From NCBI GenBank assembly GCA_030603665.1, contig JAUVXJ010000004.1:62001-126000 (forward strand): 64,000 nucleotides of DNA, in the 5' to 3' direction. Both the position numbers and the translations under genes were made by a program. Positions 1 through 64,000 of the stretch are shown in pieces. The notes beneath the pieces were generated by a model. That model was not told the origin of the DNA, ran no database searches, and saw only the letters and a list, made by a program, of their open reading frames with translations. The first letter of the stretch is position 1. Each line of letters opens with the position of its first letter. Source of the DNA: Chloroflexota bacterium (lineage in GTDB: Bacteria; Chloroflexota; Anaerolineae; UBA7937; B3-Chlor).

Positions 1-543
1 AAGGGTGTGGGCGTGCTGTACGTGAGAGAGGGAACGGAACTACTCTGCAGCCAGACTGGTGGTGGGCACGAATGGGGTTTGCGCTCGGGTACCGAGAACG
101 TGGCCGGTATCGTGGGCCTGGCCACGGCTTTGAAGCTGGCCGAGGAACGGAGAGAGAAAGAGAGCAGGAGGCTGACGGCACTTCGAGATCGCTTGGTAGA
201 AGGTGTGCTTTCATCCATCGATCATTGTTGGCTGTTGGGACATCCGAGCCAGCGGCTGCCCAACAACGCCAACATCGCCTTCGAGTACGTAGAGGGGGAG
301 GGCATACTTCTGGCTCTTGACATGGAGGGCATCGCTGCGTCCAGTGGCTCAGCGTGCTCCACCGGGTCCTCGGACGCGTCCCACGTGGCATTGGCCATGG
401 GAGTGAAACCGGAAGTGGCCCGTGGCGCGATCCGGATGACGCTTGGTCACGAGAACACTGAGGAGGACGTGGATCGCGTCCTGGAGGTATTTCCTGGGAT
501 AGTGCAACGGCTACGAGCTATGTCGCCCCTGTACGAAGCGTGA
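1..543 (+). CDS. Cysteine desulfurase, NifS/IscS type (C-terminal part, cut by window edge)
   Basis: PLP-dependent enzyme that takes sulfur from L-cysteine as an enzyme-bound persulfide and passes it to Fe-S scaffolds. The frame is open from base 1, so the N-terminal half with the PLP lysine lies outside the window. Visible family signatures are the RSGTENV segment and the loop SSGSACSTGSSDASH, whose Cys is the persulfide-forming residue. This is followed by the usual IRMTLGHENTEEDVD helix region. The stop at 541-543 is about 33 bases before the ATG of a NifU-type scaffold, so the pair is almost certainly an operon for Fe-S cluster assembly. The longer active-site loop (SSGSACSTGS) is what NifS/IscS enzymes have and argues against a SufS-type enzyme. 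Which biosynthetic pathway uses its sulfur cannot be told from the sequence. Confidence 0.93.
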   Translation, partial: KGVGVLYVREGTELLCSQTGGGHEWGLRSGTENVAGIVGLATALKLAEERREKESRRLTALRDRLVEGVLSSIDHCWLLGHPSQRLPNNANIAFEYVEGEGILLALDMEGIAASSGSACSTGSSDASHVALAMGVKPEVARGAIRMTLGHENTEEDVDRVLEVFPGIVQRLRAMSPLYEA

Positions 544-576
544 GCGACTTCAGTTTTGGAAGGAGACAACAAGCGC

Positions 577-978
577 ATGTATTCTGAACTGGTCATGCAG
601 CATTTTACTGATCCCCAGAACGTGGGGGTGATCGACGAGCCCGACGGTGTGGGCAAGGTCGGGAACCCCATGTGCGGTGACGTGATGGAGATGTTCATCA
701 AGGTAAAGGAAAACCATATAGAGGACGTCAAATTCCGAACGTTCGGGTGCGGAGCCGCCATCGCTACCAGCAGCATCGCCACGGAAATGATCAAGGGCAA
801 GTCCCTGGATGAGGCGGTCAACCTGTCGAACAAGGCGGTGGCCGACGCGCTAGGGGGGTTGCCCGCGCAGAAGATGCACTGCTCGAACCTGGCCGCGGAC
901 GCCGTTCGCGCCGCTATAGAGGACTACCGGAGCAAGGAAAAGGGCACCAAGAACGAGGGAGAGCAGCGCGAAGAGTAG
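577..978 (+). CDS. Fe-S cluster assembly scaffold, NifU N-terminal/IscU type
   Basis: Small scaffold on which [2Fe-2S] or [4Fe-4S] clusters are built using sulfur from the cysteine desulfurase just upstream. The 133-residue protein carries the three conserved cysteines in context: NPMCGD, FGCGAAIATSS and MHCSNLA. The aspartate after the first Cys is also present. The frame is open upstream to a TTG at 556, but the ATG at 577 is preferred because AAGGAG lies about 11 bases before it and MYSELVMQHF is the usual family N-terminus. There is no C-terminal Nfu or [2Fe-2S] ferredoxin domain, so it resembles stand-alone IscU/NifU-N proteins. The tail (KEKGTKNEGEQREE) is charged and probably disordered. 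It is followed on the opposite strand by the GlcF-like gene, with 18 bases between the two stops. Confidence 0.93.
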   Translation: MYSELVMQHFTDPQNVGVIDEPDGVGKVGNPMCGDVMEMFIKVKENHIEDVKFRTFGCGAAIATSSIATEMIKGKSLDEAVNLSNKAVADALGGLPAQKMHCSNLAADAVRAAIEDYRSKEKGTKNEGEQREE

Positions 979-996
979 CAGGGGGAAGACCCCGGG

Positions 997-2076
997 CTAC
1001 TCGTCCTGCGGGAGCGCCTCGTCCAACAGGTCCCACAGGCTGCGCACGTCAACGAAGACATCGGTCTCGTTGGCCAACCGGCTTGCCCCGCGAAGAAGGG
1101 TGGGTTCGCACGTGGGGCAGACGGTGATGAGATTCTCCACCCCCACGCCCAGGGCATCTCGGATGCGGTTCTTGGCCACCTCCAGCGCCAGATCCGGATC
1201 GGTGTCCGCCACCCCACCGCCACCCCCGCAGCAACTGGAGAACGTACGATTGTGCTCCATCTCCACCAGTTCCACACCCAGGGCGCGGAGGATGTCCCTG
1301 GGCTCGTCGAGGATGCCCAACATGCGACCCAGGTGACATGGGTCGTGGTAGGTGGCCCTCAACTCCAACTGCCCAGGATTCAGTTCCTCCATCCTCTCGG
1401 CCACGGCGACAATGGCGTGCTTGACCTTCAGACCGTACCTCTCCCGTAGGGTGATGGTGCATGTGGGGCAGAGGGTCAGTATCTCCTGATCGGCGTGCTC
1501 GCCATAGGCCTCAGTGAACTTCTCCTGGATGCGCTCGAAGTCGTCCTCGAAGCCAGCGGCTTCGGCGAAATACCCACAGCAGGTCTCTTCAACCACCAGA
1601 GGATCCAGGCCGCACCGCTCCAATACAGAGATGATCGTCCTGGCCTCGACGGGCTTGCTCTGATAGAGGCACCCGAGGTAGAGCGGGGTCGTGCCCTCTC
1701 TTTTCATGGGTACAGGCCGGTCGAAGAGAACACCCTCCTCTACGATCCTGGAAACCTTCTGTTGGTGCTCTGGAGATGAGAGCCCCTCCTGGTTCATACG
1801 CGATCGCAGGCTGGTGATGACCTCTAGATTGTTGAGCGCGCACCGGGCCTGACAGTACCCGCAGAGCAGGCAGCCATCCAGTATTTCCTGCACCTCCTCC
1901 GACGGCTCGATGAGGCCCTCCAGCAGTGCCCTGGCAATCAACATCTTGCCGCGGCTGGTATACGCCTCAAAGCCCTTGACCCGGTATACCGGGCAGTCAG
2001 CCACGCAGAAGCCACACCGACTGCGGTTGCAGGTGTAGATGTCTTCGGCGAGTTGCTCTAGGGCGTTGGTATCCAT
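997..2076 (-). CDS. Fe-S oxidoreductase subunit, GlcF/HdrD-like (CCG domains)
   Basis: Electron-transfer subunit that normally partners a FAD-linked 2-hydroxyacid oxidase. The N-terminus has two ferredoxin-type cysteine clusters (CNRSRCGFCVADCP and CLLCGYCQARC) for [4Fe-4S] centres. Two CCG domains follow (around ETCCGYFAEA and FSSCCGGGGG), as in glycolate oxidase subunit GlcF and heterodisulfide reductase HdrD. At 359 residues the length fits. The frame is open far upstream, but the ATG at 2076 is chosen because it starts MDTNALEQL and has AGGAAAG about 11 bases upstream. It overlaps the end of the GlcD-like gene by 19 bases, which indicates translational coupling. The substrate (glycolate, D-lactate or another hydroxyacid) cannot be assigned from sequence. 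Confidence 0.85.
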   Translation of the reverse strand: MDTNALEQLAEDIYTCNRSRCGFCVADCPVYRVKGFEAYTSRGKMLIARALLEGLIEPSEEVQEILDGCLLCGYCQARCALNNLEVITSLRSRMNQEGLSSPEHQQKVSRIVEEGVLFDRPVPMKREGTTPLYLGCLYQSKPVEARTIISVLERCGLDPLVVEETCCGYFAEAAGFEDDFERIQEKFTEAYGEHADQEILTLCPTCTITLRERYGLKVKHAIVAVAERMEELNPGQLELRATYHDPCHLGRMLGILDEPRDILRALGVELVEMEHNRTFSSCCGGGGGVADTDPDLALEVAKNRIRDALGVGVENLITVCPTCEPTLLRGASRLANETDVFVDVRSLWDLLDEALPQDE

Positions 2077-3524
2077 CGCGATTCGAACTTCTTTCCTGGA
2101 TTGAATATGCCCCCTGGGTCGAACATCTCCTTGATGCGCTTCATGTAGGTGTAACTTGCGCCGTGCTCCAGTTCGTTGAAACCGCCCAGGCGGTCGCCAT
2201 CGCCGATGTAGGAGCTCATCGTGCCTTCCATCTCCACCGCCATGGCACTCATCTCTCTCACGTACCGGTAGAAGTTGGCCACACTCTCCTCGGTGGAATC
2301 GTCCACGAAGACCGCAAAGCTGATGCTGGCGGTGGGCTTGTTGGGCGACTCGTTGTATACGGTCATGCCCAGGACGTCCTGCTCCCACCTGGACGAGATG
2401 TCGAGGAACCCCTGGTACGCCTCCTGCACTCGCCCGATGGGCAGCCCGATGTCGGCGGCCCCGAACTTCTTCTGTCGTTGGCTGTCGGGCCACTTCTGGC
2501 GGAAGGGGAGGAAGTCCAGACTATGCTTGGACGCCCACCAGCCATCCACCATCTCCTGCTCCTTGACGCCCTCGGCAGCGAACTCGTCCAGCAGGATGCG
2601 GGTAGCCTTCTCCAGGCTGAACTTCACCACCTCCTCGTCGCCGGCGAACGAGAGGAACAGTATGGCCTCGGCCCAATCGGGGATCTCGGGCTCCTTCTGG
2701 TACTTCTCCCGATAGGCGTGGGTGTAGAAGCGCAGCCTCCTCCGGCAATTGAGGTGGGCGCTCTCCACGCCCAGGCCGCTGGCCAGCATGCGCTCCAGCG
2801 CCCTGATCCCGTCCTCCAGACTGCGACAGACGAAGCCTCTCACCAGTCTGGTCTCTGGCATGGGGAACACCCGCAGCGTGGCCTCGGTGACCACGCCCAG
2901 AGTGCCCTCGGAACCTACGATGAGATCCAGCAGTTTGTATCCCGTAGAGGTGAAGGCGGCTTTGCGCCGCCCGAAACGCACCGCCTCTCCCTCTCCGGTG
3001 ACCATCACCACGTTGCTCAACACGTCGAGGATCTTGCCGTACCGCAGGCCGAAAGTGGAGTCGTTGTCGCAGCCGATGGAGGCCCCGATGGTGCAGGCCC
3101 GCTTGCTCTCTGGCTGGTGAGGGAACCACCGGCCGTGACGCGCCAGTTCCTCGTTCAGGTCCCAGATGGTGATCCCGGCCTGGACGGTGACCATCATGTT
3201 GGCCTCATCCAGCTCCAGCACCTGGTTGAGGCTCTTGGTCTCGATAGCGATGCCGCCCTTCCAAGCGGCCACGCCCCCGGCCATGCCCGTGCCGCCGGCG
3301 AAGGGGACCACGGGGATGCGGTGGCGGTAGGCTATCTTCACGATCTCCACCACTTCATCCGTCGTCTTGGGCAGGACCACGATGTCGGGCAGGTCTACGT
3401 GGGATCTGTGGCGGGGGCTCCAATCTCGGCTGTAGCCAATGCGGTGACTCAGGTCCGGCGTGGCCCGGTCGCCGAGCGTCGCCTGCAGTTCCTCGAGAGC
3501 TTCGTCAAGTATCTCCTGATCCAT
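2058..3524 (-). CDS. FAD-linked oxidase, GlcD/D-lactate dehydrogenase family
   Basis: Flavoprotein that oxidises a 2-hydroxyacid to the 2-oxoacid and hands electrons to the co-transcribed Fe-S subunit. The N-terminal half has the PCMH-type FAD-binding fold (VVPFAGGTGMAGG, IGASIGCDNDSTFGLRYG, GSEGTLGVVTEATLRV). The C-terminal half is the FAD-oxidase C domain, ending near DPGGIFNPGKKF, a family hallmark. The 488-residue length is typical. The ATG at 3524 has GAGGGA upstream, and a strong promoter lies 44 bases before it. It is the first gene of a two-gene operon with the GlcF-like gene. Candidate substrates are glycolate, D-lactate or 2-hydroxyglutarate. The family is clear but the substrate is not. 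Confidence 0.88.
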   Translation of the reverse strand: MDQEILDEALEELQATLGDRATPDLSHRIGYSRDWSPRHRSHVDLPDIVVLPKTTDEVVEIVKIAYRHRIPVVPFAGGTGMAGGVAAWKGGIAIETKSLNQVLELDEANMMVTVQAGITIWDLNEELARHGRWFPHQPESKRACTIGASIGCDNDSTFGLRYGKILDVLSNVVMVTGEGEAVRFGRRKAAFTSTGYKLLDLIVGSEGTLGVVTEATLRVFPMPETRLVRGFVCRSLEDGIRALERMLASGLGVESAHLNCRRRLRFYTHAYREKYQKEPEIPDWAEAILFLSFAGDEEVVKFSLEKATRILLDEFAAEGVKEQEMVDGWWASKHSLDFLPFRQKWPDSQRQKKFGAADIGLPIGRVQEAYQGFLDISSRWEQDVLGMTVYNESPNKPTASISFAVFVDDSTEESVANFYRYVREMSAMAVEMEGTMSSYIGDGDRLGGFNELEHGASYTYMKRIKEMFDPGGIFNPGKKFESRWIPTP

Positions 3525-3567
3525 GATGCTTCCCTCGTGTTGGCAGAGGCAGTCGCACAGGGATCAT

Positions 3568-3596
3568 ATTATACGACCATTGGGGGTTGGCGTCAA
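3568..3596 (-). promoter_or_regulatory. Sigma-70-type promoter of the glcD-glcF-like operon
   Basis: On the minus strand: TTGACG (3596-3591), a 17-base spacer, then TATAAT (3573-3568), 44 bases before the GlcD-like start codon. The match to the sigma-70 consensus is 11 of 12 bases. Confidence 0.75.
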
Positions 3597-3689
3597 GTCC
3601 GGGGGTGTAGCGAAGGCGGTGGGTGCTTGTCGGCGGAAGGTCGCGAGAGGTGGTGCCGGCAAGTTGATGTCGTGGCTCAGCTACGGTGC

Positions 3690-3975
3690 TGCATAGTCGC
3701 CCTCTCCAGATGTGTGCTACAATCCTCAATCGGTTGAGGCCAACATGGATAACACCATGGCTGTACCGAACCCAGCACGGCGCGGGACTGCGGAAGCCAC
3801 GATGGATCTATCCTCGCTATGGCTGGGACTGGCAGCAGAAAGATTGGAGTGTTCGCCCCTCGTCTCGCCAACTTGATGATGAAGAGACGCGGAACCTGCA
3901 TATGCGGCGTAATGCCGTGACCATCACCAACAAGGCTGCCAGGGAGTTGAAGGAGCGCTTCAGACTAGAGAAGGT
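3690..3975 (+). pseudogene. Decayed copy of the promoter and 5' end of pcrA
   Basis: This stretch runs almost collinear with 5373-5660, the promoter and first ~75 codons of the intact helicase gene. Shared landmarks are GCATAG, a TACAAT -10 (3718-3723 and 5402-5407), GAGGCCAACATGGA at the start codon, GAACCCAGCACGG versus GAACCCAGCACAG, and the GCTGCCAGGGAG block with its flanks (3914-3965 versus 5597-5648). The distance from the -10 region to the GCCGTGACC landmark is 195 bases here and 194 in pcrA, so the frame is shifted by +1. The region of the Walker A lysine is unrecognisable. It is a relic of a partial duplication and ends at the start of the DUF917 gene. Confidence 0.75.
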
Positions 3976-3984
3976 GACAGAGAT

Positions 3985-5112
3985 ATGGATAGGATGGGAC
4001 TTGGGACTGCACAAGACATCGAAGACTTCACCAGGGGTACCGACTTCTTCAGCGCCAACGGGGGAGGCGTTCCTGATGAGACTCTAGCGTTGCTGAAGGA
4101 CGACCTGAATCGCGGCCTGGAGCTCACGTGGGGCAGGCTGGAAGACCTTGCCAACGACGATCGTGTCGTGTGTACGTTCTTCTCCGGGTCCATCGGCCCC
4201 GACAGTCTTGATCCGTCACGGATGGAACGCCAGATGGGCCTCGAACGTAAGATCGAACGGCCGCTGGTTGCGGCTGTGCGAGAGCTGGAGGACTTCACTG
4301 GGAAGAAGTTCGATGCTATGATCTCGGTGGAGATAGGTGGCACCAACACCGGGCTGAGTTTCGATGCCGCCGCCAATCTGGGTTTGCGGATGGTGGACGC
4401 CGACTATGCAGGACGCGCGATCCCGGAGGCTGACTGCATTACTCCCAACATGTTCGGGAAACCCGTTTGGCCCATGGTCTGCGTCGACTACTATGGGGAT
4501 GTGACCTACCTCAAGGACGCGCAACACAATAAGATGGCGGAACGTCTGGGCAAGTTCATCGCTTCCGCGTCGTTCGGCAGTGTCGGCTGTGCTGGTATTG
4601 TCCTGAGTGGCAGGGAGGTGAAGGACATCGCTGTGCCCGGCACGCTTTCTGAGTGCCTCTCTATCGGCCGGACGATTCGTGAGGCGGCGGAGAAGGGTCT
4701 GGATCCGGTACAGGCGGTGGTGGACGAATTGGTTCAGGCCTGGGTCCTCTTTCGGGGCACCATTGTCGTCAGGGAATGGGAGGACCGGGAAGGATACATG
4801 TGGGGCGAGCACGAGATCGAGGGAACAGATGCCTTCTGGGGCCAGCACTTGAGACTCTGGTTCAAGAACGAAAACCACATGAGCTGGCTGAATGGAAAGC
4901 CTTATGTTGCCAGTCCAGACCTCTTGGAGGTGGTGGACCCGCAAACGGGTGAACCCTTGTCGAACACGCACATGGAGAAGGGACAACAAGTGGCCGTGAT
5001 TGGAGTCCGCCGCCGACCTCAGTATGACAACGAGAGGGGACTGGAAGTGCTCGGGCCCCGGCATTGGGGGTTCGATGTAGACTTCACGCCCATAGAGATG
5101 CTCTTCGATTGA
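3985..5112 (+). CDS. DUF917 family protein (S-methyl-thiohydantoin desulfurase-like)
   Basis: 375-residue protein of the DUF917 family, often annotated as hydantoinase/oxoprolinase-related or S-methyl thiohydantoin desulfurase. Family features are the N-terminal DIEDFTRGTDFFSANGGG segment (a variant of the usual glycine-rich opening), SVEIGGTNTG, MVDADYAGRAIPEADC and ITPNMFGKPVWP. The C-terminal part (FKNENHMSW, SPDLLEVVDPQTGEPL) is also typical. The ATG at 3985 has GAAGGTGA about 10 bases upstream. A second ATG at 3994 is possible. The gene begins right at the edge of the pcrA relic, so its own promoter may have been replaced when that segment moved in. True substrate unknown. Confidence 0.75.
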   Translation: MDRMGLGTAQDIEDFTRGTDFFSANGGGVPDETLALLKDDLNRGLELTWGRLEDLANDDRVVCTFFSGSIGPDSLDPSRMERQMGLERKIERPLVAAVRELEDFTGKKFDAMISVEIGGTNTGLSFDAAANLGLRMVDADYAGRAIPEADCITPNMFGKPVWPMVCVDYYGDVTYLKDAQHNKMAERLGKFIASASFGSVGCAGIVLSGREVKDIAVPGTLSECLSIGRTIREAAEKGLDPVQAVVDELVQAWVLFRGTIVVREWEDREGYMWGEHEIEGTDAFWGQHLRLWFKNENHMSWLNGKPYVASPDLLEVVDPQTGEPLSNTHMEKGQQVAVIGVRRRPQYDNERGLEVLGPRHWGFDVDFTPIEMLFD

Positions 5113-5428
5113 GGCCTCAGCCACCAGAAGGTCCGCATTGACCTAGGTCATCCCAGCTCTTTGACACCCCGACCTACGCCAGTCTGCCAGAACCTGCTGA
5201 GGGGTCCCGTTGTCCATCATGCTCCCCCGTCTCGACAGAGGCGATGGCACAAGGTCCACGCTAGATGATGGTGGGTCCCTGGCGCCAAGCAGCGCACAGG
5301 ATTGAGAGGTGCGGGTCTGCCACCACCGAACGGGGCCTGGAGCTGTCAGAGAGTGGCAGCTAGGAGCGTGCGCCGCATAGACGGTCTCCTCGAAGGTGTG
5401 TTACAATCTCCAGGTGATCGAGGCCAAC
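5113..5428 (+). other. Non-coding gap between the DUF917 gene and pcrA
   Basis: 316 bases without a convincing gene. The last ~90 bases hold the pcrA promoter region. Part of the sequence from about 5340 resembles 3660-3700, so the ancestral duplication probably included upstream non-coding DNA. Nothing else is recognised. Confidence 0.5.
5378..5407 (+). promoter_or_regulatory. Probable pcrA promoter
   Basis: TAGACG (5378-5383), an 18-base spacer and TACAAT (5402-5407), 21 bases before the start codon. The -35 is weak (4 of 6), but the same arrangement is preserved in the upstream relic, which supports the placement. Confidence 0.5.
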
Positions 5429-7558
5429 ATGGACGACATCTTAGCAGTACTGAACCCAGCACAGCGGGAGGCTGTGGAAGCCCCCGATGGGCACGTTCTC
5501 GTAGTGGCCGGGCCTGGTAGCGGCAAGACCCGGGTCCTTACTCATCGTGTGGGCTACTTGACCGAGCGCAGTGGGATCTCCCCCTACCGCATCATGGCCG
5601 TGACCTTTACCAACAGGGCTGCCAGGGAGATGAAGGAGCGCCTTCACGGGCTCCTGGGCTATCAGATCCTGCGAGAGATAACCATAGGTACTTTCCACGC
5701 CATCTGCGTTCGTATCCTGCGCCGTGAGGCCGATCATCTGCCCTACGACCGGGACTTCGCTATCTACGATCAGGGCGATCAGGTCAGCCTGATTCGCCAG
5801 TGCCTCAGAGAGCTGAACCTGGACGACAGCGATTTCAGCCCTCGGTCCATTCAGAATTCGATCTCGCGTGCCAAGAGCCAGATGATCGGACCAACGGAGT
5901 ATGTGCCCGCGCGCTATGAGCACGAGGCGGTTGCCCGAGTCTATAGGCGGTATCAGCGCCTGCTGCTGGAGAACAACGCCCTGGATTTCGACGACTTGTT
6001 GATGGTCACCGTGCAACTCCTGCGGGGCAACAAGGAGGTGCTCGACAAGTACCAGAGGCAGTACCAGCACATCCTCGTGGACGAGTTCCAGGACACCAAC
6101 GTCTCTCAGTATGCCATTCTGAAGCTACTGGCAGGCGGCCATGGCAACCTCTTCGTCGTCGGAGATGAGGATCAGAGCATCTACGCCTGGCGGGGTGCGG
6201 ACTTCCGCAACGTGGAGCGCTTCCGGGGGGACTACAAGGATGTGAAGGTGATTCTGCTCGAGCAGAACTACCGGTCTACTCAGACCATCCTGGATGCGGC
6301 GCACAACGTCATCTCTCGCAATGTGCAGCGTGTGCCCAAGAAGTTGTGGACGGAGAACGACCCCGGATCCCCCGTGACCTCCCTGGAGGCATACGACGAG
6401 CAGGAGGAAGCGCAGTATGTGCTGGACGAGATTGAGCGCCTGATCGCGGAGGACGGGTATTCATCGGGGAACCTGGCCGTGATGTATCGCACCAATGCAC
6501 AGTCGAGAGCGTTGGAGGAGGTCTTTGTCCGGGGCGGAGTTCCCTACAAGCTGGTGGGGGCAACGCGATTCTATGAGCGGCGCGAGATCAAAGACGCTTT
6601 GGCCTACCTGCGCGTCATTCACAACCCCCGCGATGGTGTCAGCCTGAGGCGCATCATCAACGTCCCCCGCCGCTCCATTGGACGCAAGACCATAGACCAG
6701 CTTGAACTGTGGGCCGAGAGCCAGGGAGTGTCTCTGTTCGAGGCCATGCAGATGCTGCGCCAACACGAGGACGCCCCGGTAGGGGGCAGGGGACGGACGA
6801 GTCTACTCGGTTTCCTCGAGTTGCTGGAGGAACTCATCGCGGTGCGGCGAGAACTTGGTGTGCTGGAGCTGCTCGATCTGGTTCTCGACTTGACCGGCTA
6901 TGGGTCCTACGTCCGCGATGGCAGCGATGAGGGGGAGGAGCGCTGGGAGAACATCAACGAGTTGCGGGGCGTTGCCAGGGAGTATTCCTCGCTGCCGCTG
7001 GAGGAGAGCCTGACCACTTTCCTGGAGGAGGTGGCCCTGGTCTCGGAGGTGGACAACCTGGAGGAACAGGCTCAGGCTCCGTGCCTGCTGACTCTGCACA
7101 TGGCAAAGGGCTTGGAGTTTCCCGTGGTGTTCATCGTGGGGCTTGAGGAGGGCGTGTTGCCCCACCAACGGTCCATGGAGACGCCGGAGGAGCTGGAGGA
7201 GGAGAGACGCCTTTTCTATGTGGGAATCACCAGGGCCAAGGATCGCCTATTTCTCTTGCACACTTTTCGCCGGGCGCTTTTCGGGCGAGATGAGCTCAGC
7301 GAGCCGTCGCGCTTCCTGGCTGACATCCCGTCAGAGCTACTCCAGGGCCAGGAGTTGGGAGAGCCGCCTTCATTGCCGACCGCGGCCAGCGACACCACTC
7401 GGTTCCAGGATGGGGACCGTGTACGACATCCCCAGTTCGGCAAGGGGGTGGTGCTCAACAGTAAGGCTCTGGGCGACGATGAGGAGGTGACGGTGATCTT
7501 TCGGAGCGTTGGGATCAAACGTTGCCTGGTCGGGCTCGCCGGCATGGAGAAGGCGTGA
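5429..7558 (+). CDS. pcrA: ATP-dependent DNA helicase PcrA/UvrD (SF1A)
   Basis: 3'-5' DNA helicase for nucleotide-excision and mismatch repair, replication restart and removal of RecA filaments. The 709-residue protein has all SF1A motifs: Q-motif region NPAQREAV, Walker A AGPGSGKT (residues ~29-36), VDEFQDTN (motif II), GDEDQSIYAWRGAD (III), EQNYRST (IV), HMAKGLEFPVVFI (V) and YVGITRAKDRL (VI). A C-terminal Tudor-like tail (VRHPQFGKGVVLN) is the usual PcrA RNA-polymerase-contact module. The ATG at 5429 is chosen because it begins MDDILAVLNPAQREA, the normal N-terminus. The frame stays open to 5396, but no family sequence lies there. There is no good Shine-Dalgarno. The leader is only about 15 bases long. 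Confidence 0.95.
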   Translation: MDDILAVLNPAQREAVEAPDGHVLVVAGPGSGKTRVLTHRVGYLTERSGISPYRIMAVTFTNRAAREMKERLHGLLGYQILREITIGTFHAICVRILRREADHLPYDRDFAIYDQGDQVSLIRQCLRELNLDDSDFSPRSIQNSISRAKSQMIGPTEYVPARYEHEAVARVYRRYQRLLLENNALDFDDLLMVTVQLLRGNKEVLDKYQRQYQHILVDEFQDTNVSQYAILKLLAGGHGNLFVVGDEDQSIYAWRGADFRNVERFRGDYKDVKVILLEQNYRSTQTILDAAHNVISRNVQRVPKKLWTENDPGSPVTSLEAYDEQEEAQYVLDEIERLIAEDGYSSGNLAVMYRTNAQSRALEEVFVRGGVPYKLVGATRFYERREIKDALAYLRVIHNPRDGVSLRRIINVPRRSIGRKTIDQLELWAESQGVSLFEAMQMLRQHEDAPVGGRGRTSLLGFLELLEELIAVRRELGVLELLDLVLDLTGYGSYVRDGSDEGEERWENINELRGVAREYSSLPLEESLTTFLEEVALVSEVDNLEEQAQAPCLLTLHMAKGLEFPVVFIVGLEEGVLPHQRSMETPEELEEERRLFYVGITRAKDRLFLLHTFRRALFGRDELSEPSRFLADIPSELLQGQELGEPPSLPTAASDTTRFQDGDRVRHPQFGKGVVLNSKALGDDEEVTVIFRSVGIKRCLVGLAGMEKA

Positions 7559-7570
7559 AGGCGTCTGACG

Positions 7571-7589
7571 GACAGGCACTCAGCCTGTC
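7571..7589. terminator. Hairpin between convergent pcrA and degV genes
   Basis: Perfect 7-bp stem GACAGGC/GCCTGTC with a 5-base loop in the 46-base gap between convergent genes. No clear U-tract follows, so its action as a terminator for either gene is an inference. Confidence 0.4.
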
Positions 7590-7604
7590 TACACAGATGG
7601 AGGT

Positions 7605-8537
7605 TCAGCCCAGGCTGTACAAGGAAGGCGACCGGGACAGGAAGCCAAGGCGACCGCCTTCTTGACGGGAGTCGGCGGGGGCATCTTTGCCTGTCTCTTC
7701 GGCATAGAATGCCAGGCCGAGAACCCCCGGGCCCGTGTGGGCTCCCATCACCGGCGTGAACTCCGTGATGTAGAACTCCACACAGTTGAAGCGGGATTGG
7801 ATTTCCCCGGAAATGCGCTCCGCTTCCGAGAGAGCATCGCCGTGGAACACGGAGGCGTGGAGGGGACGCTCTCCCACGTGTTGCCACATCATGTCCATCA
7901 TCTTCTCGACAGCCGTGCGCCTGGTCCTGACCACGCTCACCACCCTGACTCTTCCGTTCTCCAGGTTCAAGATGGGGTTGATCCTGAGTTTGGATCCAAG
8001 GAGTGTGGCTGCCTCGCCGATGCGACCACCGCGGTGCAGATGTTTGAGATCATCCAGGGTGGCGTAGAAGTGAACCCTGGGCATCATGGACTCGGCGGCA
8101 GCGGCCACTTCTTCCAGGCCTACCCCGGCCTCGGCTACCTTCGCAGCAGCCAGGACGACGAAACCTTGAGCGATGGTGGCCAGGCCGGAGTCTATCACGA
8201 TCACAGGCACCGACGCTGCCTCACGAGCCGCCGTCTTGGCCACACTGACAACCCCAGTCAACTCTGAGGGGATGTGGATGGAGACGATGCCCTCCGCCGT
8301 CTCGCTGAGGCGGGCGTACGTCCGGACGAAATCTGCCAGCGAAGGCTGCGACGTTGTGGGGTAGCCCTTGTTCTCACCGAAGAGGCGGTAGAACTCGGCT
8401 GGTGTCAAGTCAACTCCATCCATGTAGTCGCTGCCATCCCAGAGCACGTGGAACGGCACTACGTGGATGTCGTATCTCTCCACGAGCTCCGCTGGTACGC
8501 AGGCTACACTGTCGGTGACCACGGCGATCTTGCCCAT
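7605..8537 (-). CDS. DegV family protein (fatty-acid binding)
   Basis: 310-residue member of the DegV family. These proteins bind a long-chain fatty acid, and in some Firmicutes they act as FakB subunits presenting it to a FakA kinase. Typical features are the N-terminal IAVVTDSVACVPAELVERYDI, the central PTTSQPSLADF motif that lines the fatty-acid carboxylate pocket, and HTGPGVLGLAF near the C-terminus. The last ~25 residues (from KDAPADSRQEGG) extend past the usual family end and may be disordered. The ATG at 8537 is the natural start, with AAGG about 10 bases upstream. No fakA is nearby, so a role in fatty-acid activation is only family knowledge. Confidence 0.88.
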   Translation of the reverse strand: MGKIAVVTDSVACVPAELVERYDIHVVPFHVLWDGSDYMDGVDLTPAEFYRLFGENKGYPTTSQPSLADFVRTYARLSETAEGIVSIHIPSELTGVVSVAKTAAREAASVPVIVIDSGLATIAQGFVVLAAAKVAEAGVGLEEVAAAAESMMPRVHFYATLDDLKHLHRGGRIGEAATLLGSKLRINPILNLENGRVRVVSVVRTRRTAVEKMMDMMWQHVGERPLHASVFHGDALSEAERISGEIQSRFNCVEFYITEFTPVMGAHTGPGVLGLAFYAEETGKDAPADSRQEGGRLGFLSRSPSLYSLG

Positions 8538-8760
8538 GGCTGCTAACCTTGCCTATGGTCAAATCTCAAAGGATCCCGATTACCTTTCCTCATGCGGCCC
8601 GAGTGAGGGCCAGGACCGCAGGCTCAAGATGAGCCACGAGACCCATTCCCTCGGGGCTAAATAGCGGCTTGCTTCGCTCGTCGCGTCATGATATGCGTTC
8701 TTAAGCATCGTGCGGCCCACTCAACACTCTCAGCTGCGTATATACACGAAGGCCAGCGAT

Positions 8761-9771
8761 CTAGCCGTTCTCAGGGGGCACCAGGGACAGACCAGGGATG
8801 ACGTCCAGGTCCCACGCGGCACGCTCGCCTTCCTGGAGTTTGAACCAGCCCACCGCCGACACGCATGCTGCGTTGTCGGTGCAGAGGGCGGGCGCGGGGC
8901 ATAGCACGGGGATTGTGATGCGCTCTGCCATCTGCGCACGAAGCAGCGCGTTGGCTGCCACCCCTCCTGCCAGGAGGACCTGCCGGGCGCCGGACTCCTC
9001 GGCTGCTATTCTCGTCTTCTCGACCAGAACCTCCACCACTGCCCATTGGAAGCTGGCTGCTAGATCTGCCACCGGGAGGTCGTCGGCGGGTTCATAGTCA
9101 CGGATCAGGTACAGGACCGCTGTCTTCAAGCCACTGAAACTGAAGTCGGAGGTTCCTCTCAGCCATGCCCGTGGCAGATCGATGGACTCCGGACTCCCTG
9201 CTTCTGCTACCCTCTGAATCTCCGGCCCCCCGGGATATCCCAGGCCCAGCAGCCTGGCTACCTTGTCGAAGGCTTCACCGGCTGCATCGTCGAGGGTTTG
9301 ACCTAGAGGCTGATACTGACCGTGATCGGTCATCAGAACCAGGTTGGTGTGTCCTCCGGAGGCGATGAGGCACACCACGGGGAAGAGGATTTCCTCCTCC
9401 GTGTCCAGCCAATTGGCGTAGATGTGCGCCTCCAAGTGATTGATGCCGATGAGGGGCAGGCCTGCGGCGAACGACAGACCTTTGGCCATGTTCACCCCCA
9501 CGAGCAGTGAACCGGCGAGGCCTGGGCCATAGGTCACGGCGACGGCATCGATCTGGTCGAGGCTCAGCCCCGCTTGAGCCAGGGCCTGTTCGAGCACGGG
9601 GACGACGTGCACGATGTGCTGTCGCGAAGCGATCTCTGGAAACACCCCGCCGTACATCTCGTGGATCTTGGCCTGCGAGGCAACGATGTTGGAAACGATC
9701 TCGAGGCCGTCCTTCACCACGGCCGCAGCCGTCTCATCACATGAGGTCTCGATACCTAAGACGTACGTCAC
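8761..9771 (-). CDS. tsaD: tRNA N6-adenosine threonylcarbamoyltransferase TsaD
   Basis: Transfers the threonylcarbamoyl group from TC-AMP to A37 of ANN-decoding tRNAs. The 336-residue protein has the Kae1/Qri7 signatures: VLGIETSCDETAAAVV at the N-terminus, the metal-binding HIVHVVP helix, GPGLAGSLLVGVNMAKGL, NHLEAHIYANW and the ASGGHTN nucleotide loop. The start is a GTG at 9771 (MTYVLGIETS). There is no Shine-Dalgarno. Instead a TAGAAT -10 element ends 6 bases before the GTG, so the mRNA is probably leaderless. TsaB, TsaC and TsaE are not in the window. Confidence 0.95.
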   Translation of the reverse strand: MTYVLGIETSCDETAAAVVKDGLEIVSNIVASQAKIHEMYGGVFPEIASRQHIVHVVPVLEQALAQAGLSLDQIDAVAVTYGPGLAGSLLVGVNMAKGLSFAAGLPLIGINHLEAHIYANWLDTEEEILFPVVCLIASGGHTNLVLMTDHGQYQPLGQTLDDAAGEAFDKVARLLGLGYPGGPEIQRVAEAGSPESIDLPRAWLRGTSDFSFSGLKTAVLYLIRDYEPADDLPVADLAASFQWAVVEVLVEKTRIAAEESGARQVLLAGGVAANALLRAQMAERITIPVLCPAPALCTDNAACVSAVGWFKLQEGERAAWDLDVIPGLSLVPPENG

Positions 9772-9777
9772 AGGAGG

Positions 9778-9807
9778 ATTCTACCATACTCAACGAGGGA
9801 CGAGCAA
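9778..9807 (-). promoter_or_regulatory. tsaD promoter giving a probable leaderless mRNA
   Basis: Minus strand: TTGCTC (9807-9802), an 18-base spacer and TAGAAT (9783-9778). Transcription would start at or next to the GTG codon at 9771. Confidence 0.5.
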
Positions 9808-9952
9808 AGGTTCTCGAATACGTATGCTGGTCCAAACGGCTGTGCCTGCCGAGCTCGCTCCGGCTGGGTGGAGCGGCAACGTCATGACCCAGCCAATCGA
9901 GGTCTGGCCCCACCCCCTGAGATTGTGGGTGGCGATAGTCGGTCTCAGCGTT

Positions 9953-12223
9953 CTATTCTATCACCGACGGCGCCTGCTGAATTGGAGCAACGAACAGGCC
10001 ATCCCAGGTGAGCGCAACGAGCTGACCCCGCGCCTCGTCCACTGATAAGTCTTGCAGGTTCAGGAAGAGATCCTCCTCTTCCCTCGGCGGAAGGAACTGA
10101 CGCACGAAGGCGCCTTCTTTGGTGAACTGGACGATGCGCCCGCGCCCCGCGTCCGCGACGTAGATGTGCTGTGTCTCGGCGGAGGTGAATAGGGCGACCG
10201 GATTCTCCAATTCCTGATCGTCGAGGCCACTCAGCGAGAAAGCTTCCTGCAGGCCACCAGAGAACCTGAGGATGCTCTTGTTGATCAGGACATAGATGTA
10301 TCCGTCTATGGCCATGTCTGTCGCACCCTCCAAGTCTACGACAGTGTCCGCCTGGAAGTAGCTGAGGGGAAAGGAGTCGTAGCTCTCGCCGGTGGGAGCG
10401 TACTTGAGGATACGGTCTTCCTGTGGATCGAGAACGTATAGATAGCCGGAGTACCCATCGATGAGGCAGGTGGCATGCCAGATCTCGCTGTCGGCGACCG
10501 ACACGGGGATGAAGCCTTGTGACTGATCTTGTTGCAGTAAGGATGACCCATTCACCAAGACGAGCAGGTTGCTTGTCTCTCGGCCACTGCCTTCCTCCAT
10601 CCAGACGACATCGGTGACCTCCTGAACGGCTAGAGAGGCGGGTGGGTTGTCCGGACTCAGCACAACCACCCCTTCTGCCGCGCCAGTCTCGGCCAGCAAA
10701 TAGCTGCGCAGTTGTTGGGTGCCCGGATCCAGGACGTAGACTTGATTGTCGTGCAACAGCACGCGGTCTGGCTGGCCAGGAGGTCCGGCGAATGGAATCT
10801 GAGTTGAGAATTGAAGGCGCACAACACGGTTCACGTCGTCCAGGGCGAGAAGCATCTCGGCCTGTAGGGCAGATGCGTCAGCGTTTCCTGGTTTCATCTG
10901 TAGAGCTTGCTCGACGTAGTCCGAAGCCTGCGCCAGATGCTGTCTGGTGCCAGCAGGGGTCTCATCCGTCAGGGCTGCCTGGACCTCGGTTTGAGCGTCC
11001 TGCATGAACTGTGAGAACTGGGTCTCGTGCGAGCGGCTCCGCATGACCAGGCCGATAGACACCCCTGCGGCGATAGCGACGATGGCGAGCGCGGAAAATA
11101 GCGGCAGGCGCGAACTCCTCTCAACTCGCGTCACCCCTCTTGTGGGCCGGACGTGCGGCACTTCCATAGCTGTGGTGGCGTGTTCAGACTCGGGAAGCAT
11201 GCGCTGGGTGAGAGTGCCCAGTCCCTGGAAAAGGCCCACCAGACCGGCTCGCAATCCTCGGCCAATCCGACCCAGAAGTCCGCTTGCTAGCAGCCGGGAG
11301 AAGAAGAGTTGCATCCTCGCCGCCAGGCCTGCAAAGAGGGCCAGAATCCTCGCTGCAAACGCTAGCAATAGGGCGACCAATCCTGCGGCGATGCCTTTCG
11401 CGGGTGGTCTCGGGCGGTGCTTACGCACGTCTCGCACCCTCGTCGGCTTCACCTGCGAGGGTGCGCTCCTTCCATGGGCGCGCAGGGGCTTCGCCTGGGG
11501 AACAGCTTCTGTGTCTGCCAGGCCAATCTCGATCAGTAGCGCAGAGAGGTCCGTGCGCGAGGCCAGGGATCTGAGCGTATCTGCAAGCGCCCCGAGTCCT
11601 CCTTGTGCAGCCCTTGCCACACGGTCCTGATTCGCGATCTGTGCCAGACCGCTGGAGGCAAGGATGATCAGGTCGCCTTCCTCAATCTCACAGTGGAAGA
11701 GTCCAACACCTGGAAGGAACTCGTCGACACCCAGGGGAGGCAGGGATTGCGGTTCGGTTGCGATGGAGTCGGCAAAGGTAGCCGCAGGCGGTGGGGGAAA
11801 GATGCGGATGTCTCCCTTGTGGATGATATAGAGCTGAGCCTCGCCTGCCACGCCGATGTGTAGGTCATTGCCGCGCAGGACGGCACAGCATGTCTCGCCC
11901 ATTCTCTGCCACAGTGGCAAGGCTTCCATATTCCTTTGATAGAGGACATCATTCGCGGCCCTGATGGCCTCTCGGAGGCCGTTGGTGATACCACCTGGGA
12001 CGTGTGAGAACTCCGAGGCCATGACTTGAATCAGCTCTCTGTGGATAGCCTCCTTGCCCATGGGCTCGCCGCTTACCTGGACCAGCAGGTGCAGGTTGCC
12101 TTTGCCCGTCCCGGCGGGGATGGTCGGGGATGTTTCTACCAGGCCGGTGTCGCCCGCGTCTGCTTGCTCAGTCCCCGACACGATGCTCAGCTGAGTTACC
12201 TCTGTCCTCAATGTGGGACTCAC
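9953..12223 (-). CDS. Membrane protein with PP2C-like phosphatase domain and C-terminal beta-propeller
   Basis: 756-residue protein of three parts. Residues ~40-235 resemble a PP2C-type Ser/Thr phosphatase fold (GEAQLYIIHKGDIRIF, EEGDLIILASSGLAQ). Catalytic acidic residues are hard to place, so it may be divergent or inactive. Residues ~250-370 are a basic linker with a long hydrophobic/amphipathic stretch (278-330). A clear transmembrane segment lies at ~373-394, followed by a short helical region. Residues ~455-756 form NHL/propeller-like repeats (YVLDPGTQQL, YLYVLDPQEDRILKY, HIYVADAGRGRIVQF). The GTG start at 12223 has a strong AGGAGGTG 7 bases upstream. The layout suggests an inside phosphatase-like domain and an outside sensory propeller. 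Function unknown. Confidence 0.75.
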   Translation of the reverse strand: MSPTLRTEVTQLSIVSGTEQADAGDTGLVETSPTIPAGTGKGNLHLLVQVSGEPMGKEAIHRELIQVMASEFSHVPGGITNGLREAIRAANDVLYQRNMEALPLWQRMGETCCAVLRGNDLHIGVAGEAQLYIIHKGDIRIFPPPPAATFADSIATEPQSLPPLGVDEFLPGVGLFHCEIEEGDLIILASSGLAQIANQDRVARAAQGGLGALADTLRSLASRTDLSALLIEIGLADTEAVPQAKPLRAHGRSAPSQVKPTRVRDVRKHRPRPPAKGIAAGLVALLLAFAARILALFAGLAARMQLFFSRLLASGLLGRIGRGLRAGLVGLFQGLGTLTQRMLPESEHATTAMEVPHVRPTRGVTRVERSSRLPLFSALAIVAIAAGVSIGLVMRSRSHETQFSQFMQDAQTEVQAALTDETPAGTRQHLAQASDYVEQALQMKPGNADASALQAEMLLALDDVNRVVRLQFSTQIPFAGPPGQPDRVLLHDNQVYVLDPGTQQLRSYLLAETGAAEGVVVLSPDNPPASLAVQEVTDVVWMEEGSGRETSNLLVLVNGSSLLQQDQSQGFIPVSVADSEIWHATCLIDGYSGYLYVLDPQEDRILKYAPTGESYDSFPLSYFQADTVVDLEGATDMAIDGYIYVLINKSILRFSGGLQEAFSLSGLDDQELENPVALFTSAETQHIYVADAGRGRIVQFTKEGAFVRQFLPPREEEDLFLNLQDLSVDEARGQLVALTWDGLFVAPIQQAPSVIE

Positions 12224-12535
12224 GGTTCACCTCCTGCTCCGTCTGCGCCGAGACTGAACCGTTCTGTATAGGTTCCCTTCCATGGACCGGGTATTCTCAT
12301 GGCAATGTAGCTACTACCTTGAAGCATTCGTGGTATGCACCGCCTAGATCACGATGCAGCAGGATCTCAGCAACAGGAGCGCTGCGAGCCCGCAGTGTTC
12401 ATACCATGGATGTCTGTGCCCTGTCAGGATCCCAGACCTCGTCTCAGGAAGAGATCCCTGCACGTGGGCGCTCGGGTCACAGCTCAGCACCGTCATGTCG
12501 CCGTGGGAGCAGTTGCATGACATGAATGGAGCCTG
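12224..12535 (+). other. Non-coding gap upstream of the PP2C/propeller gene
   Basis: 312 bases between the start of the PP2C-like gene and the stop of the ribbon-helix-helix gene, both on the minus strand. Only the AGGAGGTG ribosome site of the former is recognised. No gene, repeat or clear promoter is seen. Confidence 0.4.
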
Positions 12536-12694
12536 CTAGTCGCCTGATGTGGGCTGAAGTTCTCCTCGAAGGTACTGGTCCACCAATTCGCGAACGATCC
12601 TGCTCATGGTGGTTCCTTCTTCGGCCGCTTTCTTCTTGAAGGCAGTGTGGGTTTCTCTGGAAACCCGTATCATGATGTTCTTGTCTTTTCTCAT
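12536..12694 (-). CDS. Ribbon-helix-helix (CopG/Arc-like) DNA-binding protein, 52 residues
   Basis: Small protein reading MRKDKNIMIRVSRETHTAF and onward. The beta-strand IMIRVSRE is followed by helix HTAFKKKAAEEG, then T-T-M-S-R-I-V-R-E-L-V-D-Q-Y-L. This is the classic RHH pattern in which paired strands contact the major groove. The start at 12694 is set by GGAGG five bases upstream. An earlier in-frame ATG at 12706 overlaps that ribosome site. The gene has a near-consensus promoter with a palindrome between -35 and -10, which suggests autorepression. No toxin gene is adjacent on either side, so it may be a stand-alone repressor rather than an antitoxin. Confidence 0.8.
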   Translation of the reverse strand: MRKDKNIMIRVSRETHTAFKKKAAEEGTTMSRIVRELVDQYLRGELQPTSGD

Positions 12695-12725
12695 CACGGC
12701 CTCCATGTATATCTAGCTATACACT

Positions 12726-12754
12726 ATCTTACCCCCTTTCTAAGGGGCTGTCAA
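12726..12754 (-). promoter_or_regulatory. Promoter of the RHH gene with an operator-like palindrome
   Basis: Minus strand: TTGACA (12754-12749), 17-base spacer, TAAGAT (12731-12726). The spacer contains a perfect inverted repeat, CCCCTT-AGA-AAGGGG (12747-12733), exactly between the two promoter boxes. Just downstream is an imperfect palindrome around GTATAGCTAGATATAC. Both are plausible binding sites for the RHH protein itself. Confidence 0.7.
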
Positions 12755-12948
12755 GTCCCTTGCGCGGGGCGCTTTCAACAGTCTGTGTCACAGCTGGGGC
12801 TGGCGGCGTCCTTGGCAGGTCGCAGTCCGGCACCGAGCATGGGGACCTGCCGTCCACTCTCTTGCGCGCTACCTCGGAGTTCCGGGATTGCTCTCCAGGG
12901 AGGGGTGTAGTACCATGTCTTTGCGTAGTCCTTTTGACGGTGAGCCCG

Positions 12949-13203
12949 ATGCCAAGCTCGGAAAACCGCGCCAACTGCTCCAGTGCAGATCCTGTGGAAA
13001 CCTACCTTGAGATGAAGGGTGACCTCCAAGAGGTGTTGTCCCTTCCCCTGGAGGGGAAGAAAGACCTGTTCCGGGATTTCCTGGTAGGCTATTTGATGGC
13101 TGAGCACAACTACCCTGAGGAGAAGGCGCTGAGACTCGTTGTGGGCAACGAAGACGCTATTCTGCTCATGCTGACAGAGGAGCATCCGAGCGGGCTGTGG
13201 TGA
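12949..13203 (+). CDS. Hypothetical protein, 84 residues
   Basis: Family not recognised. The C-terminal ~65 residues (from ETYLEMKGDLQEVL to the end) look like a compact helical domain, and codon use is coding-like. Examples are KKDLFRDFLVGYLMAEHNYP and ALRLVVGNEDAILLM. The ATG at 12949 has only a weak GGTGAG upstream. An internal ATG at 13012 (MKGDLQEVLS) would give a 63-residue protein. It lies divergent from the RHH gene, so the same control region could serve both. Confidence is moderate because there is no family match and no strong ribosome site. Confidence 0.45.
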   Translation: MPSSENRANCSSADPVETYLEMKGDLQEVLSLPLEGKKDLFRDFLVGYLMAEHNYPEEKALRLVVGNEDAILLMLTEEHPSGLW

Positions 13204-13695
13204 CTGGGGCCACCACCGAGACACGAAGGCCTTTGTTGCCACAGCGCCCGAGCGTCTCATGGCTGAGCAATAAGGGGCTGGCCTGGGCCGTGACGCGCAC
13301 ACTCTGTAGGATCTGGCCATCGGGAACGCTGTGAGGGGCTCAGGCAGCGCGAGGAGCGCAGCGGCCATCTTGTGGGAGGCCCAAAGGGAGTGCTGCACGA
13401 AGCGGGTTGTGTTGAGCAACACCGCGCCGCTCGGGGTCCTCTGTGTGGCGGTTTCCAGTCGCTCATGCCTCTAGCCTTCAGGGCACAATCGCTTGCAGGC
13501 GCTACTCTTGGTGGGGTATATTAGTGAGAGAGTGTTGTGAGACCCCGCCATGGACGGATGCCCCTCATTGGACCACGAGCCCGGCGGGTGCGCCGGGTGA
13601 CTGGAGGAAACAGCGCTCCGCGGCAGTATCAAGAGGTACGTGCTATGTCCACAGAGAGTGTCATGTGTCGGTTGGACGAATAGATCGGAGGAGAA
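13204..13695 (+). other. Long non-coding region before the cupin gene
   Basis: 492 bases with no convincing gene. It holds a candidate promoter (13493-13522), giving a leader of about 165 bases. A stable GC-rich hairpin lies within that leader (CCCGGCG-GGTG-CGCCGGG, 13580-13597), about 100 bases before the cupin start. No known riboswitch consensus was recognised. The leader could hold a regulatory RNA structure, but this is not shown. Confidence 0.4.
13493..13522 (+). promoter_or_regulatory. Candidate promoter of the cupin-arfB operon
   Basis: TTGCAG (13493-13498), 18-base spacer, TATATT (13517-13522). The match to consensus is moderate. Confidence 0.4.
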
Positions 13696-14037
13696 ATGGC
13701 TTCCAAGGGGATGTTCTTCAAGGGTGAGCAGACAGCGCAGGTGGAGATGATGACAGGTGTCCTGCGACGCACACTGGGCCATGGCGCTCAGATGCTCCTG
13801 GCTGAATTCACATTGGCCGCAGGCTCGGAGGTACCTATGCACAGTCACCACCACGATCAGGTGGGATACGTGGTGAGTGGTAGCATGGAACTGACCATAC
13901 AGGATGAGGCGCGCACCTGCGAGGAGGGAGATAGCTACTACATCCCTGGCGATGCGCCCCACGAGGCAGTTGTGGCGGAGGGCGCGGTCGTGATTGACGT
14001 GTTCTGCCCTCCACGGGAGGACTACCTTGACAGCTAG
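13696..14037 (+). CDS. Cupin-domain protein
   Basis: Single-domain cupin of 113 residues with a small beta-barrel. Motif 1 is MHSHHHDQVGYVVSGSMEL and motif 2 is YYIPGDAPHEAVV, giving a metal site from two or more histidines of motif 1, a Glu-like position and the His of PHEA. Such proteins are dioxygenase-like, isomerase-like or metabolite-binding. The substrate cannot be told. The ATG at 13696 follows CGGAGGAG at good spacing. The stop is 8 bases before the GTG of the ArfB-like gene, so the two are probably co-transcribed. Confidence 0.85.
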   Translation: MASKGMFFKGEQTAQVEMMTGVLRRTLGHGAQMLLAEFTLAAGSEVPMHSHHHDQVGYVVSGSMELTIQDEARTCEEGDSYYIPGDAPHEAVVAEGAVVIDVFCPPREDYLDS

Positions 14038-14045
14038 GAAGAAGC

Positions 14046-14492
14046 GTGGCTGCTGACTGCGAAGGACTACTGTGGATCACCGATACGACGGCGATCCCCA
14101 TGGCTGAGCTAAGCTTTCACTTTTCGCGCAGCGGAGGCCCGGGTGGTCAGCATGTCAATCGCACGGAGACGCGAGTAGAGCTCAGGTTCGACCTGGCCCA
14201 CACGCCGAGCCTGAGCGATGATCAGAGGGAGAGAGTCCTCCGAAGACTGGTGTCGTATGTAGACACGACTGGGGTCATGCATCTGGTATCGCAATCCAGC
14301 CGCAGCCAGTGGAGGAACCGAGAGGAGGTCGTGGAGCGTTTTCGGACTCTCATGCGAGGAGCGCTGAGGGTTCCCAAGAAGCGCCGGGCCACGGAGCCCT
14401 CGAGAGCAGCACGACAGAGGCGGCTGGAGGAGAAGAAGCGGCGTGGTGAGATCAAGCGGCAGCGCCGCGACGTCTCGTCTGACAGCGAATGA
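14046..14492 (+). CDS. arfB: Peptide-chain-release-factor-like hydrolase, ArfB/ICT1 family
   Basis: 148-residue peptidyl-tRNA hydrolase that rescues stalled ribosomes lacking a stop codon. It contains the catalytic loop GGPGGQHVNRTETRVEL, where the GGQ glutamine is the methylatable catalytic residue. It ends in a strongly basic tail (RRLEEKKRRGEIKRQRRD) that in ArfB enters the empty mRNA channel. The GTG at 14046 (with AGGAAG upstream) is preferred over the ATG at 14100, because the segment LLWITDTTAIPMAEL corresponds to the normal ArfB N-terminus. No codon-recognition domain is present, as expected. Confidence 0.88.
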   Translation: MAADCEGLLWITDTTAIPMAELSFHFSRSGGPGGQHVNRTETRVELRFDLAHTPSLSDDQRERVLRRLVSYVDTTGVMHLVSQSSRSQWRNREEVVERFRTLMRGALRVPKKRRATEPSRAARQRRLEEKKRRGEIKRQRRDVSSDSE

Positions 14493-14678
14493 GATGGCGC
14501 ATGGAGGCCGCGCGACGAGACGCCATCGGCGCCTTGACGTTGTGGCAGCTTGAGCACGTGGCACACTTGCCACGAATGGGTATGCCGTTACCTGTTAGAT
14601 GCTAGGAACAGGATGTCTCTTCACCATGGCCGGTGGGACCTGTGCTGTGGTGTGCCTTCGGGGAGGTGGGCGGCGAAG

Positions 14679-14987
14679 ATGGAGACTGAGGGTATCAACA
14701 AGATGATGATGGAAGTGCGCGAAATGGCCGATGCCAAGGGGTTCTCGGCCGGCGAAGAGCGCATCTGGGAGATGTTGGCTCTGATACACACCGAGGTGTC
14801 GGAAGCGACAGATGCGTACAAGAAGGGGGCAGACCTGGACAAGGTAGGAGAGGAGCTGATCGACGCTATCATCCGTATACTTCACCTCCTCTCGGCCATG
14901 GGCGTCGACGCTGAAGAGCTCTATCAGAAGAAGATGGAGAAGAACTGGTCGCGTCCCCACCGGTTCAATACAGTGCGAGGGGGATAG
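14679..14987 (+). CDS. MazG-like nucleotide pyrophosphohydrolase
   Basis: 102-residue all-alpha NTP pyrophosphatase of the MazG/dUTPase-2 superfamily, which hydrolyses NTPs or dNTPs to NMP and PPi. Metal-binding acidic residues are visible in EVSEATDAYKKG and EELIDAIIRILHL (E-x-x-E and E-x-x-D patterns). The ATG at 14679 is preceded by GGAGGTG about 10 bases upstream. The frame is open to 14550, but that part is not protein-like. recO starts 5 bases after the stop. A house-cleaning role is the family norm. The true substrate is unknown. Confidence 0.82.
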   Translation: METEGINKMMMEVREMADAKGFSAGEERIWEMLALIHTEVSEATDAYKKGADLDKVGEELIDAIIRILHLLSAMGVDAEELYQKKMEKNWSRPHRFNTVRGG

Positions 14988-14992
14988 CGGAT

Positions 14993-15805
14993 TTGACTGT
15001 CAGGGAACGACTGTACCGCACTGAAGCTGTCATACTGCGCAGACAGGATTTCGGTGAGGCGGACAGGCTTCTGACCCTCTACACACCTGGTCTTGGCAAA
15101 ACGCGGGTGCTGGCCAAGGGAGTGCGCAAGCCCACCAGCCGAAAGGCTGGGCACGTTGAGTTGTTCACTCATAGCAGACTTCTCGTCGCGAAAGGCAAGA
15201 GTCTGGACATCGTAACGCAGGCTGAGACCACCAATTCGTTTCTGCCCCTCAGGGATGAACTTGGGCGCGCGAGCTGCGCCTTCTACGTGGCCGAACTGGT
15301 GGACAGATTCACTGAGGAGGGTGAGGAGAACAGGCGCCTTTTTGATATTCTGCTGAATGCCCTCTTCTGGTTGGGCGATTCTGAGGATACAGCCCTCGTG
15401 CTCCGCTTCTTCGAGCTGCGCCTGCTTGACTACGTGGGATATCGACCTCAACTGTCTCGATGCGTCCGTTGTGCACAGCCCGTGGAGACTGATGCTGCGC
15501 TGTTCAACTCGGCGGAGGGCGGGGTGCTCTGTCTCCGTTGCGGAAAGGGTGAGCGCGGTTGCCGCGACGCTTCTCCGCAAGTGCTGGCAACTCTGTGCTA
15601 TCTCCAGTCCAATGACTACGAGCAGTGCCGTCGGCTGAAGATTGACCGACGTGCGCACTTCGAGCTGGAGGGCATTCTGCGTCGTTACATAACCTACCTC
15701 CTGGAGCGTGGATTGAAATCTGTCGACTTCATGGATACTATTCGAAGGGAGGAGGCCGAGGCCGTTTCTCCTGGCCGTGAGCCGGCGGGGACCGCCTCTT
15801 CATGA
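14993..15805 (+). CDS. recO: DNA repair protein RecO
   Basis: Recombination mediator that, with RecR, loads RecA onto SSB-coated single-stranded DNA. The 270-residue protein has the N-terminal OB fold (RTEAVILRRQDFGEADRLLTLYT, GKTRVLAKGVRK). Its helical C-terminal domain carries a zinc site built from CVRCAQPVE and CLRCGKG. The start is a TTG at 14993 preceded by GAGGGGGA. The gene is five bases behind the MazG-like gene, so it is in one operon with it. The C-terminal tail after FMDTIRRE is low-complexity. Confidence 0.93.
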   Translation: MTVRERLYRTEAVILRRQDFGEADRLLTLYTPGLGKTRVLAKGVRKPTSRKAGHVELFTHSRLLVAKGKSLDIVTQAETTNSFLPLRDELGRASCAFYVAELVDRFTEEGEENRRLFDILLNALFWLGDSEDTALVLRFFELRLLDYVGYRPQLSRCVRCAQPVETDAALFNSAEGGVLCLRCGKGERGCRDASPQVLATLCYLQSNDYEQCRRLKIDRRAHFELEGILRRYITYLLERGLKSVDFMDTIRREEAEAVSPGREPAGTASS

Positions 15806-15871
15806 GCTGTGGCTACGCTTGAGAAATGCTGACGACACGGGTGGTGCGTTCAGTAGGTATGGGGAGAACGA

Positions 15872-17191
15872 ATGGTTGAAGAGAAGACTACAGTGGATAT
15901 GGAGACTCTAGTCTCGCTGTGCAAGAGGAGGGGGTTCATCTTTCAGAGTAGCGAGATCTACGGCGGCGTCGGTGGTTCCTGGGACTACGGGCCCTTTGGT
16001 GTCGAACTGAAGCGTAACATCAAGAATGTCTGGTGGCGGGACATTGTTCAGCGCAGGGATGACATAGTCGGCCTCGATGCCGGAATCCTCATGCACCCCC
16101 GCGTTTGGGAAGCTAGCGGCCATGTGGACAGTTTCACTGATCCACTGGTTGACTGCAAGAACTGCAAGAAGCGTTTCCGAGCGGATCACGTCGAAGATGA
16201 GGTGTGTCCTGAGTGCGGCGGCGAACTGACTGAGCCTCGTCTGTTCAATCTCATGCTGAAGACGTTCCTGGGACCGGTCGAGGACGACGCTTCCCTCACC
16301 TATTTGCGGCCGGAGACGGCGCAGGGTATGTTCGTCAATTTCGGCAACGTCCTGGAGGCCTCTCGCAGGAAGCTACCTTTCGGCATAGCTCAGATCGGGA
16401 AGGCTTTTCGCAATGAGATCACGCCTCGCAATTTCACATTTCGTACTCGCGAGTTCGAGCAGATGGAGATCGAGTACTTCGTGAAGCCGGGTACCGACGA
16501 GGAATGGCACCAGCGCTGGGTAGAAGAGCGCTTCGACTGGTACGTGAAGTATGGGCTACGCCCGGAGTTTCTGCGCCTGCGTGAACACGAGGGCGATGAG
16601 CTTGCTCACTACTCCAAGGCCACACATGACATAGAGTACCTGTTCCCGTTTGGCTGGGCTGAGCTGGAGGGGATCTCGAACCGGACGGATTTCGACCTGC
16701 GCCAGCATGCGTTGTCCAGTGGAAGGGAGATGACCTACTTCGACGAGGAATCTGGCACCCACATCGTGCCCTACATCATAGAACCGTCCGGAGGGGTCGA
16801 TCGGGCCGCCCTGGCGTTCCTGGTGGATGCTTACCGCGAGGAGAAGGTGAGAAAAAGGAAGCGCGTTGTGTTGAGTTTCCATCCTGAGCTCGCGCCGGTC
16901 AAAGTGGCGGTGTTGCCCTTGCTGCGAAACAGACCGGAACTCGTGGCACTCGCCAAAGAGATCGCCGCGGATCTTAGACTGCATGTGATGACGATGTACG
17001 ATGACACCGCCAGCATAGGACGTCTATACCGAAGGCAGGATGAGATAGGCACCCCGTTTTGCGTGACCGTTGATGTGGAGAGCCTGGAAGACAACGCTGT
17101 CACCATTCGCGAGCGGGACAGCATGGAACAGACACGTGTCCCCATCCCCGAGGTGAAGGACAACCTGCTCGCCAGCTTGGGCACCGTCTAG
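15872..17191 (+). CDS. glyS: Glycyl-tRNA synthetase, homodimeric class II
   Basis: Attaches glycine to tRNA-Gly. The 439-residue protein is the single-chain bacterial/eukaryotic-type GlyRS (GlyQS), not the alpha2-beta2 form. It opens with LVSLCKRRGFIFQSSEIYGG. It has a Cys4 zinc insertion (CKNCKKRFRA...CPECGG), motif 2 (RNEITPRNFTFRTREFEQME) and motif 3 (PSGGVDRAALAFL). The anticodon-binding domain (PVKVAVLPLLRNRPELV) follows. The ATG at 15872 follows GGGGAGAACGA. The PHP phosphoesterase begins one base after the stop. Confidence 0.95.
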   Translation: MVEEKTTVDMETLVSLCKRRGFIFQSSEIYGGVGGSWDYGPFGVELKRNIKNVWWRDIVQRRDDIVGLDAGILMHPRVWEASGHVDSFTDPLVDCKNCKKRFRADHVEDEVCPECGGELTEPRLFNLMLKTFLGPVEDDASLTYLRPETAQGMFVNFGNVLEASRRKLPFGIAQIGKAFRNEITPRNFTFRTREFEQMEIEYFVKPGTDEEWHQRWVEERFDWYVKYGLRPEFLRLREHEGDELAHYSKATHDIEYLFPFGWAELEGISNRTDFDLRQHALSSGREMTYFDEESGTHIVPYIIEPSGGVDRAALAFLVDAYREEKVRKRKRVVLSFHPELAPVKVAVLPLLRNRPELVALAKEIAADLRLHVMTMYDDTASIGRLYRRQDEIGTPFCVTVDVESLEDNAVTIRERDSMEQTRVPIPEVKDNLLASLGTV

Positions 17192-17192
17192 T

Positions 17193-18050
17193 ATGAGCAG
17201 GGTGGATCTTCACATCCACACCACCGCCTCTGACGGAGTCCTCACCCCGGCTGAAGTAGTCCAGGTTGCAGTAGAGAGGTGTCTCTCGGCGGTGGCCATC
17301 ACGGACCACGACACTACCGGGGGCATAGACCAGGCGCTGGTGGCTGCGGAGGGTACCCAGCTGGAGGTCATACCAGGGGTCGAGCTGAGCGCGGAGCAAG
17401 GTTCACGCGAGATGCATATCCTGGGCTACTATGTTGACCATCAGGATGGGGCTTTGCAGGAGAAGCTGGTGGTGCTGCGGCGGGCCCGACGGGAGCGCGC
17501 CTGGAAGATGGTCAGGAAGCTTGCTGGCATGGGTATGCGGGTCTCCTGGGACCGGGTCATGGAAATCGCGGGCGACACCTCAGCCTTTGGACGTCCGCAC
17601 ATCGCTGTGGCGCTGCGCGAGGGGGGTCACGTGGACAGCATCAACGAGGCCTTCTACAAGTACATCGGACGACTTGGACCGGCTTACGTTGCCCGCTACA
17701 AGCTGAGTCCGGCGCAGGCCTTGCAGATGATCAAAGATGCAGGGGGACTTCCCGTCTTGGCGCACCCTCGGCGCCAAGAGGATATCGTCGCTGGACTTGC
17801 CGGCCTCGGGTTGGCGGGGTTGGAGGCCTACTACCCCCGGTACTCCGCGGTAGAGAGCGAGGCATTGGCCATGCTGGCAGAGCGACATGGCCTGATCGCC
17901 ACAGGGGGAACGGATTACCACGGCTACGATGGGGATGCTGGTCTCGCAGTGGGCGACGTACCGGTCCCCATGGAATCGGTAGAGCGCCTGCGGGCCCTTG
18001 GAGATCGCCACGTTGCTGGTAGGTCCCAGCATGCAGGTGGCAGCGACTAG
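17193..18050 (+). CDS. PHP-domain phosphoesterase (YciV/TrpH-like)
   Basis: 285-residue metal-dependent phosphoesterase of the PHP family. Homologues hydrolyse 3',5'-nucleoside bisphosphates or trim RNA 5' ends (RNase AM-like). Metal ligands are visible in DLHIHTTASDG, AITDHDTTGG, PGVELS, AHPRR and GGTDYHG. The gene starts one base after glyS and is clearly co-transcribed. Its TAG stop is the same CTAG tetranucleotide that provides the stop of the convergent RicT gene. Substrate is inferred from the family only. Confidence 0.88.
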   Translation: MSRVDLHIHTTASDGVLTPAEVVQVAVERCLSAVAITDHDTTGGIDQALVAAEGTQLEVIPGVELSAEQGSREMHILGYYVDHQDGALQEKLVVLRRARRERAWKMVRKLAGMGMRVSWDRVMEIAGDTSAFGRPHIAVALREGGHVDSINEAFYKYIGRLGPAYVARYKLSPAQALQMIKDAGGLPVLAHPRRQEDIVAGLAGLGLAGLEAYYPRYSAVESEALAMLAERHGLIATGGTDYHGYDGDAGLAVGDVPVPMESVERLRALGDRHVAGRSQHAGGSD

Positions 18051-18883
18051 GAGCGCCTGCGTTTGGCTTTCTTACCGGTCACTTCCAGAATCTCGTCCGG
18101 CGAGACTTCGACAGTTACTTCGTTCTTCAGCTCAACGGTCACGGTCAGTTTCAGGGCGTTGATGGCCCTCACTTCTCCGGAGCCATGGGTGGTCCTGACG
18201 ATCTCACGTAGCTGGGGCAGCTTCTTCTTCGCCTCCTGGTAGTATTCGTCCTCGTATGCCAGGCAGCACAGAAGTCTTCCGCAAACCCCTGAGATCTCGG
18301 ATGGGTTCAAGGAGATGTCTTGCCGTTTGGCCATTCTGATGGAGACGGGGCTGAAGTCCTGCATGAAGCTTGAACAGCAGAGCACCCTTCCGCAGCGCCC
18401 CACGCCACCCATCAGCTTGGCCTCATCGCGCACTCCAACCTGTCGCAGCTCCACTTTGGTCTTGAGGGTCCTCCTGAGATCCTGCACGAGTTCCCGGAAG
18501 TCCACCCGTTTCTCGGAGGTGAAATGCACCAGGAGGTGACTCCCGTCGAAGTTGTACTCAGCCTTGAGCAGCTTGATGGGCAATCCATACTCCTCCAGCT
18601 TCTCCTGGCAACGAGCGAGAGCGTCTTCCTCTCGCATGCGGTTGCGCTCCATCTGTACAAGGTCCAGGGGCTCTGCCCGTCGCTGGACCGGCTTCAGAGC
18701 CTCCTTCTTCATGTCCCCCGGGATCTGCTCGTGTACGCGGGCTACGCGGCAGACTTCCTTGCCCCTGGTGGTATCCACGACGACGTATTCACCCTTTTCG
18801 AGGCCGTCAATACCTGAGGCATCAAAGTAGTATACCTTTCCGGTATCTCTGAAACGAACACCTGCAATACTGGGCACGGTCAT
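18047..18883 (-). CDS. ricT: PSP1-domain protein, RicT/YaaT-like
   Basis: Member of the PSP1 C-terminal family. In Bacillus, RicT joins RicA and RicF in an Fe-S complex that promotes RNase Y-dependent RNA processing. It contains the two diagnostic cysteine clusters GRCGRVLCCSSF and GVCGRLLCCLAYEDEYY. The start at 18883 is chosen because holB's stop and this ATG sit together as TGAGAGGATG, suggesting coupled re-initiation. A longer start at 18913 would add ten residues and overlap holB. The C-terminal ~60 residues form a KOW-like extension ending in KKAKRRRS. Pairing with holB is a common bacterial gene order. Confidence 0.88.
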   Translation of the reverse strand: MTVPSIAGVRFRDTGKVYYFDASGIDGLEKGEYVVVDTTRGKEVCRVARVHEQIPGDMKKEALKPVQRRAEPLDLVQMERNRMREEDALARCQEKLEEYGLPIKLLKAEYNFDGSHLLVHFTSEKRVDFRELVQDLRRTLKTKVELRQVGVRDEAKLMGGVGRCGRVLCCSSFMQDFSPVSIRMAKRQDISLNPSEISGVCGRLLCCLAYEDEYYQEAKKKLPQLREIVRTTHGSGEVRAINALKLTVTVELKNEVTVEVSPDEILEVTGKKAKRRRS

Positions 18884-18887
18884 CCTC

Positions 18888-19898
18888 TCAATTGCTGCGT
18901 GCGGGAAGGTCAAGCATCAGTACCTCAAGCGCCAGGCGGGGGTCAACGTTCAGCTCAAGCTCGCGTTGTGTCCGGCGTATGGCCTTGACGAACGTGACTA
19001 TGTCCCACAGATCGTATCCGTGGGCATCCTCCTCGAGAGAGGCTGCGCTATCCAAGTTGTTTATCGTCTCAGGACTGCCGCCCCTGATGAGGAGTAGATC
19101 TCTCCACCAACTCAGCAGAAGCTCCAGCGTTTCTCGCATCAGGTCAGACTTGCGAACGAGGCGCTGTGCGTAATCGAGACGGTCAAGGCGCCCCATCTTG
19201 GGAAGTACTGCCAGTTCTCGCAGTGTGTCCTCTCTATCTTTCAGGATAGAGTCATCCCGGGCGGCGCAGATGGCCCAGCCGATTCTGCCACCGCTCAGCC
19301 TGGCCAGCAGACTGGCCCTCTCCGCATCCAACCCATGTCGCAACCGCAGTTCCTCTTCTATGATCTCAGCAGGTGCTAGACGAAGGACGAACACCTGGCA
19401 ACGCGAGGCGATTGTGGGCAGCAGCAGTCGCGTATCACTGGCGGTGAGCAGGAGAATGACGTGTGGCGGAGGCTCCTCCAGCGTCTTCAGCAGTGAGTTG
19501 GCCGCCTTGGTCGTCATTCTGTCCGCGTCTTGGATGATGAAGACTTTCCGTCTACCCTCAAAGGGTTTCAATCCTGCTTCCTGCGTGATACTCCTGATGG
19601 TGTTTATGCGCAGTTCCTTCTGCTCCGCTGGGGTTTCGTCACGCAGGAGTGCCTGGTAGTGAAGATCCACCATCCTGACGTCTGGATGGATGCCCGCGAA
19701 GATCTTGCGGCAGGCCTCGCACTCGTTGCATGGCTTGTCCTCCCCTAGGCAGTTCAAAGCTTGAGCCAGGTTCAGAGCCAATGTGCCCTTGCCCACGTCT
19801 GGCGGCCCGGTGAACAGGTAGGCGTGTGATACCCTCTCTTCGGCTATGCTGCCCTTGAGCAGGCTCACTACCCAGTCGTGTCCGGTGACGCGCCACAT
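18888..19898 (-). CDS. holB: DNA polymerase III subunit delta'
   Basis: Clamp-loader subunit that helps open and load the beta sliding clamp. The 336-residue AAA+ protein shows Walker A (GPPDVGKG, with Asp at a normally Gly position), a zinc module (CLGEDKPCNECEAC), the sensor region (LLKTLEEPPPHVILLL) and the SRC arginine-finger motif (TIASRCQ). The ATG at 19898 begins MWRVTGHDWVVSLL. It is followed by ricT with a 4-base gap and is preceded by a probable promoter. Confidence 0.93.
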   Translation of the reverse strand: MWRVTGHDWVVSLLKGSIAEERVSHAYLFTGPPDVGKGTLALNLAQALNCLGEDKPCNECEACRKIFAGIHPDVRMVDLHYQALLRDETPAEQKELRINTIRSITQEAGLKPFEGRRKVFIIQDADRMTTKAANSLLKTLEEPPPHVILLLTASDTRLLLPTIASRCQVFVLRLAPAEIIEEELRLRHGLDAERASLLARLSGGRIGWAICAARDDSILKDREDTLRELAVLPKMGRLDRLDYAQRLVRKSDLMRETLELLLSWWRDLLLIRGGSPETINNLDSAASLEEDAHGYDLWDIVTFVKAIRRTQRELELNVDPRLALEVLMLDLPARSN

Positions 19899-20281
19899 TC
19901 TGTCAATCTCTCCATCTATACATTATACAGTCAAGTGACCCTCCCTGCAATCACTCACGCGTCGGGTACGGAGAACATCCGATGGAAGGGATCGGGTGTC
20001 GGCGCACCGCTTCGGAGGCGTGAGCCCGGGGGTTGCTGGACTCGAAACTGAGCGAGATCGAGATCGAGATCCCATTCTCAATGTCACGCGAGCTGCAACT
20101 CGCCTTGTCCTCGACCAGCGCATCTAATCTTTAAGGTGCGGCCTCGATTTCTTTAAGATAACAGGGGGCGAATCTGTGGTACAATGACTGAGGATTGGGA
20201 TAGAATGGAGGCGCCCGTGCGACGAGCGCAAACGGGCGTGGGCTGACTTGTGGTTCCTTGCCTGGTGATCCGTCTCCGGAG
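19899..20281 (+). other. Divergent intergenic region, holB / small hypothetical gene
   Basis: About 380 bases. The holB end holds a probable promoter on the minus strand. Near 20050-20070 there is a short tandem run of the word GAGATC. At 20178-20183 there is a TACAAT that could be a -10 box for the rightward gene, with no good -35. Nothing else is recognised. Confidence 0.4.
19922..19950 (-). promoter_or_regulatory. Probable holB-ricT promoter
   Basis: Minus strand: TTGCAG (19950-19945), 17-base spacer, TATAAT (19927-19922), 24 bases before the holB ATG. Confidence 0.55.
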
Positions 20282-20530
20282 ATGTCCGTGGTCATCGACG
20301 ACGGTGTGATAGCTGAAGAGTTCGTCGCCTTCTGCCTCGAGAGGCGCGGCCACGAGTGGCCAGAGCTGTACGATGAGATGTGCAGGGTGGCGAGCCATCG
20401 GCTGTTCAGGGGCATGGGGTACCGCGAGTTGCACGATCACGGAGTATCTCTGAGCCTCGCCAACATGGAGCGTCTGGCGTCTCTGGCCGCTACACTTTCC
20501 TCCTGTGGTACCTCTGTCCAGGCATCCTGA
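20282..20530 (+). CDS. Small hypothetical protein, 82 residues
   Basis: No family recognised with certainty. The sequence is protein-like and acidic/helical, with EEFVAFCLERRGHEWPELY, CRVASHRLFRGMGYREL and SLSLANMERLASLAATL. It may be a lineage-specific cytoplasmic protein. The ATG at 20282 touches a CGGAG sequence. That same CGGAG is ideally placed (6 bases) for a GTG at 20288, giving 80 residues, so the true start may be there. A TTG at 20258 is a weaker option. It is followed by the dedA promoter and is probably monocistronic. Confidence 0.5.
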   Translation: MSVVIDDGVIAEEFVAFCLERRGHEWPELYDEMCRVASHRLFRGMGYRELHDHGVSLSLANMERLASLAATLSSCGTSVQAS

Positions 20531-20559
20531 CACCCTCACCTTTCTGTGCGATGCCCCCG

Positions 20560-20588
20560 TTGCTGCAACCTCTTGCCCGTGATATAAT
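20560..20588 (+). promoter_or_regulatory. Promoter of the DedA-radical SAM operon
   Basis: TTGCTG (20560-20565), 17-base spacer, TATAAT (20583-20588), 41 bases before the DedA start. Confidence 0.6.
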
Positions 20589-20629
20589 GCGCTGACTGCG
20601 AGACTTCTGGATGCAAGGAGGACCGAGTA

Positions 20630-21286
20630 TTGGAAGCCATTGAGCATCAGGTAGTGCTCTTCCTGCAAAATCTGATTCAGACCGTAGGCTGGGCCGGCAT
20701 CGTTCTGGCGATGGCCATCGAGAGCGCTTGCATACCCTTGCCGAGCGAAGTGACTATGCCCCTCGCCGGCTGGATGTTGGTCCAGGCCAAGGGTTTGTCT
20801 GTCTGGCACACTATCTTGGGCGGTTGGTGGGGAGCGGTTGGCTGTACCCTCGGCTCGGTGGTCATGTACTGGATCGGCGCCAAGGGGGGGCGGCCTCTCC
20901 TGGAGAAGTATGGCAAGTATGTGCTGATCAGACCTCACGAAATAGAGGTCGCCGACAGGTGGTTCGAGAAGTATGGCGAGCATACCGCCTTCTTCTCGCG
21001 CCTGCTGCCTGTCGTGCGTACCTTCATCTCCTTGCCCCTTGGCGTGGCCCGCATGAATTTCGTCAAGTTCACCATCTGGAGCTTCGTCGGTTCCTTCATC
21101 TGGTGTTGGGCACTTACGTGGGCGGGATACGTCTTCGGCGAGCATTGGGAGAGGGTTCGCGAGGTGATGCGTCCCTTCGACATACCCATTCTGATCATTG
21201 TGGGCGTGCTGGGTATCTTGTTCATCTACCGCCGACTGAAGAGCAGACGGGCGGAATCCGTGGCGGCGGAGGAGGGCTCAGAGTAG
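20630..21286 (+). CDS. DedA/SNARE-associated family membrane protein
   Basis: 218-residue polytopic inner-membrane protein. DedA members are linked to lipid (undecaprenyl phosphate or phosphatidylethanolamine) flipping and membrane homeostasis. Family motifs are ESACIPLPSEVTMPLAGW near the N-terminus and FSRLLPVVRTFISLPLGVARM in the second re-entrant region. Several hydrophobic helices are visible, and the tail is charged and cytoplasmic. The start is TTG at 20630, nine bases after AAGGAGG. It lies 16 bases before a radical SAM gene and is probably co-transcribed with it. Confidence 0.9.
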   Translation: MEAIEHQVVLFLQNLIQTVGWAGIVLAMAIESACIPLPSEVTMPLAGWMLVQAKGLSVWHTILGGWWGAVGCTLGSVVMYWIGAKGGRPLLEKYGKYVLIRPHEIEVADRWFEKYGEHTAFFSRLLPVVRTFISLPLGVARMNFVKFTIWSFVGSFIWCWALTWAGYVFGEHWERVREVMRPFDIPILIIVGVLGILFIYRRLKSRRAESVAAEEGSE

Positions 21287-21302
21287 GAGAGTTCGGGAGA
21301 TC

Positions 21303-22244
21303 TTGATCAAGGTATCGTCTGGAACATTGGGTGTACTGGGATTGGTGGAAACCCATCTTGATGCCCCCCCGACCACTGCATATCTGATGGTGGGGGGGCG
21401 TTGTCGTCGTGACTGTGCCTTCTGTGCTCAGGCCAGAAGCAGCAAGGCCTCGGCCGCTGCCCTATCCAGGGTCAGTTGGCCGTCGTGGGACGAGAATGAG
21501 GTTCTTGATGCCGTGGAGCAGGCGCACGCGGACGGAAGGATACAGCGCTGCTGTCTGCAGGTCACCGTGGGTCCTGGATCACTGGCTCAGGTCAGGACGA
21601 TTGTCACTCGACTGGCACCCCACCTGCCGATCAGCGCGTCCTTGGTGGCAAACGTCGCTCAGGTGGGGGAACTGCTGGAGTTGGGCGTGGAAAGAGTGGG
21701 ACTGAGCCTCGACGCGGCAAACGAGGAGGCGTATCGACGGGTGAAGGGTGGCGACCTGGACCGCTCGCTTGCAGTGATCGGTGAGGCGGCGCGGCGGTAT
21801 CCTGGTCGGATAACCACCCACCTGATGGTCGGACTGGGGGAGACCGAGGAAGAGATAGTACGCATGATGGCGCTTCTCCTGGATGGGGGAGTGATGCCCG
21901 CGCTCTTCGCCTTCACGCCCATCCGAGGGACCGCTCTGGAGGGCGGCTCTCCACCACTTCTGGACAGTTACCGCCGACTCCAGGTGTCCCGGCAGCTGCT
22001 CCTGGAGGGACTGTGCACGTCAGACGACCTCTCCTACTCGAAGCAGGGGCGAATCTCGTCCCTTGGCCTTCCGAGGAGCGAACTGGAGCAAGTCCTCGCC
22101 GATGGCAAGGCCTTCCAAACATCAGGCTGCCCCGGCTGTAACCGTCCGTACTACAACGAACCACCGAGGGGACCGCTGTACAACTACCCCCGTCCACTGA
22201 CCGGCGCGGAGGTGAGAGACGCTTTGGCCGGACTGCTATGGTAG
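21303..22244 (+). CDS. Radical SAM protein, biotin-synthase-like (possibly LipS2-like)
   Basis: 313-residue radical SAM enzyme. The [4Fe-4S]/SAM motif is CRRDCAFC (C-x3-C-x2-C). The core looks like the biotin/lipoyl synthase group: SASLVANVAQVGELLELGVE, GLGETEEEIVRMM and FAFTPIRGTAL. It ends in a second Cys pair, SGCPGCNRPYYNEPP. This C-terminal CPxCN region is reminiscent of LipS2, one half of the split lipoyl synthase LipS1/LipS2, but no LipS1 partner lies nearby, so this is a suggestion only. The start is TTG at 21303 with GGGAG upstream. It is probably co-transcribed with the DedA gene. Confidence 0.78.
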   Translation: MIKVSSGTLGVLGLVETHLDAPPTTAYLMVGGRCRRDCAFCAQARSSKASAAALSRVSWPSWDENEVLDAVEQAHADGRIQRCCLQVTVGPGSLAQVRTIVTRLAPHLPISASLVANVAQVGELLELGVERVGLSLDAANEEAYRRVKGGDLDRSLAVIGEAARRYPGRITTHLMVGLGETEEEIVRMMALLLDGGVMPALFAFTPIRGTALEGGSPPLLDSYRRLQVSRQLLLEGLCTSDDLSYSKQGRISSLGLPRSELEQVLADGKAFQTSGCPGCNRPYYNEPPRGPLYNYPRPLTGAEVRDALAGLLW

Positions 22245-22283
22245 GCACGAGAGCGTTGTTCATTCCTGGGTCCGCCTCAGCCC

Positions 22284-22312
22284 TTGACTACATGCACGGA
22301 AGAGACTATCAT
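22284..22312 (+). promoter_or_regulatory. selC promoter
   Basis: TTGACT (22284-22289), exactly 17 bases, TATCAT (22307-22312), followed after 10 bases by the first base of tRNA-Sec. The spacing and near-consensus boxes fit a dedicated sigma-70 promoter. Confidence 0.75.
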
Positions 22313-22322
22313 AAGAGTACGT

Positions 22323-22418
22323 GGGGGTGGTAGAGACCCGGTGGCCTCCGCGGTCTTCAAAACCGTTGATGGGTAGCGACGAGCTAGCCATGGTGGGTTC
22401 GACTCCCATCCACTCCCG
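22323..22418 (+). tRNA. selC: Selenocysteine tRNA, anticodon UCA
   Basis: 96-nt tRNA folding by eye as bacterial tRNA-Sec. The 8-bp acceptor is GGGGGTGG (22323-22330) with CCACTCCC (22410-22417), including one G-U pair, and the discriminator is G. The anticodon arm is GCGGT-CTTCAAA-ACCGT with UCA at 22357-22359. A long variable arm pairs 22369-22377 with 22383-22391, eight of nine pairs with one G-G mismatch. The T-arm is GTGGG-TTCGACT-CCCAT. The 8+5 acceptor/T-stem stack and a six-position D stem (one A-C mismatch) distinguish it from tRNA-Ser. CCA is not encoded. It would be charged with Ser and converted to Sec by SelA or an equivalent. No selA, selB or selD is in the window. Confidence 0.93.
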
Positions 22419-22484
22419 CTGTTATCCTCCGTTTGCGCCGCTTCCGATATCCACTGCCAATCCCTGGTGCCTGGATCGACGTGC

Positions 22485-22649
22485 CTACATGGATGTCGCC
22501 AGTTCGATGATGGCACAGGTTGCCCCGATCAGGAGCGATCCCACGATGAGGAGGGCTGCAGCTACCTTCCGCTGCCTCTTGGTGGCGAGAAGCACTCCAC
22601 CTGTCACCATCAGCAGCAACCCCATAGGAAGACACATGGACACGGTCAT
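22485..22649 (-). CDS. Small two-helix membrane protein, 54 residues
   Basis: Short hydrophobic protein with two likely transmembrane helices: residues ~5-22 (MCLPMGLLLMVTGGVLLA) and ~30-49 (VAAALLIVGSLLIGATCAII). They are joined by a basic turn TKRQRK, which would sit in the cytoplasm. The ATG at 22649 has AAGGGAG 8 bases upstream. An earlier in-frame ATG at 22667 would overlap that ribosome site. Family not recognised. It is isolated between selC and a radical SAM gene. Confidence 0.55.
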   Translation of the reverse strand: MTVSMCLPMGLLLMVTGGVLLATKRQRKVAAALLIVGSLLIGATCAIIELATSM

Positions 22650-22902
22650 TTCGTATACTCCCTTCATAGAAGCACTTATCCGTTCGTCGCGTCGCAGCGC
22701 CTCCCCGGAGAATGGCAAGAGTTGCGGGTTGAACGTCTCTGCTGGCGAGCGGACGCGAGTGCAGCCTCAGAGCCGCGGCGTTGGCTGCCTGGACCACCAG
22801 CAGGTGGCGTCTACAGACTCCTGGCACCGATTGAGCTGATTGGGGAGTCCGTGCTGTGACGGACCAAATCCCCTCGACGAATAATCGCTCAACCGGAGGT
22901 GT

Positions 22903-24306
22903 TTACGCGAACTGCTGCCCGCATCCCCGTTCCTCCTTGCCTATCCCCGGCGACGTGTCCGAGCTCAGAACGAGCTCGAATGGCTGCAGAATGTGCCCGA
23001 CCAAGCCGTGTGCTAGAATGACGTCCCAGACACGGTCCATCTTCTTCCAGGCGACGTTGTAGAGGATTCTCTTCAATGGGTTGGGGAGTCCAACGGATCG
23101 CTTCAAGATGGATCGGCAGGTGTAAAACTCCCTATAGGACCACCAGTATCCTTCCTCAAGCTGTGACGGCGTCATGTGCTTGGGTCGAAAGACGGCATGG
23201 CGGGTGTCGTACTTCTCCCAGTCCCGGTGCAAGATGCGACCTTCCTGGTCGAGCCTGGCAAACGTCCTGGTGCCGGGGAAGGGCGTCAGGATGTGGAATG
23301 TCGCTGTCTCGATCTTGTTCTCGATAGCGAACTCCACGGTCCTGGGGAAAACATCGGCATCATCGTCGTCGAAGCCATAGACGAAGCTGCCGTTGATCAT
23401 GATCCCTGCATCGTGGAATCTCCGAATCGCATCAGCGTAGTCGTGCTTCCTGTTTTGTGGTTTGTTTGCTCGTTCCATGTTGGACTTGATCACGGACTCG
23501 AAGCCAACGAAGAGGCTCCGGCACCCGCAATCATACGCCTCTTGGAGGAACCCCGGGGTGTACGCTGCGTCCAGGGAGGCCGATGCTTGCCAGACAAAGT
23601 CGTATTCCCGCAGCAGCGCGAAGACCCGTCGCGCCTCCCTTCGGTCGCCCAACAGATTGTCGTCCAGGAAGAAGACGAACCTGTGCTGGAAGGTGTCCAG
23701 TTCCCTCTTGATCTCGCTCAAGGGCCGGAACCTGTGGTAGTCTCGGCCCCAGAAGCTCTCCTTATAGCAGAAGTCGCAGCGGTGCGGGCAGCCTCTGGAA
23801 GTCACGATGGTGTTGGGCACCAAGTACTTGTGGCCATTCATCAGATCTCTCCGTGCCAAAGGCACCTCGGATAGGTCAGTGTCTGTGCGGCCGTGGTAGT
23901 ACTTCCTCAGAGAGTCGGCCTCGAAGTCCTTGAGCATCCGATGGAATACCGATTCTCCAGGACCCAGGCAGACGGCGTCTGCGTGCTGTGCCGCCTCCTC
24001 CGGAAGCGTGGTGGGATGGATACCACCCATGAACACCTTGGCCCCTCTCGCGCGGTAATGGTCGCTGAGTTCGTACGCTCTCTTGGCAGAGGACACATAC
24101 ACAGTCATGACCACCAGATCAACGTCTTCGTCGACGATTACCTCCTCGACATGTTCATCCCTGACCAGCACCCTGTACCTATCCCTAGGTACAAGCCCTG
24201 CCAAGGTCAGGAGGCTCAAGGGTGGGAAAAGGGAGTACTTGAGCTGGCGGAAGTTCCGGGATAGCACTTCCTGAAGAGCCGGCAGCAAGAAGAGCATCGT
24301 TTTCAT
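22903..24306 (-). CDS. B12-binding-domain radical SAM protein
   Basis: 467-residue enzyme with an N-terminal cobalamin-binding-like Rossmann domain (residues ~1-150; VFMGGIHPTTLPEEA and GPGESVFHRML are typical of this class). The radical SAM domain has CPHRCDFC as the cluster motif. The usual DxHxxG cobalamin motif is not evident, as in many anaerobe members, so B12 use is uncertain. The C-terminal helices are typical. The ATG at 24306 has GGGAGGTG 8 bases upstream. It shares only about 40% or less by eye with the second such protein at 36716-38077. Likely substrates (lipids, hopanoids, cofactors, natural products) are unknown. Confidence 0.82.
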   Translation of the reverse strand: MKTMLFLLPALQEVLSRNFRQLKYSLFPPLSLLTLAGLVPRDRYRVLVRDEHVEEVIVDEDVDLVVMTVYVSSAKRAYELSDHYRARGAKVFMGGIHPTTLPEEAAQHADAVCLGPGESVFHRMLKDFEADSLRKYYHGRTDTDLSEVPLARRDLMNGHKYLVPNTIVTSRGCPHRCDFCYKESFWGRDYHRFRPLSEIKRELDTFQHRFVFFLDDNLLGDRREARRVFALLREYDFVWQASASLDAAYTPGFLQEAYDCGCRSLFVGFESVIKSNMERANKPQNRKHDYADAIRRFHDAGIMINGSFVYGFDDDDADVFPRTVEFAIENKIETATFHILTPFPGTRTFARLDQEGRILHRDWEKYDTRHAVFRPKHMTPSQLEEGYWWSYREFYTCRSILKRSVGLPNPLKRILYNVAWKKMDRVWDVILAHGLVGHILQPFELVLSSDTSPGIGKEERGCGQQFA

Positions 24307-24683
24307 CGGTTTGCACCTCCCACGGTCTGATAATGGCCCACGCCGCACTGACGGCACGCGCGGATCGACTATGGAGTAGGGAAACCACCAGTGCCGGTGC
24401 CACGTTACTTGTACCACGTGCGGGCTGTCGAAAACTGCCAGCCCTACTGTCAGGGACTGCCCATCTTGTCCCTCAGCGCGCAACGACCTACCAACAACTG
24501 TCAGGAACTGTCAAGGTGTGCCAGCGGCGCAGCTACCTTGGATGCAGTGCTGTGATACGGCACTCCACTGAGTGTGGTTGGATTCCCGCGGGTCTCTTTC
24601 ACCCCTCGACAGGGTTGCGCTATAATGAGCCTGGGCGAATCGATTGCTCGCTAGCGCGCTGTTTCAGAGTGGAGGGACGTTCA
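24307..24683 (+). other. Divergent intergenic region with repeated ACTGTCAGG-type words
   Basis: 377 bases without a gene. It contains several copies of related words (ACTGTCAGGGACTG and ACTGTCAGGAACTGTC near 24440-24515) that could be operator half-sites. A TATAAT at 24621-24626 lacks a strong -35 and is a possible -10 for the AIR-synthase-like gene. No known riboswitch is recognised. Confidence 0.4.
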
Positions 24684-25712
24684 GTGGGTTCAGTGGGGAC
24701 GAGGCTCCCAGTAGGAAAGCTGCCGACAAGACTCTTGGAGCGCCTGCTCGACGAGTATCGACTCGAGGACGAGCGTGTGGTGCTGGGGGCGAGGATCGGC
24801 GAGGACGCGGCTGTGTTGGACATGGGAGACAGGTACCTGGTGGCCAAGACCGATCCCATCACCTTCGCCACCGACCAGATCGGCTGGTACGCCGTCCACG
24901 TGAACGCCAACGATCTAGTCACCACGGGTGCCGTACCTCTGTGGTTCCTGGCGACGGTTCTTTTGCCCGAGTTGGGCAGCGATGAGGCTATGGTTGAGGA
25001 GATACTTCGGCAGATGCATGCTGCCTGCAGTGAATTGGGTATCTCGCTGGTCGGCGGCCATACGGAGATCACATGTGGCCTGGACCGCCCGATCGTAGTC
25101 GGCCAGATGCTGGGGGAGGTGGCGAAAGAGAGACTGGTGACTTCAGGTGGTGCCAGGGTTGGAGACTCCGTCGTGCTGACAAAAGGCATAGCCATCGAAG
25201 GCACCGCCATCATCGGTCGGGAGAGAGAGGCGGATCTGCACGAACGTGGCTACAGTCGCGACTTCATACTACGCTGCCAGGCTTATCTCCACACGCCGGG
25301 GATAAGCGTCTTCCGTGAGGCCAGGCTTGCCAGTCAGGATTTCGACGTACACGCCATGCATGATCCCACTGAGGGAGGTTTGGCGATGGGCCTGCGTGAA
25401 CTAGCGCAGGCATCCCAGGTGGGGTTGATGGTGCAAGAGGAACGGATCGAGGTCCTCCCGGAATGCCGGCGCCTTTGTGAGGAGTTCGGCCTGGACCCGT
25501 TGGGCACGATCGCCTCCGGTGCACTGCTCCTTTCTTTGTCCTCAGAGGACGCAGATGACTTGGTCAGTGTCCTTGGGTCCGAGCAGATCCCGGCGGCGGT
25601 CATTGCGTGCGTTGTGCCGAAGGAGGAAGGTATACGGGTGGAGAGTCGCGGGCGAACGAAAGATCTTCCCCAGTTTCCACGAGACGAGATAGCGAGGCTG
25701 TTTGCCCGATAG
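24684..25712 (+). CDS. AIR-synthase-family (HypE/PurM/ThiL-fold) protein
   Basis: 342-residue member of the PurM/HypE/ThiL/SelD ATP-binding superfamily. Characteristic segments are GARIGEDAAVLDMGDRYLVAKTDP, HVNANDLVTTGAVPLW, ISLVGGHTEIT and MHDPTEGGLAMGLRELA. It is not a normal SelD, because the N-terminal Gly-rich loop with catalytic Cys/Sec and Lys is absent. It is closest in feel to the 'AIR synthase-related' HypE-like proteins found apart from hydrogenase genes. The GTG at 24684 follows GGAGGG by 7 bases. The TPR gene follows 21 bases after the stop, so the two are an operon. Substrate unknown. Confidence 0.8.
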   Translation: MGSVGTRLPVGKLPTRLLERLLDEYRLEDERVVLGARIGEDAAVLDMGDRYLVAKTDPITFATDQIGWYAVHVNANDLVTTGAVPLWFLATVLLPELGSDEAMVEEILRQMHAACSELGISLVGGHTEITCGLDRPIVVGQMLGEVAKERLVTSGGARVGDSVVLTKGIAIEGTAIIGREREADLHERGYSRDFILRCQAYLHTPGISVFREARLASQDFDVHAMHDPTEGGLAMGLRELAQASQVGLMVQEERIEVLPECRRLCEEFGLDPLGTIASGALLLSLSSEDADDLVSVLGSEQIPAAVIACVVPKEEGIRVESRGRTKDLPQFPRDEIARLFAR

Positions 25713-25733
25713 ACGGTACGGAGTGTGCGGCTG

Positions 25734-26432
25734 ATGACAGAGGGCAAGGATATCGAAGACCTTGACGAGCGAGAGTTGAACGAACTGGGCAATGCCTACA
25801 GTGCTCGCGGAATGTGGGATGAGGCGACCGACAGTTATCTCCGCAGCCTGGCGATGCGCAAGGCAAACGGCGATGTGCGTGGACAGGGCATAGTGCTCAA
25901 CAACCTGGGCGCCACCTACTACCATCAGGGCAGGGCCCACGAAGCTCTGGAGTGCTATGAAGCAAGCTATGAGATCGCGCACACGCATGGAGAGGAGCTG
26001 AGCGAACTTATCGCACTCATGAATCTAGTGTTCCTCCATTTCGAGGAAGGGACACTGGACGGATTCGTGCGGCGTGCTGACGAGGCAGAATCGCTCGCTC
26101 TCGCGCTCGATAGGTGGGAGCCCATGGCGAAACTGAAGTGGCTGAGAGGGCGCCTGGCCCTGTGCGATCCGGATAGATATCAGGAGGGGCTTGGCTACTA
26201 CGCCGAGGCCCTGGCGTACGCGTCACGGGACGGGGAGGACGAGTTGCAGCAGATGTTGAGCCGGGTTGATGCCCAAGCCCGCCGTCTAACATCCCAGGGC
26301 GCACGGGGCCTGGGCCTCGTCCTCTACGATTATCTTCAAGGGTTCGCGCGCGATCAGGGCTTCAGCGACAGTGTGCTTTCGCACCTGACCCAGCAGCGAG
26401 AGGAGATCTTGCGTAGACCTTCTCTACCTTGA
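25734..26432 (+). CDS. TPR-repeat protein
   Basis: 232-residue soluble protein made largely of tetratricopeptide repeats. The clearest units are ELGNAYSARGMWDEATDSYLRS, NNLGATYYHQGRAHEALECY and LIALMNLVFLHFEEGTLDGF, each a 34-residue helix pair. Such proteins are protein-interaction scaffolds. No enzymatic domain is seen. The ATG at 25734 has CGGAG about 10 bases upstream. It lies behind the AIR-synthase-like gene. Its 3' end overlaps the convergent DsbA-like gene by 9 bases. Confidence 0.82.
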   Translation: MTEGKDIEDLDERELNELGNAYSARGMWDEATDSYLRSLAMRKANGDVRGQGIVLNNLGATYYHQGRAHEALECYEASYEIAHTHGEELSELIALMNLVFLHFEEGTLDGFVRRADEAESLALALDRWEPMAKLKWLRGRLALCDPDRYQEGLGYYAEALAYASRDGEDELQQMLSRVDAQARRLTSQGARGLGLVLYDYLQGFARDQGFSDSVLSHLTQQREEILRRPSLP

Positions 26433-27206
26433 TTCCGCCAGTTTCTCCTCGATCACCTTCTGGAACTCTTCGAAGGGCAGAGCTCCCCTGATCGGCGTGC
26501 CGTTGACGAAGAACGCGGGGGTACCACTGACCCCGTCCTGCATACCAATGTTGTAGTCCTCCATGATCCGGTCCACAGTCGTCCCCTCCGTAAGGCAGGA
26601 GGTGAACTCCTCCGTGTCCATGCCCAGTTCGTCTGCATAGCCCTGCAAGGTAGTGAGGAGATCCTCGCTTTCGGACCATTGCTCCGTACGCTCCCACAGG
26701 AACATCTGCATCTCCCAGAACTTGCCCTGATCGGCAGCGCACTCTGCAACCATGGCCATGGCTACGGCGGGTTGACCGTGCACAGGGAAATCCCTGAAGA
26801 CGAGCTTCACCAGTCCTGTGTCGATGTATTCCTCTTCTATCCGCGGCAAGGTCTCCAGCGCGAAGGTGCGGCAGTAGGGGCAAAGGTACTCTGAATACTC
26901 GATGATGGTCACCGGTGCATCGGGGGAGCCTAACACTGGATCGTCGTCCAAGGGCACCAGCGGCTCGCTGGTCGCCTCCGGAGTGGAGCCTTCCTCTGGG
27001 GTAGAGCCTGCGTCTGGGGTGGAGCCCACCTCGAGCGTTGGCGTCGCGGGCGGTGTGGTCGGCGCAGTGGTGGGAGTGGGTTCAGGTGTGCTGCAACCCG
27101 CCAGGCCGCTCAGCGTCAGGCTCAAGATCACGCAGAGCAAGACGGACGAGACTAGCCACCGTCGGCCGCGCATAACTAGCCGGTGGTTACATGCAATGCC
27201 TCTCAC
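26424..27206 (-). CDS. DsbA/thioredoxin-fold lipoprotein (thiol-disulfide oxidoreductase)
   Basis: 260-residue exported oxidoreductase. The signal region ends in a lipobox LAGC, so it is membrane-anchored. A Pro/Thr-rich spacer with four related GSTP repeats (residues ~50-80) follows, then a DsbA-type domain. The active site is CPYC in EYLCPYCRTFALE, the cis-Pro loop is SGTPAFFVNG, and the helical insertion is typical (thioredoxin_4 family). The GTG at 27206 is chosen because GGAGG lies 7 bases upstream. The ATG at 27173 would be an alternative with no ribosome site. It probably forms or isomerises disulfides in exported proteins. The Cys-rich lipoprotein at 38442 is a conceivable client. Confidence 0.85.
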   Translation of the reverse strand: MRGIACNHRLVMRGRRWLVSSVLLCVILSLTLSGLAGCSTPEPTPTTAPTTPPATPTLEVGSTPDAGSTPEEGSTPEATSEPLVPLDDDPVLGSPDAPVTIIEYSEYLCPYCRTFALETLPRIEEEYIDTGLVKLVFRDFPVHGQPAVAMAMVAECAADQGKFWEMQMFLWERTEQWSESEDLLTTLQGYADELGMDTEEFTSCLTEGTTVDRIMEDYNIGMQDGVSGTPAFFVNGTPIRGALPFEEFQKVIEEKLAESR

Positions 27207-27244
27207 GGAAAGTCCTCCAATCTTGGTGATTGCCCGGTTCAACC

Positions 27245-27502
27245 TCACCTCACCGGGCTCTGATACCATTCTCGTGAATTGTCGTCAAAGCTGTCTTCCC
27301 AGACCAAGTCGACTTCCTCGTCCCACACTCTCAGATTGTCGAAAGTGCAGTGCGGGCTCGGCTCGGCGAAGCTGCCACAGCCGAAACCTATCAACCCTGC
27401 AGTGAATCGATCGTCGAACTCCTGCAGAGCCAGTTGACCGTTGACGTAGAACGAAAAAGAACCTTCAAGCGCTTCCAGTCGCAAGCGGTTGACCGCGTTT
27501 CC
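27245..27502 (-). pseudogene. Cut-off C-terminal part of the PPC-repeat protein (after an amber codon)
   Basis: This segment continues the upstream PPC protein in the same reading frame after a TAG at 27505-27503. It reads GNAVNRLRLEALEGSFSFYV...DNLRVWDEEVD and completes the LamG/glucanase-like beta-sandwich that the upstream frame begins. Homologous domains of this type usually have T, Q or E at the stop position (from general knowledge of the fold family). A single C-to-T or G-to-T change would make TAG. It has no ribosome site of its own and is probably untranslated unless the stop is read through. Confidence 0.7.
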
Positions 27503-29662
27503 CTAGTTAATGAACGAACTCGGGCTGAAGGCCGAGATGGTGTCCCATCTGCCCCGCTCCTTGACGAAGAAGCCGGCATATCCGTCACCCGAGATGGCCA
27601 TTTCATAGTAGTTGTCGTCGTCCTGGTATCCGAACACCAGGCCGTACTCGTTGTCATTGTTCCCGCTGATCTGGGCCGCGTCAACCTCCAGACTGAAGTT
27701 CTCCAAGGAGAGCAGTTGGCTCACTCCAATGGCGAATTGGTGCGTGTCAGCGGTGACCACGTGATATGCGCCGTCGGCGATGTAGATGGCAGGCGCGCGA
27801 GCATCCGGGATGCCGTGGCTCTCATAGACGGAGACACTGTACTCCATCTTGGGGCCGGCTCTGTCGTCCTTGTAGTCCCGCGCCATGACGTAGACGGTTC
27901 CCGTGTTCCCTGCCGTCCATGTGATGCTCGACGCTCGCGGTTCTTCACCCCCGTCGTCGTCGCGCGCCAATTCCTCGTTATCCTTATTGTACAGGAAAAC
28001 GATCGTGTCGATATCCTCTCCCAAGTGTGACGTTTCCACGAGGTAGGTCACGCCCTCCTCAGTCCGGAACGAGAGCCAGTCGTGATCGCCTGCTGCATGT
28101 ATAGTATGCTGCTGCATCCCGCCTACAGCCATCTCTCCGGATGAAGCCAGGGTGTCGTCGGGTTCGTACCGGTCAGGGGCGAGCAGCGCCGTTCCTCCCT
28201 CCCGCACTGAGATTGCATATCCAGTACCGGGTCCTGCTGCCTCATCATCCAGATCTCTGATCAGAAGACAGAGAGTGCCACTTTCGCGGGCGCTCCAACT
28301 GAGTCCAGAGGCCAGCGTCTCCGGACCTGAGTCATCGTCTTCAGCCAGTAGCTCGCCATCCGAGTTGTACAGGCTGATGTGTGTATCGATCCGCTCTTCC
28401 AGGTTGAGAGTCTCCACTGCATAGTTGGTGCCAGCCGTGGCCTGAAAGCAGACCCAATCGTGATCTCCAGTGATGTGCAGATCATGATTCTGGTAGGAAC
28501 CGACTTCGATCTCGCTGGCCTGATCCTGAGTATCGTCGGGTTCGTAGTCATCGGCCTCGGGAGGCTTGCTCTCGGTAAACGAGATGGTGTACTCCATGTC
28601 CTCCTCGACGGCGTCGTCCCAGTAGTCACGGACCATCACGTAGAGGACACCAGCGGAGTCAGCTGTCCAGATAATCCGGGAACCAACGCCGTCCTCACCA
28701 CCATCGTCGTTGTGCACCAGTTCATCGCCGTCTTCGTCATAGAGGTAGATGATAGTGTCTATCCCGGTCCCCAGATCGAGGGTCTCCAGGACGTAGGTGC
28801 CTTTCTCGACTTGGAGGAGCAACCAGTCTCGGTCCCCTTCCAGATGGACATTGTGAGTCTGCGGCACGTCCAAAGTCAGTTCGTTGGCCTGCTCCAATGT
28901 GTTGTCCGGTTCGTATTCATCTTCTCCGAAGACGAGAGGCTCGCTTTCTGACACCCAGATGTCGTACTCGGTGCCTTCTGCTTCTACCTCTTCGTCGAAC
29001 TGCCTCACCTCGACGAACAGCCGGCCATCTTCGCGCGCCGTCCAGCTGAGACGAGAAGCCAGAGTTTCCTCGCCTCCGTCATCATCCTGCCTCAACTCCG
29101 CACCATCCTCGTCGTACAAGGTGATGATGGTGTCGCATTCGAGCCCCAGGTTCCCAGTCTCTATTGTGTATCGCGTGCCGCCCCTGGCCTGGAAGAATAC
29201 GTAGTCGCGATCTCCAGCTGGGTTCAGGGTGTGGGTCTGAGGGGTGCCATCGGTCTCGATGGGGTTCGCCCGGGGCCTCGTGTCGTCGGCCTCGTATGTA
29301 TCGGTGCCCTCCTGCGGCGTGGGGGCGTAGGTGGGCGCGGCGGAAGAAGTCGCCCTGGGGGTTGAGGTTGCAGTGGCGGGCCGCGTGGCCGTCGGCGTGG
29401 GCACTCCCATCACCAGCGTGCGTAGGGGATGGGATGCCATCAGTTCGTCCAGCAGCGTGATACCGACCAGGCAGAGACAGCACAACACCAGCACTGCGAT
29501 CAGTGACGTTGCGATCCAAGGTCTGGCGCTCATCGCTTCACCACCCTGGATCGGGTTCTTTGTTGAGCTGGGGGAGGAGCCGCTCAGGCTGTTGACGCAG
29601 GCGCGACATGATCTCTCAGTATCTGGGTTGGATGCTCCACATTCGGCGCACACCCTTGCCAT
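27503..29662 (-). CDS. Zinc-ribbon membrane protein with four PPC domains, prematurely ended
   Basis: 719 residues before an amber stop. A cytoplasmic zinc ribbon (C5, C8, C19, C22) precedes a transmembrane helix (~49-72) and a PT-rich linker. Four pre-peptidase C-terminal (PPC) beta-sandwich domains follow, each with the pattern YEPDDT...GDxDWxxF...xxYxxET...DTxIxLYDxDGxxLxxDDDGG. The final domain is a LamG-like sandwich that is truncated. PPC domains are common in secreted and surface proteins and probably bind carbohydrate or proteins. The intact ancestral protein would be about 805 residues, extending to 27245. It is followed by the DsbA-like lipoprotein and preceded by the two-PPC lipoprotein on the same strand. 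Confidence 0.85.
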   Translation of the reverse strand: MARVCAECGASNPDTERSCRACVNSLSGSSPSSTKNPIQGGEAMSARPWIATSLIAVLVLCCLCLVGITLLDELMASHPLRTLVMGVPTPTATRPATATSTPRATSSAAPTYAPTPQEGTDTYEADDTRPRANPIETDGTPQTHTLNPAGDRDYVFFQARGGTRYTIETGNLGLECDTIITLYDEDGAELRQDDDGGEETLASRLSWTAREDGRLFVEVRQFDEEVEAEGTEYDIWVSESEPLVFGEDEYEPDNTLEQANELTLDVPQTHNVHLEGDRDWLLLQVEKGTYVLETLDLGTGIDTIIYLYDEDGDELVHNDDGGEDGVGSRIIWTADSAGVLYVMVRDYWDDAVEEDMEYTISFTESKPPEADDYEPDDTQDQASEIEVGSYQNHDLHITGDHDWVCFQATAGTNYAVETLNLEERIDTHISLYNSDGELLAEDDDSGPETLASGLSWSARESGTLCLLIRDLDDEAAGPGTGYAISVREGGTALLAPDRYEPDDTLASSGEMAVGGMQQHTIHAAGDHDWLSFRTEEGVTYLVETSHLGEDIDTIVFLYNKDNEELARDDDGGEEPRASSITWTAGNTGTVYVMARDYKDDRAGPKMEYSVSVYESHGIPDARAPAIYIADGAYHVVTADTHQFAIGVSQLLSLENFSLEVDAAQISGNNDNEYGLVFGYQDDDNYYEMAISGDGYAGFFVKERGRWDTISAFSPSSFIN

Positions 29663-29716
29663 CTATCCATTCTCCCCTGGATTTCGAGGAAGCAGGTGGC
29701 CCCGTCGTTTGTAGGA

Positions 29717-30736
29717 CTAGGGCTGTATTGAGTTGACTTGCACGGAGTACGGCTCATTCTGACTGAAACCGGAGAAGGTTTCCACAGTGACGTAGTAGAT
29801 CCCAGGTTGCAGCGATAGCTCGATGGTCTCTCTGTCTATCGCGCGCGTGGATGAGGCTAGAAGATCCCCGGCTTCGTTGGAGAGAAAGAGGTCATAGTCT
29901 GCCACGGCAGTGATGTGCGTCAAGCTGATCTGGACGGTCAGAGGTTGGTCAATCCCAAATGCGTATACATCGACGTCCCCTTCATCCCAGATATAGGATT
30001 GATACGTCTGGCCCAGGGCAAGTGGTCCAGTCGCTTGTTCAGGCGTATCGTTGGGTTCGTAGCTGTCCTCGCCTCTGGGAGTGGGCGCCGGTGCCAACTC
30101 CAGCCGCAGTGTATAGGTCTCCGTGGGACTGAAGTTCTCAAAGGGCAAGACCAGCGCGTAGAAGACGCCGACGCTGCTCGTCGTGTACTCTATGTATTCG
30201 TCTTGTTGGCCGGGATGGGACGAGTCTCCAAGGATGTCCTCCTCACCGGTGACCAGGTACAGATCGTAGTCGGTCTCTGGAGGTATGTCGGTGAGGACGA
30301 GCACAACTGTTTGCGGAGTCTCGATCTCAAGAGAAAAGAAGTCGATGTCGTCCTTCTTGCTGATGAAGCCACGATACTCTTGACCAGGAACCAGGCGATC
30401 AGAGACTTGCAGCATCGAGTCGTTAGGCTCATAGGGGTCTTCGTAGGACGGCGTAGGGGTGGGGCTGGGTTCTCTCGTCGCCGTGGCTGTTGGGGTATGT
30501 TCGGCCGGGATGGCGGTCGGGGCAGCGGTCGGCTCTCCCATACTGCACGCTGTCAGTAAGGGCAGGGTCGCCACCATAGCCAGGCTGAGCGCAGCGTGTC
30601 CCAGGCGTTTGATCAGGGCTGCCGGCGATATTGTATTGGTCCGCGGTCTTGCGATACCTCTTCGCTCTCTTGGCGCGCGTCGCCGCAATTGCCTGGTAGT
30701 CAGGTCTGATGCCAGAGGCGCAGTACTTCGTCTCAT
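29717..30736 (-). CDS. Lipoprotein with two PPC domains
   Basis: 339-residue exported protein. A long basic N-terminus precedes a hydrophobic signal core and the lipobox LTAC (cleavage before Cys at residue ~61). A PT-rich spacer follows, then two PPC-type beta-sandwich repeats starting YEPNDSMLQ and YEPNDTPEQ. Each has the DYDLFL/DYDLYL motif and the end-strand YTLRL/YSVQV. The start at 30736 overlaps the upstream gene's stop as TGATG, so translation is coupled. Role at the cell surface unknown. Confidence 0.82.
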   Translation of the reverse strand: MRRSTAPLASDLTTRQLRRRAPRERRGIARPRTNTISPAALIKRLGHAALSLAMVATLPLLTACSMGEPTAAPTAIPAEHTPTATATREPSPTPTPSYEDPYEPNDSMLQVSDRLVPGQEYRGFISKKDDIDFFSLEIETPQTVVLVLTDIPPETDYDLYLVTGEEDILGDSSHPGQQDEYIEYTTSSVGVFYALVLPFENFSPTETYTLRLELAPAPTPRGEDSYEPNDTPEQATGPLALGQTYQSYIWDEGDVDVYAFGIDQPLTVQISLTHITAVADYDLFLSNEAGDLLASSTRAIDRETIELSLQPGIYYVTVETFSGFSQNEPYSVQVNSIQP

Positions 30737-31248
30737 CAGGCCACCTGCATGGCCATGACTCTGTCCTTGTTCAGACCCAGGACTATGCCTCCTCTGAGGA
30801 CGAGTTCCGCCACCGAGAGGCAGAGAACCGAGGGCTCTGTCAGGGCGATGAAGCGCTCGCTCATGGCATCCAGCGCCTGGGCCAAGGTGGCCTCTCGGAC
30901 GATGTGCAGAGTTCCTTGAGCGACAAAAGGTCCGGAGTAGGCGGTGATCCGCTGGGGGGTCTTGTACGGAGTGGCCAACAAGGGTCTCTCGATCTTGGTC
31001 TCTCGAACAAGCCAGACCAGTATGATCTCGTCCTTGTTCAGGATGACGCTCTCGGCAATAGCGGGCTGTGCCTTTCCCCATCGGGACAGTGGTACGACTG
31101 ATGCCTGATCAACAGTGAGGTAGGGTATCTGCTCGCTGTTCAAGACGTCCAGGATCCGACGGGGAGGCCACGCTCTTACCTCTCCTCGCACTTCCAGGTG
31201 ACTTGTGTAGGCGACTATCTCATGTACGGCTGGCGTCTGGTCTTCCAT
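30736..31248 (-). CDS. Conserved hypothetical protein (DUF6812-like)
   Basis: 170-residue soluble protein that resembles a small family seen in Chloroflexi (I associate it with DUF6812, not certain). No catalytic motif is seen. Typical segments are VHEIVAYTSHLEVRGEVRAW, RILDVLNSEQIPYLTVDQA and EIILVWLVRETKIE, which suggest two related beta-rich halves. The ATG at 31248 follows GAGGACAGG. Its TGA overlaps the ATG of the PPC lipoprotein, so the pair is an operon. Confidence 0.65.
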   Translation of the reverse strand: MEDQTPAVHEIVAYTSHLEVRGEVRAWPPRRILDVLNSEQIPYLTVDQASVVPLSRWGKAQPAIAESVILNKDEIILVWLVRETKIERPLLATPYKTPQRITAYSGPFVAQGTLHIVREATLAQALDAMSERFIALTEPSVLCLSVAELVLRGGIVLGLNKDRVMAMQVA

Positions 31249-31419
31249 CTACCTGTCCTCTGCTCCGCCCAACGCAACGAGCCAGGGTTGACCGCGATTT
31301 TACCACCCTTGAGCAGTGAGGGCAACGGTTGCCAAGCTCAGCAGCTAGATCAGTTGTGCCAAGCACCACACCAACCGGAAGGTGTGCGCTCAGTCAGGTG
31401 GTGCTGCGAGAGAATTCGC

Positions 31420-32070
31420 TCAAGGGCCGGCATAGACCCATTCCTGTAGGGCAGCGGTCCATTCCGGGGGAAAGCCGGCGTGCTCCAGATAGGGCCAGAG
31501 GATGCCTGCCCCTTCTCTGACCATGTAGTAGCCGCGCAAGGGCCAGTCAATGCTGTCCACATTCGTGGTTGTGGGGCTGGTGTAGACGGTCACGCCCTCT
31601 TGCTCTAAGAAGAGCTTGGCGCGATAGAGGTGGAGAGGGTGGCTGACCACGACGGCGCTGCTCCATCCGTGTTCCATCATGACCGCCGCCACCTGTCGTG
31701 CATCTTCCACAGTGTTGGCAGACCCGTCAGCCAGGAGGACCGCCGCATCTGGGGTATCAAGCGCTATCGCCAAACCCCTGCACACCGCTGCCGCCGAGAG
31801 CGGGTCGCCCTCCACGCCGCCTGAACAGATCAGACGTGGGGCCATGCCAGTTCGATGCAGGTCGACGGCGTGCTCGGTGCGCGCTCTGAGATCGGGGCCC
31901 GGCTGGCCGTTGGGCTGCACCTTGGCGCCAAGGACCACGATGGCATCCGCTGGTTGGGCCAGGTCTCGACGGCCAAAATAGTCGATATTGAAACACAGCA
32001 CGACGAAGCCCGCGATACAGAGCAGGCTCACGCTGACGGTCAGGTAGAGGGCATAGCGTAATACACGCAT
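31420..32070 (-). CDS. YdcF/SanA-like DUF218 membrane protein
   Basis: 216-residue protein with one N-terminal transmembrane helix (residues ~5-27) and a DUF218 domain. Signatures are ADAIVVLGAKVQPNGQPGPDLRARTEHAV, LICSGGV, EDARQVAA and VVVSHPLHLYRA. SanA/YdcF/ElyC proteins act in envelope biogenesis and barrier function. The ATG at 32070 begins MRVLRYALYL. It lies 51 bases behind larC on the same strand, so it may be in that operon. Confidence 0.85.
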   Translation of the reverse strand: MRVLRYALYLTVSVSLLCIAGFVVLCFNIDYFGRRDLAQPADAIVVLGAKVQPNGQPGPDLRARTEHAVDLHRTGMAPRLICSGGVEGDPLSAAAVCRGLAIALDTPDAAVLLADGSANTVEDARQVAAVMMEHGWSSAVVVSHPLHLYRAKLFLEQEGVTVYTSPTTTNVDSIDWPLRGYYMVREGAGILWPYLEHAGFPPEWTAALQEWVYAGP

Positions 32071-32121
32071 GATCTGCCTTTGACGGGGCGCGGCGCTGAG
32101 GCTGGGGGCGGGGAAACAAAG

Positions 32122-33306
32122 CTAGCGGTGGCTTTCGCGCCAGTTTCCAGCTGCGGCCTGCGCAGCCGCGTACACCTCCTTGAGGGGTTCTCCGGTCTCC
32201 AGAGCGAGACGGCGGCAATCCTCGTGCTCCGGCGAGAGATTTACGATCCTCTGACCTAGCCGTGCCACCTTGATCCTCACAGGCCCGTACGGGGTGTCGA
32301 CGTTCACCGTCTCGCGGTCGAGGCACCGGCGTTCAAGCGTGAGGCGCCGGATACCCAGCGTTGTGGTCTCAGCGAAGATGATGGAAGTCAACTCCTGCTC
32401 CAGTCGTGGCTGACATAGCGCGGAGAGAAGGATCCCGGGTCTGTTCTTCTTGCCCTGGAATGGGTGGAGGGTGACGTCCAGGGCGCCAGCTTCGAAGAGA
32501 GCGTCCATCACATGGTCGTACAACTCAGGGTTCATGTCATCCAGATTCGTCTCCAGGAGAACGACCGTCTCAGTTTGCGCAGAAGCTTGGGGGTGCGCTG
32601 TGCCCACGACGACTCTTAGCAGGTTCGGAAAAGGGAAATCACTCTTGCCTGCTCCATAGCCCACACTCTGCATGACCATTTCCGGGAAAGGTCCGTACTC
32701 CTCTGCGAGACCTGTGAGAATGGCGGCGCCGGTCGGCGTAACTAGCTCCCCCTCCACATCACGCTGTACCACTGGTACGCCTCGCAGCAGTTCCAGTGTG
32801 GCTGGCGCCGGGACTGGCAAGAGCCCATGAGCGCAGTGGACGAAGCCGTGGCCGAGTGGGAGCCGCGAGGCGTAGACCTTCTCCACCCCCAGGAGGTTGA
32901 GCCCCAGAAGACTGCCCACCACGTCCACAATGGCATCCGTGCCACCCACTTCATGGAGATGCGCGTCCTCAGGCTTGGTGCCGTGTATCGCTGCCTCTAC
33001 ACCGACTAGTCGACGGAAAATGGCTAAGCTACCGCGCTTAACGTCGTCAGGGAGTTCGCTCTCCTCTATGACAGCCTCGATGTCCGACAGCTTGCGCGCG
33101 GCCACGTTTTCGCTCACTTGCACCTGCACATCCGTGGCCTCGATGACCCCTCTTGTCACCCGACTGACCTTGAGTTCGTACTCTGATAGATGAAGTCCTC
33201 GGAGAGCCTCTCTGAGCTCCTCAACGTCCAGACCGACATTGATGAGCGCTCCCAGGATCATGTCACCGCTGATGCCGGCGATACAGTCGAAATAGGCCAG
33301 CTTCAT
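32122..33306 (-). CDS. larC: LarC, nickel-pincer cofactor nickel insertase
   Basis: 394-residue protein that inserts nickel into the dithio-pyridinium precursor in a CTP-dependent step to give the NPN cofactor. The opening DCIAGISGDMILGALINVG is diagnostic of LarC (DUF111). ETNLDDMNPELYDHV and HPFQGKKNRPG are also conserved. In some bacteria LarC is split as LarC1/LarC2 by a programmed frameshift. Here it is one uninterrupted frame. The ATG overlaps the stop of larB (ATGA). The larE-larB-larC order indicates one operon, but no lactate racemase (larA) is in the window, so the recipient enzyme is unknown. Confidence 0.93.
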   Translation of the reverse strand: MKLAYFDCIAGISGDMILGALINVGLDVEELREALRGLHLSEYELKVSRVTRGVIEATDVQVQVSENVAARKLSDIEAVIEESELPDDVKRGSLAIFRRLVGVEAAIHGTKPEDAHLHEVGGTDAIVDVVGSLLGLNLLGVEKVYASRLPLGHGFVHCAHGLLPVPAPATLELLRGVPVVQRDVEGELVTPTGAAILTGLAEEYGPFPEMVMQSVGYGAGKSDFPFPNLLRVVVGTAHPQASAQTETVVLLETNLDDMNPELYDHVMDALFEAGALDVTLHPFQGKKNRPGILLSALCQPRLEQELTSIIFAETTTLGIRRLTLERRCLDRETVNVDTPYGPVRIKVARLGQRIVNLSPEHEDCRRLALETGEPLKEVYAAAQAAAGNWRESHR

Positions 33307-34082
33307 TTCTCCCCCGTAACGCTCATGATGCTATGGGCGAAGTAGCCGGCGCCGAAGCCGTTGTCCACGTTGACCACTGCCACGCCCGGTGCGCAAGAGT
33401 TGAGCATGGTGAGCAGCGGAGCCAGACCGTTCAGGCTCGCTCCGTAGCCTACGCTGGTGGGCACAGCGATGACGGGGCAGGCCACCAGGCCCCCTACCAC
33501 GCTGGCTAGAGCCCCCTCCATTCCGGCCACGGCGATGATGACCTTTGCGGTGAAAAGCTTCTCCCGCTTGTCAAGAAGGCGATGGAGGCCCGCCACCCCC
33601 ACGTCGTACAGCCTCTCCACACGATTCCCGAGGATCTCCAGGGTAACGGCAGCTTCCTCGGCAACAGGCATGTCAGAGGTGCCTGCGCTGATCACCAGCA
33701 CATAGCCGTCGTCATCGGTTTCGGACTCACGTTTCTCCGAGCCTTTGTCCACCACGATGATGCGCGCTTGGGAATGATAGATGGCCTCTGGTATGGCTGC
33801 TGTCACCGCCTTGAACGCTTCCTCGTCAGCCCGCGTGGCCATGACGCGATCGTGGCGCTTTGACAGCTCCGAAAGGATCTCCGCTACCTGTGCGGGTGTC
33901 TTGCCTTGGCAGAAGACCACCTCGGGAAAGCCTTTTCTGAGTCCGCGGTGATGATCGAGCACAGCGTAGCTCAGATCCTGGTAGGGCAGGTCCCGCAGGA
34001 GAGACAGGGCCTCGTCGATCTCCAACTGGTCCGCCTTGACGTCTTGTAGCAGCTTCCTTAGACGGTCATCCATGATTTCCAT
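33303..34082 (-). CDS. larB: LarB, NaAD carboxylase/hydrolase for nickel-pincer cofactor
   Basis: 259-residue PurE-like protein that carboxylates and hydrolyses nicotinic acid adenine dinucleotide in the first step of NPN cofactor synthesis. Visible features are the PurE-type fold, GTSDMPVAEEAAVTLE, VAGMEGALASVVGGL, ACPVIAVPTSVGYGA and NGFGAGYFA. An internal ATG at 34073 has GGTGG 9 bases upstream and may be the true start. The 34082 ATG would overlap larE by 17 bases. Confidence 0.93.
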   Translation of the reverse strand: MEIMDDRLRKLLQDVKADQLEIDEALSLLRDLPYQDLSYAVLDHHRGLRKGFPEVVFCQGKTPAQVAEILSELSKRHDRVMATRADEEAFKAVTAAIPEAIYHSQARIIVVDKGSEKRESETDDDGYVLVISAGTSDMPVAEEAAVTLEILGNRVERLYDVGVAGLHRLLDKREKLFTAKVIIAVAGMEGALASVVGGLVACPVIAVPTSVGYGASLNGLAPLLTMLNSCAPGVAVVNVDNGFGAGYFAHSIMSVTGEK

Positions 34083-34920
34083 CCACCAGGGTCTCGTTCA
34101 TGCTGCCCGTGCGATACCCCTCCAGATCGATCGTCACGTAGGAGAACCCGAGTCTGCGCAACTCTTCCACAATAGGCAATCGGTTCTCCAAGAGGATGGG
34201 CAGGTTCTCTGCTTCCACTTCAATGCGGGCGACCTCAGCGTGCGCCCTGACTCTCACCTGGGTGAAGCCCAGGTTATGAAGGAGACGCTCCGCCTGCTCG
34301 ATCTGTTGCATCCGCTCGCGTGTGATGGGCGTGCCATACGGTACGCGACTGGCCAGACACGCATTCGAGGGTTTGTTCCAGGTGGGCAGTCCCAGCTCCC
34401 TACTGATGGCGCGAATATTTGCCTTGGTGAAACCGGCCTCCATGAGAGGGCTACGGACTCCCAGCTCGCGCGCCGCTCTCATGCCGGGCCGGTGATCTCC
34501 CTGGTCATCGAAATTCGTCCCGTCAACCACATAGGAGAAGCCCTTCTCCTCCGCCAACTTCATCAGTGCATCGAAGCGAAGTTGCTTGCAGTGGTAGCAC
34601 CTGTCCGGCGAGTTGGCAACAAAGCCTGGACTCTCCAGCTCGTCGCTCTCAATGATTAGGTGCCGCACCGCGAGCTGCGACGCCAGTTCCGCTGCATACT
34701 CCAACTCCTCCCGGGGCAAACTGGAGGATGTGGCAGTCACCGCGATAGCCTTCTCGCCTAGTTCATCGTGGGCCACCTTCAGCAAGAACGTGCTATCGGT
34801 CCCTCCGGAGAAGGCCACGACCACTCCGCCCATCTCAGACAGAATCCTCTTTAGTGAGTCCAGCTTCACGTCTGCCGATGATTCCTGTGGTGCTAGTTGT
34901 GTAGTAGTCAACTCAGTCAT
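34066..34920 (-). CDS. larE: LarE, sulfur-insertase for nickel-pincer cofactor
   Basis: 284-residue PP-loop ATP-pyrophosphatase that adds sulfur to P2CMN. In Lactobacillus it gives up its own cysteine sulfur. It has the PP-loop FSGGTDSTFLL, RCYHCKQLRF and the region with the sacrificial Cys, KPSNACLASRVPYG. The Cys of ACLASR is retained, so it fits the single-turnover class rather than the [4Fe-4S] class with three cysteines. The ATG at 34920 touches AGGAG, so spacing is tight and a slightly downstream start is possible. Confidence 0.93.
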   Translation of the reverse strand: MTELTTTQLAPQESSADVKLDSLKRILSEMGGVVVAFSGGTDSTFLLKVAHDELGEKAIAVTATSSSLPREELEYAAELASQLAVRHLIIESDELESPGFVANSPDRCYHCKQLRFDALMKLAEEKGFSYVVDGTNFDDQGDHRPGMRAARELGVRSPLMEAGFTKANIRAISRELGLPTWNKPSNACLASRVPYGTPITRERMQQIEQAERLLHNLGFTQVRVRAHAEVARIEVEAENLPILLENRLPIVEELRRLGFSYVTIDLEGYRTGSMNETLVDGNHG

Positions 34921-35034
34921 CTCCTAATGTGTATGGACGTGAAGTCCTCTCCTGACGTACTCAGACAATATGAAGGCATGGCGCATTCTTTGCGGAGGAT
35001 TCACGCTGCGGGTCGATGCAGCAGCCACCAGTGG

Positions 35035-35667
35035 CTATGTCGGGCTTTCCTGCCCCAGGTGCTCCAGACTACCGACCAATGAGATCTCAGCCTCGCCGTC
35101 CGCGAGGGCGATGACGTTCAAGGCTGTGCTCTCTTGTGGAGGGGTATGCCAGATGATGGACAGGTCCTCATTCATAAAATGGCACATGGCGGTCTTGGCG
35201 GGAATCGCGTGGGTGACGACGCATACGCTGTTGCCTCGTTCCACCGAGACGATGTGCTCCAGGGCGTCCACTGTCCTGGTTTGCACCTCTTCCAGAGTCT
35301 CCCCGCCCGGCATGCAGTGTTCGTGAGGCCTGAATTGCCAAACGACGAGTTGCTCTCGATCGGACTCCTTCACTTCCTGCGCGGTGTTACCCGTCCACCC
35401 ACCGAAGTCCATCTCTTGTAGATCTCTGATCCTGATTACGCCTCTCCGGTGCCTGGCAGCCAGGGTGGAGGCCGTCGCGAAAGCTCCATTATATGGACTG
35501 GAATAGAACGAGTCGATTCCCTCGCCCTTCAGATGCTCGCTCAAGAGCCTGGCGTGCCTCTTGCCCTTCCGCGACAACGCGTGGTTAGAGGGACCCAGGA
35601 AGACGCCATCTTTGTCCGCGGTGGTTTCCGCGCAGGCGACAAGAAAGAGTCTGGTCGTGACCTCCAT
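35035..35667 (-). CDS. Histidine-phosphatase-fold protein lacking the catalytic RHG motif
   Basis: 210-residue protein with the phosphoglycerate-mutase-like fold. The catalytic RHGxT box at residues 11-15 reads A-C-A-E-T, so the phosphorylated histidine and the phosphate-binding arginine are both lost. The second arginine is also replaced (SSPYNGAFATA in place of SSPLxRAxQTA). The EMDFGGWTG segment and the second active-site region (VTHAIPAKTAM) remain, with its His. It is therefore probably a non-catalytic relative, or has a new activity. The frame is intact and codon use normal, so it is unlikely to be simply decaying. ATG at 35667. Confidence 0.8.
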   Translation of the reverse strand: MEVTTRLFLVACAETTADKDGVFLGPSNHALSRKGKRHARLLSEHLKGEGIDSFYSSPYNGAFATASTLAARHRRGVIRIRDLQEMDFGGWTGNTAQEVKESDREQLVVWQFRPHEHCMPGGETLEEVQTRTVDALEHIVSVERGNSVCVVTHAIPAKTAMCHFMNEDLSIIWHTPPQESTALNVIALADGEAEISLVGSLEHLGQESPT

Positions 35668-35703
35668 GATGCTTCACCGCCTCTCGCCAACTCAGGGGAA
35701 GCG

Positions 35704-36609
35704 TCATGTATCCCTACCCGGCACAAGAACGGTGGGACGCCGCTTCCCTTCCTGCTGCCCCGGGACCAGGACCGAGGGACGTTCCCCGGGCTCGACATCG
35801 CTAGGTGTGAGCACAGCGGGACGAGGTTCATCCTCGCTCTCTGTCTGATACGGCAGCAGGACCCTGGGCGGGCCAAGTTCTCCTCTCAGCTTGAGCATGA
35901 AGTGATTGAAGAGGTAGCTTCTATCCCGCAGAAACTGTGCCCATGACGCCTGGTAGTGTTCCTCCTGGGCAGCCGCGAACATCTCCCGCATGTGGTTCTT
36001 GAGATCATCTTGCACTTCGGGCGGTACGAGCGTGCTGATCCAGGAGAAACGGCAAAACTCACCCGACGTAGCCAAGCGAGCCAACAGCAGGTGGCCCACC
36101 TCGATGCCTTGCAGAGAGGGTGTATGCCGGACCTGGGCTTCAAGGTTCTGAAACACGTCCAGCAGCCCGATGCTCTTTCCCTCCTCAAGCTCAGTCACCT
36201 CGAGAGCGCTGAAAAGGGCTTCACTGTCAGCTTGGAGCAGATCCCGCTCTTGGGTGGACAGCGCTGGCGCTTCTTGCTCTGAAAAGATCTCCACAATCCT
36301 TCTGCCGTCGGCAGCAGTAGGGTAGTCGTGGACGTACCAATCCAGGAAGTCCATGATCTGTGTGGGCGCCAGATCGTTCACCTGCTCGATGGTGTAGATC
36401 TTGTTCCAGTAGATGTCAGACGCTGACTCGAGCTCTCGGGCGAATTGCGGCTGCCTGGAGAAGTCGAGCAGCTTGTCTGTCATGGTGTCCCATGCCCTGT
36501 CTCGGCTCATGGCTTCGGATTTGCCGGTCGTTTCCTCTTTCAGGCAACAGTACTTGTATTTCTTTCCGCTGCCGCAAGGGCAAGGATCATTCCTACCAAT
36601 CTTACTCAC
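35704..36609 (-). CDS. SEC-C motif protein
   Basis: 301-residue protein starting with a SEC-C zinc motif, VSKIGRNDPCPCGSGKKYKYCC (residues 1-22; Cys ligands CPC and the final CC). This motif, known from the SecA C-terminus, binds zinc and interacts with ribosome or SecB-like partners. The remainder is helical, with QIMDFLDWYVHDYP and LNHFML-like segments. The C-terminal ~40 residues contain three similar RPxVLxP motifs (RPAVLTP, RPSVLVPG, RPTVLVPG). The GTG at 36609 is set by AGGAGG 7 bases upstream. Function not known. Confidence 0.8.
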   Translation of the reverse strand: MSKIGRNDPCPCGSGKKYKYCCLKEETTGKSEAMSRDRAWDTMTDKLLDFSRQPQFARELESASDIYWNKIYTIEQVNDLAPTQIMDFLDWYVHDYPTAADGRRIVEIFSEQEAPALSTQERDLLQADSEALFSALEVTELEEGKSIGLLDVFQNLEAQVRHTPSLQGIEVGHLLLARLATSGEFCRFSWISTLVPPEVQDDLKNHMREMFAAAQEEHYQASWAQFLRDRSYLFNHFMLKLRGELGPPRVLLPYQTESEDEPRPAVLTPSDVEPGERPSVLVPGQQEGKRRPTVLVPGRDT

Positions 36610-36715
36610 CGCTATACCTCCTGACCCACAGGCTCCCTGCAATGAGGTGGCCCAGAGCCCAAGAGTATTCTAACATAGAATTCCTCAGTATGGAAATCAT
36701 ACCACCAGGGGCGTG

Positions 36716-38077
36716 TCATGTGGCTGGTGCCAGGATGCGATTGCCGGAGAGGGCGCTAGCCTTAGCTCGTTTGAAGTCGTCTAGACCGGCCGGACACCAG
36801 GAGAAGGGGTAGATGGAGTCATTGTGAAGCAGCGGGTCGGCACCGGCGTGGATGTGCCCTGCACTCACGGCGCGTTCCCACTCCTTGGTCCCAGGAATGA
36901 GAGAATAGGTCGTGATCTGGACCAGGGCGCCGCAATCGTGGACGAACTCAACACTGTCCATGACCTCTTCCACCGATTGTCCGGGAAGTCCCATGAGGAC
37001 GTAGCCGGTGATCTGTTCCGCGCCGAATCCGGCCTCCTGGAGATAGCGGACGGCTCGCTGGAAATCCCGGTTGCTGATCTTGGCACCAGTGCGCCGCTGC
37101 TCAAGAGCGCTCGAAGTCTCCAGGCCGAGCCTGACGGTCTTGAATCCAACCTCGTGCATCTTGGTCGCTAGAGCTTGATCTACGTAGCGAGCATGCAGTC
37201 CGTTAGGCGAGTGGAACCGGCAGTCGAGACCTCGCCGCAAGATCTCATCTAGAAGCACGAGTACGTGGTGCTCCGGGTCCACAAGCAGGGCATCGTCGTA
37301 GAAGGCGAAGTCCCGGATTCCCAACTCTCTCGCACAGTGCTCGATCTCGTCCGCCACACGATGGGGGTCTCTCCGCCGGAAACCTCGTGGGTGAAGCAGG
37401 GACGACGCGCAGTAAGTGCAGTGGAACGGGCAACCGCGAGACGTCTCGATGGCGACGAAGCCCTGGTTCCTGCGAAGCTCGTGCAGGGGACTAGGCAGGG
37501 AGTCGAGAACATCACTGTGGCGTGTGCAGTTGGATCTGTTGCCAGTCAGTTCATCGACGACGTGCAGCGCCTTGAGTTCCCCCTCGCCTGTGACCACATG
37601 GTCAGCGCCCGACCCCTCCCGGGCGTGCTCAGGACAGAGCGTGGCGTAGATGCCTCCCAGGATGACTGGCACCCGGGGAAAGCGCGCTTTGACCCTGCTG
37701 ATAGCCTCGTAAGGCCCCGGGTACCAGTATGTCATCCCGGAGGTGACCAAGACGGCATCAGGGCGAGGTTGCCGGTCCAGCTCCTCCTGGAAGACCTCGA
37801 CGGGGAGGCCGTATCTTCCGTAGCGACGCCGCACGTGAGAGAGGACAGAGGGCGTTTCCACGAGGGTCTTGGCGAACTTGCCGCAACCGTATGCGTCCTC
37901 TCGAGGTACGGAAGGCAGCCCGGGGTGGCGCCTATCAAGGCAGTCCATGAGGTCGACCTCGTAGCCATTCTCCTTGAGCACGGCGGCTATGGAGAGCAGT
38001 CCCAGCGGCTCGCTCCATTCGCAATAGGCGGCGAAGTCGTAGATCCAAGGGTTGATGAGGAGAATGCGACCTTTCAT
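36716..38077 (-). CDS. B12-binding-domain radical SAM protein
   Basis: 453-residue enzyme with an N-terminal cobalamin-type domain (residues 1-165; VPVILGGIYATLCPEHA). A radical SAM domain has CPFHCTYC as the cluster motif and ends in a helical C-terminal part. The N-terminus RILLINPWIYDFAAYCEWSEP is typical of the uncharacterised B12/radical SAM group. GADHVVTGEGELKAL is the standard linker. The ATG at 38077 is the natural start. It faces away from the Cys-rich lipoprotein gene. Substrate not deducible. Confidence 0.82.
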   Translation of the reverse strand: MKGRILLINPWIYDFAAYCEWSEPLGLLSIAAVLKENGYEVDLMDCLDRRHPGLPSVPREDAYGCGKFAKTLVETPSVLSHVRRRYGRYGLPVEVFQEELDRQPRPDAVLVTSGMTYWYPGPYEAISRVKARFPRVPVILGGIYATLCPEHAREGSGADHVVTGEGELKALHVVDELTGNRSNCTRHSDVLDSLPSPLHELRRNQGFVAIETSRGCPFHCTYCASSLLHPRGFRRRDPHRVADEIEHCARELGIRDFAFYDDALLVDPEHHVLVLLDEILRRGLDCRFHSPNGLHARYVDQALATKMHEVGFKTVRLGLETSSALEQRRTGAKISNRDFQRAVRYLQEAGFGAEQITGYVLMGLPGQSVEEVMDSVEFVHDCGALVQITTYSLIPGTKEWERAVSAGHIHAGADPLLHNDSIYPFSWCPAGLDDFKRAKASALSGNRILAPAT

Positions 38078-38441
38078 GAGCTGTCTTGTGTACTGTTCCG
38101 CGTATGTTGCATGGGGTCAATTGATTCCAAAGATCCCTGTGTGGACTGCAATAGATTGTACTCTCAGTCCTTAAGTCCACACAACGGAGTGGCATGCGAC
38201 ACAGGCGAGTGTGCGCTCCCTGCGGAACCCTCCTACGTCTCCGCGCCAGCCCGCTGCGCACTCCGAAGATCGTCTTGAGTTCGAGTGGCGGGACTGGAGG
38301 CACCGGGCCAGTTCTGAGTCTCGCGGCATCGAGCTGGGCCGCTTGACACCGGACCGGTCTGCTGCTATAGTAGGCCAAACCGCCGATGGCCGCGCCTGTC
38401 TGCTCATTGACGAGCACAGGCAAGAGGAGAAGGAGGAAGTG
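38078..38441 (+). other. Divergent intergenic region before the Cys-rich lipoprotein
   Basis: 364 bases with no gene. It holds the strong promoter at 38343-38371 and the AAGGAGG ribosome site at about 38429-38437. Nothing else recognised. Confidence 0.5.
38343..38371 (+). promoter_or_regulatory. Promoter of the Cys-rich repeat lipoprotein
   Basis: TTGACA (38343-38348), 17-base spacer, TATAGT (38366-38371). The match to consensus is 11 of 12. Confidence 0.75.
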
Positions 38442-39770
38442 ATGGGAGTACGGAGAAGACTTGTATCTGCTGGCGTGGTACTGATCGTGGCACTTCTGCT
38501 GGGTGCGGTACTTATGGGGTGCAGTCCATGCGACATTCTGCCTATTCCGGGCGCGGAGCCGGAGATACAGTTCTGGGCCAGCGAGCAGGTGGTGCCGCAC
38601 GGCGGGTGCACCCTGCTGCACTGGGAAGTGAGCGGCGCCGAAGACTATCCCATCTTCTTCAACGGAGATGAGGTTGCTCCGACAGGGCAGGTGGAGATGT
38701 GCCTGGAGGAGTCAACGACTTTCGAGCTCGTAGTCGCGGCGCCGGGCGGTTCAATCAGAGAGATGGTGACTATCGCGGTTGAGCCGCCAGAGGGAGAACC
38801 TCCTCCTGAGGAACCCCCTCCTTCTGAACCACCGCCTGAGGAGCCGCCCCCTGAGGGAGGTCCTGAGGTCATCATCGTCATCGTTGACCCAGATGCGATC
38901 GCCCAGGGTGGGTGTGCCATGCTGCACTGGGAGGTACATCCTCCCGAGTGGCCGGTTCTGATCAACGGCCAGGAGGTACCGCCCATTGGGGAGCGCGAGG
39001 AATGCCCACAGAGTACCACGACCTATGAGCTGGTTGTGGAAGCGCCCGGCGGCCCCCAGCAGCGCTCGGTGACCCTCCACGTGGAGGGCGGAGAGGAGCC
39101 TGCCCCGCCACAACCGACTTCCACCAGCCCGCCCCCTGGTGCCACAGCGACGCAGCCTCCACCGGCACAGCCAACGTCGACCCAGCCGCCGCCGGCGCAA
39201 CCCACGGCGACAACTTTCGTGCCGGTCTGGGGTCAATGCACTTGGGTCCCAGTGCACCCGACGATCAACAGCCACCAGCCTAACACCTGGTGCCCGAATG
39301 GGAGTTTCCTGACTGGCCTGGACCTCGATCAGGAGGCATCATATGATGCGATGGACTCTCCCGTGGTTGGACAGGCGCAATGCTGTCCGCTGTCCGTGGC
39401 ACAGTTCAGTCCGTGGGGCCAGTGTTCCTGGGTCCGAGTGCACCCGGCGAAGAACAGCCACCAGCCCGAGGTCTGGTGCCCATCCGGGCAGTATCTGACG
39501 GGTTTGGACCTCGATCGTGAGGCATCGTACGACCCGCTCGACTCTCCAGTGGTTGGCCAGGGTTTCTGCTGCCCGCTGGGTGATCCGAAGTACACTGGCT
39601 GGGGTTCATGCTCCTGGGAGAAGGTGGAACAGGCGGGGATCAAGAGTCACCAAGCTGTAACCTGGTGTCCGAACGGGAGCTTCCTGGCAGGCCTGGATCT
39701 TGATCGTATCTCTGCGGACGCCAAGGACTCTCCCGGAGTTGGTCAGGCGTACTGCTGCAGTCCGAACTAA
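38442..39770 (+). CDS. Lipoprotein with two Ig-like domains and three Cys-rich repeats
   Basis: 442 residues. The signal peptide ends in the lipobox VLMGC (Cys27). Two ~70-residue Ig-like domains share GGCxxLHWEV, each with a central NG(D/Q)EV strand and a TxxELVV end strand (residues ~41-113 and ~142-214). They are separated by P/E-rich linkers. A PT-rich linker then leads to three Cys-rich modules of ~54 residues at residues 263-316, 325-378 and 387-440, with a 62-residue period. Each has WGxCxW, SHQ, WCPxG, GLDLD, DSPxVGQ and CC(P/S). The even cysteines suggest disulfides made outside the cell. I do not recognise the module. ATG set by AAGGAGG at 6 bases. Confidence 0.85.
   Translation: MGVRRRLVSAGVVLIVALLLGAVLMGCSPCDILPIPGAEPEIQFWASEQVVPHGGCTLLHWEVSGAEDYPIFFNGDEVAPTGQVEMCLEESTTFELVVAAPGGSIREMVTIAVEPPEGEPPPEEPPPSEPPPEEPPPEGGPEVIIVIVDPDAIAQGGCAMLHWEVHPPEWPVLINGQEVPPIGEREECPQSTTTYELVVEAPGGPQQRSVTLHVEGGEEPAPPQPTSTSPPPGATATQPPPAQPTSTQPPPAQPTATTFVPVWGQCTWVPVHPTINSHQPNTWCPNGSFLTGLDLDQEASYDAMDSPVVGQAQCCPLSVAQFSPWGQCSWVRVHPAKNSHQPEVWCPSGQYLTGLDLDREASYDPLDSPVVGQGFCCPLGDPKYTGWGSCSWEKVEQAGIKSHQAVTWCPNGSFLAGLDLDRISADAKDSPGVGQAYCCSPN
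39228..39761 (+). repeat. Three tandem copies of a Cys-rich coding module
   Basis: DNA encoding the three ~54-residue modules, 186 bases apart in start. The first two are the most alike (both carry ATCxASYD-like acidic and DSPVVGQ segments). The third is diverged (KVEQAGIKSHQ). Each copy conserves four cysteines in CxW, WCP and CC positions. Confidence 0.8.
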
Positions 39771-39837
39771 ACGCTTAGCCGTACGGCTGACGCTGGCGCC
39801 GATGAATGCGCCGCTCGACCTTCGGTCTACGACGACG

Positions 39838-39863
39838 ACAGCCCCCGCCAGAGCGGGGGCTGT
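39838..39863 (+). terminator. Rho-independent-type hairpin after the Cys-rich lipoprotein gene
   Basis: Perfect 11-bp stem (ACAGCCCCCGC / GCGGGGGCTGT) with a CAGA loop, 68 bases after the stop. No strong U-run follows (TACTATC). It also lies between two convergent genes and could serve both strands. Confidence 0.6.
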
Positions 39864-39887
39864 TACTATCTCTGACCTTGACGCTAA

Positions 39888-40871
39888 TCACCCGTCAGGA
39901 TTCAGGAGGTGTGAGTTCCGTCGTCTCCAAACAACGCCCACCGGGTATCCCACCATTTTAGCCAGGTCTCCCCAGACACGGATGACAGGCACCCAGAGGA
40001 CGGCCTTGAGCTTGTCCCCCAGCGATAGGTCACGGAGCATGGGCCGTAGCCGCCGGTAGGGGGTCCACAGATAGCCCCCTGCGCCTATGAGGAGCAGCGA
40101 CCACCACAGGGGGTGTTGGATTACACCCATGGCGACGACCAGGGGAACGCCCACCGGGTAGGTCAGATAGCGGACTGTGTGTCGCCTGCGCCACAGGTCG
40201 GCCTTGCCGTCCCCCCTGGCGTACTGAAAGTACTGGTGCCAAAAGGCCCGGAGGCTCCCCCGGGGGCGGAAGTAAGCGACGGCCTCCGGCGCGAAGTGGA
40301 ACTTGTGTCCGGACTCCAGCAAGGCGAAGTCGAAGACCAGGTCCTCGCAGAAATCAAGCCATTCGGGATAGCCGCCCACCTCCTGCCAGGCCTCCCTTCG
40401 AAAGGCCACAGAGCGGCTGGAGGGCAGGAAACTCTGAGGGTCTACCTCTGTTTCCACGGGGAGCACGGTGGCTGCCATAGCTGTCTCGAAGACGGTCTGG
40501 GGATCTGGGAGGAAGAAGCCGCTCACCACATCCAGAGCCGCATCTTCCTGGAGGGGGCGGGTGAGTTCCTCGAGCCAGTGGGGAACCAGTCGCACGCCTG
40601 CGTCAGTGCTGGCGATGATCTCTCCCTTGGCGGCTCTGATGGCCTCGTTTCGCCCCTGGGAGATGTTAGTTCCCTCGCGGATGAGCAGCCTGATGGGAAG
40701 TCGGGGCCGGTGGCTCACTATGCGCTCCAGCGTGCCGTCGGTGGAACCACCGTCGACGATCACCACCTCGGAGGGTGAGATGGTCTGCGAGCGCAGGGAA
40801 TCCAGCAGCCGGCCGATGGAGGAGGCTTCGTTCTTTACGGTGACGATGATGGATACGTCACTCCCGCTCAC
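39888..40871 (-). CDS. Glycosyltransferase family 2
   Basis: 327-residue GT-A fold glycosyltransferase. It has IIVTVKNEASSIGRLLDSL, VVIVDGGSTDGTLE (nucleotide-sugar binding), an ASTDAGVRL acidic motif and an EDLVFDFALL acceptor/base motif. The C-terminus has two or three hydrophobic helices (residues ~245-290 and beyond). The start is a GTG at 40871, overlapping the upstream gene's stop by 14 bases. A longer frame to 40940 lies inside the zinc-ribbon gene. Probably polymerises or decorates surface glycans. Confidence 0.85.
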   Translation of the reverse strand: MSGSDVSIIVTVKNEASSIGRLLDSLRSQTISPSEVVIVDGGSTDGTLERIVSHRPRLPIRLLIREGTNISQGRNEAIRAAKGEIIASTDAGVRLVPHWLEELTRPLQEDAALDVVSGFFLPDPQTVFETAMAATVLPVETEVDPQSFLPSSRSVAFRREAWQEVGGYPEWLDFCEDLVFDFALLESGHKFHFAPEAVAYFRPRGSLRAFWHQYFQYARGDGKADLWRRRHTVRYLTYPVGVPLVVAMGVIQHPLWWSLLLIGAGGYLWTPYRRLRPMLRDLSLGDKLKAVLWVPVIRVWGDLAKMVGYPVGVVWRRRNSHLLNPDG

Positions 40872-41385
40872 TATGCTCTTCTGGTAGGCTGCCGTCCGGC
40901 GTGGTGGTGGGGACGCGGTGTATCGCGGTCTTGCTGCCACAGTAGGGGCAGACGGTCCAGTTCAGCTCCATAAGGCGACCGCAGTCTGGGCATTTCTTCC
41001 GTAGTTGGGTGTAGCACTGTGGGCATACCATGTAGTCCCGCTCGATGAGTTCCTTGCAGGAGGGGCAGACCTCAACGTCTTCTATGCCCTGGAGCAGCAC
41101 CTCCTCTTCCAGAGAGCGCTCGTACGCCTCGGACAGCGTCTCGCGGGGACGAAGGATGAAGTAGAGAATGAGCCCAGCAAGGTTCACTGGGGGCGGTGGC
41201 ACTACCAGCAGAGTGCCCAGCGCCTGGGTGAAGATGTCTCTAGATCGAGCGCGGACGTCTCGAAAGGTCCAGACAATCAGGCTGAACCAGAAAGCGACGA
41301 AGTATGCGCCCACCACCCAGAATAGGACCTGGCCGATCAAGCCCAGGGTGGCGAGCAGTTCCGTGAGATCAGGGATCTCTGGCAT
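40858..41385 (-). CDS. Membrane protein with C-terminal zinc ribbons
   Basis: 175 residues. Two transmembrane helices are at residues ~15-40 and ~55-78 (the second with PPPPVNLAGLILYFIL). The soluble C-terminal part has paired CxxC units: CPSCKEL, CPQCYTQL, CPDCGRL and CPYCGS, i.e. two zinc ribbons (DZANK-like). ATG at 41385. It overlaps the GT2 gene and is probably an accessory protein. Function unknown. Confidence 0.8.
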   Translation of the reverse strand: MPEIPDLTELLATLGLIGQVLFWVVGAYFVAFWFSLIVWTFRDVRARSRDIFTQALGTLLVVPPPPVNLAGLILYFILRPRETLSEAYERSLEEEVLLQGIEDVEVCPSCKELIERDYMVCPQCYTQLRKKCPDCGRLMELNWTVCPYCGSKTAIHRVPTTTPDGSLPEEHSERE

Positions 41386-41795
41386 AAGTGTCTCCTCGCA
41401 GGAACGTTGATCAGAGAAAGAGCCGATTGCCTTGAGTTATACCAGAAAAGGGGGGCTGCGGCAAGTATGGAGTACAGGGCAGACTTGGAGATTGCCCCAC
41501 GGCTGCCGATGGCTGCGTGGCTTCGAGACAAGAGCGTTCCTGAGCGACCAGGTTCGCGCCGGACTGAAGTCCCGCGAAAACCGGCTTCAGCCGGGTTGCC
41601 CTACGATATTCGGCGTGGTTTTTCGAGGGCAGTTGTGTTCGTCAAGAGCCGATGCTACAATGTCTCTGCCGCAGAACAGGGGAGCACACGCCCGTTGCAG
41701 AGGTGCGGTGACAGGGTGCGTTAGGGGAGGTACAGTTTGCTGAGATTCGTCGTCGGCACTCGATTCGGGAGCCGCCAGCGTCGCCAGGACACTCC
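41386..41795 (+). other. Intergenic region before the polysaccharide cluster
   Basis: 410 bases without a credible gene. It contains a promoter-like element (TTGTGT 41633-41638, 17 bases, TACAAT 41656-41661) pointing right. A bulged hairpin with CCGG-CTGAAG / CTTCAG-CCGG arms lies at 41559-41594. The hairpin resembles extragenic palindromes but occurs once here. Confidence 0.4.
41633..41661 (+). promoter_or_regulatory. Candidate promoter of the polysaccharide cluster
   Basis: TTGTGT, 17-base spacer, TACAAT. The -10 is good and the -35 only partial. Confidence 0.45.
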
Positions 41796-42268
41796 ATGCG
41801 GGTACTAGTAGTCGGCCGGTCGGTGCTGCCCTTCGGCCCCGACGTGGGAGGGGCAGAGCTGGCGGGCTACTATCTAGCGGTCAGCCTGGCGGAGATCCTC
41901 GATTGGGTCCAGATGAGCCCGTGGGAGTGCCGCTTCCCGGTCGCAGCCGATGCCCCCGTGGCCTCATCGTGTCGAACACCTACCATCCTCTCTGGCGCTT
42001 CATCGCTGACGGACGTGAGATCAGCCCCCAGCCCAGCTACTACTTCGTAAGTTCCTACTACATCGACAAAGTCGGAGAGTATGATCCCACTCTGGAGTTC
42101 GTGGGTCAACGATATCAGTGGTTTGCCTTCGCGCTGTCAGGCTTGGCCTACGGCGCCACCATTGTCGCTCTCGCAGTCTGTCTACTGCGCGCGAGGAGAA
42201 GGGCGCAGGGACTCAGCCTCGGAGGTGACACACACCATGCCACTAGGCGGGTGAGCCATGACCGCTGA
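41796..42268 (+). pseudogene. Fused remnant of a GT4 glycosyltransferase and a polytopic glycan membrane protein
   Basis: The ATG at 41796 opens a typical GT4 N-terminus (MRVLVVGRSVLPFGPDVGG then AELAGYYLAVSLAE). After ~35 codons family similarity is lost. From ~41950 in another frame comes a different protein's C-terminus: GLIVSNTYHPLWRFIADGRE, PTLEFVGQRYQWFAFALSG and a transmembrane helix, as in YfhO/PMT-type membrane proteins. The two halves are out of frame and far too short, so this is a deletion junction of two genes. The tail overlaps the flippase start by 11 bases. Confidence 0.7.
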
Positions 42269-43556
42269 CAGCGACCTCCCTGGTCTGGCGGCGATAAGGA
42301 GGAACCTCTCCGCGCAGATCGGGCATTCTTGGGCGCTGGTGGCTGCGATGATGTCAAGCCACCTGCTGAGCTATCTGTATCAACTCTACATGAGCAGGAG
42401 TCTTCCGGCTTCGGATTTCGGACTTCTGAACGGTCTCATGGCTTTCTCGCTGCTGCTCACCATCCCCGTGAGCACCATCCAACTCACGGTGGCTCGTCAG
42501 ACCGCTGAGACGGTGGTCAGTTCAGGCTACGCGCAAGTGCGCAGGTACCTGCGCGCGGATCTGCGCCGCACGGCACCGATCATTCTCGGAGGACTCGGAG
42601 CCTATCTCGTCGTCAGCCCCATCCTCGCCTCCTTCTTCCACACGTCGCTCCTGCCTATCTGGCTGGTGGGCGCCGTCTCTCTGGCTGCGCTCTGCCTCCC
42701 CTTCGCCGAGGGCGTATTGCAGGGCATGCAGCGGTTCCAGCCACTGGCGGCAAGCGTCTTCATCAAGTACGTCGGCAAGCTGGCGCTGGGAGTACTCCTG
42801 GTGCTGATGGGGTTGGGCGCTGAGGGCGCCCTGGCAGCGCTGTTTCTGTCGAGGGTAGCAGCTGCGCTTTTTGTGTTCTCCGTGGTGGCTGCGAGCCACA
42901 GTGGGGCACGTTCGGCGACGGACACCGTGCCCGAGTCAGGAGGCGCCTACCCCAGGGACTTGTGGCCGACCTTGGTCACTTACGCCTCCGTGGTTCTGCT
43001 CATGAACGTTGACGTGATGCTGGCCCGGCACTATCTGTCTGCAACTGACTCCGCGCACTACGCCATAGCTGCTCTCTTGGGGAAGATCGCCTATTATCTG
43101 CCCGGTTTCCTGATCATCATCATCGTACCGAAGGTGGCGAGCGCTCGCGCCTCGGGGCGATCAACGAGGCGGTATCTCACGGGAGCGTTCCTGGCCACCT
43201 TGGCTGCAAGTGGAGGAGTCGTTCTCGTCTACGGGCTCTTCCCCCAACAGGTGATCTCCATCCTCTTCGGCAGCAAATATGCATCTCCGGAGACGGCCAC
43301 TCTGGTCTTCTACTACTCGGTCGCCATGTTGATCCTGTCGGCTCTCTACCTCGAGGTTCACTATCTGCTAGCCAGGAGAATCACTCAGCCACTGTATGGA
43401 CTCCTTGCAGGCCCGGCAGTGGCGCTCATGGGCATGGTGTGGCGGCATGAAAGCGGGATCCAATTGGTGGGAACGCTAACGGTGGGGCTTCTCGTTGCCT
43501 TGTTGGTGGTGAATCTGCTCGTCGTCGCCGGCGGAGACTTGGCTGAGAGATCCTGA
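42258..43556 (+). CDS. Polysaccharide flippase (Wzx/MATE-like)
   Basis: 432-residue integral membrane protein with about 12 predicted helices. It begins ALVAAMMSSHLLSYLYQLYMSRSLPASDFGLLNGLMAF, the standard opening of oligosaccharide flippases of the MOP superfamily, and contains basic cytoplasmic loops such as RQTAETV. It would move lipid-linked glycan units across the membrane. The ATG at 42258 overlaps the pseudogene tail. Within a glycan cluster (GT2, MTase, GT4), so probably functional. Confidence 0.85.
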   Translation: MTADSDLPGLAAIRRNLSAQIGHSWALVAAMMSSHLLSYLYQLYMSRSLPASDFGLLNGLMAFSLLLTIPVSTIQLTVARQTAETVVSSGYAQVRRYLRADLRRTAPIILGGLGAYLVVSPILASFFHTSLLPIWLVGAVSLAALCLPFAEGVLQGMQRFQPLAASVFIKYVGKLALGVLLVLMGLGAEGALAALFLSRVAAALFVFSVVAASHSGARSATDTVPESGGAYPRDLWPTLVTYASVVLLMNVDVMLARHYLSATDSAHYAIAALLGKIAYYLPGFLIIIIVPKVASARASGRSTRRYLTGAFLATLAASGGVVLVYGLFPQQVISILFGSKYASPETATLVFYYSVAMLILSALYLEVHYLLARRITQPLYGLLAGPAVALMGMVWRHESGIQLVGTLTVGLLVALLVVNLLVVAGGDLAERS

Positions 43557-43652
43557 GGCGAGGGGGTGCGTGTCAGCCATCGTGCAGGCTGTCGACGGGT
43601 TAGGCGTGTGTATCAGCAGGCGTGATCGTAGGAGAAGCGGTATAGTCAGGCG

Positions 43653-44696
43653 ATGAGAGAACAATTGCTGGACATGCTGATCTGTCCAGGCTGTGGGGGT
43701 GGGACCTGGACAGTGGAGCGCTGCGAATCGCTAGGCAGCGGGAATATCGAGAGGGGTGAACTGATCTGCCTCAGCTGCGCGGCTCGCTATGCCATTGACC
43801 GAGGTATCGTGGACCTGCTTCCCCAACCCGACGAGACTGTGCTTCGTGAGAGGGCGGGCTGGGAAAAGTTCTTGCAGGGCGCTGGCGAAGAGCTGGACGA
43901 GGCGTGGATCCTGGCCCTGCCCCGCATAAATGAGAACGTATCCGCGAACCCCCGGAGCACAATACACTGGAAACGACAGGCCGACAACTTCTTCGGTCTG
44001 ATGCAGCTCCTGGACCTTCGTGGAGATGAGAAGGTGCTAGAGCTGGGAGCTGGACGCTGCTGGGCCAGCGCCCACCTGGCGCGCATGGGGTGCCAGGTCG
44101 TGGCCCTCGACGTGGTCAAATCCAGTCGCGCCGGAGGGCTGGATACCGGAGATGTCTACCTGGAGCATGGGACCCCGTACTTCGAGCGGGTCTTGGCCAG
44201 CATGGAGAAGCTCCCGTTGCGCCCGGGGACCTTCGATCTGGTTCTGTCCATGGCCAGCATCCATCATAGCCCGCTCCTTAACCAGGTCGTGTCCCAGTGT
44301 GCTCGTGTGCTGAGGCCGGGTGGCAGGCTGGCGCTAACCAGCGAGCCCTGTATACGTTTGTTTGGGGACAAGCGCGTGCAGAATGAGGAGACGGAGGCTG
44401 GCATCAACGAGCACGCGTATGACCTCCTCGACTACCGGAGGGCTTTCAGGACAGCGGGGTTGCAGGCCAGGTTCGTCTTGCCTGGGGCGGTCGAGGCTAT
44501 GGTACGGGAGGGAGAGCGTGTATCTGGGGCGGGCCGGATGAAGTCGCTGCTCTTCGGCTTCACCCGGCATTTGTGGAGGGGTGCGTGGCTGCGGAGAGCG
44601 CTTCGCTCCCAGCCAGCCAACCTGGTGGGCCTCCTCTTCCTGGAGTTCGGTCTTACCGCTGTGGCCCGGAAACCGATGGGGAGCGAACGCCGATGA
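43653..44696 (+). CDS. Class I SAM methyltransferase with N-terminal zinc ribbon
   Basis: 347 residues. The N-terminal Trm112-like zinc ribbon is built from CPGCGGG and CLSCAARYAI. The methyltransferase domain has motif I VLELGAGRCWASAHLA, VVALDVVKSS (motif II), FDLVLSMASIHH (IV) and VLRPGGRLAL (V). The C-terminal region (FTRHLWRGAW) is basic and hydrophobic. The stop overlaps the GT4 start as ATGA. Likely methylates a sugar or lipid-linked intermediate of the same pathway. Confidence 0.85.
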   Translation: MREQLLDMLICPGCGGGTWTVERCESLGSGNIERGELICLSCAARYAIDRGIVDLLPQPDETVLRERAGWEKFLQGAGEELDEAWILALPRINENVSANPRSTIHWKRQADNFFGLMQLLDLRGDEKVLELGAGRCWASAHLARMGCQVVALDVVKSSRAGGLDTGDVYLEHGTPYFERVLASMEKLPLRPGTFDLVLSMASIHHSPLLNQVVSQCARVLRPGGRLALTSEPCIRLFGDKRVQNEETEAGINEHAYDLLDYRRAFRTAGLQARFVLPGAVEAMVREGERVSGAGRMKSLLFGFTRHLWRGAWLRRALRSQPANLVGLLFLEFGLTAVARKPMGSERR

Positions 44697-45808
44697 GAAT
44701 CGCCATCGACGCCTCGCCGGCGGCCAAGGAGCCGCGCACCGGAACCGAGTTCTACACGCTACACCTGATCCTGGCTCTGGCCTGTCTGGACCCTGTCAAT
44801 GAGTACACCCTCTGGCTGAACGAGGGAGTTCCGGGGGAGTTCGCGGACCTTCCCGGCAACTTCGTGCCTCGACCGATACCTCGGCGTCGGCTCTGGGCGC
44901 AAACCAGGCTGGCCCGGGAACTCCGGCAACAAAGGCCAGACGTTTTCTTCGCCCCAGCCAATGTCATCCCCTTCTTGCACCCGCGGGTCTGCGTGACCAC
45001 CATCCACGACGTGGGCTTCCACTACTTCCCGGAGTGCTATTCCCTCCTGGCTCGCTGGTACCTGGAGGTCACGACCCGCTTCGCACTGAGGAGGGCGGCC
45101 AAGGTGATTGCTGTGTCAGAGGCCACCAGGGACGACCTGGTTCGAGTCTATGGTGCCGAGCCATCGCGCATCGAGGTCATCCACTCCGGCGTGACGATCA
45201 TGGATAGGGAGTTGCCCTCGCCCGACCGTGTAAGCACTACACTGGACCGCTACGGCATCACGCCTCCCTACCTCCTGTTCCTGGGAAGGCTGGAGACAAA
45301 GAAGAACGTGTCTCGCATTGTAGAGGCCTTCCTGACGCTGAAAGAGCGCGGTATTCCGCATCAACTCGTATTGGGGGGCACCCCTGGTGTGGGCTTCGAA
45401 GATGTGCAACGTCTGATTCAGGCCTCCCGTTTCCAGAAGGACGTGGTGCTCACCGGATACTTGGGTGAAGAAAAGGCCGACCTGTTCTCGGGCGCGGATG
45501 TCTTTGTCTTCCCATCGCTCTACGAGGGCTTCGGCTTTCCCATCTTGGAGGCCGCCACCTATGGTGTGCCCGTCATCACCTCTCGCACTTCGTCCCTGGC
45601 TGAAGTTGCAGGCAACGCGGCAGTGCTGGTCGATCCCCTCGATGTGGGGGAGATTGCCAGGGCCATTGCCCAGGTGATCGTAGACGAGGAGTTGCGAGCG
45701 AAACTCGTGGAGCTGGGCCGCGACCGATTGCGGCAGTTTGACTGGGGCAACACCGCTGGGAGGGTGCTCCGGATTCTGCAGGAGGCCGGGTCCCTGGGCG
45801 CCGTCTAG
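44693..45808 (+). CDS. Glycosyltransferase family 4
   Basis: 371-residue GT-B glycosyltransferase. The N-terminal domain starts RIAIDASPAAKEPRTGTEFY. The C-terminal domain has LFLGRLETKKNVSRIVEAF (nucleotide binding) and PSLYEGFGFPILEAATYGVPV (the E-x7-E motif). The ATG at 44693 overlaps the methyltransferase stop by 4 bases. The frame is open to 44573, but inside the upstream gene. Its TAG stop is the CTAG shared with the convergent MFS gene. A decayed copy of its 3' end lies at 47010-47310. Confidence 0.9.
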   Translation: MRIAIDASPAAKEPRTGTEFYTLHLILALACLDPVNEYTLWLNEGVPGEFADLPGNFVPRPIPRRRLWAQTRLARELRQQRPDVFFAPANVIPFLHPRVCVTTIHDVGFHYFPECYSLLARWYLEVTTRFALRRAAKVIAVSEATRDDLVRVYGAEPSRIEVIHSGVTIMDRELPSPDRVSTTLDRYGITPPYLLFLGRLETKKNVSRIVEAFLTLKERGIPHQLVLGGTPGVGFEDVQRLIQASRFQKDVVLTGYLGEEKADLFSGADVFVFPSLYEGFGFPILEAATYGVPVITSRTSSLAEVAGNAAVLVDPLDVGEIARAIAQVIVDEELRAKLVELGRDRLRQFDWGNTAGRVLRILQEAGSLGAV

Positions 45809-46995
45809 GTCTCTTCCCCGGCTGGTGTGGGCCGCTGCATGAGCACACTGAACGCCCCTGCGGTCAGTAGGCAAAGGACACCTACAAGCACGTACAGCGT
45901 TCCGAAGCCGGTGAAGGTGGCCAGGATCCCTGTCAACATGCTGCCAACAGCGATGCCGCCATCGAAACAGAAGTAGAGGAGGCCATAGGCTGTACCTCTC
46001 AGTTTGGCTGGCGCGGCATCAACGACCATCGTCTCCATCCCCACGCGGACGCCTCCGAACCCCACTCCCTGGATAGCAGCCATCGCCAGGAGCATGCCGA
46101 AGCTGTAGGTCCAGTTCAGTCCCATATAGCCGAGGGCTAGCACGGCGAACAAGGGCAGAATGATGGGCACGCGGCCGAATCTGTCCGATAGACGGCCCGC
46201 GGCGGATCTGGAGGCCGCAGCGGCTACACTCTTCGCCGTGAAGAAGAATCCCACGTTTCCCAGGCCGCGGTCGCGACCGAAGAGAGGTAGAAACGCGTTG
46301 GTCGTGCCGTGGGCCAGACCAAGAGTCAGAGTGGCGAGAGACGGAATCAGGATGTCACGTCTTCTTATCAGATCGAGCGCGCTCGCGTTGGCGGGGCCGC
46401 TCTTTGGAAGCGCCGTCGTTTCCTTTGCTGGCTCGCGGAGGAGGAGAGTGATGGCCAGGCAGGCGGTGGCCGTCGCCGCGCTGATGAGGAAGACTGTCTG
46501 GAAGCTCGTGTGATGGAGAAGGCTCGCCCCCAGGGGTGAGCCGAGCATAATTGACAGCGCCCCCGCAATGCCTCCAATCCCCAATGCTTCCCCCCACCGC
46601 TCTCGGGGAGTCACATCAACAATCAGCGCACCGTAAGCGGTGGTGAAGGCGGCGATGCCCATACCGTGGAAGGTCCTGGCCCCGAGGAGCATGGGTACGG
46701 ATCTGGATGTCGCATACGCCAGAGGGGCGAGAATGAACAGAACCGCGCCGATGAGCAAGGTTACCTTGCGGCCCCGTGTATCGGTGAGACGTCCCATGAA
46801 GGGTCGAACGGCCACGGCGGACAGGGCGAAGGCAGTGCCGGACAGTCCCAGCTCAGTGGGACCTCCTCCCATCTTCTCGATGTACAGTGGAAGCGGAGTG
46901 ATCAGGAGATTCCCGCTGGAGAAGAAGAGGAATGCGGAGAGGAAGGCCAGGTAGAAGGTGGGGCTGAACCCACCCGGAAGGACGCTGCGTTTCAT
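45805..46995 (-). CDS. MFS transporter, copy 1
   Basis: 396-residue, 12-helix major-facilitator protein of the drug/sugar type. The characteristic loop 2-3 motif is GRLTDTRGRKVTLL. It matches the second copy (47302-48492) in all of the first 23 residues (MKRSVLPGGFSPTFYLAFLSAFL) and over most of its length; clearly more than half identical by eye. The last residues QRPTPAGEET are polar. It is transcribed toward the GT4 gene, and both use CTAG for their stops. Substrate unknown. Confidence 0.9.
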   Translation of the reverse strand: MKRSVLPGGFSPTFYLAFLSAFLFFSSGNLLITPLPLYIEKMGGGPTELGLSGTAFALSAVAVRPFMGRLTDTRGRKVTLLIGAVLFILAPLAYATSRSVPMLLGARTFHGMGIAAFTTAYGALIVDVTPRERWGEALGIGGIAGALSIMLGSPLGASLLHHTSFQTVFLISAATATACLAITLLLREPAKETTALPKSGPANASALDLIRRRDILIPSLATLTLGLAHGTTNAFLPLFGRDRGLGNVGFFFTAKSVAAAASRSAAGRLSDRFGRVPIILPLFAVLALGYMGLNWTYSFGMLLAMAAIQGVGFGGVRVGMETMVVDAAPAKLRGTAYGLLYFCFDGGIAVGSMLTGILATFTGFGTLYVLVGVLCLLTAGAFSVLMQRPTPAGEET

Positions 46996-47310
46996 ACAGG
47001 TTGTGTCTTCCTCTCTGTCTACGAGTGGTTCAGCATCCCCGTCCTCGAGGCTGCCGCTGACAGCATGCCGACTGTGTCCACGAGCTCTTTAACCCTGGCC
47101 GATGCGGTTGGGAACACGACCGGTCCGCTTGTTCCCCCGTACGTCGAGAAGACCGTCAGGCTCATCTCCCAAGTCATCCGAGGTGACGATCTGTGCTCCG
47201 CACTCTCGCCGACATACCGCGAGCGGTTAAGGTTTGGGCCGGACGGGCGCCACGTCGGGTTTGTTACACGTGCTTCAGGAGGCAACGTCTCACGGCTCCG
47301 GCTAGGTCTG
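46996..47310 (+). pseudogene. Decayed 3' end of a duplicated GT4 gene
   Basis: On the plus strand from ~47010 the sequence reads LSVYEWFSIPVLEAAADSMPTVS, closely like PSLYEGFGFPILEAATYGVPV of the intact GT4. It runs on, diverging, to the CAGGAGG-CGGCTCCGGCTAGGTCT region at ~47278-47310. That aligns with the last codons and the CTAG of the intact gene at ~45778-45810. The gene has lost its N-terminal 80% and its sequence has changed considerably. It is the leftover of a tandem duplication of [GT4 3' end + MFS]. Confidence 0.8.
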
Positions 47311-48492
47311 TTCCTCAGCTGGGCTGGACCAACTCATGGTGAGCGCGAAGCCCCCCGCCGTGAGTAGGCACAGGATACCTACCAGCACGTAGAGAGTTCC
47401 GTAGTCGGTGTAGCTGGATAGCAGTCCTGCTGCCATGCTCCCTCCGCCAATGCCGATGTCGAAGCATAGATAGAGCAGACTGAAAGCCATGCCCCTCAGT
47501 TTGGTCGGAGCGGCGTCAACGACCATCGTCTCCAGCCCGACTCGGGCCCCGCCAAAGCCCACCCCCGTCACAGCAGCCATCACCATGAGCATGCCGAAGC
47601 TGTAGGCCCAATCCAGTCCCCAGAATCCCAGAGCGAGAATGATGAACATGGGCAGGATCACGGCCACGCGGCCCAATCTGTCTGAGAGACGGCCCATGCC
47701 GAGCCCGGACAGGATCGAGAGCAAACTCGTCGTCGTGAAGAAGAACCCTACGTTTCCCAGGCCGCGGTCGCGAGCGAAAAGGGGCAGGAATGAATTGGTC
47801 GTGCCGGTAGTCACGCCCAGAGTCACAGTGGCGAGACACGGCACAAGGACGCTGCCCATCCGTACGAGTTCGAGGGGTTTGGTGTCGCCCGGATTGCCCT
47901 CTTGGCGCATCTGCGGTTCCCTGTCTGGCTCCCGGAGAATGAGAGTGACGCCCAGAGCGGCAAGAGCTGTCATGGCGGCGATGAAAAAGACCGCCTGGAA
48001 GCTCATAGAATCGACAAGTCTGGTGCCCAAAGGTGAGCTGACCATGATAGACAGGGCGGGGGCAGTACCTGCGAGTCCCAATGCCTCCCCCCAGCGCGAT
48101 GGGGGAGTCACATCGGCTATGAGGGCTCCAAAGGCACTGGTGTAGGCCGCGATGCCGATGCCCTGAAGCGCCCTGGCCGCCAAGAACAGTGGTACCGAAC
48201 CGGACACCGCATATCCCAAAGGGGCAAGTATGAACATGGCTGTGCCGATGAGCAATGTGGGTCTGCGGCCGCGCGTGTCGGACAAGCGTCCCATGTATGG
48301 CCGGATGGCGATGGCAGCCAGGGCAAGAGAGGCGGCGGACAGTCCCACCTCGGCAGGACCTCCTCCTATGCTCTCTATGTAGAGGGGCAGCGGCGTGACG
48401 AGGAGGTACGCGCTGGAGAAGACCAAGAAAGCAGACAGGAAGGCCAGGTAGAAGGTGGGGCTGAACCCACCCGGAAGGACGCTGCGTTTCAT
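47302..48492 (-). CDS. MFS transporter, copy 2
   Basis: 396-residue, 12-helix MFS protein, paralogue of copy 1 with the same length. The first 23 residues are identical. The 2-3 loop GRLSDTRGRRPTLL is retained. Its frame is intact, so unlike the neighbouring GT4 tail it remains under selection. The ATG at 48492 overlaps the 5'-nucleotidase stop by 4 bases (ATGA), so it is translated behind that gene. Confidence 0.9.
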   Translation of the reverse strand: MKRSVLPGGFSPTFYLAFLSAFLVFSSAYLLVTPLPLYIESIGGGPAEVGLSAASLALAAIAIRPYMGRLSDTRGRRPTLLIGTAMFILAPLGYAVSGSVPLFLAARALQGIGIAAYTSAFGALIADVTPPSRWGEALGLAGTAPALSIMVSSPLGTRLVDSMSFQAVFFIAAMTALAALGVTLILREPDREPQMRQEGNPGDTKPLELVRMGSVLVPCLATVTLGVTTGTTNSFLPLFARDRGLGNVGFFFTTTSLLSILSGLGMGRLSDRLGRVAVILPMFIILALGFWGLDWAYSFGMLMVMAAVTGVGFGGARVGLETMVVDAAPTKLRGMAFSLLYLCFDIGIGGGSMAAGLLSSYTDYGTLYVLVGILCLLTAGGFALTMSWSSPAEEQT

Positions 48493-49922
48493 ACAGGTTG
48501 CAGTCTCCCCTCCAATGCTATGGAGACGGGAGAGTGCTCGCCCAAATATCCCTCTATCGCTTCGCGCAGGATCGTCGGCACGTCGTAGGTCACGTCGCCC
48601 TGACGGAGGTTCGTGTACTCCGTCAGTTCACCCAACTCCCAGTCCGTTGCGGCGACACTGTATGTACGCTCCAGATTCAGCGGATCGTTGCCCACCAGTA
48701 CCTCTACTACTGGCTGCTCGGGGTCGCCGTGGGGGTCGTAGGTAACTTGAAGCCCCGAGACTTGCGGGATACCCTGCGGGTTGCCCCGCAGTGGACCAGG
48801 GCGTTCCTGCATAACCTCTGGCCGCAGCCCGTAGTTCAGGATTCTAACTATCTCTCGGCCAGTCAACTCCGTGCGGGCGGGATTAGCGGTGGAAGACGTG
48901 GCCCTGCATAGATCGCCAAAGGTGATGGGGCCCTCGCGTATCGCTTCGTCGAGCGCGCCACTCACCACAAAGGCTATCTCGGTCCCCATCCTCTCCCTCA
49001 AGACGTCAGCCAACAAGTCCCCCAGGGCACACTCCTGGAAGTAGTCGACGTTGAGGAAGGTGGCGGTTTGACCTACGAAGCGGCCCAGCTGCTTCTGCAC
49101 CTCCTGGACTTGCTTCTCGATCGCCTCTACGATCTTGCCATCGGCCTCTGAAGTCTCAACGGGCAGCAGCGAACCTTTGCTGTTGAGGATTCGACCTGAG
49201 GCATTGTCTATCTCCAAGTCGATCCGGCCCAGGTGGTTTCCGTAGAAGCCAGCTTGGGTGACGAGCGCGCCGTTAACTACCAGGGGCTCCTCCAGAGCGT
49301 CGTGACTGTGCCCGCCGACGATGAGATCGATCTCGTCAACGGCCCGAGCAAGGGCCTTGTCTTCATCGAGACCCAGGTGAGAGAGCACGGCGATGATGGT
49401 AGCTCCAGCCTCCGTTAGATGCTTGGCGAGCTCGGTCACGATGGGCGCTGGCTTGTAGCTGCGGACGCCGAAGGTGGAGTAGGCGCTGGACAGCGCTGTG
49501 ATTCCGATCACTCCCAGCCGAATGCGGCCAAGCTCTAACAACTGATATGGTACAGCGCCCTCCACCAGTTGGCCGGTCTTTGTCCAGACTAGATTGGCGG
49601 CCATGATGGGGAAGGTTGCGGCCTTGGCCAGCCGCGAGAGATTCTGAGGACCGTAGGTGAGAGTCACTGACGCGCCCGGGGCCGCGGCGTCGTAGCCCAT
49701 TTCGTTCATCATGGTGGCGATCGCGGTACCTTTGGTCACATCGCTTTCCAGCAAGATACGATCCTCAGCGTCGCCAGCATCCCAAAGGAGCGCGCGGCCC
49801 CCGCGACTCACCACATCCTTGCGGATTCGCTTTGCCATGGCGCTGATGAAGGGCAGTTGCTCGATACGCGCATGCAGGTCGTTCGTGTGGAGGATGGTCA
49901 GTGTGGTCGGATCTGATGGCAT
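48489..49922 (-). CDS. 5'-nucleotidase/cyclic phosphodiesterase family metallophosphatase
   Basis: 477-residue two-domain protein. The N-terminal metallophosphatase has ILHTNDLHARIE, GDAED, AANLVW, SHLGLDEDKA and GGHSHD, in order. The C-terminal 5'-nucleotidase domain binds the base (NVDYFQECALGDLLADVL). No signal peptide is visible at the N-terminus (MPSDPTTLTIL), unusual for UshA-type enzymes, so it could be cytoplasmic. Substrates may be nucleotides or 2',3'-cyclic nucleotides. It is co-translated with MFS copy 2, suggesting nucleoside or sugar salvage. Confidence 0.88.
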   Translation of the reverse strand: MPSDPTTLTILHTNDLHARIEQLPFISAMAKRIRKDVVSRGGRALLWDAGDAEDRILLESDVTKGTAIATMMNEMGYDAAAPGASVTLTYGPQNLSRLAKAATFPIMAANLVWTKTGQLVEGAVPYQLLELGRIRLGVIGITALSSAYSTFGVRSYKPAPIVTELAKHLTEAGATIIAVLSHLGLDEDKALARAVDEIDLIVGGHSHDALEEPLVVNGALVTQAGFYGNHLGRIDLEIDNASGRILNSKGSLLPVETSEADGKIVEAIEKQVQEVQKQLGRFVGQTATFLNVDYFQECALGDLLADVLRERMGTEIAFVVSGALDEAIREGPITFGDLCRATSSTANPARTELTGREIVRILNYGLRPEVMQERPGPLRGNPQGIPQVSGLQVTYDPHGDPEQPVVEVLVGNDPLNLERTYSVAATDWELGELTEYTNLRQGDVTYDVPTILREAIEGYLGEHSPVSIALEGRLQPV

Positions 49923-49941
49923 GAAGGTACTCGCGATCCTG

Positions 49942-51744
49942 CTAGTCCTGCGAGAGATTCAAGATGGCCATGAATGCCTCCTGAGGGATATTCACCTGGC
50001 CTATCTTCTTCATTCTTCTCTTTCCTTCCTTCTGCCTTTCCAGGAGCTTGCGTTTGCGGGTGACGTCGCCCCCGTAGCACTTGGATAGCACGTTCTTTCG
50101 CAACGCCTTCACCGTCTCACGAGCGATCACGTGGCTGCCTATCGCCGACTGGATGGGCACGGCGAAGAGCTGCCTGGGTATGACTTCTTTGAGCTTCTTG
50201 ACCAGTGCACTCCCTTTTGCATATGCCTGGTCTCTGTGCACGATAAGCGAAAGGGCGTCAACGGGCTGTTGGTTGACCAGAATGTCAAGTTTGACCAGGT
50301 CCCCCGTGCGGTAGCCGGAGAGAGAGTAGTCCAGAGACGCGTATCCTCTGGTTCGAGACTTCAACTGATCGTAGAACTCGACTATCATCTCTCCCAAGGG
50401 CATCTGGTACGTCAGCAGTACCCTTTGAGGGCCTACGTATTCCATGGACTCGTACTCACCCCGGCGAGAAGTGACCAGATCCATGATGGGGCCTATGTAG
50501 TCGTCGGGGCTGATGACGCTGATCTTGACCCACGGTTCTTCGATAGCCTCGACAACCGTTGGAGGGGGAAGGTCAGCGGGACGGTCGACTTCGATTAGTT
50601 CGCCGTCTTGATTGAGGGCGTGATATTCCACGCTGGGTGCCGTAGTCAGCAGGTTCAGGTCGTACTCCCTCTCCAGCCGCTCCTGGACTATCTCCATATG
50701 GAATAGACCCAGGAATCCGCAGCGAAAGCCGAACCCGAGAGCCTGTGAGTCCTCTGGCCCGTAAGTCAGTGAGCCATCGTTGAGATGCAGTTTGTCCAGT
50801 GCATCTTTCAGGAGGTGGTAGTCTTCGGCGTCCACGGGGTACAGACCTGCGAACACCATTGGTTTGATGGGGCGGTATCCGGGCAGTGCCTCTCGCGCGG
50901 ACTCCCTGGCGCTGGTAACCGTGTCGCCCACCGAGCAGTCCCGGACGTTCTTCAAACCTGTGGCGACGTAACCTACCTCGCCAGTGGCGAGTTCAGCCAC
51001 GGGGGTCATGCCCGGCGTGAAAACACCGATCTCTAGCGGCTCGAAGGTCTTGTCATTTGCCATCAGCTTCAGTCTCTCGCCATGGCTCAGCGTGCCGTCT
51101 ACGATTCTTATGTATGCCACGACGCCCTTGTATGGATCGTAGTGAGAGTCGAAGATGAGCGCTCGCAGTGGTGCCCCCGGCTGCCCCTTCGGCGGCGGCA
51201 CGCTCCTCACGATGGCTTCCACGATGGCCTTAGTGCCAATCCCTTCTCTGGCCGATGCCTGCAGTACCTCCTCCGCTGGGATACCCAGCAGATCCTCCAT
51301 CTCGTGTGCTATCTCATCAGGACGAGCCCTCTCCATGTCGATCTTGTTGGCTACGGCGATGATGGCCAGATCGTGGTCCAGTGCCAGGTACAAGTTGGCA
51401 AGAGTCTGAGCCTCCACACCCTGAGAGGCGTCGACTACCAGGACGGCGCCCTCACAGGCAGCAAGGGCTCGGGAGACCTCGTATGTGAAATCTACGTGCC
51501 CGGGGGTGTCGATGAGGTTGAGCTCGTATTCCTGTCCATCATCAGCGCGGTAGAGCATGCGGACCGCGGATGCCTTGATGGTGACACCCCTCTCCCGCTC
51601 CAGATCCATCTGGTCCAGGACCTGATCTGCCATTTCCCGAGGGGAGATGGTACCGGTATGCTCGAGCAGTCGATCTGCCAGCGTCGACTTGCCGTGGTCT
51701 ATGTGGGCGATGATACTGAAGTTTCTGATGTGATTCTGATCCAT
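49942..51744 (-). CDS. lepA: Elongation factor 4 (LepA)
   Basis: 600-residue ribosome-dependent translational GTPase that back-translocates or assists 30S assembly and stress translation. G-motifs: [25 protein letters not shown]. The EF4-specific C-terminal domain follows ([74 protein letters not shown]). ATG at 51744, with a good promoter ~55 bases upstream but no obvious Shine-Dalgarno. It lies 19 bases upstream of the 5'-nucleotidase. Confidence 0.97.
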
Positions 51745-51801
51745 TGCTGAAGACGGATGGCGTCCTAGCCATCTTTATGTCCCTACCCCCTTAGCGATAC
51801 C

Positions 51802-51830
51802 ATTATACTGGTATTCGAGTTCGATGTAAA
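51802..51830 (-). promoter_or_regulatory. lepA promoter
   Basis: Minus strand: TTTACA (51830-51825), 17-base spacer, TATAAT (51807-51802). The match to consensus is 11 of 12. Confidence 0.75.
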
Positions 51831-52112
51831 CCAGATGGTTACAGAGGACATGGCCTGTCTGTCCCCACCACTGAGCGTCGACTCGCTGCCGGAGAAATGG
51901 TCAGAGCTGGGGGTGGAAATAGCCATAGGGTGCGGCTCGTCCAGGGGTGGGATTCTCTGGTCGCTAGAATGGCGTCTGCTCACTCATTCCTCGCAAGTAG
52001 GGGCGCTGACGGCATTGAACGGGTCGGCACTACACGGTTTACGGGCCGACCACAGCGCGCTGCCAGGCGAGGCCAGAAAGCCCACTACTCCCCGAGCAGG
52101 CACCGCCGGCGC

Positions 52113-52142
52113 TTGACAAAGGAGACGACCGGATGCTATAAT
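52113..52142 (+). promoter_or_regulatory. secG promoter
   Basis: TTGACA (52113-52118), 18-base spacer, TATAAT (52137-52142). Both boxes are perfect consensus. Confidence 0.8.
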
Positions 52143-52165
52143 GAGTGGAATCAGGAGGTCTTGAC

Positions 52166-52393
52166 GTGGCTTTCTACTTGCAGATTGTGCAGATCATAAT
52201 CTCGACTTGTCTCATCATTGCCGTTCTTCTTCAGGTCAAAGGGCAAGGCCTGGGAGGGATCTTTGGCGGCGGCGGCGACGCCGGCATTTACAGGACACGC
52301 CGCGGTGCGGAGAGGACGCTGTTCAATCTCACTATCGTGCTGGTGGTTCTCTTCTTCGTCTTCGCACTGGTCTCGGTGCTCGTACAGGCCTAG
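52166..52393 (+). CDS. secG: Preprotein translocase subunit SecG
   Basis: 75-residue membrane protein that joins SecY and SecE and aids SecA-driven export. Two helices flank the glycine-rich conserved segment VLLQVKGQGLGGIFGGGG. The second helix is LTIVLVVLFFVFALVSVLV. The GTG at 52166 is set by AGGAGG 7 bases upstream. Longer start candidates in the frame to 52145 contain the ribosome site. It is followed by an ABC solute-binding protein. Confidence 0.9.
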   Translation: MAFYLQIVQIIISTCLIIAVLLQVKGQGLGGIFGGGGDAGIYRTRRGAERTLFNLTIVLVVLFFVFALVSVLVQA

Positions 52394-52452
52394 CGACGCG
52401 GTCTAGGGCCAGGCCTTCGTCGCAAACCCCTGGAAGGAGATGAGTTCCGGCT

Positions 52453-54105
52453 TTGACGAGACACATCCGCTGGCAGGCCATCATCGCCATAGCAGGCGTC
52501 ATCCTCATCGTTGCGCTCCTCTGGTATGTAGCCTACACCACCACGACCGTGATCGTCCCCGATGCTGGCGGTACCTATGTGGAGGGTGTCGCCGGGCGGC
52601 CCAGCTACATAAACCCTATCCTCTCCCAGTACAACCAGGTGGACCAGGACCTGGTGTCTCTTATCTTTTGTGGTCTCACCGATATCGACGAGCAGGGGAA
52701 GATAGTGCCCTCTCTGGCCAGGGACTGGGACGTGTCCGTAGATGGCCTCACCTACACGTTCTACCTGCGCCGAGACGTGGTGTGGCACGATGGCGAACCC
52801 TTCACCGCCGATGATGTGCTCTTCACGGTGGGGGCCATGCAGCACGAGGACTATCAGGGTCCGCCTGAGTTGGCCGAGCTCTGGCGCACGGTTGAGGCTG
52901 AAAAGATCAACGATTACACAGTCACCTTCACTCTGCAAGCCCCATTAGCCACATTTCTGGACTACACGACCGTCGGCGTGCTGCCGGAGCATGTGCTGGT
53001 CAGCGTGCCAGCGAGCGACCTGCCCGGGGATCAGTTCAATGTTCGCCCTGTGGGGACAGGCATGTTCAATATCGGCGAGGTCAGCGGCGACTACGTGATC
53101 CTTGAGGCGAACCCAGACTACTACGGGCAGAAGCCGCTGTTGTCCAAGATCGAGTTCAAGTTCTATGCTGACTACCAGAGCATCTTCACCGCCTATCAGC
53201 AGGGCGAGGTTGAGGGCATAAGCGAGGTATTGTCTGAAGATCTGGCAAAGGTCCGCGAGGAAGAGTATCTGAATCTGTACACGGCCCGTCTCTCGGGGTA
53301 CACGCTGATCTTTCTGAACCTGGACCTGCCCATCTTCAAGCAGAAGGAGGTCCGGCAGGCCCTCTTGTGGGGCATCGATCGCCAGCGCATCATCGATCAG
53401 GTACTCGACGGGCAAGGTATCGTGGCTCACAGTCCCATCATGCCTGACTCGTGGGCGTACAACCACGGGGTCTTTGAATACGACTACGATCCCAGAAGGG
53501 CCGCGGTGTCGTTGACCGAGGCCGGTTGGGTGGACGGAAACAGAGACGGTGTGCGCGAGAAGGATGGGACGAGGCTGGAGTTCACTCTGCTCACCAACAA
53601 AGACCCCGTGCGGCGAAGCATAGTTGAAGAGATTGCGCGCCAGTTGTGGGAGATTGGTATTCGAGTCGTGCCCATTGTGGAAGACAGTTCATGGGTGGTG
53701 AACGAGGCGCTCCGTCCGCGCAACTTCGATGCCCTTCTCTTTAGCTGGGGCAACCTGCCCAGCGATCCAGACCCCTATCTGATGTGGCATTCTACGCAGA
53801 TAGGAGGGGATGGACAGAACTATGCCGGCCTCAACGACGCGGACATGGACCAACTGCTGGAACAAGCGCGTCAAAGTACGGATCAAAGCGCGCGCGCGCG
53901 TCTGTATCGGGATTTCCAGGATCTGTTTGCAGACGAGGTGCCATCGTTGCTGCTCTACTATCCGGTGTACAACTATGCGGTGGACGACATGGTGAACGGT
54001 GTGCAACTGAGCCCCATGATGGATCCCAGCGACCGCTTCCGGACTGTTGATCAGTGGTACATCAAGACCCGCAGGATGATGGTCACCGAGGTGGGCGAGC
54101 AATGA
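52453..54105 (+). CDS. ABC transporter peptide-type solute-binding protein (SBP_bac_5)
   Basis: 550-residue extracytoplasmic binding protein for peptides, nickel or similar. An N-terminal hydrophobic helix (residues ~7-29) anchors or exports it. The SBP family 5 domain follows: RPSYINPILSQYNQVDQDLVSLI, DGLTYTFYLRRDVVWHDGEPF, EVRQALLWGIDRQRIIDQV and FDALLFSWGNLPSDPDPYLMWH. The frame starts at a TTG at 52453 with AAGGAG 13 bases upstream, a rather long spacing. No permease or ATPase genes follow. They must lie elsewhere. Confidence 0.88.
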   Translation: MTRHIRWQAIIAIAGVILIVALLWYVAYTTTTVIVPDAGGTYVEGVAGRPSYINPILSQYNQVDQDLVSLIFCGLTDIDEQGKIVPSLARDWDVSVDGLTYTFYLRRDVVWHDGEPFTADDVLFTVGAMQHEDYQGPPELAELWRTVEAEKINDYTVTFTLQAPLATFLDYTTVGVLPEHVLVSVPASDLPGDQFNVRPVGTGMFNIGEVSGDYVILEANPDYYGQKPLLSKIEFKFYADYQSIFTAYQQGEVEGISEVLSEDLAKVREEEYLNLYTARLSGYTLIFLNLDLPIFKQKEVRQALLWGIDRQRIIDQVLDGQGIVAHSPIMPDSWAYNHGVFEYDYDPRRAAVSLTEAGWVDGNRDGVREKDGTRLEFTLLTNKDPVRRSIVEEIARQLWEIGIRVVPIVEDSSWVVNEALRPRNFDALLFSWGNLPSDPDPYLMWHSTQIGGDGQNYAGLNDADMDQLLEQARQSTDQSARARLYRDFQDLFADEVPSLLLYYPVYNYAVDDMVNGVQLSPMMDPSDRFRTVDQWYIKTRRMMVTEVGEQ

Positions 54106-54106
54106 C

Positions 54107-54135
54107 TTGACAAACTGGCGCTGTGCGGATATACT
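54107..54135 (+). promoter_or_regulatory. tRNA-Leu promoter
   Basis: TTGACA (54107-54112), exactly 17 bases, TATACT (54130-54135). It starts 2 bases after the solute-binding-protein stop and ends 15 bases before the tRNA. Confidence 0.75.
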
Positions 54136-54150
54136 GGGCTTGGATATCGG

Positions 54151-54234
54151 GCCGAGATGGCGGAATAGGTAGACGCGCTGCGTTCAGGGCGCAGTGGGGG
54201 CAACCCCGTAAGGGTTCGAGTCCCTTTCTCGGCA
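54151..54234 (+). tRNA. tRNA-Leu, anticodon CAG
   Basis: Class II tRNA of 84 nt. The acceptor is GCCGAGA (54151-54157) with TCTCGGC (54227-54233), discriminator A. The D-arm region is TGGCGGAATAGGTAGACGC. The anticodon stem-loop CTGCG-TTCAGGG-CGCAG has CAG as anticodon. A long variable arm (GGGGG...CCCCG) and TTCGAGTC loop confirm a Leu tRNA. CCA is not encoded. A hairpin terminator follows. Confidence 0.93.
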
Positions 54235-54246
54235 CTGAGCAGTGAA

Positions 54247-54271
54247 GCCCCGACATGAGTCGGGGCGTTTT
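54247..54271 (+). terminator. Rho-independent terminator after tRNA-Leu
   Basis: Stem GCCCCGAC/GTCGGGGC (8 bp) with loop ATGA, followed by GTTTT. Confidence 0.85.
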
Positions 54272-54413
54272 CGTAATGGAACCCTGCTGCAGCGGCCTCG
54301 GCTTTCCCGGCGGCCGGGGTTGGGGAACATTCGGCTGGTCTCCGGCGTCCATAGTGCGAGAGATTTGCTCACAGCGACGTATCAAACCAAGTGTGTCAGG
54401 AGGACGAGTGGAA

Positions 54414-55157
54414 ATGTCGAGAACGGGGACGATCATTGGTGCGGTAGGTCTGGTCTTGCTCGTGGTGGTACTGGTGCTTCAGTTGCTGGCTTTGCTGCCG
54501 GGTGGCGCCGCACCTGGAACGATACAGGAACCCACAGGAATCACGGTCATGGCGCAAGGAAAGGCGTCTGCGGAACCCGATTTGGCCATGATCACCATAG
54601 GGGTGCAGACCAGGGACGCGGGGGCCCGGCCAGCTGCCGAGAAGAACGATAGTCGGATGAACGATGTGATGGATGCGCTCCTGGAGCTGGGAGTTGCTGA
54701 GGAGGACATCCAGACGGTGGACTACAGCGTCAGGGCTGAGATCGACTGGGATGACGACGAGCAACGAGTCATCGGATATGTGGTAAGCAACTCCGTACTG
54801 GTCAAGCTGCGGGAGATGGAAAAAGTAGGTGATGTGCTTGACGCAGTGACGGCGGCAGGAGCCAACAACGTGTACGGCATTCAGTTCACCTTCGACGATC
54901 CCTCCGCGCTGCGCGAAGAGGCCCGGGCGGAGGCGATGGTGGAGGCACGAAAGAAGGCGGAGGCCCTAGCTCAGCTGGCTGGCGTGGGGCTGGGAAAACC
55001 TAGGTACATCAACGAGTCCTTCATGGAGTCGCCACCATTTTATCTGGAGCCAATCTATGCAGTGGCAGCAGAGAGAGGCATCGGCGGAGGGGCACCGGTG
55101 CAGCCCGGTCAGTTGGAGATCGCCGTGCAGGTCCAGGTTACCTACGACATCGGGTAG
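54414..55157 (+). CDS. SIMPL-domain protein (DUF541)
   Basis: 247-residue protein with an N-terminal hydrophobic helix (residues ~7-30), so exported or membrane anchored, and a SIMPL (DUF541) domain. Typical elements are ITVMAQGKASAEPDLAMITIGVQT, GVAEEDIQTVDYSV and RAEAMVEARKKAEALAQLAGV. The family includes BP26/OMP28 antigens, some forming channel-like octamers. The start may be ATG 54414 or GTG 54408. AGGAGG at 54398-54403 fits either. It ends before a strong terminator. Confidence 0.87.
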   Translation: MSRTGTIIGAVGLVLLVVVLVLQLLALLPGGAAPGTIQEPTGITVMAQGKASAEPDLAMITIGVQTRDAGARPAAEKNDSRMNDVMDALLELGVAEEDIQTVDYSVRAEIDWDDDEQRVIGYVVSNSVLVKLREMEKVGDVLDAVTAAGANNVYGIQFTFDDPSALREEARAEAMVEARKKAEALAQLAGVGLGKPRYINESFMESPPFYLEPIYAVAAERGIGGGAPVQPGQLEIAVQVQVTYDIG

Positions 55158-55198
55158 AACCGCTAGCTGATTGGCTGCGACTGATAACCAGGAGTGCC

Positions 55199-55235
55199 AG
55201 AGGCCGCTTCAAGAGTCGTTGAAGTGGCCTCTTTT
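55199..55235 (+). terminator. Rho-independent terminator after the SIMPL gene
   Basis: 14-bp stem (AGAGGCCGCTTCAA with TTGAAGTGGCCTCT, one G-U pair), 6-base loop GAGTCG, followed by TTTTG. Very stable. Confidence 0.85.
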
Positions 55236-55262
55236 GCTTGCGACCATCTCCTATGGTATACT
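55234..55262 (+). promoter_or_regulatory. Promoter of the radical SAM/selenoprotein operon
   Basis: TTGCTT (55234-55239), 17-base spacer, TATACT (55257-55262), immediately after the terminator. It leaves a ~180-base leader before the radical SAM gene. Confidence 0.6.
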
Positions 55263-55309
55263 AGCCCGCAGAGACCAGGCAGAACCCGAGTGGCCTTTCG
55301 ACCGCGCGG

Positions 55310-55447
55310 ATGCGCGACGCAGCAATGATGGCCTGGGCAAGAGGCATGGAACGCCGCAGGGGTCGGCAAACCTGCGACCTCTATGCTGGTGGACGGGTAG
55401 CGGGGTTGCCGCACTGCAATAAGGAAGCGAGGGGAGTCCCAGTATGA
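55310..55447 (+). CDS. Candidate 45-residue leader or precursor peptide (uncertain)
   Basis: Open frame of 45 codons starting MRDAAMMAWARGMERRRG and ending GRVAGLPHCNKEARGVPV, with its TGA overlapping the ATG of the radical SAM/SPASM gene (ATGA). It contains Cys, Tyr and a Gly-rich stretch. No ribosome site is seen in front of its ATG. It could be chance. If real, the position suits a coupled leader or a RiPP precursor for the downstream PqqD-domain maturase. No known precursor family is recognised. Confidence 0.2.
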   Translation: MRDAAMMAWARGMERRRGRQTCDLYAGGRVAGLPHCNKEARGVPV

Positions 55448-56814
55448 GCGTTTGGCAATCTTTGAAGGACACATTCTTTCCTGCAGTGCCCGAGCCTTTG
55501 AGCAAGGGGATGTTCCACTACATGACTCCGGATGGCGCCGAGGAGCGGTTCCGCGTGCATCTGCGCGTGGAGGGTGACGGAGACGGCATCCTGGTCATCA
55601 ACGCATCCAAGGTCCTGCATCTGAATCAGACGGCTACCGAGCATGCCAAGCTGCTCATCGAGGGAAGGGACACAAACTCGGCGGTCAAAGAGCTGAGGAG
55701 ACGATACAAAGTGCCGGCAGACACAGCGCGTGAGGACTACGAACACCTCAGGGAAACGATCCTCACTCTTGCCAGCACCGACGATGTCTGCCCCATTTCC
55801 TATCTGGACGTGCAGAGGATCGAGCCCTTTGACACGCCGGTTTCGGCTCCATACCGTATGGACCTGGCCCTCACTTACAGGTGCAATGCGGACTGTGGCC
55901 ACTGCTACGTGGGCCGTCCGCGGGACATGGAGAGCCTCAGCAGACAAGAGTGGAAGCAGGTCATCGAGAAGCTGTGGGATATCGGCGTGCCGCATGTGGT
56001 GTTCACCGGGGGGGAGGCGACTGTGTACCCCGACTTGGCGGAGTTGGTTCGGCACGCGGAGGACGTGGGACTGATCGCTGGATTGCTGACCAATGGAATC
56101 AAGCTGGCGGACGAGGCCTATCTTGAGGGGTTGGTGGTAGCGGGTCTGGACCACATACAGATCACCTTGGAATCCGACGACGAGGAAATCCACAACCGAA
56201 TGGTGGGGGCGCAGGCCTGGAAACAGACCGTCCAGGGCATCAAGAACGCAGTCGCCACGGACGTCTATACGATCACCAACACCACGCTCACCACTCTCAA
56301 CGCCCCTCAGATCGAGAAGACCATAGACTTCCTGAAGGATCTGGGCATTGAGACCTTCGCCTGCAACAGTCTGATCTATAGTGGGAAGGGGCCGTCCAGC
56401 GGCATCGGGATCCCCGAGACAGAGTTGGAGGGTCTCATGGTCAGGGTGCGCGACAAGGCCATTGCGAAGGGCATGAGGCTGATCTGGTACACGCCGACAC
56501 AGTACTGCGAGTTAAATCCCGTGGAACTTGAGCTGGGAGCCAAGTTCTGCACCGCAGCCAGGTACAACATGTGCGTCGAGCCGAACGGAGATGTAATCCC
56601 CTGCCAGAGTTACTTCTCGAGCCTGGGGAACATACTGCGGGACGACTGGGACTCCATCTGGAATCATGCGGATGCGGTGAGCATGAGGGACAGGGACTGG
56701 GTGATGGAGAAGTGTCGTACCTGCGATGATCTCCCGTTGTGTGGCGGCGGATGTCCCTTATACCTGCAAAACGAGGGTACCCTCTGCGTTGAGAGCAGCT
56801 CCACCGCAGTTTAG
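55444..56814 (+). CDS. Radical SAM/SPASM maturase with N-terminal PqqD-like domain
   Basis: 456-residue enzyme. An N-terminal PqqD-like (RiPP-recognition) region of ~110 residues includes ILVINASKVLHLNQTATE and the repeat-turn AVKELRRRYKVPADTA. The radical SAM motif is CNADCGHC in LTYRCNADCGHCYVGRP. The SPASM C-terminal domain has many Cys: FCTAARYNMCVEPNGDVIPC, CRTCDDLPLCGGGC. Such enzymes typically modify a peptide or protein. The clear PqqD-like part suggests a peptide partner, not found with certainty. It is followed by a methyltransferase and the selenoprotein. Confidence 0.85.
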   Translation: MSVWQSLKDTFFPAVPEPLSKGMFHYMTPDGAEERFRVHLRVEGDGDGILVINASKVLHLNQTATEHAKLLIEGRDTNSAVKELRRRYKVPADTAREDYEHLRETILTLASTDDVCPISYLDVQRIEPFDTPVSAPYRMDLALTYRCNADCGHCYVGRPRDMESLSRQEWKQVIEKLWDIGVPHVVFTGGEATVYPDLAELVRHAEDVGLIAGLLTNGIKLADEAYLEGLVVAGLDHIQITLESDDEEIHNRMVGAQAWKQTVQGIKNAVATDVYTITNTTLTTLNAPQIEKTIDFLKDLGIETFACNSLIYSGKGPSSGIGIPETELEGLMVRVRDKAIAKGMRLIWYTPTQYCELNPVELELGAKFCTAARYNMCVEPNGDVIPCQSYFSSLGNILRDDWDSIWNHADAVSMRDRDWVMEKCRTCDDLPLCGGGCPLYLQNEGTLCVESSSTAV

Positions 56815-56883
56815 ACCTGGGCCAGCCACCTCGCCTACGGCCAGCGGGTGGGTGCAGCTGCGCAACTGGATGGAGCGTCAAGG

Positions 56884-57645
56884 GTGAGTCTCACCGTCGA
56901 GCAATGGCATCAGCAGTTCCTGCGTCAGGCTCGCTGGACTCAAGGCATACGCTCTCATCTCTATCGCCAAGCGGGACTCCTGGGCGCAAGAACGGTCCTG
57001 GATGTAGGTTGCGGCACAGGGGCAGTCACTGCAGAGCTGTCGCAGAGGACCGGAGGGAGGGTGGTTGGCCTGGATCTGGATCCAGCGATGATCGATTTTG
57101 CAGCTGGCTGGGTTCCGGATGTGGAGTGGATTGTGGGAGATGCTCACAGTCTACCTCTCGGAGATGGGAGCTTCGATCTGGTGCTGTGCAGCTTCCTTCT
57201 GCTCTGGGTTGCCAAGCCAGAAGTGGCGGTGCGGGAGATGTCACGTGTAGTTAGGAAGGGGGGCGCGGTCCTCGCTACCACAGAGCCTGATTACGGAGGG
57301 CGAATAGACTATCCAGAGGAGATCAGGATGGGTCCGCTGATGGAGGAATCGCTACGTCGCGACGGAGCGGTCCCTAGGATCGGCCGTCGCGTGAAGGCCC
57401 TCTTCTCGTCGGCCGGGCTGGAAGCACAGTCGGGGATTATCGGCTCGATGTGGGACGACCGGCAATTGAGAGAGGAGTTTGATGCAGAGTGGGGTTTCAT
57501 ATTCCAGACTCTCAGCAACGTCGCCAGCGAAACACAGTTGGAGAGCTATCATGATAAGGCGTGGAGGGCTCTGCAGCGAGGAGAGCGTCTGGTCTTCATG
57601 CCCCATTTCTGGGCTCTGGGCAAGAAGCCGGCCGCGAGTCCATAG
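56884..57645 (+). CDS. Class I SAM-dependent methyltransferase
   Basis: 253-residue methyltransferase. Motif I VLDVGCGTGAVTAELS, DLDPAMIDFA, GDAHSLPLGDGSFDLVLCSF, and RVVRKGGAVLATTEPDYGG (motif V region). The start at GTG 56884 is favoured by a GGAG about 8 bases upstream. A longer frame to 56848 runs through the space after the maturase. Its substrate is not known. The gene order suggests it acts with the maturase upstream or the oxidoreductase downstream. Confidence 0.85.
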   Translation: MSLTVEQWHQQFLRQARWTQGIRSHLYRQAGLLGARTVLDVGCGTGAVTAELSQRTGGRVVGLDLDPAMIDFAAGWVPDVEWIVGDAHSLPLGDGSFDLVLCSFLLLWVAKPEVAVREMSRVVRKGGAVLATTEPDYGGRIDYPEEIRMGPLMEESLRRDGAVPRIGRRVKALFSSAGLEAQSGIIGSMWDDRQLREEFDAEWGFIFQTLSNVASETQLESYHDKAWRALQRGERLVFMPHFWALGKKPAASP

Positions 57646-57681
57646 TGGGGAACCCCGTTTCCTTTGGAAGGAGGAATAGCC

Positions 57682-58353
57682 GTGCCCATGCTGAAGGATG
57701 AGGACAGGGAAGAAGTCCGTAAGCAGCTGATGGGACTCGCGAGCCCGGTGCGGCTGGTTATGTTCACTCAGGACTTCGAGTGCAATTTCTGCACTGAGAC
57801 GCGGGAGTTGGTGGAGGAGATAGGTTCTCTCTCCGACGAGGTGGATGCGGTGATCTATGACTTCGCCGCGGACAGTGACGAGGTCGACCGCTACGGGATA
57901 GACAAGATCCCGGCCATCGCCGTCGTGGGCGAGAAAGACTACGGAGTGCGTTTCTACGGGATACCTTCGGGCTACGAGTTCGTCTCCTTGATCGAGGCCA
58001 TCAAGATGGTCGCTTCGGGCCAGTCTGGGTTGTCCGATGCTACAAGGGAAGCACTAGCACAACTAGACGAGCCGGTCCACTTCCAGGTGTTTGTCACTCC
58101 AACTTGACCATACTGCCCCGGCACGGTCGTGCTGACACATAAGATGGCGACGGAGAGTGACCAGGTCACGGCGGACATGGTTGAGGCCACCGAGTTCCCC
58201 CAGTTGGCCATCAATTATCAAGTTCGCGGCGTGCCGCGCTCCGTAATCAACGAGGTTCACTTCGTGGACGGAATGGTGCCCGAACCACTGATGCTTCAGA
58301 GTGTATTGAGTGCTCTCGGCAAAGATGAGGAGGGCGCGGGTCCTCCGGAGTGA
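57682..58353 (+). CDS. Selenoprotein: two-domain thioredoxin-fold disulfide oxidoreductase with a U-P-Y-C active site
   Basis: Read through an in-frame TGA (58105-58107) as Sec142, the frame gives 223 residues, the normal size for the PDO-like glutaredoxin/thioredoxin family (about 226). The N-terminal half (residues ~1-110) has TQDFECNFCTETRELVEE with C34-x-x-C37. The C-terminal half has VFVTPT-U-PYC-PGTVVLTHK with U142-x-x-C145, then the cis-Pro loop RGVPRSVINEVHFVDG. Residues after the TGA are in the same frame and fully conserved in type, so the two halves belong together. The GTG at 57682 has AAGGAGG 7 bases upstream. Sec would lower the pKa and raise reactivity. See the adjacent SECIS hairpin and selC in this window. 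A chance Cys-to-stop change is the alternative. Confidence 0.87.
58119..58134 (+). promoter_or_regulatory. Bacterial SECIS-like hairpin
   Basis: Six-base-pair stem CGGCAC/GTGCTG (58119-58124 with 58129-58134; one G-U pair) closing a GGUC tetraloop. The loop begins 17 nt after the UGA. Known bacterial SECIS elements have a short apical loop with a G in the first two positions, 16-37 nt after UGA. Here G-G fits. Confidence 0.75.
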
Positions 58354-58431
58354 ATGAGTTGTGACCTGCGGAGTCCCCGAACTTCGAGGGGCGACGCGAT
58401 TCGACGTCGCTGCCATGTTCTGAGGAGTACC

Positions 58432-59322
58432 TTGCTCGATCTCTCGATTACAATCGTCAACTGGAATACCAGAGACCTTCTGCGCGATTGCTTGACATCC
58501 ATATACAGCAGTGAAGGTGACTTCGCGCTCGAGACCGTGGTGGTGGACAATCGCTCTCACGATGGTAGCTGTGCCATGGTGCGCGACAAGTTCCCTCAGA
58601 TCCACTTGACCGAGAGTGAGATCAACGGCGGCTATGCCTACGCCAACAATCTCGGGCTACGCCAATTCTATGCTCGCTACTATCTGCTGCTGAACCCAGA
58701 TACGGTCCTTCCGCCCGACGCTCTCCGCCGGATGATTGAGTTCATGGACACCCACCCCGAGGTAGGCATGGTGGGGCCAAAGCTGATTATGGCCGACGGT
58801 ACTCTGGATATGGCCTGCCGGCGTAGCTTCCCGACCCCCGAAAACTCCTTCTACAAGCTCTTTGGTCTCAGCCGGCTCTTTCCCAACAGCAAGCGATTCG
58901 GCCAGTACAATCTGACGTATCTCGACCCCGACGAGACCGCGGAGGTGGACTCGGTGGTGGGGGCCTTCATGATGGTCAGGAGTGAGGTCGTGGATCAGGT
59001 GGGAGGTCTTGACGAGGAGTACTTCATGTACGCCGAGGATCTCGACTGGGCGCTCCGGGCCAAGAAGGTTGGCTGGAAGGTCTGCTACTTCCCTGAGGTC
59101 ACCGTGCTTCACTACAAGAGACAGGCCAGCGAGCAGAACAGGGCAAAGGCCCACTATGAGTTCTGGCGCGCGATGTACATCTTCTATCGCAAGCACCATG
59201 CGCAGGATACACCTTTGTGGGTTCACTACCTGGTCCTGGGAGGGCTGGCGTTGCGCGGGGGAAGGAGAATGCTGCGAGAGATCATGCGTTCGCAAAGGCA
59301 GCTGGGAGCTGTGGAGGCTTAA
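58432..59322 (+). CDS. Glycosyltransferase family 2
   Basis: 296-residue GT-A glycosyltransferase, rhamnosyltransferase-like. [45 protein letters not shown] (DxD-like), [17 protein letters not shown] and [16 protein letters not shown] are the family motifs in order. The start is TTG at 58432 with GAGGAG upstream. The frame extends to 58354, but that part is not conserved. Stop TAA is 2 bases before the next ATG, so they are one operon. Confidence 0.88.
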
Positions 59323-59324
59323 CG

Positions 59325-60722
59325 ATGAAGGACAAGAGCTCGGTCCTTTTCGCAGGACTCCTCGTGGTCGTCGACATGGCCATGATGATCCTGGCCTTCA
59401 TCTTCTCCTACTACTTGCGGCTGTGGACCGAACAACTGACCCCCGCTGACATTGGCACGTTGGGGAACTTCCTCGCTGTCATCCTCATCCAGGTACTGAC
59501 TCTGGTCTCTGTATTCTTCTTCACCAGGCTCTACCACAGACAACGAGGTCTTTCCCATGTGGATGAGTTCTACTCCATCTTCGTGGCCGTGTCTGTGGGG
59601 ACGATCATGTCTGTGGCCTTCAACTCCTTCATTATCAGAAACGGTCCTGACTACACAAGGCGCATGATCGTCTTCAGTTGGGCGCTGACCATCGTCCTGG
59701 TGACACTCGGGCGGCTGCTCCATTCCCGATTGAGATGGAGCTTGCAGAGCCGGGGGGTCGGGAGCTCCAGAGTACTCATTGTGGGTACAGGAGAGACAGG
59801 ACGCATGATCCTGAACGCCATCGGACGCTTGCCCGGGCTGGGGTATGAAGTGGTCGGCATGGTGAGCCAGCATTCCGGGGGCGAGGAGCTGGAGATCCCG
59901 GTTCTGGGAATCACGGACGAGCTGACTTCGCTTATTGCTTCCGCGCGTATTGACGAGGTCATCATCGCTCTGCCTGAGGCCTCTAGTAGCGAGATCCTCC
60001 CCATCATCTCCGATTGCCATCGGGCCAAAGTTGCCACCAGAGTCTATCCCAGTGTCTTCCAGCTCATCACATCCGATCTGAGCATAGGCCACCTGGGCGG
60101 TCTGCCGCTGCTGACGGTGAGGGACACTGTTCTCAGGGGTTGGAGGCTGACTCTCAAGCGCGCTATGGACGTCGCCGGCAGTGCTGTGGGCTTGGTATTG
60201 CTTTCCCCCGTCATGTTGCTTGTGGCTGTCCTCATCAAGCTGGACTCGCGGGGGTCCGCGTTCTATACACAGGAACGAATGGGTCTGGACGAGAAGCCCT
60301 TCCACATGATCAAGTTCCGGTCTATGAGAGAGGGAGCCGAGAACGAAACTGGTCCGGTTTGGGCTGTCAAGGAGGACCCTAGACGAACGAGGCTGGGCGC
60401 ATTCATACGTCGTTTCTCCCTCGATGAACTTCCGCAGTTTATCAACGTCTTTCTCGGGGAGATGAGTCTCGTAGGGCCGAGGCCCGAGCGCCCGGTGTTC
60501 GTGGAACAATTCAAGCAGATCATCCCCCGGTACGTGGAGCGGCACCAGGAAAAGGCGGGGATGACTGGCTGGGCTCAGGTGAACGGTCTGCGGGGCGATA
60601 CCTCCATCCTGGATAGGACCAAGTACGACCTGTACTACATCGAGAACTGGTCGATCCTATTCGACTTGAAGATCATCATCAAGACGTTCTCCACTTTCTT
60701 CCGCGACAAGGCTGCCATCTGA
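59325..60722 (+). CDS. Exopolysaccharide polyprenyl-glycosylphosphotransferase
   Basis: 465-residue membrane enzyme that starts glycan assembly by transferring a sugar phosphate to undecaprenyl phosphate. N-terminal helices (4, residues ~8-120), a CoA-binding-like Rossmann domain (RVLIVGTGETGRMILNAIGR) and the bacterial sugar transferase domain (KRAMDVAGSAVGLVLLSPVM, KFRSMREGAENETGPVWA, LDELPQFINVFLGEMSLVGPRPERPVF, GMTGWAQVNGLRGDTSI). ATG at 59325, overlapping nothing. It probably begins the surface polysaccharide pathway in which the clustered GT2 enzyme acts. Confidence 0.92.
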   Translation: MKDKSSVLFAGLLVVVDMAMMILAFIFSYYLRLWTEQLTPADIGTLGNFLAVILIQVLTLVSVFFFTRLYHRQRGLSHVDEFYSIFVAVSVGTIMSVAFNSFIIRNGPDYTRRMIVFSWALTIVLVTLGRLLHSRLRWSLQSRGVGSSRVLIVGTGETGRMILNAIGRLPGLGYEVVGMVSQHSGGEELEIPVLGITDELTSLIASARIDEVIIALPEASSSEILPIISDCHRAKVATRVYPSVFQLITSDLSIGHLGGLPLLTVRDTVLRGWRLTLKRAMDVAGSAVGLVLLSPVMLLVAVLIKLDSRGSAFYTQERMGLDEKPFHMIKFRSMREGAENETGPVWAVKEDPRRTRLGAFIRRFSLDELPQFINVFLGEMSLVGPRPERPVFVEQFKQIIPRYVERHQEKAGMTGWAQVNGLRGDTSILDRTKYDLYYIENWSILFDLKIIIKTFSTFFRDKAAI

Positions 60723-61094
60723 ACCCTCTGGTAGCCGTCGGCAACTATCAGTCATCACCCCGAGGAGTTGGGCAGAGCAGGTGAGCGAGGCAGTGCACTG
60801 CCTGAGCCTGCTCGTTGCGCATGTGATGATTAGAGACGCTTTGTTTGCCGCCACACGGCAGTAAGCCACGGGGCGCACTGGGGCGTATGCCAACGGTTGG
60901 GACATGCGCCGAGGGGATAGACATAGTCTGCAGGAGCGTGGTGCATGGCCGAGGGTGAATTGCCGCACCTCTTCGAGCCCTTCTGTTTCACGCCCGAGAG
61001 GGCCGCTGGGCTGGGGTTGGCGGGTCAGTTGCTCGATTGTGGAACAAGCTCGCGGAGCTGGGCAACAGCCATGCACAAGCCAGTGCGCAGCCCT
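60723..61094 (+). other. Convergent intergenic region with a large hairpin
   Basis: 372 bases with no gene. The chief feature is the hairpin at 60775-60813. The remainder (60820-61094) shows no recognised element. The region separates the polysaccharide operon from the convergent Roadblock/MglA operon. Confidence 0.5.
60775..60813. terminator. Two-part hairpin between convergent operons
   Basis: Outer stem GAGCAGG/CCTGCTC (7 bp) and inner stem AGGCAG/CTGCCT (6 bp) with TGCA loop, separated by a 6+3-base internal loop. No clear U-run. A bidirectional terminator is plausible. Confidence 0.4.
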
Positions 61095-61475
61095 CTAGGT
61101 CTCGACCATGGCGTGCCAGGTCAGCTTGAGCTCCCTGATAGCGCGGTTGGTCAGTTGCCGGTAGTAGCGCTGCTTGGGGGGCACCACAACCGCCAGGATG
61201 AAATCCTCGCCACCTACCTGAAAGGAGCGGCAGACAAGTCGCACGTGATCGCTGGCTCTGACGGAGATCTCGTCGAGCGGAGCCATTCCCACATGGTCCT
61301 GAGTCTGCTGTGCCACACTTCTCAGGAGGGCCGCCATGGCGGCTGTGATGTCGGTGTCATAGTCGGAGGGTGCGGTGGCGATGGGCAGACCATCGGGGCT
61401 CGCCAGCACTGAGGCTTCGAAGTTGCCTTCATGATTGATTCTCTCTAGCGTCTTCTCGAAAGATACCTTCGGCAT
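61095..61475 (-). CDS. Roadblock/LC7-domain protein
   Basis: 126-residue protein of the Roadblock/MglB family. EASVLASPDGLPIATAPSD is the central sheet motif, and RLVCRSFQVGGEDFILAVVVPP the second half. Such proteins regulate small Ras-like GTPases as GAPs or scaffolds. ATG at 61475. It is the last gene of the operon, 4 bases after the MglA-like gene. Confidence 0.85.
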   Translation of the reverse strand: MPKVSFEKTLERINHEGNFEASVLASPDGLPIATAPSDYDTDITAAMAALLRSVAQQTQDHVGMAPLDEISVRASDHVRLVCRSFQVGGEDFILAVVVPPKQRYYRQLTNRAIRELKLTWHAMVET

Positions 61476-61479
61476 TTTC

Positions 61480-62052
61480 CTACATCCTGGACAGCACCAT
61501 GTTGATGGCTGCTTTCAGCGTCTCCAAGACGCCGACGCCCTCAGTGGCCACCGACTGGAATTGGGGCACGCCGTCGCGTGCCAGCTGCATTCGCAAGAGA
61601 GCGATGGGAGCTATGCCCGGAAGATCTCGCTTGTTGTATTGCAGTACAAGGGGAAAATCCATAGGGCTCAACCCCAGTGCCCGCAGGTTATCATCGAGAC
61701 TGCGCAGTGCAACTATGTTGGCCTTGATACGGTTCAATTGGGAATCCGCAACGTATACCACGCCGTCGGCTCCCTGGAGAACCAGTCTCCGACTGGCGAC
61801 ATAGCAGGGCTGTCCGGGAACGGTGTAGAGGTTGAACTTAGGCTTGAGGCCCTTGATGCGGCCCAGTTCGAGTTGCATGAAATCAAAGTAGAGCGTGCGA
61901 TCGCCGCGCGTCTTGAGAGATATGAGCTCTCCCCTAAGCTCCGGGTTGGTTCTGGCGTGGATGTACTCGATGTTCGTGGTCTTGCCGCTGAGGGCTGGCC
62001 CGTAGTACACGATCTTGAGATTGACCTCGCGTAATTTCCAGTTGATGAACAT
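61480..62052 (-). CDS. MglA-like small GTPase
   Basis: 190-residue Ras-like GTPase. P-loop GPALSGKTTN (residues ~19-28), the MglA-type Switch II YTVPGQPCYVASRR, NKRDLPG (G4) and the base-binding VATEGVGV region are present. Lacks Q at the Ras Gln61-type site in the usual context, as in MglA. The N-terminus reads MFINWKLREVNLKIVYYGPA, close to Myxococcus MglA and Chloroflexi relatives. It probably acts with the Roadblock proteins around it in polarity or envelope organisation. ATG at 62052. Confidence 0.9.
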   Translation of the reverse strand: MFINWKLREVNLKIVYYGPALSGKTTNIEYIHARTNPELRGELISLKTRGDRTLYFDFMQLELGRIKGLKPKFNLYTVPGQPCYVASRRLVLQGADGVVYVADSQLNRIKANIVALRSLDDNLRALGLSPMDFPLVLQYNKRDLPGIAPIALLRMQLARDGVPQFQSVATEGVGVLETLKAAINMVLSRM

Positions 62053-62088
62053 CGTGTTACCTGTGGGAAATGGCGTTACTCCTCTCGA

Positions 62089-62571
62089 TCAGATGAAGGC
62101 TTCGTCCAGCCCCTCGGCTACTGCCTCTCCGAACTCGCGATCCACCACTGAGCTGGCCAGCTCAAACCACGGCTCCAGCTCGGCGGCGACATCGAGCAGT
62201 TCGTTGACCGCGAGCCTGGCGAAGATGCGGACCAGACCCACTTGCGACAGCTCATCGAAGATTATGACCAGCAGCAGGGTCTCGCCAACTGCTGAGATGT
62301 AGATGCTGCGTTTCTGTCCCTCATGGAATAGGTAAGAGAAGGGCGCCACTTCGCCCATTTGACGGGCCACTTCGGCGGTCGCTGCCATGTTGCCTGCAGT
62401 CACAGCCGCAAGGGCTGGTGTGTCCAATTCAGCGCCTTTGCCCGTCTCTCCTATCAGCTGTCCACTGGTGTCTGCCAGCAGCACGCATACCGCTCGACTC
62501 CTATCGAGCAGCCGCTCAAGGCAGTCATCTATCCGAACGAACAACGCATCAGGAGGGTTCATAGGTTCCAT
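62089..62571 (-). CDS. Roadblock/LC7-domain protein
   Basis: 160-residue Roadblock/MglB-like protein: VCVLLADTSGQLIGETGKG, AALAAVTAGNMAATAEVARQMG-like helix, KRSIYISAVGETLLLVIIFDE. The ATG at 62571 is chosen because GAGGG lies about 8 bases upstream. A GTG at 62592 is possible but precedes the ribosome site. It is 24 bases after the Roadblock-nucleotidyltransferase gene. Confidence 0.8.
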   Translation of the reverse strand: MEPMNPPDALFVRIDDCLERLLDRSRAVCVLLADTSGQLIGETGKGAELDTPALAAVTAGNMAATAEVARQMGEVAPFSYLFHEGQKRSIYISAVGETLLLVIIFDELSQVGLVRIFARLAVNELLDVAAELEPWFELASSVVDREFGEAVAEGLDEAFI

Positions 62572-62595
62572 GCTTGCTTCCCTCAGATTCACTAG

Positions 62596-63753
62596 CTACT
62601 CTTCAGGCAGATCGTACCAGCGCTTGGCCTCACCAATCCTCGCCCTCGCTTGCCAGCGCAAAGACTTGGGGATGGTTTCAATGATCTCCATGAGTCGACG
62701 AGCCCGCGAACTGAACACTTCCTTCTCCGGTTCGGCCAGGAAGTCACCCACCAGATCGATGCTCTTGTCCAGGTTGATTGCAGCTGTCTTATACCAGCCC
62801 CAATCGTCGCTGCAGATGGAAGCTATGTAGTCAGCATCCACCCTATCCACGTCCCCCACATGGCCAAGCTCGTGATCGCACAAGATGGCGTAGATGTCTC
62901 TGAGGTCTTTCTCGTCCAGCTGGACTATCTGGAGCTTGGACAGGAGCAGGTCGGCCAGTGGGATGGTCAGCTCGGTCAACTCCAGGCGGTCAGCGAAGGG
63001 CAGCCGATGACACATGTGAAAGGTATCCACAAATACGTCGAGCTCGATGCCTTCTTGGGCTTCAGAATACTTCAGCCGTCTGTGGCCGTGAAGGGCGTTG
63101 AAACGTCGAAACGGCTCATAGCCCAGGCTTTCCATCACTTCGTCCAGCTGTCTGCGCTGGCGGCCGTAGGCCGCCAGGTCCAGATCAAGGCGCTCCGGTG
63201 GCAACGTGATGCTGGCTGCGCTCTCGCAGGCTGCTTTGACGGCCATGCCGCCCAGGAGGCGCAGCTGTACGCCTCGCCGCTGAGCGGATGTGATGACTTT
63301 GTGCGCGCGCGTGAGCAGAAGAGCGGAAGTGTCGGCAGGGACCATCGGCTCGGAGGTCGCCGGTTCCCCTTCTACGACCAACGCTGGCCGGCTCGGAGCC
63401 GCAGGATGCGCGGTCTTGAGCATGTCGGTGATCTTCTTGGCGGCCACGTTGGCGGTCAGATTGAGAAGGGGGACATTGATGTTGCGCGCGCAGATAACGT
63501 ACAGGCAGCCGACACGCAGGTTCTTAACCACCATTCGTGCGTCATGGAAGACTATGTCCAGTTCATGGATTCGGCGACGTCTGGTGGTTTCCAGGCCTTC
63601 AATGGTCTGAAGCATGGTGCGGGCTGCCGGCAGCAGCATAGTCTCATCGAAAGGTGAGGGTAGGGCCTGCGCCACCAAGACACCTCCCGCGTCACAGACG
63701 AACGATCCTCTGACGCCAGCTACTGCGTTGATGTCGGCCAAGAGCTGCTCCAC
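62596..63753 (-). CDS. Roadblock-nucleotidyltransferase fusion protein
   Basis: 385 residues. The N-terminal ~115 residues form a Roadblock/LC7 domain (GVRGSFVCDAGGVLVAQALP, RMVVKNLRVGCLYVICARN). The C-terminal ~240 residues are a nucleotidyltransferase of the AbiEii/uncharacterised NTase group: LRLLGGMAVKAACESAAS, LDLDLAAYGRQRRQ and GIELDVFVDTFHMCHR provide the GG and D-x-D-type and D-x-F acidic residues. The fusion couples GTPase regulation to nucleotide transfer. ATG at 63753. Substrate unknown. Confidence 0.82.
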   Translation of the reverse strand: MEQLLADINAVAGVRGSFVCDAGGVLVAQALPSPFDETMLLPAARTMLQTIEGLETTRRRRIHELDIVFHDARMVVKNLRVGCLYVICARNINVPLLNLTANVAAKKITDMLKTAHPAAPSRPALVVEGEPATSEPMVPADTSALLLTRAHKVITSAQRRGVQLRLLGGMAVKAACESAASITLPPERLDLDLAAYGRQRRQLDEVMESLGYEPFRRFNALHGHRRLKYSEAQEGIELDVFVDTFHMCHRLPFADRLELTELTIPLADLLLSKLQIVQLDEKDLRDIYAILCDHELGHVGDVDRVDADYIASICSDDWGWYKTAAINLDKSIDLVGDFLAEPEKEVFSSRARRLMEIIETIPKSLRWQARARIGEAKRWYDLPEE

Positions 63754-63769
63754 GGACTTTCCCCCCTTC

Positions 63770-64000
63770 CTAGCTCAGAATCTTGCCAGCCTCGGCACTC
63801 ACAAGGGCTGGCGACGCCCTCTCACTCAGCGCCAGACCGACAAAGAAAGTAGGCCCTTCAATAACCAGCATTCTGTCCTTGCCCATGGTAATCAGCCCCC
63901 AGTCGAACGGGGCAAGCCTCATGGTCTCGCCGACTTCCTTGGCCGCATTGCCCACGAACACAGCTACGGCCCCTTCCTTCTCGGGGTTCCCTGCTATGTC
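63770..64000 (-). CDS. Roadblock/LC7-like protein (5' end outside the window)
   Basis: C-terminal 76 residues of a protein that continues beyond base 64000. Its frame is open across the edge, reading ...KEGAVAVFVGNAAKEVGETM, MGKDRMLVIEGPTFFVGLALS, AGKILS. This resembles the C-terminal half of a Roadblock domain. It precedes the Roadblock-NTase gene by 16 bases and is probably the first seen gene of the five-gene operon. Confidence 0.55.
   Translation of the reverse strand, partial: DIAGNPEKEGAVAVFVGNAAKEVGETMRLAPFDWGLITMGKDRMLVIEGPTFFVGLALSERASPALVSAEAGKILS

Follow-up and report, generated by a model that had tools for sequence, protein, structure and literature searches.

A further member of the selenocysteine form of the two-domain protein disulfide oxidoreductase, predicted in a Chloroflexota bacterium

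Introduction

The protein disulfide oxidoreductases (PDOs) of Pyrococcus furiosus (1a8l), P. horikoshii (1j08), Aquifex (2ywm, 2ayt) and Aeropyrum (2hls) are built of two thioredoxin folds and have two active sites. According to excerpts of PMC7278568, archaeal PDOs receive electrons from thioredoxin reductase (TrxR) and pass them on, for example to a peroxiredoxin in Saccharolobus solfataricus, and the pairing of PDO with TrxR also appears in excerpts of PMC6211008. The NCBIfam family TIGR02187 (PDO_seleno_TRX) bears the name 'protein disulfide oxidoreductase'. The initial annotation of the DNA studied here was aware of no described selenocysteine (Sec) form of this two-domain PDO-type family; such forms are already present in the literature. 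A Sec form of TIGR02187 with the motif UxxC is listed in the portions of PMC9312934 and PMC13188914 that were available, and the citing literature, as far as its excerpts go, credits it to Kryukov and Gladyshev 2004. Two Sec members, from Carboxydothermus hydrogenoformans and Symbiobacterium thermophilum, appear in excerpts of PMC1794560 (2006), four Sec sequences from Asgard archaea in those of PMC11227280, and a TGA cluster called 'Glutaredoxin-like', with CHY_0740, in those of PMC1914089.

In this work we describe a PDO gene with an in-frame TGA from a Chloroflexota bacterium. The listed Sec forms share with it the family and the type of motif, with Sec first in CxxC, but they come from C. 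hydrogenoformans, Symbiobacterium and Asgard archaea; the likeness to a listed Sec PDO (ABB15282.1) is one of described family and motif, as distinct from direct alignment. Among the papers found on Chloroflexota together with selenoprotein and selenocysteine, none was about the TIGR02187 family as judged by title or the start of the abstract. The protein is a well-supported further Sec member of a family whose Sec form is already known, and it adds a Sec PDO from Chloroflexota to the members in the literature.

Results

The gene and its in-frame TGA

The window, which here means the whole stretch of 64,000 nucleotides that was analysed, contains two open frames in the same phase, separated by one TGA. 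The initial annotation had joined them into a protein of 223 residues; translation gave exactly these coordinates, and the dN/dS values on both sides of the TGA support a single gene. Its features are as follows:

57670..57674, + strand: GGAGG, a putative ribosome-binding site, 7 nt upstream of the GTG
57682..58353, + strand: predicted selenoprotein PDO gene, 223 residues, GTG start, terminal TGA at 58351-58353 (translation, TIGR02187 match, dN/dS)
57781..57792, + strand: first active site, C34-N-F-C37, in the N-terminal domain (translation; C34 and C37 invariant in a 42-sequence alignment)
58105..58107, + strand: in-frame TGA, predicted Sec142 (sequence, translation, codon comparison)
58105..58116, + strand: second active site, U142-P-Y-C145, matching TPT-CPYC in the alignment to P. 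furiosus PDO (1a8l)

The TGA at codon 142 is the sole interruption of the translated frame, it stands in the context VTPT-U-PYCPG, and the gene is present in the genome as a single copy. Is the part behind the TGA still maintained as protein? We compared the gene pairwise with three relatives (L011, L012 and L013), which are 70-76% identical to it and have TGA at the same codon. The dN/dS after the TGA was 0.109, 0.114 and 0.154, respectively, and before the TGA it was 0.099, 0.098 and 0.178; the likeness of the two sets indicates that the downstream part evolves as protein. The simplest alternative would be a true stop in a truncated or decaying gene, from which only the first domain of 141 residues is made. 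The standard code does end the frame there, and the protein record P0052, 97% identical to ours, breaks off at this residue and was predicted as a 141-residue protein; one homologous locus, L027, even looks like such a case, as it has no hairpin after the TGA and its assembly gave no match to SelA. Nevertheless, the equal dN/dS on the two sides speaks against a true stop, as does TGA at this same codon in 65 of 170 homologous loci without any TAA or TAG, which decay would not yield, and we consider this explanation very unlikely. Gene callers truncate such genes at UGA, and P0052 provides an example. Could a TGC or TGT have been read as TGA by a sequencing or assembly error? The window does belong to a draft assembly made up of 32 contigs, but the TGA in the three relatives and the break of P0052 at the same residue make such a slip even less probable than a true stop.

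Family, fold and active sites

That the protein belongs to the two-domain PDO family, as had been proposed, is borne out by sequence and by fold. The joined protein matched TIGR02187 with 268.4 bits (cut-off 185), residues 6-210 lying on positions 2-208/209 of the model. The best relative with a solved structure was the P. furiosus PDO 1a8l (152.9 bits, residues 3-212), in which TPT-CPYCP lies under TPT-U-PYCP, so that the place of UPYC in our protein is taken by CPYC. A structure predicted with Cys modelled at residue 142 (pLDDT 89.9, pTM 0.88) was superimposed on 1a8l by Foldseek over its full length (TM 0.90/0.89, rmsd 1.6). The model comprises two thioredoxin folds with one site of the CxxC type apiece, CNFC at 34-37 and UPYC at 142-145. 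The first of these is intact, as originally stated, with both C34 and C37 in the translation. The PDO structures named in the Introduction all match the protein over its full length, in sequence and in fold.

Two other groups of proteins resemble this PDO in part. The N-terminal domain of AhpF (1zyn, 1hyu, 4o5q, 5h29) has the same double thioredoxin fold (TMq 0.72-0.84), but the PDO differs from AhpF in that the flavoprotein part is absent. Identity with AhpF was rejected: the protein reached 73.7 of 502.9 bits with TIGR03140 and 108.9 of 687.65 with TIGR03143, and it has 223 residues compared with the 515 positions of the AhpF model. In selenoprotein thioredoxins and glutaredoxins (UxxC), as tabulated in the literature, Sec replaces the N-terminal Cys of CxxC just as it does here. 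These selenoproteins are single-domain, whereas the PDO has two domains.

Codon 142 in homologous loci

The initial annotation placed the TGA at the first Cys of the second CPYC site and expected homologues with Cys at 142 as well as others with an in-frame TGA. Both kinds were found. At codon 142 the 170 homologous loci, our own included, have TGC in 66, TGT in 39 (together 105 with Cys) and TGA in 65; TAA, TAG and other sense codons were each found in none of the 170. The share of TGA is not a natural frequency, as the set was enriched for it: it consists of our own locus (L001), 80 loci out of 142 confirmed ones, 29 further best matches (L091-L119) and 60 fetched stretches, 47 of which were chosen for a flagged TGA. 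The flag marked TGA at codon 142 in 45 of these and a terminal stop in two (L127, L155), and the remaining 13 stretches had no stop. The other matches without a stop from a draw of 400 genomes of the same phylum were left out, and so was a fragment (G197). In the 80 loci chosen without regard to TGA, 10 had TGA at codon 142 and one (L017) at codon 145. The own-phylum draw gave a PDO match in 122 of the 400 genomes and TGA at codon 142 in 54 (G197 left out), and Sec forms of the PDO are accordingly common in Chloroflexota.

Among the 170 loci, the in-frame stops that could be placed before residue 214 fall on residue 142 in 65 and on residue 145 in one (L017), and this concentration at a single residue indicates that the placement of the TGA is more than chance. 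One TAG in L179 lies in an alignment gap and is unplaced; the match itself has no stop in residues 5-213. L017 (653-1282) reads CPY[TGA], with TGT at 142 and TGA in the place of the second Cys. We considered a CxxU variant and did not adopt it: L017 is a single case with no SelA match in its assembly and a stem score of only 8, counted from codon 142 and not from codon 145, and the copy may be broken or the sequence wrong. L027 (3667-4296) is the only TGA locus that falls in neither of the hairpin classes described below, and it too has no SelA match in its assembly; real loss of function in a broken copy, or else an error, is the likelier explanation, and the locus forms a helpful contrast to the remaining TGA loci.

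Some TGA loci differ from ours in other respects. Four (L164, L166, L167 and L168) have lost both Cys of the first site and kept the Sec site, and from their sequences these proteins are possibly one-site enzymes. Several genomes have two copies of the gene: two Sec forms in G284 (L143, L149), and one Cys and one Sec form each in G209 (L102, L150) and G105 (L103, L151).

Selenocysteine machinery

The genes for selenocysteine synthesis and insertion, selA, selB and selD, whose lack would have spoken against the initial annotation, are all three present in the genome, together with a tRNA-Sec in the window itself:

22323..22419, + strand: tRNA-Sec with anticodon UCA (ARAGORN; Rfam RF01852, 70.3 bits), 36 kb from the PDO gene

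SelA matched with 459 bits and SelB with 306.7 bits, or 346.7 when its neighbour piece is included (cut-off 242.25). SelD (357.9 bits; G000:C31:215905-216840) itself has one in-frame TGA, and the same is true of each of two FdhA-like (formate dehydrogenase) matches on contig 9 (L192 and L196, 823.2 and 182.5 bits). UGA reassignment exists in some bacterial lineages, and one may ask if UGA could be a sense codon, e.g. for Trp or Gly, in the whole of this genome. This is the least probable of the alternatives, and we give it hardly any weight: TGA serves as an ordinary stop in 4 of the 13 family-matched open reading frames of the window and in the PDO gene as well, the aligned residue in other loci is Cys and never Trp or Gly, and the full Sec machinery is present along with genes of Sec type.

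Directly upstream of the tRNA-Sec lies a gene for a LipS2-type lipoyl synthase (21303-22244; 329.9 bits, cut-off 270). An AIR-synthase-like protein encoded at 24333-25712 has 459 residues, about 130 of them ahead of the domain match. It was tried as a candidate for SelD and rejected, as it stayed below the cut-offs for HypE, SelD and ThiL and SelD was found elsewhere in the genome.

Does the machinery also distinguish Sec from Cys forms across genomes? SelA was found at E <= 0.001 in 330 of the 400 genomes of the own-phylum draw, and because it is so common there it separates the two forms poorly: it was present in 52 of 54 TGA genomes and in 60 of 67 others (p 0.30); here G197 was left out, G349 with its E of 9.7e-4 was taken as lacking SelA, and G329 (2.3e-9) and G342 (5.8e-24) were taken as having it. 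In 50 genomes out of the 80 named-locus ones the figures were 9 of 10 with TGA and 25 of 39 with Cys (p 0.15), where the genome of L017 was in neither group and both G441 (8.7e-4) and G448 (6.3e-5) were scored as lacking SelA. With both samples pooled, p was 0.006. The two TGA genomes of the draw without SelA are G029 (88% completeness) and G212 (76%); in G029 a tRNA-Sec is present (69.7 bits). Over the 400 genomes the search for tRNA-Sec gave no discrimination: every one of them had a match at E <= 0.001, and in 344 the match exceeded the family cut-off.

A predicted SECIS-like hairpin after the UGA

Behind the UGA of the PDO gene, after a spacer of 11 nt, a short stem-loop is predicted:

58119..58134, + strand: predicted SECIS-like hairpin, stem CGGCAC/GUGCUG of 6 pairs; loop GGUC at 58125-58128, starting 17 nt past the UGA

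Taken alone, this hairpin was not significant, either by shuffling (MFE z -0.23; the native fold was equalled in 75 of 200 shuffles) or under a synonymous-codon null (p 0.097), and the weight of the hairpin evidence therefore lies in the comparison across loci and not in the single sequence. A general scan for the energy of the best hairpin found TGA and Cys loci alike (65 v 105, p 0.63). It was replaced by a scan of stem scores and a count of two hairpin classes, both of which were chosen after seeing the sequences. The score for a perfect stem near the place of the hairpin averaged 14.8 in the 65 TGA and 11.1 in the 105 Cys loci (p 5.8e-11), and scores of at least 12 were reached by 63 of 65 TGA loci, 49 of 105 Cys loci and 28% of the 6747 windows taken from other parts of the TGA genes. 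Class A, defined by GU at +19/+20 and a stem 5 or more pairs long, comprises 26 TGA loci including our own, and class B, with AG at +22/+23 and a stem of at least 4 pairs, comprises 38. One or the other class was assigned to 64 of 65 TGA loci compared with 12 of 105 Cys loci (Fisher 3.6e-33, a value that ignores kinship and rests on post hoc classes). The GU at the loop position is by itself no sign, as it occurs in 28 of 65 TGA and 91 of 105 Cys loci; given GU, a class-A stem is present in 26 of 28 TGA loci but in only 7 of 91 Cys loci. Within class A, from three to five kinds of standard pair occur at several positions of the stem.

Other UGAs of the same genome are followed by similar structures. 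The hairpin after the UGA of SelD, GGCGCA-GGUCG-UGCGCC, has GGUC in its loop, and the loops of both FdhA hairpins contain GGUCU and hence the GGUC found in the PDO gene. Judged by these letters, the PDO UGA appears to have a SECIS-like signal of the kind that follows the UGAs of SelD and FdhA.

Exchange of Sec and Cys

How often have Sec and Cys replaced each other in this family? A quick FastTree tree was calculated from 169 of the 170 loci (one was under the length limit) after masking codon 142 together with the twelve residues behind it; long branches were flagged. On this tree the Sec/Cys label at codon 142 needs 20 changes, in either direction, compared with a mean of 51.5 for shuffled labels, and at least 15 of the changes are forced by well-supported branches. 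The residues after codon 142 also differ between the forms. Ala at +7 is found in 37 of 65 Sec but in 10 of 105 Cys forms, and at +8 Arg or Ser occupies 51 of 65 Sec forms, whereas in Cys forms Arg is found in 14 of 105 and Ser is outside the six commonest residues. The Ala at +7 and the Arg or Ser at +8 of the Sec forms match what the letters of the class-B hairpin demand.

Discussion

The PDO gene very probably represents the selenoprotein form of TIGR02187, its UGA likely being decoded as Sec142, the residue that opens the UPYC site. This reading draws on several kinds of sequence evidence, i.e. the frame that is open on both sides of the TGA, the family match, the restriction of codon 142 to TGA and Cys codons, the Sec machinery of the genome and the hairpin with GGUC in its loop. 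SelB carrying Sec-tRNA(UCA) would bind this hairpin and insert Sec142.

What might the enzyme do? One TrxR over the cut-off (384.6 bits, cut-off 343.45) and one below it (322.3) are present in the genome. By analogy with the PDOs described, thioredoxin reductase would reduce the PDO, electrons would move between the CNFC and UPYC sites, the selenolate of Sec142 would attack the disulfides of client proteins and C145 would resolve the resulting selenenyl-sulfide. The most likely route would thus lead from TrxR over the PDO to the disulfide of a client, Sec142 being the attacking and C145 the resolving residue, where the electron donor and the clients are both assigned by analogy. The net action would presumably be that of a reductase rather than an isomerase.

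The distribution of the two forms raises further questions. Is it possible that codon 142 works as a switch, which in the bacteria compared here has turned from one residue to the other at least 15 times, with each Sec form on one of two hairpin designs, the loop starting 17-18 or 22 nt past the UGA? The second design would be accompanied by altered residues in the helix of the active site, so that the RNA signal shapes the enzyme. We lean slightly towards this view. If it is true, the PDO offers a natural series for the joint gain and loss of a Sec codon and its signal. The mixed tree of Sec and Cys forms lends itself to testing how Sec is gained and lost, and the pattern of exchange may be worth a proper study.

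Lastly, we looked at the neighbours of the PDO gene. Glycosyltransferases lie downstream of it, and two genes precede it:

55444..56814, + strand: radical SAM/SPASM protein with a PqqD-like N-terminal part, the L012 counterpart being 83% identical
56848..57645, + strand: SAM-dependent methyltransferase, the L012 counterpart being 68% identical

L012 has the gene order just described, and proteins of the radical SAM/SPASM and methyltransferase types are likewise encoded upstream of the PDO gene in L013. As far as these sequences indicate, what close relatives have in common here is a conserved order, as distinct from a shared function.
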